A DNA stretch of 23,530 nt from a virus: positions 1-23,530 of IMG/VR virus record IMGVR_UViG_3300028589_000048; one strand, 5' to 3'. Below are positions 1-23,530 of this stretch, in pieces. The translations under genes were made by a program, and so were the position numbers. A model generated the notes under the pieces. It ran no database searches, was not told where the DNA came from, and worked only from the letters and a program-made list of their open reading frames with translations. Every line of letters begins with the position of its first letter. Within the stretch, counting starts at the first letter, position 1.

Positions 1-2408
1 GCACCACCGAGCAGGGTGCCGATGGTGGTGGCGAGGTCGAAGATGATCGGCACCAGCGGCATGAGCGACTCCAGCACCGGCCCCAGCGCCGCGACCATCT
101 GCACCGCGACCGGGGACAGGGCGGTGACCATGGAGTTGAAGCCGGGCAGGATCTGGTCCCGGATCCCGGCAACGATCGGTCCGACGAGGTTGTCGTTGAT
201 GGCCTGCGCGACCGGGGTCAGGGCCGTGATGAGGTTGATCACCGCGTCCCCGAGCGGGGTGACGAGGGTCTGGAACTGCGCCGAGGTCTGGTCAAGGATC
301 GGGCCGAGCTGGACGGTGAAGGCGGTGGCGATCTTGGCGACGTTCTGCAGGATCGCGCCGAACAGGGTCATGACGTTGCCGAGCGAGTTGGCGAACGGGG
401 TGATGGCGGGGGCGAGCAGCGCCACGGCGGTCGCGATCCCGGTGGTGAAGTCGATGATGCCCTTCTGCACCAGCGGGTTCTGCATCACCTGCCCGATGTA
501 GCCGATCACGGTCCCCACGGCGGTGCCGATGGCCGAGAGCGCGGCCTGCACCACGGGCATGACGGACTGCAGCGGCCCGCCCAGATTCCCGAGCGCCTCC
601 CCGACGCGCTGGGTCAGGGTCAGCATCCCGGAGAGCAGCTGGGTGATCGCGGTCTGCGCGCCCGCGGACTGCATCGCCTTCGCCATCCCCTGCATGTTGT
701 CGGCGAAGGTCTTGAGCCCGCCGAATCCGGCGGCGGTCGCGGCGGAATCGAGGGCGTTGAAGATCCCGAACAGCCCGTCGATGGCCCGGCCGATGTTCTT
801 GAAGCCCTCGATCATCCCGTCGATCCAGCCGATGAGCCGGCCGTCGGCGGACGCGGCCTTGATGAAGTTGTCGAAGTCGGTGGAGAGCTTCACGATCCAC
901 GCCCCGAACCGCTCGAAATACTGGGACGCGGCCAGGCCGAGGATGGTGAACGCGCTGATCAGCGGCTTCATCGCACCCTTGGCGATGTCGATCCCGGCGT
1001 TCATCCGGTCGAACATCGTCGTGATGTTCTGCGGGTGGATGTTCTTGACCGCGGTGGCGAGGGACGCGAACAGCCCGCCGAGGGCGGTGGCGGTGTGGTT
1101 CAGGTTGGTGGTCAGCGTCGGCAGCAGGGTCTTGACCATGGACCGGATCGGGTCCGCGGCCTGCTTCCAGAACTTCGCGGAGATCGAGTCCTGCAGTTTG
1201 TGGAATGCCGGGGCGAGGTCCTTGAGCACCACGTCCATGTCCTGGAACGCGGACTTGAGCACGAGGGCCTGGATGATGCCGCCGACGAGGAAGCCGGGGG
1301 CGACGGCGGCGAGCCCGCCGATGACGGTGCCGAGGTCAGCGGCGATGGTGACCAGGGAGGCCAGCGCGGACCCGCCGATGGAGGCCATGGTGGCGAGTTT
1401 GGTGGTGGTCAGCGCGGACCGCAGCGCGATCCGGTCGAGGTTGTGGATGAAGTCGAGGCCTTCGCGGATCATGTCGCCGAAAACGTTGATGCCGGCGAAT
1501 CCGCCGAGGTGTTCGCGGAAGCCCTTGGTGGCCTTGAACAGTCCGGCCAGCACGGTGCGGAACCGGCCGCCGTGGAAGTTGAGTTTGCGGAAGGCCCGCT
1601 CCCCGACGACCCCGGCTTCCTCCACCTCGGCGGTGGTGTCCGTGACGGATCGGTGGCGTTCTTCCTCCCCGGCGATCCAGGCCGCGACGTCGTCGCGCAT
1701 CCGGTCCGCGTTGTCCTTGGAGATCCGGCCCAGCCGGAACATCTCGGCGTTGACGTGCGCGACCCGGTCCCGCATCCCGTCGAGGTCATCGAAGCTCTGG
1801 GAGAACTTGGTCCAGTCCATGTCATTCACGGCCCGGACCATCCGGGAGAAGTCGTTGTTCAGGTCATCCATCTGGTTGGCCCGGAACATCGCCTCGAAGC
1901 TCCTGTTGTACCGGTCCTGCGCCTCCTGCATCCGGGCCATGTCGAACAGCAGCTGCTCGTTCTGGTGGCGCTGGGCGTCGGCGGCGGCGGCGCGCTCGTT
2001 CGCGGCGTCCCGCTCGGCGAAGAACATCTGGTGCTGGGCCTTGACCGCGTCCCCGATCTGCTTCGTGACGGCCTGGTACTGGTGCTCGGTGGCCTTGCCG
2101 GCGGCCAGCGCATCGTTCATCAGGTCGAGGATCTTCTCGTGCGCGGAGTCCAGGTCGGTGGAGTCGAACTTCCCGAACGCCTTCTCCCAGTCGAAGGGGT
2201 TGCCGGTGTAGATCGCGTCGAGGGTGGAGCCCCACTGGTCCTGCATGTCCTTGAAGCCGCGCTTGGTGAAGCCCTCGCTGATCGAGTCGGCCAGCTCCAT
2301 GCCGAAGGCCTTGCCCGCGTCGTCGGCCTTGCCGAGGTCCTTGCGGAAATCGGAAAGGTCACCGTGGACCGAGATGTATGCGTCGGCTACTTCGCGTCCA
2401 AGACCCAC
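1..2408 (-). CDS. Tape measure protein, 3' end beyond the window (at least 802 aa)
   Basis: A frame opens with GTG at 2408 (AAGGA 10 nt upstream) and stays open to the window edge. It starts VGLGREVADAYISVHGDLSD. There is a long charged helical region rich in Gln/Arg/Asp (about residues 100-260). From about 330 there are long hydrophobic stretches (LASLVTIAADLGTVIGG, and near the edge a run ending VPIIFDLATTIGTLLGG). This build, helical rod plus hydrophobic segments, and the position after the chaperone pair are those of the tape measure, which sets tail length and helps DNA cross the membrane. No lysin motif is visible in the part present. Confidence 0.93.
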   Translation of the reverse strand, partial: MGLGREVADAYISVHGDLSDFRKDLGKADDAGKAFGMELADSISEGFTKRGFKDMQDQWGSTLDAIYTGNPFDWEKAFGKFDSTDLDSAHEKILDLMNDALAAGKATEHQYQAVTKQIGDAVKAQHQMFFAERDAANERAAAADAQRHQNEQLLFDMARMQEAQDRYNRSFEAMFRANQMDDLNNDFSRMVRAVNDMDWTKFSQSFDDLDGMRDRVAHVNAEMFRLGRISKDNADRMRDDVAAWIAGEEERHRSVTDTTAEVEEAGVVGERAFRKLNFHGGRFRTVLAGLFKATKGFREHLGGFAGINVFGDMIREGLDFIHNLDRIALRSALTTTKLATMASIGGSALASLVTIAADLGTVIGGLAAVAPGFLVGGIIQALVLKSAFQDMDVVLKDLAPAFHKLQDSISAKFWKQAADPIRSMVKTLLPTLTTNLNHTATALGGLFASLATAVKNIHPQNITTMFDRMNAGIDIAKGAMKPLISAFTILGLAASQYFERFGAWIVKLSTDFDNFIKAASADGRLIGWIDGMIEGFKNIGRAIDGLFGIFNALDSAATAAGFGGLKTFADNMQGMAKAMQSAGAQTAITQLLSGMLTLTQRVGEALGNLGGPLQSVMPVVQAALSAIGTAVGTVIGYIGQVMQNPLVQKGIIDFTTGIATAVALLAPAITPFANSLGNVMTLFGAILQNVAKIATAFTVQLGPILDQTSAQFQTLVTPLGDAVINLITALTPVAQAINDNLVGPIVAGIRDQILPGFNSMVTALSPVAVQMVAALGPVLESLMPLVPIIFDLATTIGTLLGG

Positions 2409-2435
2409 GGTGACCTGTTCCTTTTCATTGTGTTG

Positions 2436-3022
2436 CTAGAGGTGTTTCAGCTGGTCGATTTCGTTGGCGTCCGGCTCGGTGTTGCGCGCCTGCTGGCCGG
2501 GGAGCGGTGAATCGAGCTTCTCCAGCCATTTGCGGGCCTCCTCCTCGGACTGGTGTTCCAGCGCCCAGACGTAGATGACGTTTAGGAAGCTCGGCCACGG
2601 GAGGCTGAGGAGGTCGACGCCCTTGCCCGCGTACTCGCCGTCGATGCGCGCCCAGTTTTGCGCCGCGGTGACTGAAAGTCGGACGGCTGCTTCGAAGCTT
2701 TTCCCGACCACTCCTCGGTGATGTACTCCCAGAGGTCGAACAGGCCACCCTCCTCCTTGAGGTCGAAGCCCGAGTCGGAGTCGAGCATCTGGTCCTGAAA
2801 GTAGCGCTGGGTGTCGTCGTCGCCGAGTTCGATGAACAGGTGGATGAAGGTGCCTGCCGCTTTGAGCGACATCGACCGTCCGCCCATGGCGAGCATCATG
2901 GCCTGCTGTGCATCGTTGGGCTTGTAGAACTTGACCTTGGTCCCGTTGTGCAGGAACTCGATCGCGTCGTCCTCGTTGCGTGCGCCCGTGCCGGGCTTCG
3001 CCGCTGTTACAAATTCTTTCAT
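2436..3022 (-). CDS. Tail assembly chaperone, -1 frameshift fusion product (195 aa)
   Basis: Ribosomes slipping back one base at the heptamer at 2699-2705 join the first 108 residues of the unshifted product to an 87-residue extension (SFEAAVRLSVTAAQNWARI, LLSLPWPSFLNVIYVWALEH, EEEARKWLEKL). This is the gpG-T type product found before the tape measure in most siphoviruses. The extension has normal protein composition while the 0-frame tail does not, which supports the shift. The tape measure starts 27 nt after the stop of this product. Confidence 0.87.
2582..3022 (-). CDS. Tail assembly chaperone, unshifted product (146 aa)
   Basis: The first of two overlapping tail chaperone products that coat the tape measure during tail assembly. 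It has a GGAG site 7 nt before the ATG. It holds KVKFYKPNDAQQAMMLAMGG, AAGTFIHLFIELGDDDTQRY and GGLFDLWEYITEEWSGK, the order usual for the 'G' type protein. Beyond the slippery site at codon 108 the unshifted frame turns into a Ser/Arg/Ala-rich low-complexity tail of 38 residues, as expected of a region not under strong protein-level selection. Confidence 0.88.
   Translation of the reverse strand: MKEFVTAAKPGTGARNEDDAIEFLHNGTKVKFYKPNDAQQAMMLAMGGRSMSLKAAGTFIHLFIELGDDDTQRYFQDQMLDSDSGFDLKEEGGLFDLWEYITEEWSGKASKQPSDFQSPRRKTGRASTASTRARASTSSASRGRAS
2699..2705 (-). other. Slippery heptamer GGGAAAA for -1 frameshifting
   Basis: In the 0 frame it reads G-GGA-AAA, the X-XXY-YYZ form required for tandem slippage by -1, and is close to the GGGAAAG of phage lambda. 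It lies where the coding signal changes from the 0 to the -1 frame. No downstream pseudoknot was evaluated. Confidence 0.88.
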
Positions 3023-3088
3023 GGGTAATCTCCTATGTTTCCGTCTCCGGAGTGGCGGATAGTTTCGCCTGGATTCAGCGTACCGGCA

Positions 3089-3610
3089 CTACAAGCGCTG
3101 GGCGGCCATTGATGCAGCCAAGCCTTCCTTGAGGAATGGCTTGGATCTCTGGCCCCTAACAAGGTCAGCGCGGAACACTCCCTTGCCTTGGGCCTGCTGT
3201 TTCGTACTGCGGCTGCCCCACTCTGCTAGCTTTTGCGCACCGGCGCCGGAGAAAGCGATGTTGGTATGCGCCGCTTTCCTGCTCTTGGGGACCACCATGT
3301 GCGGGTGCCCGGCGATATACCCGGCCCCGCCCCCGGCAGTGCCCTCGTGGAACCAGATCGCGTGCTTCGCGGACGCACCGGCGCGCGCCACACCCTGCAA
3401 AGGGCCCTCCAGCTTCGACCGGTTCCACCACAGCGAGCGCAGCAGCCGGCCGGACCGGACGTGCCCGGCGGAAATGTACGCCACCGAGTAGACCTTCACC
3501 CCGCGGGAGACGTCGTTGAGCAGGTTGGCGACCTCGCCGCCCTCACGGATGTAGGACTGCACCGCCTCCTCGTGGATGTCGGTGTGGGAGAACGCGATGA
3601 AGTGCGCCAT
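3089..3610 (-). CDS. HK97 gp10-like neck/tail-completion protein (173 aa)
   Basis: The ATG at 3610 overlaps the previous stop (TGATG). The segments GHVRSGRLLRSLWWNRSK, AKHAIWFHEGTAGGGAGY, HPHMVVPKSRKAAHTNIAF and LVRGQRSKPFLKEGL fit the gp10-like pattern (SGRL..S ... YA.WVHEGT ... GQ..KPFL). Members act at the head-tail junction or tail terminator. The last third of the gene (3089-3200) is less GC-rich than the rest. A 66-nt gap follows, holding only the ribosome binding site of the chaperone gene. Confidence 0.8.
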   Translation of the reverse strand: MAHFIAFSHTDIHEEAVQSYIREGGEVANLLNDVSRGVKVYSVAYISAGHVRSGRLLRSLWWNRSKLEGPLQGVARAGASAKHAIWFHEGTAGGGAGYIAGHPHMVVPKSRKAAHTNIAFSGAGAQKLAEWGSRSTKQQAQGKGVFRADLVRGQRSKPFLKEGLAASMAAQRL

Positions 3611-4107
3611 CAGTCGTCCTCGTCCCCCCCGATGACCATGGTCCACAGCCCGCCCAGGACCCCGCCCTCGGGCCCCTGCGGCGCCCAGTCGCCGAGGATC
3701 AGCTGGTCGATCCCGGCGCCCCGGATCGCGGCGTGCATCATCTCCAGCTCCGCGTAGATCCGCATCGACGCCTCGAAGTTCTCGATGTCATCCGGGACCA
3801 CGAACTTCCCCAGCCGGTCCTCCAGCACCGGGCCGGGCCCGACCATGCCCATCTCCACCGTGTACGCCAGGGAGTAGGCGCAGTTGTTCACCGTGATGTC
3901 GGCGGCGGGGAACGCCAGCGTCGGGTTCACCGACACCAGCCGGACCCACGCGGTGCCCCGGCAGTCGGACTCCGGGCCGAAGTCCACCGGCACCGCAGTG
4001 CCCGGGTAGACGCTGATCGCGCAGTAGTCCTCCTCCTTGCCCGCCTTCCGGATCTCCCGGGTCAGGGACTCGAGCAGCGCCGCCATCATCTCCGGCAGCG
4101 CCCGCAC
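3610..4107 (-). CDS. Head-to-tail connector or tail terminator (165 aa)
   Basis: A GTG start directly follows the adaptor TAG; in-frame ATGs at codons 7 and 8 are alternatives. The protein has CRGTAWVRLVSVNPTLAFPA (49-68), a Cys in ITVNNCAYSLAYTVEMGMVG and a Gly-rich end (GPEGGVLGGLWTMVIGG). The layout, a helical start, a beta core and a 'GG.W.v.v' end, matches a neck protein that follows the adaptor in actinophages and is called either stopper or tail terminator. The exact role is not settled by sequence alone. Confidence 0.75.
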   Translation of the reverse strand: MRALPEMMAALLESLTREIRKAGKEEDYCAISVYPGTAVPVDFGPESDCRGTAWVRLVSVNPTLAFPAADITVNNCAYSLAYTVEMGMVGPGPVLEDRLGKFVVPDDIENFEASMRIYAELEMMHAAIRGAGIDQLILGDWAPQGPEGGVLGGLWTMVIGGDEDD

Positions 4108-4848
4108 CTAGAACACCCCCCAGGTCACTTCGCGCTGGACCGGGGCGTCGATGGAGTACACCTTCGGGGCGTGCTTGATCCCGGCCGGGTTCCACAGCCG
4201 CAGGTACACGTCGACTTCCTCGAGCCCGGTGGTGCCGTCCGGGAACATCCCCGGCGTCAGCTCCATGTTGATCCCCTGCCGGGACACCGCCGTCGCGCGC
4301 GCCGAGAGGCGGCAGTTCTTGGCGCTGGTGATCGACTTGAGGAACTCCCACGCCAGCACCCCGCCGGCGTAGGCGCCCATCGAGTCCACCGGGTAGGCGT
4401 TGAGGTAGGTGACGGTGAAGTCCTTCCCGCCGCACGCGGGCCAGGTCGCGCCGATCCCGTGCCGGATCAGCCGGTTGCCGTCCTCGACATGGTAGGAGTC
4501 CGCATCCAGCACCACCCCGTCGACCTTGACCTCGAGGATCTCCCCGACCGGGGCCTCCAGCCACACCCCGTTGACCCCGGCGCAGCCGCAGTACAGCGCG
4601 CAGTTGCACGCCTTGAGCGCCGCGGAGGACGGGAAGTACGGTGCCGGGTAGAACATGTCCCGCTTCATCACGGGGGAGGTGCAGGTCCGGCCCGCGGGCA
4701 TCACCGTGCGCGGCAGCCCGCCGACCCGGTTCAGGGTCAGCGACCGCAGCGAGGCCGCGGCGAGGTTCTCGGCCCGCGACACCTGGTCGGCGGTCGCGGC
4801 GTCCCGGGCGGCGAGGGATTCCTCGGGCCAGTCGATGGTCCACTGCAT
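4108..4848 (-). CDS. Head-to-tail adaptor (246 aa)
   Basis: This protein sits under the portal and begins the neck. The pattern is that of actinophage adaptors: a helical start (DWPEESLAARDAATADQVSR), AASLRSLTLNRVGGLPRTVM, a cysteine-rich patch (KACNCALYCGCAG, after which VWLEAPVGEILEVKVDGVVL follows), DADSYHVEDGNRLIRHG, FTVTYLNAYPVDSMGAYAGG and ATAVSRQGINMEL. AAAGGA lies 10 nt upstream of the ATG. Its stop (TAG) abuts the GTG of the next gene. The cysteines are many for a cytoplasmic neck protein and are a common feature of this family as I know it. Confidence 0.85.
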   Translation of the reverse strand: MQWTIDWPEESLAARDAATADQVSRAENLAAASLRSLTLNRVGGLPRTVMPAGRTCTSPVMKRDMFYPAPYFPSSAALKACNCALYCGCAGVNGVWLEAPVGEILEVKVDGVVLDADSYHVEDGNRLIRHGIGATWPACGGKDFTVTYLNAYPVDSMGAYAGGVLAWEFLKSITSAKNCRLSARATAVSRQGINMELTPGMFPDGTTGLEEVDVYLRLWNPAGIKHAPKVYSIDAPVQREVTWGVF

Positions 4849-4870
4849 GGTGGGGGTGTCCTTTCTGGAA

Positions 4871-4894
4871 GGGGGGTCGGCGTACCGACCCCCC
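4871..4894 (-). terminator. Terminator after the surface-enzyme genes
   Basis: A perfect 10-bp stem (4871-4880 with 4885-4894) closed by a 4-nt loop, followed by TTCC on the minus strand. It fills the 55-nt gap before the adaptor gene, and the adaptor ribosome binding site (AAAGGA) lies immediately beyond it. Confidence 0.85.
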
Positions 4895-4903
4895 TCGGGG
4901 TTG

Positions 4904-5674
4904 CTAGGAGGTGAGGTTGCGGTAGGTCACGCCGGTGGAGGTCAGCGTGCCGTTGGAGTTGAACAGCGAGGAGAACCACATCTGCTCGTCCGCGTTGTCC
5001 CGGGTTTTCCACGCGAACCGCTCCAGCCACGGCCGCTTCTGCACCTCGGCCCAGAGGTCCTCCATATACTGGTTGACCTCGTCCCGGGAGTAGCGGGACG
5101 ACTTGACCCCGGAGCCGTCGACGGCCGTGAAGTCGGCGACGGCCGTCTCGGTCACCCAGACCGGCTTGCCCCACCGGTCATGCAGCGCATCGACCTTGTT
5201 CAGGAACGTCGACACGGACGGGTTCTGGTAGATGTGGGCGCAGACGAAGTCGATCTTGAGGTCCGGGGACTCCAGCTCGGTGCTGTCGATCATGAACCGG
5301 TTCATCCACCAGGCGTCCGGGGACACGGTGACCGGGGAGCCGATCTTGAGGCTCTCCACCGCCGCGGCCTTCTCCAGCGCCCGCCATGCCGCGCGCGCCT
5401 CGCCGGTGCTCATGTCGGCCTGCGAGTCGTGGTCGGGCTCGTTGAAGCCCAGGATGCGGGTGGGCATGTTCAGCGCGGCCAAGTCAGTGTTCAGCGTCTC
5501 CAGCCGGGCGGCGGAGTCCGAGTACAGCATCGGCACGAACGGGGCGGTGACCTTCCCGGCGCCGTAGAGCCGGGTCTGGTTCCAGTTGTACCACCAGTCC
5601 AGATCGAGGGAGTTGAGCTTGGCGACGTCGGCGTCGGTCCGGGAGGCGTAGCCGAGGCCCTTGAGTGTGCCCAT
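4904..5674 (-). CDS. GH128-like glycoside hydrolase (Asl1-type catalytic core, 256 aa)
   Basis: The single domain matches the GH128/Asl1 TIM-barrel: LDWWYNWN (25-32), PFVPMLYSD (45-53), RILGFNEPDHDSQADMS (73-89; probable acid/base E79), KIDFVCAHIY (140-149) and KPVWVTETA (170-178; probable nucleophile E176). Known GH128 members are beta-1,3-glucanases, so a surface or capsule glucan is the expected substrate, though a wall polymer is possible. There is no signal peptide or binding module. It overlaps the peptidase gene by one base (TAATG) and ends 10 nt before a strong terminator. Together with the GDPD and M23 genes it forms a surface-degrading set. Confidence 0.87.
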   Translation of the reverse strand: MGTLKGLGYASRTDADVAKLNSLDLDWWYNWNQTRLYGAGKVTAPFVPMLYSDSAARLETLNTDLAALNMPTRILGFNEPDHDSQADMSTGEARAAWRALEKAAAVESLKIGSPVTVSPDAWWMNRFMIDSTELESPDLKIDFVCAHIYQNPSVSTFLNKVDALHDRWGKPVWVTETAVADFTAVDGSGVKSSRYSRDEVNQYMEDLWAEVQKRPWLERFAWKTRDNADEQMWFSSLFNSNGTLTSTGVTYRNLTS

Positions 5675-5937
5675 TACTTGGTCACCAGCGCGGCGGAGCG
5701 CTTGGCGATGGACTCGGCCTGCACAGCGCTGATCTCCAGCTTGTCCTGGTCCTTGCCGAGCACGGCCAGCGGCACGTCCTGGGTTTCGCCGTTCTTGAAG
5801 ATGTCGTAGACGCCCCAGCCGGCGAGCTTGCGGTAGTCCTCCAGCGTTTTCACATCCGGGATCCGGTGGTACCAGACCCCGTCGCCGATGTAGACGTTCT
5901 TGTCACCCTTGGGCTGGGTGATGATGAGCTTTCCCAT
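5674..5937 (-). CDS. Possible internal-start product: isolated wall-binding-like domain (87 aa)
   Basis: Within the M23 peptidase gene, ATG codon 181 (MGKLIITQPKGDKNVY) is in frame and lies 4 nt after AAGGAGGA, which matches the anti-Shine-Dalgarno sequence better than most gene starts in this window. Translation from here would give only the C-terminal domain. Several endolysins make their binding domain this way and assemble with the full-length enzyme. Here it is inference from the sequence. The alternative is that two once-separate genes were fused and the old start was kept. Confidence 0.5.
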   Translation of the reverse strand: MGKLIITQPKGDKNVYIGDGVWYHRIPDVKTLEDYRKLAGWGVYDIFKNGETQDVPLAVLGKDQDKLEISAVQAESIAKRSAALVTK

Positions 5938-6477
5938 GAAGTCCTCCTTGGACACTGGTGCGGGGGTGGAGGCTTCGCCCATCGCGGCGATGCCATTTGA
6001 TTCGAGGAAGTACTCATCGAAATTCAGGGGCGAGCGTCCGTAGACGTCGTTGTGCAGGTCGAAGTTCGGGTTGAGCCGTTCGACGTGGCAGTGCGCGCCG
6101 GAGGTGGCGGTTCCGGAGTTGCCGGACAGGCCGATGATCTGGCCCTTCTTCACCCGGGCCCCGACCGGCGCGGTCGAATCCGAGAGATGCGCGTAAACGA
6201 ACGTCGGCATCGTCTCGGTCCGGCCGAAGGCGTCGGTGCAGTCGAGCACGAGGGTGTCCCCGCCGTACCGGGTCAGCCACCACGGGTTCGCCGCGTAGTT
6301 GTCGCTGAGCCAGGACGAGTTGCGGATGATGCCGTCCGCCGCGGCCCGTACCGGAGTACCCACGGGTACCGCGTAGTCGCGGCCGGTGTGCCCGCCGCGC
6401 GGGTTGAAGCCGCCGGGGCTGGAACGGAACTCCTGGGAGATGCGCGTCCCCTTCGGGAACGGGTCCATGTAGGTCAT
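5674..6477 (-). CDS. M23-family peptidase with C-terminal wall-binding-like domain (267 aa)
   Basis: A zinc peptidase that would cut peptide cross-bridges or stems in peptidoglycan. Residues 1-160 hold the M23 signatures: GHTGRDYAVPVGTPVRAAAD (H30, D34), YAHLS (H97) and SGAHCHVE (H129, H131). A short Pro/Ala linker (about 168-176) leads to residues 181-267, with NVYIGDGVWYHRIPDVKTL, a small domain found at the end of many actinophage surface or lysis proteins. No signal peptide is seen. It could be the endolysin or a tail-tip lysin; no holin gene is adjacent. A strong internal ribosome binding site lies exactly at the domain boundary. The TAA overlaps the next ATG. Confidence 0.88.
   Translation of the reverse strand: MTYMDPFPKGTRISQEFRSSPGGFNPRGGHTGRDYAVPVGTPVRAAADGIIRNSSWLSDNYAANPWWLTRYGGDTLVLDCTDAFGRTETMPTFVYAHLSDSTAPVGARVKKGQIIGLSGNSGTATSGAHCHVERLNPNFDLHNDVYGRSPLNFDEYFLESNGIAAMGEASTPAPVSKEDFMGKLIITQPKGDKNVYIGDGVWYHRIPDVKTLEDYRKLAGWGVYDIFKNGETQDVPLAVLGKDQDKLEISAVQAESIAKRSAALVTK
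5942..5949 (-). promoter_or_regulatory. Internal Shine-Dalgarno inside the M23 peptidase gene
   Basis: AAGGAGGA on the minus strand, ending 4 nt before the in-frame ATG at 5937. It encodes Lys-Glu-Asp in the linker, so codon choice alone could produce it, but the match and spacing are close to ideal. Confidence 0.6.
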
Positions 6478-6492
6478 CGGTGGTGCCTTCTT

Positions 6493-8007
6493 CTAGGAGT
6501 ACTTGGGCAGGACGGTGCGGACATTGCTGGTCATCATCCCGGTGACGCCGAGCGCCAGGGCCCGGTCGCGCATCGCGGTGGTGTGGATTTCCCACATGAT
6601 GACCTTCTTGCCGAGGCTGTTCGCCAGCGCCACCACCCCCGTGATGTAGGCGTCGGACGCGGCGTGGTTCACCCCGATCCAGTCCACGTCGGACTTCGCC
6701 ACCAGCGTCTGCCAGTCCGCGTGCGCCGCATCGTCGTGGAGCAGGTAGCCCCAGGTGGTGAACCCGGCGGTCTTGGCCCCGGAGAAGCCGGAGACGATCG
6801 GCGCCTTCCAGACGATCCGGTTGGTGATGTCCGGGTAGGTCTTGATCAGCGCGATCAGATCCGCCTGCCAGGCGCCGCCGGACTTGGGCTCGATGAACAG
6901 CACATGGTTGGAGGCGTAGGCCGCGAGCACGTCGGTGAGCCGGGTGACGGGCACCCGGTCCTGCGTCGGGTTGTCCGTCAGCCCGCCGGTGGTGGTCAGC
7001 GCCTCGACCTGCGCGGCGGTCGCCGCGCTGAATGCGAGGTTGGTCCCGGTCATCCGCGACAGGTTGGTGTCGTGGTGGCAGAAGATGACGTTGTCGGTGG
7101 TGGTGTTCACCGACACCTCGAGGGCCTTCATGCCGTAGTTGACCGAGTTCTTGAACGCGCGCATCGTGTGCTCGGGCCAGTTGTCCATCGAGCCGCGGTG
7201 CGCGATGTAGAACGGGGACGTCGCCAGCAGGTCCGCGATCCGGTAGTTGCCGGTGGCGGGCTGGGACTGCGCGAGCGCCACCTCGGCCGTGCCGTTCCAC
7301 AGCTTCGCCGTCACGGGGACCTCGACGCCGCCGACCCAGCGCGAAAGCCCGCCGGTGACGGGGTTCGGCGCGACCGGGATCCCGAGCTGCACGGCCCAGC
7401 CGTTCGCGGCCTGCGTGTTCGGGTAGGTGATGGTCACCGACGGGGTGGCCCCGCCGGCGCCGGGGGCGATGGAGCCGACGGCAATCGTCTCGATCTGGGT
7501 GGTGCCGTTCTGCGGCACGAAGAACCACGGCGTGGCCCCGGTCATCGAGGAGATGTTCGCCTCGGTCGCAGACGTGCGTTCGGTGGAGATCACCAGCGCC
7601 AGCGTCCCGGCCGCGACGGTGATCGGGTCGGCGATGTTGCTGAACGTGGCGCCGGAGTTGGCCCGGTAGCGGCCGTCCGTGGGGATCACCCAGCCGGTGT
7701 CGGCCGCGCCGCGCACCCACATCATGGCGATCTTCGCGGAGGTGGTCGCGCCGCCGAAGGTGAAGGTGTAGCCGGTGTCCCCGGCCAGGCGCTTCTTGGT
7801 GAACACGGCGGTGTTCAGCGTGCCGGTGCCCTTCATGTTGTACAGGGCCGTCCACCCCGCGGGCACGGCGAGGACCTGACCCTGGCCCGTGACGACGACG
7901 GCGACGAGCCAGTCCCCGGCGGCGATGGTGCCGTCCGGGGTCAGGGTGTAGGAGAACGTGCCGGTCGTGAACTCGACCTGCGTGTGCCCGACGAGGGAGA
8001 CGGCCAT
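6493..8007 (-). CDS. Tail protein with glycerophosphodiester phosphodiesterase (GDPD) domain (504 aa)
   Basis: Residues 1-225 are strand-rich, with no catalytic motif (virion attachment or binding part). Residues about 265-504 are a TIM-barrel GDPD: AHRGSMDNWPEHT (H270, R271, E279), ALEVSVNTTTDNVIF (E297), HHDTNLSRMTG (H312, D313) and LFIEPK (E373, K375). The family hydrolyses glycerophosphodiesters; in a phage tail the likely substrate is glycerol-phosphate teichoic acid or a similar surface polymer. The usual E-x-D metal pair reads E297-V-S299, so one ligand is a serine. I recall similar E-x-S forms in other actinobacterial relatives, so activity should not be ruled out. Translation starts 1 nt after the previous gene. 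Confidence 0.87.
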   Translation of the reverse strand: MAVSLVGHTQVEFTTGTFSYTLTPDGTIAAGDWLVAVVVTGQGQVLAVPAGWTALYNMKGTGTLNTAVFTKKRLAGDTGYTFTFGGATTSAKIAMMWVRGAADTGWVIPTDGRYRANSGATFSNIADPITVAAGTLALVISTERTSATEANISSMTGATPWFFVPQNGTTQIETIAVGSIAPGAGGATPSVTITYPNTQAANGWAVQLGIPVAPNPVTGGLSRWVGGVEVPVTAKLWNGTAEVALAQSQPATGNYRIADLLATSPFYIAHRGSMDNWPEHTMRAFKNSVNYGMKALEVSVNTTTDNVIFCHHDTNLSRMTGTNLAFSAATAAQVEALTTTGGLTDNPTQDRVPVTRLTDVLAAYASNHVLFIEPKSGGAWQADLIALIKTYPDITNRIVWKAPIVSGFSGAKTAGFTTWGYLLHDDAAHADWQTLVAKSDVDWIGVNHAASDAYITGVVALANSLGKKVIMWEIHTTAMRDRALALGVTGMMTSNVRTVLPKYS

Positions 8008-8008
8008 C

Positions 8009-8317
8009 TTAGGTGGTCCTGAAAATGACGGTGCCGGCCGGGGTGTTGGCCGGGACCGGGTCCTGCGGGCCCAGGACCAGGGTGGACGCGCCGACCTTGC
8101 CGTCGACGTAGGACTTGGCGCTGTTCAGCGCCGTGGTCGCCTTGGTCTGCGCGTCGGTGCCAGCGGCGGTCAGCGCTGCGGCGACCTTCCCGTCGGCGGC
8201 AGTGCCCGCGGCGGTGACGGCGGCGTTGACGGCGTCGGTGTCCCGGGAAGTAACGGCATCAATCAGCTTCTGGCCCCACACATCCCCTGCCGGGACTGTG
8301 GGAAAAGGTGTTGCCAT
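8009..8317 (-). CDS. Small fibre-stalk-like tail protein (102 aa)
   Basis: The ATG at 8317 is chosen because GAAAGG lies 6 nt upstream and because the longer frame runs through a terminator hairpin. The protein opens MATPFPTVPAGDVWGQKLID. An Ala/Thr-rich helix with regular hydrophobic spacing follows (VTAAGTAADGKVAAALTAAG, TTALNSAKSYVDGKVG), and then a short beta end (LGPQDPVPANTPAGTVIFRT). This is the make-up of a trimeric coiled-coil stalk or connector in tail fibres. It starts 1 nt before the surface-enzyme gene, so it may link that enzyme to the tail. The role is inferred from composition and position. Confidence 0.7.
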   Translation of the reverse strand: MATPFPTVPAGDVWGQKLIDAVTSRDTDAVNAAVTAAGTAADGKVAAALTAAGTDAQTKATTALNSAKSYVDGKVGASTLVLGPQDPVPANTPAGTVIFRTT

Positions 8318-8359
8318 GACGGGCCTTTCAGATGGTGTGCTGCAAATGGATGGATGTAA

Positions 8360-8396
8360 GGCCGGGGAAGTGGTCGCTACCTCCACTTCCCCGGCC
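8360..8396 (-). terminator. Terminator after the major tail protein
   Basis: A perfect 14-bp stem (8360-8373 with 8383-8396) with a 9-nt loop, followed by TTACATCC on the minus strand. It lies in the gap 8318-8471. It rules out the upstream part of the open frame that reaches 8386 as coding for the next gene, whose real start is the ATG at 8317. No promoter was recognised between it and that start. Confidence 0.85.
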
Positions 8397-8411
8397 CCGG
8401 TGACTCAGGCG

Positions 8412-8471
8412 CTATACGCCCCCGAAGGCTCCGCTACCGAAGTCCCCTGTTCCGTAGTACGCGCCCAGCAT
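8412..8471 (-). CDS. Possible 19-residue micro-ORF or readthrough extension of the tail protein
   Basis: The codon directly after the major tail protein TAG is an in-frame ATG, opening a 19-residue frame (MLGAYYGTGDFGSGAFGGV) before a second TAG. The peptide is Gly/aromatic-rich, with a 'FGSGAFGG' repeat-like pattern seen in phage structural proteins. It could be a separate micro-ORF started by reinitiation (no good ribosome binding site), a C-terminal extension reached by stop readthrough, or chance. Confidence 0.35.
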   Translation of the reverse strand: MLGAYYGTGDFGSGAFGGV

Positions 8472-9365
8472 CTAAGCGATGACGACGGACTTGGTCGTGC
8501 TGGTCTTGCCGCGGTACGCGGTGACCGTGTACGTGCCGGCCTCCTCGTACTCGTGCGTGTAGCTGCCCGTCTCGGCGTAGTCCCAGGACCCGTCGCCGAA
8601 GTCGTACCAGACCGGGTCGGTGCCGGTCGGGACCGGAGCCAGCGCGGCGGACATGCCGGTGACAGTGGCCGTCACGGAGGTGATGGCCGGGTCCGTGGAG
8701 TCCAGCAGCGGGGTCGCACCGGCGTAGACCGGCGGGGGAGCGACCTCGGTGTTGAAGATCCGGCGGTGGTCGTTGGCCTTGAGGCCGATCCGCAGCGGCG
8801 AAGCGACCCCGGCGACCTTCTCCACGTTGTACGGGCCCTTGCCCCAGGCGTTGCCGTTCTTGGTGGACAGGCCCGTGACGGTGAGGGAGATCGCGCCGTT
8901 CTCCACGGAGATGTCGCCGATGGTGCCGCCGGACAGGAACGGGGTGAGGACGTAGCCCCACTCGCCCGGAACGGTGGTGCCCAGCCACATTTCGAGGGCG
9001 AAGTTGACGGCCGACAGGTCGACGTCGGTGGATTCGGTGATGCCGATGACGACACCGTTCTCGTCCACGTAGGCTTCCTGGCCGGTGAGGATTTCGAGCA
9101 GCGCGTAGTCGACGTCGCAGAACTCGATCTCCACCGAGAAGCCGGTGAAGGTCTGGGTTGCGCCTTCAACGACGCACGGCTCGCCGTTCATGTTCGGGAC
9201 GTTGACTGCCTCGCCGTCCTCGACGTTGGTGGTGTAGCTGACGGTGACGGCGCCCTTGGTGGAAACCACCGAGGAGTCACCGATGACCGGACGTCCTGCG
9301 ATGTCCAGCACGGTGACGCGCATCCGCTTGCCGCGGAGGAACTTTGCGCTCTTGGACTGACCCAT
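8472..9365 (-). CDS. Major tail protein with C-terminal PKD/Ig-like domain (297 aa)
   Basis: This is the tail-tube subunit. The N-terminal ~200 residues (KRMRVTVLDIAGRPVIG, VEIEFCDVDYALLEILTGQE, NFALEMWLG) match the tube-protein pattern of actinophage siphoviruses. Residues about 225-297 form a separate domain with WYDFGDGSWDYAETGSYTHE and EEAGTYTVTAYRG, the signature of a PKD/Ig-like beta sandwich, which would project from the tube surface and could touch host glycans. GAAGGAGA lies 9 nt before the ATG. It lies upstream of the head-to-tail adaptor gene, whereas tail-tube genes normally come after the neck genes. Confidence 0.88.
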   Translation of the reverse strand: MGQSKSAKFLRGKRMRVTVLDIAGRPVIGDSSVVSTKGAVTVSYTTNVEDGEAVNVPNMNGEPCVVEGATQTFTGFSVEIEFCDVDYALLEILTGQEAYVDENGVVIGITESTDVDLSAVNFALEMWLGTTVPGEWGYVLTPFLSGGTIGDISVENGAISLTVTGLSTKNGNAWGKGPYNVEKVAGVASPLRIGLKANDHRRIFNTEVAPPPVYAGATPLLDSTDPAITSVTATVTGMSAALAPVPTGTDPVWYDFGDGSWDYAETGSYTHEYEEAGTYTVTAYRGKTSTTKSVVIA

Positions 9366-9367
9366 TG

Positions 9368-9868
9368 TTACTTGTCTCCTTCGGAGGTTTTGGCCAGGTC
9401 AAGAACACCCTTGCGGTTCTTGCCAGCGGCTTCGGCAGCGAGAACGCGGTCGCGCTCTGCTTCATCGGCGCCATCGAAGTAGTCCTCGATTTCGGCGATG
9501 GTGGCTTCGGCGGGGTCGAACTCCTTGCCCCCGTCGGTGCCGTTTTCGTCACCCGCGGCGGGATCGGAAGTTTCTTCGGCCGTGGTGCCAGCGGCGGCGG
9601 TGGCGGGGCCGCCGACGTTGTTGACTTCCTCGACGTTGGTGGAGGTGCCCGGCTCGGTCGGGACCGCGGGACGGTCCGCGGCGGTGAACAGCTCGACGCC
9701 TTCGAGCCCGTCAGGGACGAGGGACGTCGGCAGGACGTAGCCGTGGGACGTGGTGCGGACCTCGGTGCCGCGCTTGCCGGCGGACTTGAGCAGCGCCTGG
9801 GCGGTCTTGCCCGAGCGGCCCTTGACGTAAGTCTCGGACTCGCTGAGTTTGGGGATGAAGCTGAACAT
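9368..9868 (-). CDS. Hypothetical structural-region protein (166 aa)
   Basis: The start at 9868 has AAGGAGAA 6 nt upstream, and the gene follows the previous stop by 11 nt. Residues 1-60 (MFSFIPKLSESETYVKGRSG, KRGTEVRTTSHGYVLP) form a small basic domain. Residues about 65-115 are a low-complexity Thr/Pro/Ala/Gly linker. The end (DPAEATIAEIEDYFDGADEA, then a helix to LDLAKTSEGDK) is a short helical motif that I have seen closing small head-region proteins of actinophages. Function unknown; the position between capsid and tail-tube genes suggests a virion or assembly role. Confidence 0.75.
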   Translation of the reverse strand: MFSFIPKLSESETYVKGRSGKTAQALLKSAGKRGTEVRTTSHGYVLPTSLVPDGLEGVELFTAADRPAVPTEPGTSTNVEEVNNVGGPATAAAGTTAEETSDPAAGDENGTDGGKEFDPAEATIAEIEDYFDGADEAERDRVLAAEAAGKNRKGVLDLAKTSEGDK

Positions 9869-9879
9869 TGCGGTTCTCC

Positions 9880-10641
9880 TTAGAATCCGACGAGGATGGC
9901 GGCGACGGGGCCGTCAAGGGATACGGCGTAGGACTTCTCCACCAGAGAGAGGTCCCGGTTGCGGGTGGGATCCGGCGCGCCCTGCACGTTCGCCGGGCCC
10001 TTCCAGATGTTGATCTGCCCGGAGATGTACAGCCACGCCTGGCCGGCGCCGGAAACGGCAGCGCCGGGCCCGTCCGTGCCGAACCCGGCCGCCGAGGCGA
10101 TCACGGTCCCGTGCACGGTCTCGGTCAGCGCGGCCGGTCGGCCCTTCTGGATCAGGTCGACGGCGAGCAGGTTGCCGCTGATCACGGGCTGGAACTGGTA
10201 GCGGGTGGCGATCCACTGCTCCAGCAGGCCCAGCGCGGCGTCCAGATCCTTGACCGCGGTCCCCGGGGTGGGGGTGATGTCCACCGCGTTCGGGGACAGC
10301 AGCAGCTTCTGGACCTTCTCCTCGACGAAGATCGGCTCCGCGGCCTCGAACAGCTTCTCCAGCTCCGGGGTGTACGCTCCGGGGCCGTTGAGCAGCGGCT
10401 CGTCCGCACCGCGGTAGGCGGTGAAAATCTGCAGCTCCGTGGTGTCGTCCAGGTCGCGCTTGTCGAAAATCTTGTCCGAGTCGTCCGTGGGGATGTCCCG
10501 GTTGGCGCCGTCCGTGATGGCCTTGTCGTAGGCCAGCTTGTGGAACAGCGCGTAGGCCGGGATGTCGGTGGAGACGTTGGCGGCGTCCAGCAGGGTGCGC
10601 CGGGCGGCCGGGGCAAGCGCCGGGGTGGGGATTTCAACCAT
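9880..10641 (-). CDS. Putative minor or penton-type capsid protein (253 aa)
   Basis: The start at 10641 follows a strong GAAAGGAGGA. The protein opens MVEIPTPALAPAARRTLLDA and is predicted mixed helix/strand. Its last third (AWLYISGQINIWKGPANVQG, then RNRDLSLVEKSYAVSLDGPV) resembles the C-terminal strands of HK97-fold shell proteins. It directly follows the major capsid gene and its terminator. Some actinophages encode separate hexamer and pentamer shell proteins, and this could be the second one. I do not recognise the family with certainty; a decoration or other head protein is the alternative. Confidence 0.75.
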   Translation of the reverse strand: MVEIPTPALAPAARRTLLDAANVSTDIPAYALFHKLAYDKAITDGANRDIPTDDSDKIFDKRDLDDTTELQIFTAYRGADEPLLNGPGAYTPELEKLFEAAEPIFVEEKVQKLLLSPNAVDITPTPGTAVKDLDAALGLLEQWIATRYQFQPVISGNLLAVDLIQKGRPAALTETVHGTVIASAAGFGTDGPGAAVSGAGQAWLYISGQINIWKGPANVQGAPDPTRNRDLSLVEKSYAVSLDGPVAAILVGF

Positions 10642-10673
10642 TGGCCTGTCCTCCTTTCGGGAGGTAGAAGCAA

Positions 10674-10698
10674 GGGGGCCGTGGGCCTCACGGCCCCC
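10674..10698 (-). terminator. Terminator after the major capsid gene
   Basis: A perfect 9-bp GC-rich stem (10674-10682 with 10690-10698) with a 7-nt loop lies 13 nt after the capsid stop. It is followed on the minus strand by TTGCTTC. It occupies most of the 70-nt gap before the next gene. Confidence 0.85.
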
Positions 10699-10711
10699 TC
10701 ACATCAGGTGG

Positions 10712-12424
10712 TTAGGCGACGGGTGCGTTGGCGAAGTTGTCGTTACCGTCCGACAGGCCGGCGCGGCGGCCGTTGGCGTAGAACGGGAACGTGACGCGGT
10801 TGCCGCGGTTGCACGGGTTGGTCATCAGGACGCCCTGCTCGACGAACAGGTGGACGTAGTCGTTCTTCTTGAGGTTGGTGGAGTCGTAGATGGTGTCGAG
10901 GGAGATGACCGGAGCCACACCCGCGACGAACGAGCCCGCCGGGTAGAAGATGACCTCGACCGTGTCCGGGTAGGTCAGCGCCAGCTGGGTCGTGGCGTCC
11001 AGCGCCAGATCCTGGAAGCCCTTGATCCACTGGACCTTGAGGTTGCGGGCGGTGAAGTGCGACTCGATCTGCGCGTCCGTGACGGAGATCGTGTCGACGC
11101 CTGCGCGCTGGGCCAGGTCCACCCGGATAACGCTCTTGACCCACCACGGGATGAGGGCTTCGAGGGTCTGGGTGGGGGAGAGCATGAGGCGCTGGCGTTC
11201 GCCGTTGGCCAGCATCTCGAGGATGTGCAGGATGTCCAGCGCATTGCCGAAGCCGTTGGGGATGTTGGTCGCCGTGCCGGAGAGCGTGCGGATCTGCGCG
11301 ATCTTCTTCTGCGCCAGCTTGTACTGGTGCGCCAGCAGGGTCAGCTGGGCCCAGCGGTCGACCAGTTCCGGCCAGCCCTGGCGCAGCAGCAGACCGTTTT
11401 CCATCATCACGCCGACGGCGTCGAGGCGGGCTTCCTCGAAGTCGGGGACCTCGGGGCGGATGCTCGTCTTGAGTTCGGTGCCTGCCTCGGCGACCGCTTC
11501 GGTCATGTCCCAGAAACCGGTGGAGGAGTTGACCACGTCACCGAAGTTCGGGCCGCGGGTCCACTCGATGCCGCCGCGGGTGATGGTGACCTCGGGGACC
11601 GAGACCAGACCGTCGAGGGATTCCATCTCGCAGAAGTCCAGGGACCGCTCGGACGGGGCGCCCCAGCCGCCGGCGGCGACGAGGGAACCGCCGGGCAGGC
11701 GGGATTCCTTGGACGCGGCCATCAGCAGCTCGGTGATGTCCTTGCCCTTGCCGAAGGCCGGGTTGGAGGTGGAGAACTCGTTGTCCGGCAGCTGGATCTG
11801 CAGCGCGGAGGTGCGCTGGCGCACGCCGGGCATGTAGCCCTCGGGCAGCTGGGCGAGCTGGTTCAGGATGGCCTGGCCGGCTTCCTTGAAGGAGTTGAAC
11901 TCCTGGCCGGACTTGAAGCCCGGGACGTCGTTGGCTGCGTACAGCTTGGACTTGGAGACCTCGGCGGCCGGGGCCTGCTCCTGCTCCGGTGCCTTGCCCT
12001 TGGCCGCGGTGGCGGCGAAGGAGCGCAGCTTGGCGGGGCGCTGGATGGACGCGGCGACGGCGGCCGGCTTGTCCTCTTCCTTGGGTGCTTCCTCGGCGGG
12101 AGCTTCCTCGGCGGGGGCACCCTCGGCGGGGGCACCCTCGGCGGGGGCTTCTTCCTCGGCGGGCTTGGCCTCAAGGTTGGACTTGATGGACGCGAGGCGG
12201 TCGGCGCGGGCCTGCGCGGCCTGTTCGCGGCCTTCGTTTTCGGCCTTGGCGGCGGCGACGAAACCGTCGATGGCCTCCAGGTCGGCGAGCTGCTCGTCGG
12301 TGATCTCGGCGGCTTCGACTGCGGACAGTTCCTTGTAAGCCTCGAAGGCTTCATCGACGGCTGCTGCGAGCGCGTCTGCGTCCAGTTCGGCCAGGTTCTC
12401 GGGTGCTACAAACTTCTTAGCCAT
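10712..12424 (-). CDS. Major capsid protein with fused scaffold-like N-terminus (570 aa)
   Basis: The ATG at 12424 follows AAGGAGA by 8 nt, one of the strongest ribosome binding sites in the window. Residues 1-90 form a highly charged Ala/Glu coiled-coil region; residues about 86-115 are a low-complexity EAPAEGAPAEE stretch. From about 160 the chain is globular and fits an HK97-fold shell protein, with LPGGSLVAAGGWGAPSE, TRGGIEWTRGP, NPCNRGNRVTFPFYANGRR and many hydrophobic strands. The N-terminal part likely acts as an internal scaffold, removed by the upstream protease. Position after portal and protease and isolation between two terminators fit a highly expressed shell gene. Confidence 0.93.
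   Translation of the reverse strand: MAKKFVAPENLAELDADALAAAVDEAFEAYKELSAVEAAEITDEQLADLEAIDGFVAAAKAENEGREQAAQARADRLASIKSNLEAKPAEEEAPAEGAPAEGAPAEEAPAEEAPKEEDKPAAVAASIQRPAKLRSFAATAAKGKAPEQEQAPAAEVSKSKLYAANDVPGFKSGQEFNSFKEAGQAILNQLAQLPEGYMPGVRQRTSALQIQLPDNEFSTSNPAFGKGKDITELLMAASKESRLPGGSLVAAGGWGAPSERSLDFCEMESLDGLVSVPEVTITRGGIEWTRGPNFGDVVNSSTGFWDMTEAVAEAGTELKTSIRPEVPDFEEARLDAVGVMMENGLLLRQGWPELVDRWAQLTLLAHQYKLAQKKIAQIRTLSGTATNIPNGFGNALDILHILEMLANGERQRLMLSPTQTLEALIPWWVKSVIRVDLAQRAGVDTISVTDAQIESHFTARNLKVQWIKGFQDLALDATTQLALTYPDTVEVIFYPAGSFVAGVAPVISLDTIYDSTNLKKNDYVHLFVEQGVLMTNPCNRGNRVTFPFYANGRRAGLSDGNDNFANAPVA
12091..12150 (-). repeat. Four tandem 15-bp repeats inside the capsid gene
   Basis: The plus-strand unit CCTCGGCGGGGGCAC occurs four times in phase (12091, 12106, 12121, 12136), with the first and last copies ending in CTT. 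Each copy encodes five residues of the EAPAE/GAPAE linker between the scaffold-like region and the shell domain of the major capsid protein. In-frame unit length means copy number can change without breaking the gene. Confidence 0.85.
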
Positions 12425-12507
12425 GACTAATCTCTCCTTGTGAGATGTAGGGGCGTGTGGAATAAAGCAAACAAAGGGGTCGACACACGGCCTACGGCGC
12501 GGAGAGT

Positions 12508-12521
12508 GTCCTACTGAGGAC
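12508..12521 (-). repeat. Short perfect hairpin in the capsid-gene leader
   Basis: GTCCT-CAGT-AGGAC is a 5-bp perfect stem with a 4-nt loop, located between the terminator and the major capsid start. The rest of the 154-nt gap (12425-12578) shows no convincing promoter, although the capsid gene has a strong AAGGAGAG ribosome binding site. The hairpin might protect the 5' end of a processed capsid mRNA, or be chance. Confidence 0.35.
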
Positions 12522-12537
12522 ATCGTAGCGTGGAAAC

Positions 12538-12566
12538 GCCGCCCCTTATTCCGGATAAGAGGCGGC
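12538..12566 (-). terminator. Terminator before the major capsid gene
   Basis: An inverted repeat gives a 12-bp stem (12538-12549 with 12555-12566) and a 5-nt loop. On the minus strand one pair is G-U, while on the plus strand the same position is a C-A mismatch, so the hairpin is stronger in minus-strand RNA. It is followed by GTTTCC, a poor U-tract, as is common for GC-rich actinobacterial terminators. It closes the terminase-portal-protease operon. Confidence 0.75.
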
Positions 12567-12578
12567 GTGTCCGATTAT

Positions 12579-12722
12579 TTATTGCTTGACGTAGTCTCCA
12601 CCGCGTCTAGCCTTTGCTGCTTTGGCTTCAACTTCGGAGGAGTAGGTGGTCTTCTTCCCATCCGCCGCCGTGTGGAGGTAGGTGATTTTCGCTGCTTTCT
12701 TGGTGCAAGCTCCGCAAGCCAT
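12579..12722 (-). CDS. Small CxxC phage protein (47 aa)
   Basis: The gene starts 2 nt after the protease stop, with AAGGGA about 8 nt upstream, and ends just before a strong terminator. The protein begins MACGACTKKA (C3xxC6), has a strand segment ITYLHTAADGKKTTYSS, and ends in a basic helix EVEAKAAKARRGGDYVKQ. Very small proteins of this shape, with an N-terminal Cys pair, a beta pair and an 'EAxAAxAR.GG' end, recur in actinophages and are annotated as unknown-function families (DUF7196, if I recall correctly). The two cysteines could bind metal only as part of an oligomer. Confidence 0.7.
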   Translation of the reverse strand: MACGACTKKAAKITYLHTAADGKKTTYSSEVEAKAAKARRGGDYVKQ

Positions 12723-12724
12723 GG

Positions 12725-15289
12725 CTAATGTCCCTTCATAGTGGTGATCAGGTTTGTCTTGAGGTCTGCAAACCGCTGGGCGCGGATGCTCGCCTTGATT
12801 GCGTTTACGGTTTGAAGCCTCTCAGTGAGGGTAACCGTCTCCTTGTGCGGCATACCGGCGGCGACAAGCGACACCTGCCGGGTGCCTTCCATCGCAAACC
12901 GGGGCCGCGGCACCGGGAAGCCCTGCACATTCACCGCGTGCGCGGCCACCAGCTCCATCGAATCCGACCCCCGGTACCGGACCCCGCGCCAGTCACCGCT
13001 CGGCCCGGCGGCGAACAGCTCGTGGATCTGCTTCTCCGTCGCCCAGGGCCGGATCCGGCCGGAGAACCACACCCCGAACGCATCCTCCCCGACCGTGATG
13101 TCAGCGACGGCGGTGGCGACGTTGTCGTAGTGCGCGATGGCGGCCCGGACCCCGAGCTTGCCGTCCGCGTGGCCGCCGCCCACAGTCAGCTGCCCCACCG
13201 CCACGGGACCTGCGTCGGTAAAGACCTGCCCGGTCAGGAAGTAGGCGTAGTCCGTCATCGACGGCGGGACCGTGGTGCACACCTCGTAGGCGATGTGGCA
13301 GGCATCCCACACCCCGAGGTGGCCGAAGATGTGCCCGTCCTCGCCGCGGGTGACCGGCGTCGGGCCCTCCAGCATCGGGTTGCGGAAGTAGTCGGCGCTG
13401 ATCGTCGGGGCGGCGGAGGCCACCAGCGAGAACGCCGGCGCCGTTTCCTGCGGGGCGACGTCCCCGGGCCAGTCCGGGATCGGCACCATCGCACCGGTCG
13501 GCATCGGCTCGTTGGCGAAGTCGGCCCAGGTGCCGTTGCGCACAAACGCCTCGGCGAACGCCGGGATCGCGCACAGCGTGGCAGCGGAGATCCGGCCCTG
13601 CGTGAACTCGATCGAGGGCTGGCCGCCGTCCTCGGAGGCCTCGACCATCTCGCCCTCGGCCGCGTCCAGATCCACCGAGACCCCGCGCCACATCTTCTTC
13701 TCGACCAGATCGTAGGCCCGGTTCGCGTCCGGGGTGTCATCCCAGACGCCCTCGGCCTTGATCAGCCCGCCGTCACGGTAGACCGCGTCGATGCGCGCCA
13801 CCACCACGGAGCCCTCGTGGCCCTCGCCGTCGGCGAACATGGCCTTGATCGACAGCGGCAGGTCCCGGGTGGTCAGCATCCGTTCGGCGAACTTGCGCTT
13901 GTCCCCGGAGGGGGAGCCTTCGGGGGCGAGGACGCCGTGCCAGGGCCGGAGGTTCTCGGCGGGCTTGTCGGCGATGGGGACATCGGCGGCGGGGGCCTCA
14001 GCGGCAGGCGCGGGGCCAGCGGGCTTCGCATCAGGTGCGGTGGGAAGCTTCCCTTCGGGGGTGTTGGCGAAGATGCCATCGACCATCTCCTGTGTGAATC
14101 CACCATCTTCGGGGTGGATGATCTTGCCGCTGTGGGCCGCGTATTCGTCGTTGAGCCTGAGCTTTTCAGGCAGGGATTTCGGTGTTTCCGCGGGCATGGT
14201 TTCTCCAAGGGGGTAGACGGCGGTGCGGTCCTCGCCGAACCACAGGGCGAGACGGTCGAAGGTGATGGCCTCCCCGAGGTAGTCCGCCAGGCGCGGGGTC
14301 TCCGGGTAGCCGAGGGTGACGTGCGGGATCCACGTCGGATACTGCTCGACGGAGTCGAAGGCCTGAGCCAGTTCGTCCATCCCCAGCAGCCCGGTGTAGA
14401 TGGCCTTGAGGTTGGCCGCGTCCAGCAGCACCACGTCGGCCTTGTTCGAGCCGAGCACGGCGGAGCCGTTGACCTTGTCCGTGACGACGCCGACCTGGCC
14501 CTCGGTGACGAACTGTTCCAGCGCGGTGGCGAGCGCGGCCTGATCCAGCGCGGCGGTGTCGCCGAGGAACAGCAGGGTGCAGTGCGCGCCGTCGGCTTCG
14601 GAGGACGCGGCGCTGACCGGGTCCGAATCGGCCGGCAGCGCGACAATCACACAGGTGGTGGAGATGTCCCCGTCCTGCGGGTCGGCGGCGGCGGTCAGGG
14701 TCGCGGCGGTGAAGTCCCCGATCATGGTGGGCCGGGCCACGCAGCGGCAGTTGATCCAGTTCGCCGGATCCCCGACCGGCTGGCCGGGATAAAGCACCTT
14801 CTCCCCGCCGACGGAGAACTCCTGCCCGGAAGGCACGGTCTGCCCGGATGCCGCGGCGTGCGCGGACCGGACGTCGGCGTCGGACATGGTGACCCACTCC
14901 AGCCCGACCTCGGTCGAGGTGTCGGATGTGGCGGCGGCCTCCATTGCGGCGTTGTGCGCCATCGAGACCACCCAGCCCGTGATGGTGTTCAGCTGCGCCT
15001 CGCGGTTCGCGGCGGTCTTGGTCTGTTTCAGCGCCTCGCCCAGCTCATGCGCGAAGGCGTCCCGCAGGTCATCGAGGACCTGACCCCAGGCGTCGACCTC
15101 GGCGGTGGCCATCTCGGTGAACAGGTCCTTGGCGTGGTTGACGATCCCGTACTCCCAGGACGGGAGCCCGAGCCGGTCCAGCGCCTCCTTCACGAAGGGC
15201 CGGATCGCCTCCTCGGCGTCGGTGAGGACCTTGCGCCGGGCGGCAGCGAAGTCCTCGGTGGATGCGGCGAAGCTCTCGGCGCGGATCAT
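12725..15289 (-). CDS. MuF-like / 2H phosphoesterase / capsid maturation protease fusion (854 aa)
   Basis: Four regions are visible. Residues 1-190 are MuF-like, ending in the conserved WVTMSDADVRSAH (132-144) and NWINCRC (177-183). Residues about 210-365 carry two H-x-T motifs, AHCTLLFLG (H236) and PHVTLGY (H323), the hallmark of 2H phosphoesterases (LigT / 2'-5' RNA ligase fold). A Pro/Ala linker (about 415-445) follows. Residues about 450-600 resemble a prohead protease of the HK97/S78 type, with H491, RGVSVDL (S538) and GRISAATLCAIPAFAEA. Residues about 650-815 (GHLGVWDACH, YAYFLTGQVF, GDWRGVRY, HAVNVQGFPVPR) are the C-terminal module I associate with actinophage proteases. It is coupled to the portal gene by ATGA. 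MuF and protease calls are firm as families; the role of the 2H domain is unknown. Confidence 0.88.
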   Translation of the reverse strand: MIRAESFAASTEDFAAARRKVLTDAEEAIRPFVKEALDRLGLPSWEYGIVNHAKDLFTEMATAEVDAWGQVLDDLRDAFAHELGEALKQTKTAANREAQLNTITGWVVSMAHNAAMEAAATSDTSTEVGLEWVTMSDADVRSAHAAASGQTVPSGQEFSVGGEKVLYPGQPVGDPANWINCRCVARPTMIGDFTAATLTAAADPQDGDISTTCVIVALPADSDPVSAASSEADGAHCTLLFLGDTAALDQAALATALEQFVTEGQVGVVTDKVNGSAVLGSNKADVVLLDAANLKAIYTGLLGMDELAQAFDSVEQYPTWIPHVTLGYPETPRLADYLGEAITFDRLALWFGEDRTAVYPLGETMPAETPKSLPEKLRLNDEYAAHSGKIIHPEDGGFTQEMVDGIFANTPEGKLPTAPDAKPAGPAPAAEAPAADVPIADKPAENLRPWHGVLAPEGSPSGDKRKFAERMLTTRDLPLSIKAMFADGEGHEGSVVVARIDAVYRDGGLIKAEGVWDDTPDANRAYDLVEKKMWRGVSVDLDAAEGEMVEASEDGGQPSIEFTQGRISAATLCAIPAFAEAFVRNGTWADFANEPMPTGAMVPIPDWPGDVAPQETAPAFSLVASAAPTISADYFRNPMLEGPTPVTRGEDGHIFGHLGVWDACHIAYEVCTTVPPSMTDYAYFLTGQVFTDAGPVAVGQLTVGGGHADGKLGVRAAIAHYDNVATAVADITVGEDAFGVWFSGRIRPWATEKQIHELFAAGPSGDWRGVRYRGSDSMELVAAHAVNVQGFPVPRPRFAMEGTRQVSLVAAGMPHKETVTLTERLQTVNAIKASIRAQRFADLKTNLITTMKGH

Positions 15290-17166
15290 GCGGCTGCCTC
15301 CATCGAGGTCGAAACGATCCCGGCGTGCAGGTGCCGGCTGAACTTCTCGAAGCTGTGCGCCTCCTGGCTGGTGAGCAGCTTGGCGGTGTAGTCGGCCAGC
15401 AGCGCCTCCAGCCCGGAGGGGGAGACCCGGGCGCGGGCCGCGATCAGCGGCACATGCGACCAGGCGTCATCGAGCAGGAACTCGGTGTCGGTCGCGGCGA
15501 CGAACTTGTAGATGTCGGCCGCGGCGCAGGTCGGCTTTACCTGCATCTTGGACTTGAGCTTGTTCCCGGCCCGCTCCAGCGCCCGGATCACGATCTGTTC
15601 GGACGCGCCGATCAGGGACGCCTTGCGTTCGACGTCGGCGGAGGGCACCCGGCCCTCGTCCCGGGCGATCTTGCGCCGGTCCGAGACTTCCTGGTCCGGG
15701 ATGCCGGTGGCCGGGTGGTCCTCGAGCGAGGGGCCGGGCCGACCCTCGGTGCCGGTCTCGGCCGGGGCCTCGGGGCGGATGACGGTGAGGCTGACGCCGA
15801 GTTCTTTCAGCGCCGCCTCGACCAGCTCCGGGGTGGTGGACCCGGCGGCGACCTTGCGGGTCAGCCAGGTCGCCAGCTGGGCGTCGTCGCGCATGTCGTC
15901 GGGCTCGAAGCCGCACTCGCGGACCAGCGCCTCGTCCGAGAGCACGCCGAGCGCGTGCAGCTCCATGGCCTCCTTGGACCGGTTGGGCCGCAGCCGCATC
16001 TCGGAGGTGTCCGCGCCGATGGAGTAGGCGCCGAGGCGCTCGCCGTCGAAGGTCGCATCCTCGGAGAGCAGCGGGCGCAGGTAGCCCTTGGCGATGCCGG
16101 TGGTGATGATTTTCAGCAGCGGCTCGGTATGGGACTTGATCGCGGACTCGTCGGCCTGCCAGGCGGACCAGTGGTTGGAGTCCCCGACGCCCTGGAGCAC
16201 CTCGGGGGGCATGTCCATGCCGAGCGCGAGCCGGCCGATCGCTTCCTTGCGCAGCTCGATGGCCTTCTCGTCCAGTTCGGACCAGAACGTCAGGTGCTTG
16301 ACGGCGGCGATGTCCTCGGCGGAGGCCGTGACGACGATGGGCACAATCGCGGAGGCGTCGTCACGGTTCTGGATGGACCGGGCCATCGCCTCCATCAGGA
16401 TTTTCATCAGGTCATCGGCGTTGTTGGCCTTCTGCACCTGCGGCGCGGGGCCCTCGGTCGCGGGCGGGGTGGGCAGGCCCATGGTGGAGGGCATCAGCAG
16501 GATTCCGGCGCCGGCGAGCCGGGAATCGATCTGCGCGGAGACGTGCTGGGAGAGTTTGTACAGCTCGTGCAGGGTGGTGCGGATGGCCTTGGCCGGGGAG
16601 GTGGAGAGCTGGGGTTCCTTGGGGTGCGGGCGCCAGAGCCGGATCGCCAGGACCTTGTCGTTGGGGACCTCGGTCAGGACGACGTCGTTGACCTTCCACG
16701 AGTCCGACGGGGAGTCGGTGGCGGGGCGGACGCACTTGGTGGACGCCGCGATCTCCCATTTGTCCCCGCCCTCGCCGAACGGGTCGGGGTCCGGGTAGCC
16801 GACGATGTAGCATTCGCCGGTGACAGACATGTGGATCCCGATCAGGCGGAACATCTCGGCCCGGCCGTCGGCGTTGCCGAACAGCGCGGAAAGGTACTCG
16901 GGGATGTTCCCGTCGACGACTTTCTCGATGCCGTCGGCGGTTTCCACGGTCCCGTAGATCAGCGCCTTGGAAAGCTGTGCGCCGATCCAGTCGCAGGCGT
17001 AGCGGAACTCGCCGATGGCGTCGTAGTAGCGCCATACTTCCTCGTGCCAGTGGTCCGCTGTGCTGTTCCGCATTGTGCCCATACTGAATCCGCCCCGGAT
17101 GCGGGCGGCGGAGGCCACAAGCGAGGTGGGAGCAGGTGCGGGTTCCTGCTTCTTCATGCGCGCCAT
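15286..17166 (-). CDS. Portal protein
   Basis: The portal forms the dodecameric ring at the capsid vertex through which the terminase packages DNA, and onto which the head-to-tail adaptor docks. At 626 aa it is in the range of actinophage portals. The segment GVGDSNHWSAWQADESAIK (326-344), followed by HTEPLLKIITTGIAKGYLRP, is the characteristic stem/crown region of this class. IGRLALGMDMPPEVLQG just before it is also typical. It follows the large terminase, has a clear AAGGA ribosome binding site 8 nt upstream, and its stop overlaps the MuF/protease gene by 4 nt (ATGA). The last ~130 residues are helical and may reach into the capsid. Confidence 0.93.
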   Translation of the reverse strand: MARMKKQEPAPAPTSLVASAARIRGGFSMGTMRNSTADHWHEEVWRYYDAIGEFRYACDWIGAQLSKALIYGTVETADGIEKVVDGNIPEYLSALFGNADGRAEMFRLIGIHMSVTGECYIVGYPDPDPFGEGGDKWEIAASTKCVRPATDSPSDSWKVNDVVLTEVPNDKVLAIRLWRPHPKEPQLSTSPAKAIRTTLHELYKLSQHVSAQIDSRLAGAGILLMPSTMGLPTPPATEGPAPQVQKANNADDLMKILMEAMARSIQNRDDASAIVPIVVTASAEDIAAVKHLTFWSELDEKAIELRKEAIGRLALGMDMPPEVLQGVGDSNHWSAWQADESAIKSHTEPLLKIITTGIAKGYLRPLLSEDATFDGERLGAYSIGADTSEMRLRPNRSKEAMELHALGVLSDEALVRECGFEPDDMRDDAQLATWLTRKVAAGSTTPELVEAALKELGVSLTVIRPEAPAETGTEGRPGPSLEDHPATGIPDQEVSDRRKIARDEGRVPSADVERKASLIGASEQIVIRALERAGNKLKSKMQVKPTCAAADIYKFVAATDTEFLLDDAWSHVPLIAARARVSPSGLEALLADYTAKLLTSQEAHSFEKFSRHLHAGIVSTSMEAAA

Positions 17167-17169
17167 CTG

Positions 17170-17481
17170 CTATTCCTTCTCGTCGCGTTCGACAATCATG
17201 GCTACGAGGTATGAGACCGCCAGCCAAAGGTTGAAAGCCCACCAGGTGATGTGCAGGTCAGAGAGCCAGCCCCACACTCCGATGGGCAGAGTCATCCACG
17301 GCGCCATGCACCAGTGGCAGTGAAAGAGTACGTTCCAGCCGGATCCCTCGGTGAGGAGATCCCACTTGATGCGGAGCCATACGGCAGGCGGGAAACTGTC
17401 CTGAGTTACGAGACGGGTCAGCCTCGCTGCCGATAGCGTACCGATGATTACAGCAGCGAGTACCACGATCTCTCTTGTCAT
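17170..17481 (-). CDS. DUF1360-like membrane protein (103 aa)
   Basis: An N-terminal hydrophobic helix (REIVVLAAVIIGTLSAARL) is followed by RLVTQDSFPP, a soluble stretch, then FHCHWCMAPWMTL and a last aromatic membrane segment (AFNLWLAVSYLVAMI). The H-x-W-C-M-x-x-W motif after a TxD segment is the pattern of the DUF1360 family of small membrane proteins, whose function is unknown. It sits between the large terminase and portal, where most phages have nothing. Unlike its neighbours it has no obvious ribosome binding site, does not overlap the gene upstream (29-nt gap), and is visibly less GC-rich, which suggests a later insertion. Confidence 0.7.
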   Translation of the reverse strand: MTREIVVLAAVIIGTLSAARLTRLVTQDSFPPAVWLRIKWDLLTEGSGWNVLFHCHWCMAPWMTLPIGVWGWLSDLHITWWAFNLWLAVSYLVAMIVERDEKE

Positions 17482-17510
17482 GTCTATGAGAGTACCGTGG
17501 ACGTGCTGGA

Positions 17511-19235
17511 TTACTGGTGCGCCATGGCGGATTCCGCGTCGACGATTTCCATTTCTGCGAGGCAGTCCCGGCAGACGTGCAGGCCGGGGTGCTGGCGGGA
17601 TTCGAACATCGCATCGTGCGCGCACTGCTCCGGGTCGAACCGGGAGTCCGCGGTGACCACCCGCAGCACCCGCTCCGAGACGGCCGCGGCGATGGTGACC
17701 TCGGCCTCCTCCCGGGGCCGGTAGCCGAGCAGCTCGGAGGCGGCGGTGGCCGCGGCGAACCCGCCGTAGCCGCCGAACCCGGCCCCGGTGATGGACCCGG
17801 ACGGGATGGCGACGGCCATCGGCTCCGCGATCCCGCCCAGCAGCGTGATGCCGTGGACCAGCGCGTCCACCCGGTCGGGGGAGTCGTCCTTGGCCGGCAC
17901 CCACTCGGTCATCTGCGTCTCCAGCTCCTCGAACAGGTCCAGGTGGTGGACCCGGCCCTGTTCGTAGAGGGACACGACGGGCTCGGCGCGCAGCACCTTC
18001 CCGCGCCGGGACGTGACGAGTTCGACGGGGCCGTCCTTGCGGGCGTTGCGCAGGGTGGAGAGCACCATCTCGCCGCCGTAGTTCTTCTCCGCGACGATCT
18101 TGTCGGCCTCGAACAGGTCGAACGCCTCCCACGCGGCCTGTGACCAGCCCTCCGGGGTGTAGTGCCCGGAGAGGTCCGCGAGCACGTAGTAGTCGTCCCC
18201 GCGCCGGCCGGTGACGACGATGCCGGTTTCGTCGCGCTTGCGGTCCGAGGATCCGGCCGGGTCGATGGCGACCACGATCCGGTCCATGTCGGTGTACGTC
18301 ACGGCCGCCGGTTCCAGCACCTCCCCGGATTCATCGAGGGTGGGCAGGATGCGGTGGTCCTCGATCAGCGACCAGGTCCAGAGCGCGCCGACGATGTCGT
18401 CGAGGACTTCGCCGTGGAGTTCCTGGCGCCCGAGCCGGGTGCCCTCGTACTTGGCGAGCATGACCTTGCGGAAGGTCGGGGCGAGGTTGTCCATGTTCTT
18501 GTAGGTCGATACCGTGACGGAGACGGTGTCCGGCTCCTTGATGAGCTTCTTCATCCACTTGGTCGGCAGCGGGGTGGTGGAGCACAGCACCACGGGGCGC
18601 TTGCCCAGGCGCAGGCCGAACATCATGTTGTCCCAGGTCGCCTCGATGAGGGCGAAGTGGGCGGGCTCGTCGAGCCAGACGGCGGCGTGCTGCGGGCCGC
18701 GGAGACGTTCGGGTTCCTCGCCGGTGAAGGCCTGGATGAAGTGGCCCTTGCGGTGCTTGACCTTGAGCCGGGAGTTCGCCGGCAGCGCGCACTTGCACGG
18801 GACGGTGAGTTTCTTCTTGGACGGCTCCCACACCACGGGGGCCTTGGCGGACTCGAACACGGCCAGCAGGCCGGAGTCGCCTTCGATCATGGTGTCGCGG
18901 ACGTGCTGCCAGGAGGGGCCGATGATGGAGACGCGCTCGAGGGTCTCGGACATCTTCCGGATCCATTCGGCCCCGGAGCGGGTCTTGCCGGAGCCGCGCC
19001 CGCCCTTGAGCAGCCACACCAGCCAGTCCCGCCCGGTCGGCGGCCACTGGTCCCCGCGGGCGTGCGGGTAGTCGAAGCCCTCGTGGGGTTTGCCGTTGCA
19101 GGTCCGGCCCTTGGTGCAGTACCAGACCCGCTTGGGCCGTTCCGCTGCTTCCAGCGCCGCGATGAGCTTCTCCTTGGACTTCGGATCCCAGGTCTTCCAC
19201 TCGTCGGGGTTGATTCTCGTCAGCGGCGCTCTCAT
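17511..19235 (-). CDS. terL: Terminase large subunit
   Basis: This is the ATPase/nuclease motor that packages DNA through the portal. The N-terminal ATPase shows Walker A GGRGSGKTRSG at 78-88 (K84), Walker B AAVWLDEP at 184-191 (D189, E190), and a coupling motif VLCSTTP at 216-222. The RNase H-like nuclease shows AIDPAGSSD (D325), AEKNYGG (E383) and DSPDRVDAL (D453/D457). Length (574 aa) is normal. Two Cys/His groups are unusual: C40, C46, H51 and H58 near the N-terminus, and C538xH540...C555xxC558 at the C-terminus, both possible zinc sites. The start is the only ATG near the open-frame limit; its ribosome binding site is weak. Confidence 0.97.
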   Translation of the reverse strand: MRAPLTRINPDEWKTWDPKSKEKLIAALEAAERPKRVWYCTKGRTCNGKPHEGFDYPHARGDQWPPTGRDWLVWLLKGGRGSGKTRSGAEWIRKMSETLERVSIIGPSWQHVRDTMIEGDSGLLAVFESAKAPVVWEPSKKKLTVPCKCALPANSRLKVKHRKGHFIQAFTGEEPERLRGPQHAAVWLDEPAHFALIEATWDNMMFGLRLGKRPVVLCSTTPLPTKWMKKLIKEPDTVSVTVSTYKNMDNLAPTFRKVMLAKYEGTRLGRQELHGEVLDDIVGALWTWSLIEDHRILPTLDESGEVLEPAAVTYTDMDRIVVAIDPAGSSDRKRDETGIVVTGRRGDDYYVLADLSGHYTPEGWSQAAWEAFDLFEADKIVAEKNYGGEMVLSTLRNARKDGPVELVTSRRGKVLRAEPVVSLYEQGRVHHLDLFEELETQMTEWVPAKDDSPDRVDALVHGITLLGGIAEPMAVAIPSGSITGAGFGGYGGFAAATAASELLGYRPREEAEVTIAAAVSERVLRVVTADSRFDPEQCAHDAMFESRQHPGLHVCRDCLAEMEIVDAESAMAHQ

Positions 19236-19255
19236 AAGCGACAGTATCTCAGGTG

Positions 19256-19585
19256 TTAGCCTCCGGTTCGTGCATCCTTATGCCCGATTGGTGTGGCGTT
19301 CTTCCCGATGATGCTGCGGTTCTTGATCGCTGCGCGTTCGTCAGCGCGCCATTCGCGCCATGACTTGAAGTAGATGCCGAAGTAAAGCGAGCACAGCAGG
19401 ATGAAGCCGTACTGTTTCGTCTGGACAGCGAAGATAAACCACAGCACCTGCGTCCCCATCCCGACCAGATAGCCCTTATGCGACTTCTTGCCGATGATGT
19501 ACTGCCCGCTGATCCCGGCAATGCCGAGCGCCACCGACCAGATGAAGGCCTCGGTGACGGGCAGCCCCCAGATCCAGAACGTCAC
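19256..19585 (-). CDS. Small three-helix membrane protein, PnuC-like topology (109 aa)
   Basis: I prefer the GTG at 19585: it overlaps the previous stop as GTGA, and a GGAG lies 8 nt upstream. A second GTG at 19594 would add three residues. There are three hydrophobic segments: AFIWSVALGIAGISGQYII, GYLVGMGTQVLWFIFAV, and YGFILLCSLYFGIYFKSW. A charged cytoplasmic-type tail follows. Spacing and the aromatic GIYFKSWREW end recall PnuC-type nicotinamide riboside transporters and the short PnuC-like proteins annotated in some phages. The resemblance is by eye and not decisive; it could equally be a holin-like or unknown membrane protein. Confidence 0.6.
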   Translation of the reverse strand: MTFWIWGLPVTEAFIWSVALGIAGISGQYIIGKKSHKGYLVGMGTQVLWFIFAVQTKQYGFILLCSLYFGIYFKSWREWRADERAAIKNRSIIGKNATPIGHKDARTGG

Positions 19586-19767
19586 TCCGACCACTCCGCC
19601 GTCAGCGACAGCTCGAAACGCTCAGGCTCCCAGGGCCGGTCCGCCGCGATGTGGGAAACCTCGCTGCCCAGCTCCGCGCCCTCCGGGATCAGGTCCAGGA
19701 ACTTCTGCATCTCCGCCTTGTCGGTGCCTTTGGTCAGGTTCAGTGCCATGCTGCGCTTGATCGCCAT
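19582..19767 (-). CDS. Small hypothetical protein (61 aa)
   Basis: The start at 19767 overlaps the previous stop by one base (TAATG), with a GGGGG stretch 5 nt upstream as a weak ribosome binding site. The protein (MAIKRSMALNLTKGTDKAEM ... ending ELSLTAEWSE) has a mixed strand/helix pattern and an acidic C-terminal half. No family is recognised. It is coupled to the membrane-protein gene downstream through a GTGA overlap. Confidence 0.6.
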   Translation of the reverse strand: MAIKRSMALNLTKGTDKAEMQKFLDLIPEGAELGSEVSHIAADRPWEPERFELSLTAEWSE

Positions 19768-20159
19768 TATTCCCCCAGTTTCAGGATCCGCCAGAGCCCT
19801 TTGCCCCGGCCGTTGTCGTGCGTGCGCTTGAGCCGGCCGCCGCCGGTGGCCCCGTACCCGGCCGGGACCGCACCGTACTTCGCGACCTCCTCGATCGGCA
19901 GGCCGAGATCGTGCGCGATGAACGCGATCATCGCCCGCCGCCCGTACCCCGTGAGGGAGATGTCCCGGCGCATACACGCCTCATCCAGCAGCACCCGCAT
20001 CTCGTCGTCGAAAAACAGGTACATCCCGTTGGAGCGCTCGTTGTGGCGGCGGGACTTGTGCTGCCGGTCCCGGACGCGCTGGATCGCGCGTTCGCGCCAG
20101 CCTTCCTTGGACGGGACGGCGGTGAAGCCCTGCAGCCGGGTCCGGTCATGATTCGCCAT
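19767..20159 (-). CDS. Basic protein with possible ribbon-helix-helix domain (130 aa)
   Basis: The ATG at 20159 is chosen because GGAGG lies 6 nt upstream; an adjacent in-frame TTG at 20162 is less likely. The N-terminus is very basic (RERAIQRVRDRQHKSRRHN). Residues about 46-85 (MYLFFDDEMRVLLDEACMRR, then ISLTGYGRRAMIAFIAHDLG) match the pattern of a ribbon-helix-helix DNA-binding fold: a strand, then two amphipathic helices. The C-terminus is glycine- and lysine-rich. It overlaps the small terminase gene by 14 nt. A role in regulation or packaging is plausible but not shown. Confidence 0.65.
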   Translation of the reverse strand: MANHDRTRLQGFTAVPSKEGWRERAIQRVRDRQHKSRRHNERSNGMYLFFDDEMRVLLDEACMRRDISLTGYGRRAMIAFIAHDLGLPIEEVAKYGAVPAGYGATGGGRLKRTHDNGRGKGLWRILKLGE

Positions 20160-20685
20160 CAATGACCTCCGCGTCGACGATGTCCTCGTCGGCCATCGGG
20201 TCGGCCTCGATGGCGAGCTTGTCGGCCGCGGCGTTCGGGGAGACCATCTCCACGAAGGCGAGGATCTGCTCGTCGGCGGCGTTGACCTGGACCTGCAGCG
20301 GCGCGTCGGCGCCGTAGAGCTTGGCCTGGCGGTCCACGACGGCGAGCGCGCGGGCGTGGAACGCCAGCTGGTTCGGGTTGTTGGGGTCCAGCGCGTTGCC
20401 CATCACCGCGGAGAGCAGCCGGTCCAGGCGCTTGCCGATCAGCTTGCGCATCTGCTCGCGTTCCAGCGGGTCGTTGGCGGCGGAGGCCAGCGCCCGCTCC
20501 ACCGCCCGGGCGGCCCGGTACGCGGAGGAGTAGTTCAGGGTCTTGGCGATGTCGGTCGGGGAGGCGCCCATCATCGCCAGCGTCACGGCGGCTTCGGCCT
20601 TGGTCGCGGACTTGTCGACCGCGTTGTAGGGCAGGGACCGGTCCGGGTCTCCCTCGTCCAGGACCCGTTCGAGTTCCTCGCTCAT
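20146..20685 (-). CDS. Probable terminase small subunit (179 aa)
   Basis: Residues about 28-66 (KAEAAVTLAMMGASPTDIAK, then a tyrosine- and alanine-rich recognition helix) look like a helix-turn-helix of the kind that binds the packaging site. A long helical middle (KLIGKRLDRLLSAVMG, FHARALAVVDRQAKLYG) would serve oligomerisation. The C-terminus is acidic (MADEDIVDAEVIDGES), as in small terminases that contact the large subunit. Length is normal for the class. It lies three genes upstream of the large terminase, not directly adjacent, and has a 4-nt ATGA overlap with the gene before it. The call rests on HTH, acidic tail and position; no strict signature exists. Confidence 0.65.
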   Translation of the reverse strand: MSEELERVLDEGDPDRSLPYNAVDKSATKAEAAVTLAMMGASPTDIAKTLNYSSAYRAARAVERALASAANDPLEREQMRKLIGKRLDRLLSAVMGNALDPNNPNQLAFHARALAVVDRQAKLYGADAPLQVQVNAADEQILAFVEMVSPNAAADKLAIEADPMADEDIVDAEVIDGES

Positions 20686-20813
20686 GCTTGCCTCCAGGTG
20701 ACGCAGCCGTCAGCCCGGTACTCGGTGACGATGACGACGTGCCCGGTGTCGGTCTGCACTGCCATCTGCGTGGTGTGGGTGATGACGCTGTGGTTGTAGT
20801 TGCTGGCGGGCAT
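20682..20813 (-). CDS. Small hypothetical protein (43 aa)
   Basis: The ATG at 20813 overlaps the ParB-like stop by one base (TGATG), and its TGA overlaps the next ATG by four (ATGA), so it fits the coupled gene chain. The protein (MPASNYNHSVITHTTQMAVQ ... ending GCVTWRQA) is predicted to be short beta strands. No family is recognised. Confidence 0.6.
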   Translation of the reverse strand: MPASNYNHSVITHTTQMAVQTDTGHVVIVTEYRADGCVTWRQA

Positions 20814-21406
20814 CAGAGGTTCACCACCCTGACGTTCTCGTAGCGTTCGGCGAGTTCGGCGAAGATCGCATCGCGCTCGTCCTCCTCCTCGTTGAAATCC
20901 AGCACAATCTGGAACTGCCCCAGCGGCCCGTTCTTCGGGGCGCCGAACCCGGGCCCGTCCAGCAGCGGGGTTTCGAGGTTGGTGGCGAAGTCCAGCAGCA
21001 TCTTCTCGTACTCCGCATCCGTGACGGAGGACCCGGTCAGGCCCCGTTCGGTTTCCTGCAGCTGGCCCAGCAGCGCGAGCAGCTGCGCCTGGTCCATCAC
21101 GGCCCGCCGGCTGGAGGCGTTGTCGCCGATCAGGTAGCGGACCGCGCCTTCGGCCTCGTCCCACTTGTTCCAGATGATCGGGATGTGGGTGGCGCCGAGC
21201 GCGAGCAGGGTCCGGTAGCGGGTGTTCCCGGCCACGAGGTAGCCGGTGTCCGCGTCGGCGGTGCAGGCGGTGACGAACCCGTTGATCTGGATGGACTCGA
21301 GCAGGTTGTCGTCGTCGCCGTTGTTAGGGTTGTCGGGGTGCTGTTTGACCTGGTCGATGGGGACCAGCAGCGGTTCGAGGCTCTTGGCGAACCGGACGGC
21401 CTTCAC
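20813..21406 (-). CDS. ParB-like nuclease/CTPase-fold domain protein (197 aa)
   Basis: The gene starts with GTG (GTGA overlap with the gene upstream). Residues about 12-110 carry the ParB/Srx N-terminal fold: an opening strand VPIDQVKQHPDNPNN (16-29), NLLESIQINGFV (34-45), the GNTRYRTL box at 60-67 that replaces the GERRxRA motif of chromosomal ParB, and DNASSR at 95-100. The C-terminal part is acidic and specific to this phage. Such ParB-like proteins often precede the small terminase in actinophages. They may act in DNA binding, packaging or nuclease activity rather than partition; no ParA is present in the window. Confidence 0.8.
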   Translation of the reverse strand: MKAVRFAKSLEPLLVPIDQVKQHPDNPNNGDDDNLLESIQINGFVTACTADADTGYLVAGNTRYRTLLALGATHIPIIWNKWDEAEGAVRYLIGDNASSRRAVMDQAQLLALLGQLQETERGLTGSSVTDAEYEKMLLDFATNLETPLLDGPGFGAPKNGPLGQFQIVLDFNEEEDERDAIFAELAERYENVRVVNL

Positions 21407-21567
21407 TTCTTCTCCTCCGCGGCTTTGCGCAGTTCCTCGTTGACCTTGGCCTGCAGAAACTTCCCGAGCCCGCCGAAGGTGCGCTCGAAGTATTCGTACT
21501 GGGTGGTCGTGACCCGGACACTGCCGGTCTTGGACTTGGCCGCCGGGCCCAGCGCTACCCTACCCAC
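21403..21567 (-). CDS. Small hypothetical protein (54 aa)
   Basis: This GTG-initiated frame overlaps the previous stop by 8 nt (GTGGGTAG) and ends in a GTGA overlap with the ParB-like gene. The pattern strongly suggests a real coupled gene rather than a chance frame. The protein is basic at its start (GPAAKSKTGSVRV); the C-terminal half (FLQAKVNEELRKAAEEK) should form one charged helix. No family is recognised. It could be a small nucleic-acid-binding or adaptor protein, but that is a guess. Confidence 0.6.
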   Translation of the reverse strand: MGRVALGPAAKSKTGSVRVTTTQYEYFERTFGGLGKFLQAKVNEELRKAAEEKK

Positions 21568-22063
21568 GCTTGCGCTCCGCGGTGATGTCGACGATGTGCT
21601 CGACCCGGGTGACCAGCTGCTCCCTGAGCGTGAAGGGGTCTTGCCGCCAGTCCGTGGTGACCGAGGTCTGCTTGGAACGGATCTCCTTCACGTCGTAGCC
21701 GGCGCTGTCGATGTTGTTCATCAGTCCCGGCGGGATGACCAGGATGCCGGAGCCGTCGTCGGGGGCGTAGGTCTTGAGGAAGTTGTCGTCCGGGCAGACC
21801 CAGAACTCACCGTCGGCTTCCTTGACGATCCAGTGGCCCAGCGGTGCGCGCTGGTCCCCCTTCTCATCCCGGATCACCATGACCCCGTCGGCCGGGTCGA
21901 TGGTGACTCCGGTGGTGTTGGCGGAGGGTTCGATGGAGCCGATGTGGCGCTCGATCCAGAGGTAAGCATCGCGCGAATTGTCGCCGTCCAGTTGTACCGC
22001 TTCGATAACGGATGGGCGTGCAACGTAGCGCTTACCTGCTGAGTCAGGTAGTGCGTTCTGCAT
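21560..22063 (-). CDS. Phage protein of the 'PGDYIV' family, C-terminally extended (167 aa)
   Basis: The ATG at 22063 is preferred because GAAGGA lies 9 nt upstream. A GTG at 22138 in the same frame has no ribosome binding site. RPSVIEAVQLDGDNSRDAYLWI and LGHWIVKEADGEFWVC...FLKTYAP are the opening and closing signatures of the family also seen in the gene upstream. About 55 residues follow (PPGLMNN..., basic C-terminus ERKRG), which the neighbour lacks. The first third of the gene and its leader are less GC-rich than the surroundings. A 106-nt gap separates it from the gene upstream, and that gap may hold a promoter. Function unknown. Confidence 0.75.
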   Translation of the reverse strand: MQNALPDSAGKRYVARPSVIEAVQLDGDNSRDAYLWIERHIGSIEPSANTTGVTIDPADGVMVIRDEKGDQRAPLGHWIVKEADGEFWVCPDDNFLKTYAPDDGSGILVIPPGLMNNIDSAGYDVKEIRSKQTSVTTDWRQDPFTLREQLVTRVEHIVDITAERKRG

Positions 22064-22169
22064 TTCAGGTAGTCCTTCTCTAGATTTCGGGTGGTGTGTT
22101 AAGGCATAGTTGTAAACAGTTATCCGCGCAGTCCACACTGTTCAACCCCGTTCCTTGGGGGAGTGGGGA
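22064..22169 (-). promoter_or_regulatory. Possible promoter region before the 167-aa gene
   Basis: This is one of the longer non-coding gaps in the early cluster. On the minus strand it holds TTGAAC (22140-22145) and, 17 nt later, TAACTG (22117-22122), or GATAAC (22119-22124) at a short 15-nt spacing. Both resemble -35/-10 elements only moderately. A short C4/G4 hairpin lies just upstream and is too weak to call a terminator. The gap ends with the GAAGGA ribosome binding site of the next gene. Confidence 0.25.
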
Positions 22170-22592
22170 TCAGGAGGGCGGCGGAGACCCAGTGGTAGAG
22201 GTTCCCCGGCGATGCAGATTGGCCCGGTAGCTACGGTGAAAGCTTTCCGCTCTAAGCGGGTAGAAGCCATGCCGGCTACGGACGATGTAATCGCCGGGGA
22301 AAACCACAGCGAACGTGTTGTTTCCCGTCCGCACCACCAGCTCATCATCGCGCAGCGCCTCGATCGGGCTCCCCGCGCTGCGCGCCCCCGACGGCAGGTA
22401 GACGAAGCCGTACTCGCCGTGGTGGTAGGTGCCGAAGTCGTGGCGCCAGCCCAGCTCGGCGGCCTCGAACGCGACCCCGCCGTGATCCCGGATCCACGCC
22501 AGGATCTCCGGCGCGTCACGGGGTCCGGTGTATTCGGCGGCGTCGACGGCGGCCGGGACCTTGTGGTAGCTGCGGACCGTGGCGCTCACCAT
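22170..22592 (-). CDS. Phage protein of the 'PGDYIV' family (140 aa)
   Basis: The start is the ATG at 22592, overlapping the previous stop (ATGGTGA). The next codon, GTG at 22589, would give a 4-nt overlap and a better spacing from the AGGGGGG stretch, so the exact start is open. The N-terminus (VDAAEYTGPRDAPEILAWI) matches the VEAVQxxG...EI..W opening, and VVFPGDYIVRSRHGFYPL followed by FHRSY matches the PGDWIIK...G.FYPC...F..TY ending, of a small phage protein family common near early or structural operons. That family has no established function known to me. The next gene encodes a second member. Confidence 0.75.
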   Translation of the reverse strand: MVSATVRSYHKVPAAVDAAEYTGPRDAPEILAWIRDHGGVAFEAAELGWRHDFGTYHHGEYGFVYLPSGARSAGSPIEALRDDELVVRTGNNTFAVVFPGDYIVRSRHGFYPLRAESFHRSYRANLHRRGTSTTGSPPPS

Positions 22593-23032
22593 GCCCCCCT
22601 GGCCTTGTTCTTCGCGTCGGTGATGATGTCGAGGAGGTCCCGTCCGGCGAGCCCGTCGACGATTCCGCGGGTGTAGGCGCGGTACTTCTCCTCCAGCTGG
22701 GAGTAGCTGACGTATCCGGTGGGGGTGGTGCAGCGCCAGTGCACACCGGCGATGTCCGGGATTTCCCGCGGCTGCGGTGCGGTCCGCCAGCCGGCGGCCA
22801 TGCGGTGCAGTTCGTCGGTCTTGTCGATGACGCGCTGGACCTCCTCGTGGAGGCGGCGCAGATACTCGACCATGCTGGTCTTGCCCCAGCCCCGGCCGCC
22901 AACCCGGTAGTAGTACTCCCAAGGGTCGGGGACCTTGCGGTCCATGACGGGGCGGTTGTTGTCGTCCAGCTCGACGTCGCCGAACACCAGCTGCTGCCGG
23001 ACCATCTCGTGCTTCTCCTCATCGGTCCACAT
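22586..23032 (-). CDS. Hypothetical phage protein (148 aa)
   Basis: The protein begins MWTDEEKHEMVRQQLVFGDV and is rich in charged and aromatic residues. Its segment VGGRGWGKTSMVEYLRRL looks like a P-loop (GGRGWGKTS fits GxxxxGKT/S). I see no Walker B partner, and the protein is too short for a normal ATPase, so I treat the match as suggestive only. The middle, with REIPDIAGVHWRC, is followed by a helical C-terminus. It overlaps the upstream gene by 14 nt and the downstream one by 7 nt (ATGGTGA), so it sits in a coupled cluster. Function unknown. Confidence 0.7.
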   Translation of the reverse strand: MWTDEEKHEMVRQQLVFGDVELDDNNRPVMDRKVPDPWEYYYRVGGRGWGKTSMVEYLRRLHEEVQRVIDKTDELHRMAAGWRTAPQPREIPDIAGVHWRCTTPTGYVSYSQLEEKYRAYTRGIVDGLAGRDLLDIITDAKNKARGAW

Positions 23033-23342
23033 CGGTGGCCTCCCCTGCGGGTTTCATGGGGATGCGGGGGTTGCCGTCGAGGATGCCGTCGACCAGCGCG
23101 TGGCCTTCGGCGTCGAAGTGCGCCGGGTGCATCCCGGTCATCAGCGCCAGGGTTTCCCCGGACATGTTCCGGATCGGGAAGGTGGCGGTGAACTCGGCCG
23201 GGGCGTTGGCGTCCGTGAGGATGTCGCGGAGGCTGACGCCGTCGGGGGCCTTGACGTCGAGGAGTTCCTCGTCGGTGGCGCCGTCGCAGGCGGCGAGGTA
23301 GGTGTTCAGTTCCGCTTCGGAGAGCGGCCGGATGTCGGGCAT
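23019..23342 (-). CDS. Hypothetical phage protein (107 aa)
   Basis: I chose the ATG at 23342, which overlaps the stop of the upstream membrane-protein gene (TAATG). The open frame extends further upstream, but its first 17 codons lie inside that gene. The protein begins MPDIRPLSEAEL and is acidic and soluble, with no signal peptide or membrane segment. It contains the segments DGVSLRDILTDANAP and HPAHFDAEGHALVDGIL. I do not recognise the family. Its 3' end overlaps the next gene by 14 nt, so the two are probably translated together. Confidence 0.7.
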   Translation of the reverse strand: MPDIRPLSEAELNTYLAACDGATDEELLDVKAPDGVSLRDILTDANAPAEFTATFPIRNMSGETLALMTGMHPAHFDAEGHALVDGILDGNPRIPMKPAGEATDVDR

Positions 23343-23476
23343 TATCCGAGCACCGTCCTCAGCGCGACCAGCAGCCCGAGGAGGAAGAAGCATCCGGCGA
23401 CTCCAAGGGCCGCGACATCGCGTCGGTAAGCAGTTCCAGAAGGTCGTCGGTATTTGCGGGACATGTGGCGGGCCAT
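23342..23476 (-). CDS. Small single-span membrane protein (44 aa)
   Basis: Too short for most gene callers, but well supported. An AAAGGA ribosome binding site (23485-23490) lies 8 nt before the ATG at 23476, and the frame runs to a TAA that overlaps the next ATG by one base (TAATG). The first 19 residues are basic (several Arg/Lys); the rest, about residues 20-44, is one hydrophobic stretch (VAALGVAGCFFLLGLLVAL) ending in RTVLG. This predicts one membrane helix with the basic end in the cytoplasm. The function is not recognised. A holin-like or other small membrane role is possible, but nothing here proves it. Confidence 0.7.
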   Translation of the reverse strand: MARHMSRKYRRPSGTAYRRDVAALGVAGCFFLLGLLVALRTVLG

Positions 23477-23530
23477 GGGGCGGGTCCTTTCGGGGATGCG
23501 ATGGTGTGTGTGGGGAAGTCGGCGGCGGTG

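Follow-up and report, generated by a model that had tools for sequence, protein, structure and literature searches.

On balance, we favour the interpretation that a head polyprotein cut by its protease carries an intact 2H phosphodiesterase as cargo, that this cargo is an exchangeable cassette, and that it is processed and delivered as proposed below. Enzymes of the 2H phosphodiesterase fold cut RNA ends or cyclic-nucleotide alarm signals. The domain lies in a 23.5-kb IMG/VR viral fragment, and "the window" refers to that full stretch throughout. The minus strand of the window encodes a terminase, a portal, the 854-aa head protein, a 47-aa ORF, the capsid protein and tail genes, and the features of the head protein are as follows.

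12725..15289, minus strand: head polyprotein, 854 aa, consisting of MuF, 2H, HK97-type protease, conserved C-terminal domain (CTD) and C-terminal helix
14720..15262, minus strand: MuF domain, residues ~10-190 (PF04233 at residues 98-185, PHROG head morphogenesis, AlphaFold2)
14201..14659, minus strand: 2H phosphoesterase domain, residues 211-363 (profiles, alignment, AlphaFold2, Foldseek)
14576..14584, minus strand: first H-x-T motif, H236-C-T238, invariant in alignment A2 and kept in 40/40 unselected relatives
14315..14323, minus strand: second H-x-T motif, H323-V-T325 (PHVTLGY), kept in 39/40 unselected relatives
13955..14200, minus strand: disordered linker between 2H and protease, residues 364-445 (AlphaFold2), where the strict cleavage motif is absent
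13496..13945, minus strand: HK97-type (S78-like) prohead protease, residues 449-598 (TIGR01543; Foldseek matches to herpesvirus protease and T4 gp21)
12830..13402, minus strand: CTD, residues ~630-820 (alignment A4, AlphaFold2 model)

The full-length AlphaFold2 model consists of separate folded domains (MuF, 2H, protease, CTD and terminal helix) linked by disorder, with MuF at residues ~10-190, disorder at 192-208, 2H at 211-363, disorder at 364-445 and the protease at 449-598. Upstream of the 2H domain, PF04233 matched at E 6.5e-5, which is under its curated cut-off, and the PHROG head morphogenesis family matched at E 1e-19. Downstream, the TIGR01543 HK97 prohead protease model matched residues 494-583 at a sub-threshold E of 0.0036, and the full-length model also matched herpesvirus proteases and T4 gp21 in Foldseek, a tool that does not state the matched region. 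The location between MuF and a capsid protease that the first-pass annotation had assigned to the 2H domain is borne out by these profiles and by the full-length model. The CTD carries many invariant residues (H-Y-D, S-G-D-W-R) and belongs to a widespread actinophage head family that has no Pfam family of its own. An H...S pattern raised the suspicion that the CTD duplicates the protease fold, but profile comparison did not support this, giving no significant protease-profile match. In the 2H-protease linker, the peptide KIIHPEDGGFTQEMVDGIFAN (window 14050-14125) has counterparts in the KVIHxEDxxFxQxMADAF-like peptides that follow the 2H domain in L011, L014 and L015.

A lone H-x-T pair could arise by chance in 854 aa, but the 2H assignment is backed by several independent tests, namely sequence profiles, the AlphaFold2 model and Foldseek. 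The segment at 14195-14662 encodes head-protein residues 210-365, and the 2H domain was modelled with the 56 sequences of alignment A2 at a pLDDT of 95.7 and a pTM of 0.90. Against the PDB, this model gave 29 Foldseek matches at E<=0.001, nearly all of them annotated 2H-fold proteins, including LigT, Arabidopsis cyclic phosphodiesterase (CPDase), rotavirus VP3 PDE and Usb1; LigT and Arabidopsis CPDase were the top folds, while the rotavirus VP3 2'-5' PDE had the best target-normalised TM-score (0.68). The 2_5_RNA_ligase2 profile (PF13563) matched the window copy at E 1.6e-4, with a sub-threshold 22.2 bits against a curated cut-off of 27 that some other 2H members exceed, and matched 56/56 homologues in alignment A2 at E<=0.01 (best 5e-12). 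The LigT_PEase profile matched 24/56 relatives, and TIGR02258, the RNA 2',3'-cyclic PDE model, was also among the best family models. Among solved structures, the top sequence-profile match was penguinpox cGAMP PDE (E 7e-5). Judged by profile matches, 2_5_RNA_ligase2 (56/56) is the nearest family of the domain. Members of the 2H superfamily have a bilobal 2H fold that bears two H-x-T/S motifs, and the domain shows these features. The model and profiles make it almost certain that residues 211-363 adopt this fold. The first-pass annotation had read a 2H domain from the letters alone, with two H-x-T motifs about 87 residues apart, and both the domain and the spacing were confirmed, the motifs falling at H236/T238 and H323/T325, 87 residues from each other. 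Like LigT/ThpR and 2_5_RNA_ligase2 (YjcG-like) phosphoesterases, the domain has this fold, two H-x-T motifs and these families as its nearest curated profiles; unlike them, the window copy scores below curated cut-offs, is part of a virion-assembly protein and has PHVTLGY as its second motif.

The first-pass annotation had also raised a link to Acb1 and thereby to CBASS, which the profile search and structure prediction against 2H families did not bear out: the 2H fold was found, and Acb1 was a weak Foldseek match (E 4e-3). The Acb1 Pfam family PF23474 gave no match to the window copy and a sub-threshold match (E 0.0016) to 1/56 relatives, and T4 Acb1 aligned with the 2H alignment over just 42 C-terminal columns. 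Membership of the Acb1 family was rejected on these grounds. The domain shares with the Acb1 anti-CBASS phosphodiesterase the 2H fold, the H-x-T/H-x-T tetrad and a phage origin, whereas Acb1 is encoded by a separate gene with no tie to head assembly. A PADLOC search gave no match, and tblastn with a frame-shadow peptide as the query gave no matches. T4 gene 57B, which encodes Acb1 (L185:1953-2411), is labelled "RNA ligase" in its RefSeq record; since Acb1 itself carries this name, the "RNA ligase" label on actinophage 2H proteins is uninformative on substrate.

The first-pass annotation had named loss of the H-x-T pair in homologues as a point against an enzyme, and the pair is instead kept in 39/40 distinct 2H domains from loci fetched without motif selection. 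This count includes only loci from other patterns, tblastn or CTD searches, and the loci of one scan were excluded because its pattern was the second motif itself. The sole exception is Streptomyces phage TurkishDelight (L029:3232-6675), whose second motif reads HVC rather than HVT. The invariant columns of alignment A2 concentrate on and around both motifs. Among the four domains, 2H had the highest dN/dS in 9/10 close pairs, which are partly non-independent, yet its values stayed below 1. In these sequence comparisons, the 2H domain evolves quickly with a fixed active site, and recombination may add to its divergence, as in L022 and L058, whose MuF domains are 99% identical and whose 2H domains are 80% identical. 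There is very little doubt, from the alignments, that the catalytic residues are kept, and we predict with good confidence that the 2H domain is an active enzyme.

We searched 183 loci with profiles of MuF, 2H, the protease (PROT) and the CTD. Within one head-protein family, these profiles revealed the architectures MuF-2H-PROT-CTD, MuF-PROT-CTD, MuF-PROT-2H-CTD, PROT-2H-CTD, 2H-PROT-CTD and CTD-2H. By these profiles, the 2H domain is absent from many phages that share the head-protein family and is thus dispensable. The best-fit CTD tree requires at least 16 changes in 2H presence or absence, few of which are forced by well-supported branches. When L015 and L113 were compared, the first 635 nt on the MuF side were 95% identical and the last ~1,850 nt were 81% identical; the segment between these conserved ends encodes 2H in L015 and an unrelated sequence in L113. 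The possibility that L113 carries a frameshifted 2H was rejected, as no frame gave a significant 2H match. Taken together, these comparisons make it highly likely that the 2H domain is an exchangeable cassette in head proteins.

In L122:940-6702, an intein-like (Hint) segment (...NHPVLTPEGYVK...VTHNC...) apparently splits the MuF domain. Three more conserved modules without a Pfam match lie between PROT and CTD in L152, L153, L183, L135 and others: the first reads DGPGW...WGxPGDFNRCRRQL...CANLH (phrog_6439), and the second and third read WDGSASRF...PNGDLNRxAVH and MPDGSFPIANxEDLxNAIQAIGRAK.

These results bear on whether the 2H domain is instead a structural, regulatory or vestigial element that acts as a spacer or helps assembly while its catalysis is irrelevant. 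While its embedding in a head-assembly polyprotein and its faster evolution than the flanking domains would fit such a role, the H-x-T pair persists in 39/40 unselected, highly divergent relatives with varied architectures as well as in separate genes, the dN/dS in close pairs is below 1, and the domain is readily lost or moved, changes that a structural link would not tolerate. We consider this explanation very improbable; the purely vestigial role that the first-pass annotation had entertained is likewise unlikely, with the catalytic residues intact.

Separate 2H genes also occur close to terminase or portal genes. In most of the separate 2H proteins (L026, L073, L078-L105), the 2H domain is immediately followed by the peptide HYGVKGMKWGVR (DUF7211), which is possibly a virion-targeting tag. 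In Gordonia phage GMA2, Orf10 (L184:7981-10632) combines, in one chain, a C-terminal 2H domain with an ADP-ribosyltransferase-like region immediately before it; this protein was deposited as a "putative structural protein", a label whose basis may or may not be mass spectrometry. In FlyingTortilla, the 2H gene sits between the portal gene and a VIP2-like toxin gene. The main text of a Gordonia phage virion proteomics study (PMC4524720) does not list the 2H protein. An alternative to delivery is that the 2H enzyme works while virions are being assembled, inside the producing cell, in late counter-defence or RNA processing. The domain is expressed within a late head protein, and many relatives encode it as a separate gene, in some cases adjoining the terminase, whose product does not have to be packaged. 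However, the covalent link of 2H to MuF and the protease speaks for packaging, as do the motif-bordered linkers and the co-location or fusion of 2H with ADP-ribosyltransferases next to portal genes. We therefore regard action in the producing cell as unlikely and putative carriage of the 2H domain in the virion as likely.

Relatives show strong enrichment of a recurrent peptide, [ST]-L-[VT]-A-[SA]-[AG], in their linkers, at portal N-termini and in capsid proteins; its wider form is [LIM][VTA]A[SA][AG], mostly with S, T, A or N before it. The motif was found in 22/41 MuF-2H linkers compared to an average of 0.7-0.8 in shuffled linkers, in 8/49 2H-PROT linkers (0.4 shuffled), in 76/91 PROT-CTD linkers (3.1 shuffled), in 73/106 CTD-end segments (4.3 shuffled) and in the portal N-termini of 45/72 relatives (0.8 shuffled). 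For inter-domain linkers, the enrichment persisted without near-duplicates and under relaxed motifs. The same motif often sets apart the three extra PROT-CTD modules. In the capsid proteins of relatives, it occupies two fixed positions, xLTAAADVPGF and GGSLVAAGGWCAPSE. The window contains the motif five times, always in the portal, head polyprotein or capsid protein and in 0/12 other ORFs scanned; these five sites and a variant are as follows.

17107..17124, minus strand: SLVASA at portal residue 15, near the N-terminus, same motif
14684..14701, minus strand: TLTAAA, residues 197-202, candidate site for the maturation protease within the disordered linker that joins MuF and 2H
13412..13429, minus strand: SLVASA, residues 621-626, in the protease/CTD linker, candidate cleavage site
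12854..12871, minus strand: SLVAAG, residues 807-812, candidate cleavage site close to the CTD end, ahead of the C-terminal helix
11669..11686, minus strand: SLVAAG in the major capsid protein (conserved GGSLVAAGGWxAPSE), same motif
11930..11944, minus strand: LYAAN (KLYAANDVPGF) in the capsid protein, a variant where relatives show LTAAADVPGF

A prohead protease would be expected to act on the portal, polyprotein and capsid protein, which makes the motif a strong candidate for the site cut by the maturation protease, and cleavage at the linker motif appears fairly probable from its distribution. It could instead be a docking peptide for the scaffold, portal or capsid, or an effect of Ala-rich composition, and the capsid GGSLVAAGGWxAPSE could indeed belong to the mature fold. 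Nevertheless, motif counts far exceed those in shuffles of the same linkers, the window copies are confined to the three expected substrates, and in relatives the motif recurs between consecutive small modules, which makes docking or composition a doubtful explanation. A search of PDB sequences for mature N-termini, with the complete head and capsid proteins as queries, gave no informative match, and actinophage capsid papers yielded nothing usable on capsid-protein cleavage sites. The processing motif is apparently undescribed in the open-access literature.

In the mechanism that we propose, MuF would anchor the polyprotein near the portal in the prohead, as MuF biology suggests. At maturation, the HK97-type protease of the polyprotein would cut [ST]L[VT]A[SA][AG], separating MuF, 2H and CTD, a step suggested by the placement of the motifs. 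The first-pass annotation had supposed that the 2H domain could be cut free, and the candidate motif in the MuF-2H linker agrees with this on one side. On the other side, the 2H-PROT linker of the window copy has no strict motif, in contrast with relatives L019, L041 and L036, where a match is present; complete release is therefore unsupported for the window copy, and its product may be 2H still joined to the protease. The 2H enzyme would then be retained in the head and enter the next host with the DNA, where, as follows from the fold, it would cleave a nucleotide phosphodiester through acid-base catalysis by its two H-x-T motifs. Its target would most likely be a host immune signal (a cyclic oligonucleotide or a 2'-5'-linked one) or 2',3'-cyclic RNA ends.

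Nothing in the sequence or fold points to one particular substrate. Penguinpox cGAMP PDE is the nearest solved sequence by profile, while RNA 2',3'-cyclic PDEs are nearest in families and folds. We tentatively predict a signal nucleotide, and RNA ends or RNA are a possible predicted substrate; signal nucleotides are placed slightly ahead, without strong grounds. If RNA were the target, which we consider possible, the delivered 2H enzyme would, through a LigT/ThpR- or CPDase-like activity, open 2',3'-cyclic phosphates produced by host anticodon nucleases or metal-independent RNases, or it would be a Usb1-like RNase that attacks host RNA. The best profiles (2_5_RNA_ligase2, LigT_PEase and TIGR02258) and the top folds speak for RNA. 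An RNase is also one of two options offered in a 2017 study, whose authors judged it to fit with the MuF and portal fusions (PMC5512222). In contrast, no RNA ligase or kinase was found among the window ORFs scanned, and the best target TM-score and the top profile match belong to the rotavirus 2'-5' PDE and the penguinpox cGAMP PDE, respectively.

That study, by Iyer et al. (PMC5512222), described 2H domains fused to MuF or portal and proposed, in the relevant passages, an RNase or a counter-invader nucleotide degrader, so the idea of a delivered 2H was already published in 2017. What is added here is the fold, the conservation, the cassette behaviour and the candidate processing sites. As in the polyvalent-type MuF-2H fusions of those passages, 2H and MuF share one polypeptide; unlike them, the 2H domain here lies inside a MuF-protease-CTD polyprotein with candidate cleavage motifs and varies in place and presence, and the passages leave a protease or processing unmentioned. 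MuF polymorphic toxins, as the relevant sections of PMC5576092 and PMC12226406 present them, similarly combine a MuF carrier with variable enzymatic cargo, but they are C-terminal toxins of temperate phages. In the head protein the cargo is placed internally, and bacterial genomes yielded next to nothing: a pattern-limited scan of 84,980 bacterial and archaeal species genomes returned 2 weak matches. For the MuF-protease fusions of Microbacterium and Arthrobacter phages (cluster EG), the relevant passages of PMC7302621 mention neither 2H cargo nor a cleavage motif.

Extended to actinobacterial phages, as seen in the isolates, a shared cleavage code would make the prohead a loading dock for interchangeable enzymes encoded in frame with the head protein, here an alarm-nucleotide-destroying 2H enzyme that is freed in the capsid and injected before phage gene expression, although we regard this picture as speculative and on the unlikely side. 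Should both cleavage and delivery prove true, the maturation protease of the capsid would gain a second job, namely releasing pre-packaged counter-defence enzymes. The linker motif would be a simple readout of the cargo modules in head proteins, and SilentRX, Tank, Squash and Hyperion are already isolated phages in which this readout can be checked. Without delivery, the motif would still predict, in testable form, where the prohead protease cuts in hundreds of actinobacteriophages.
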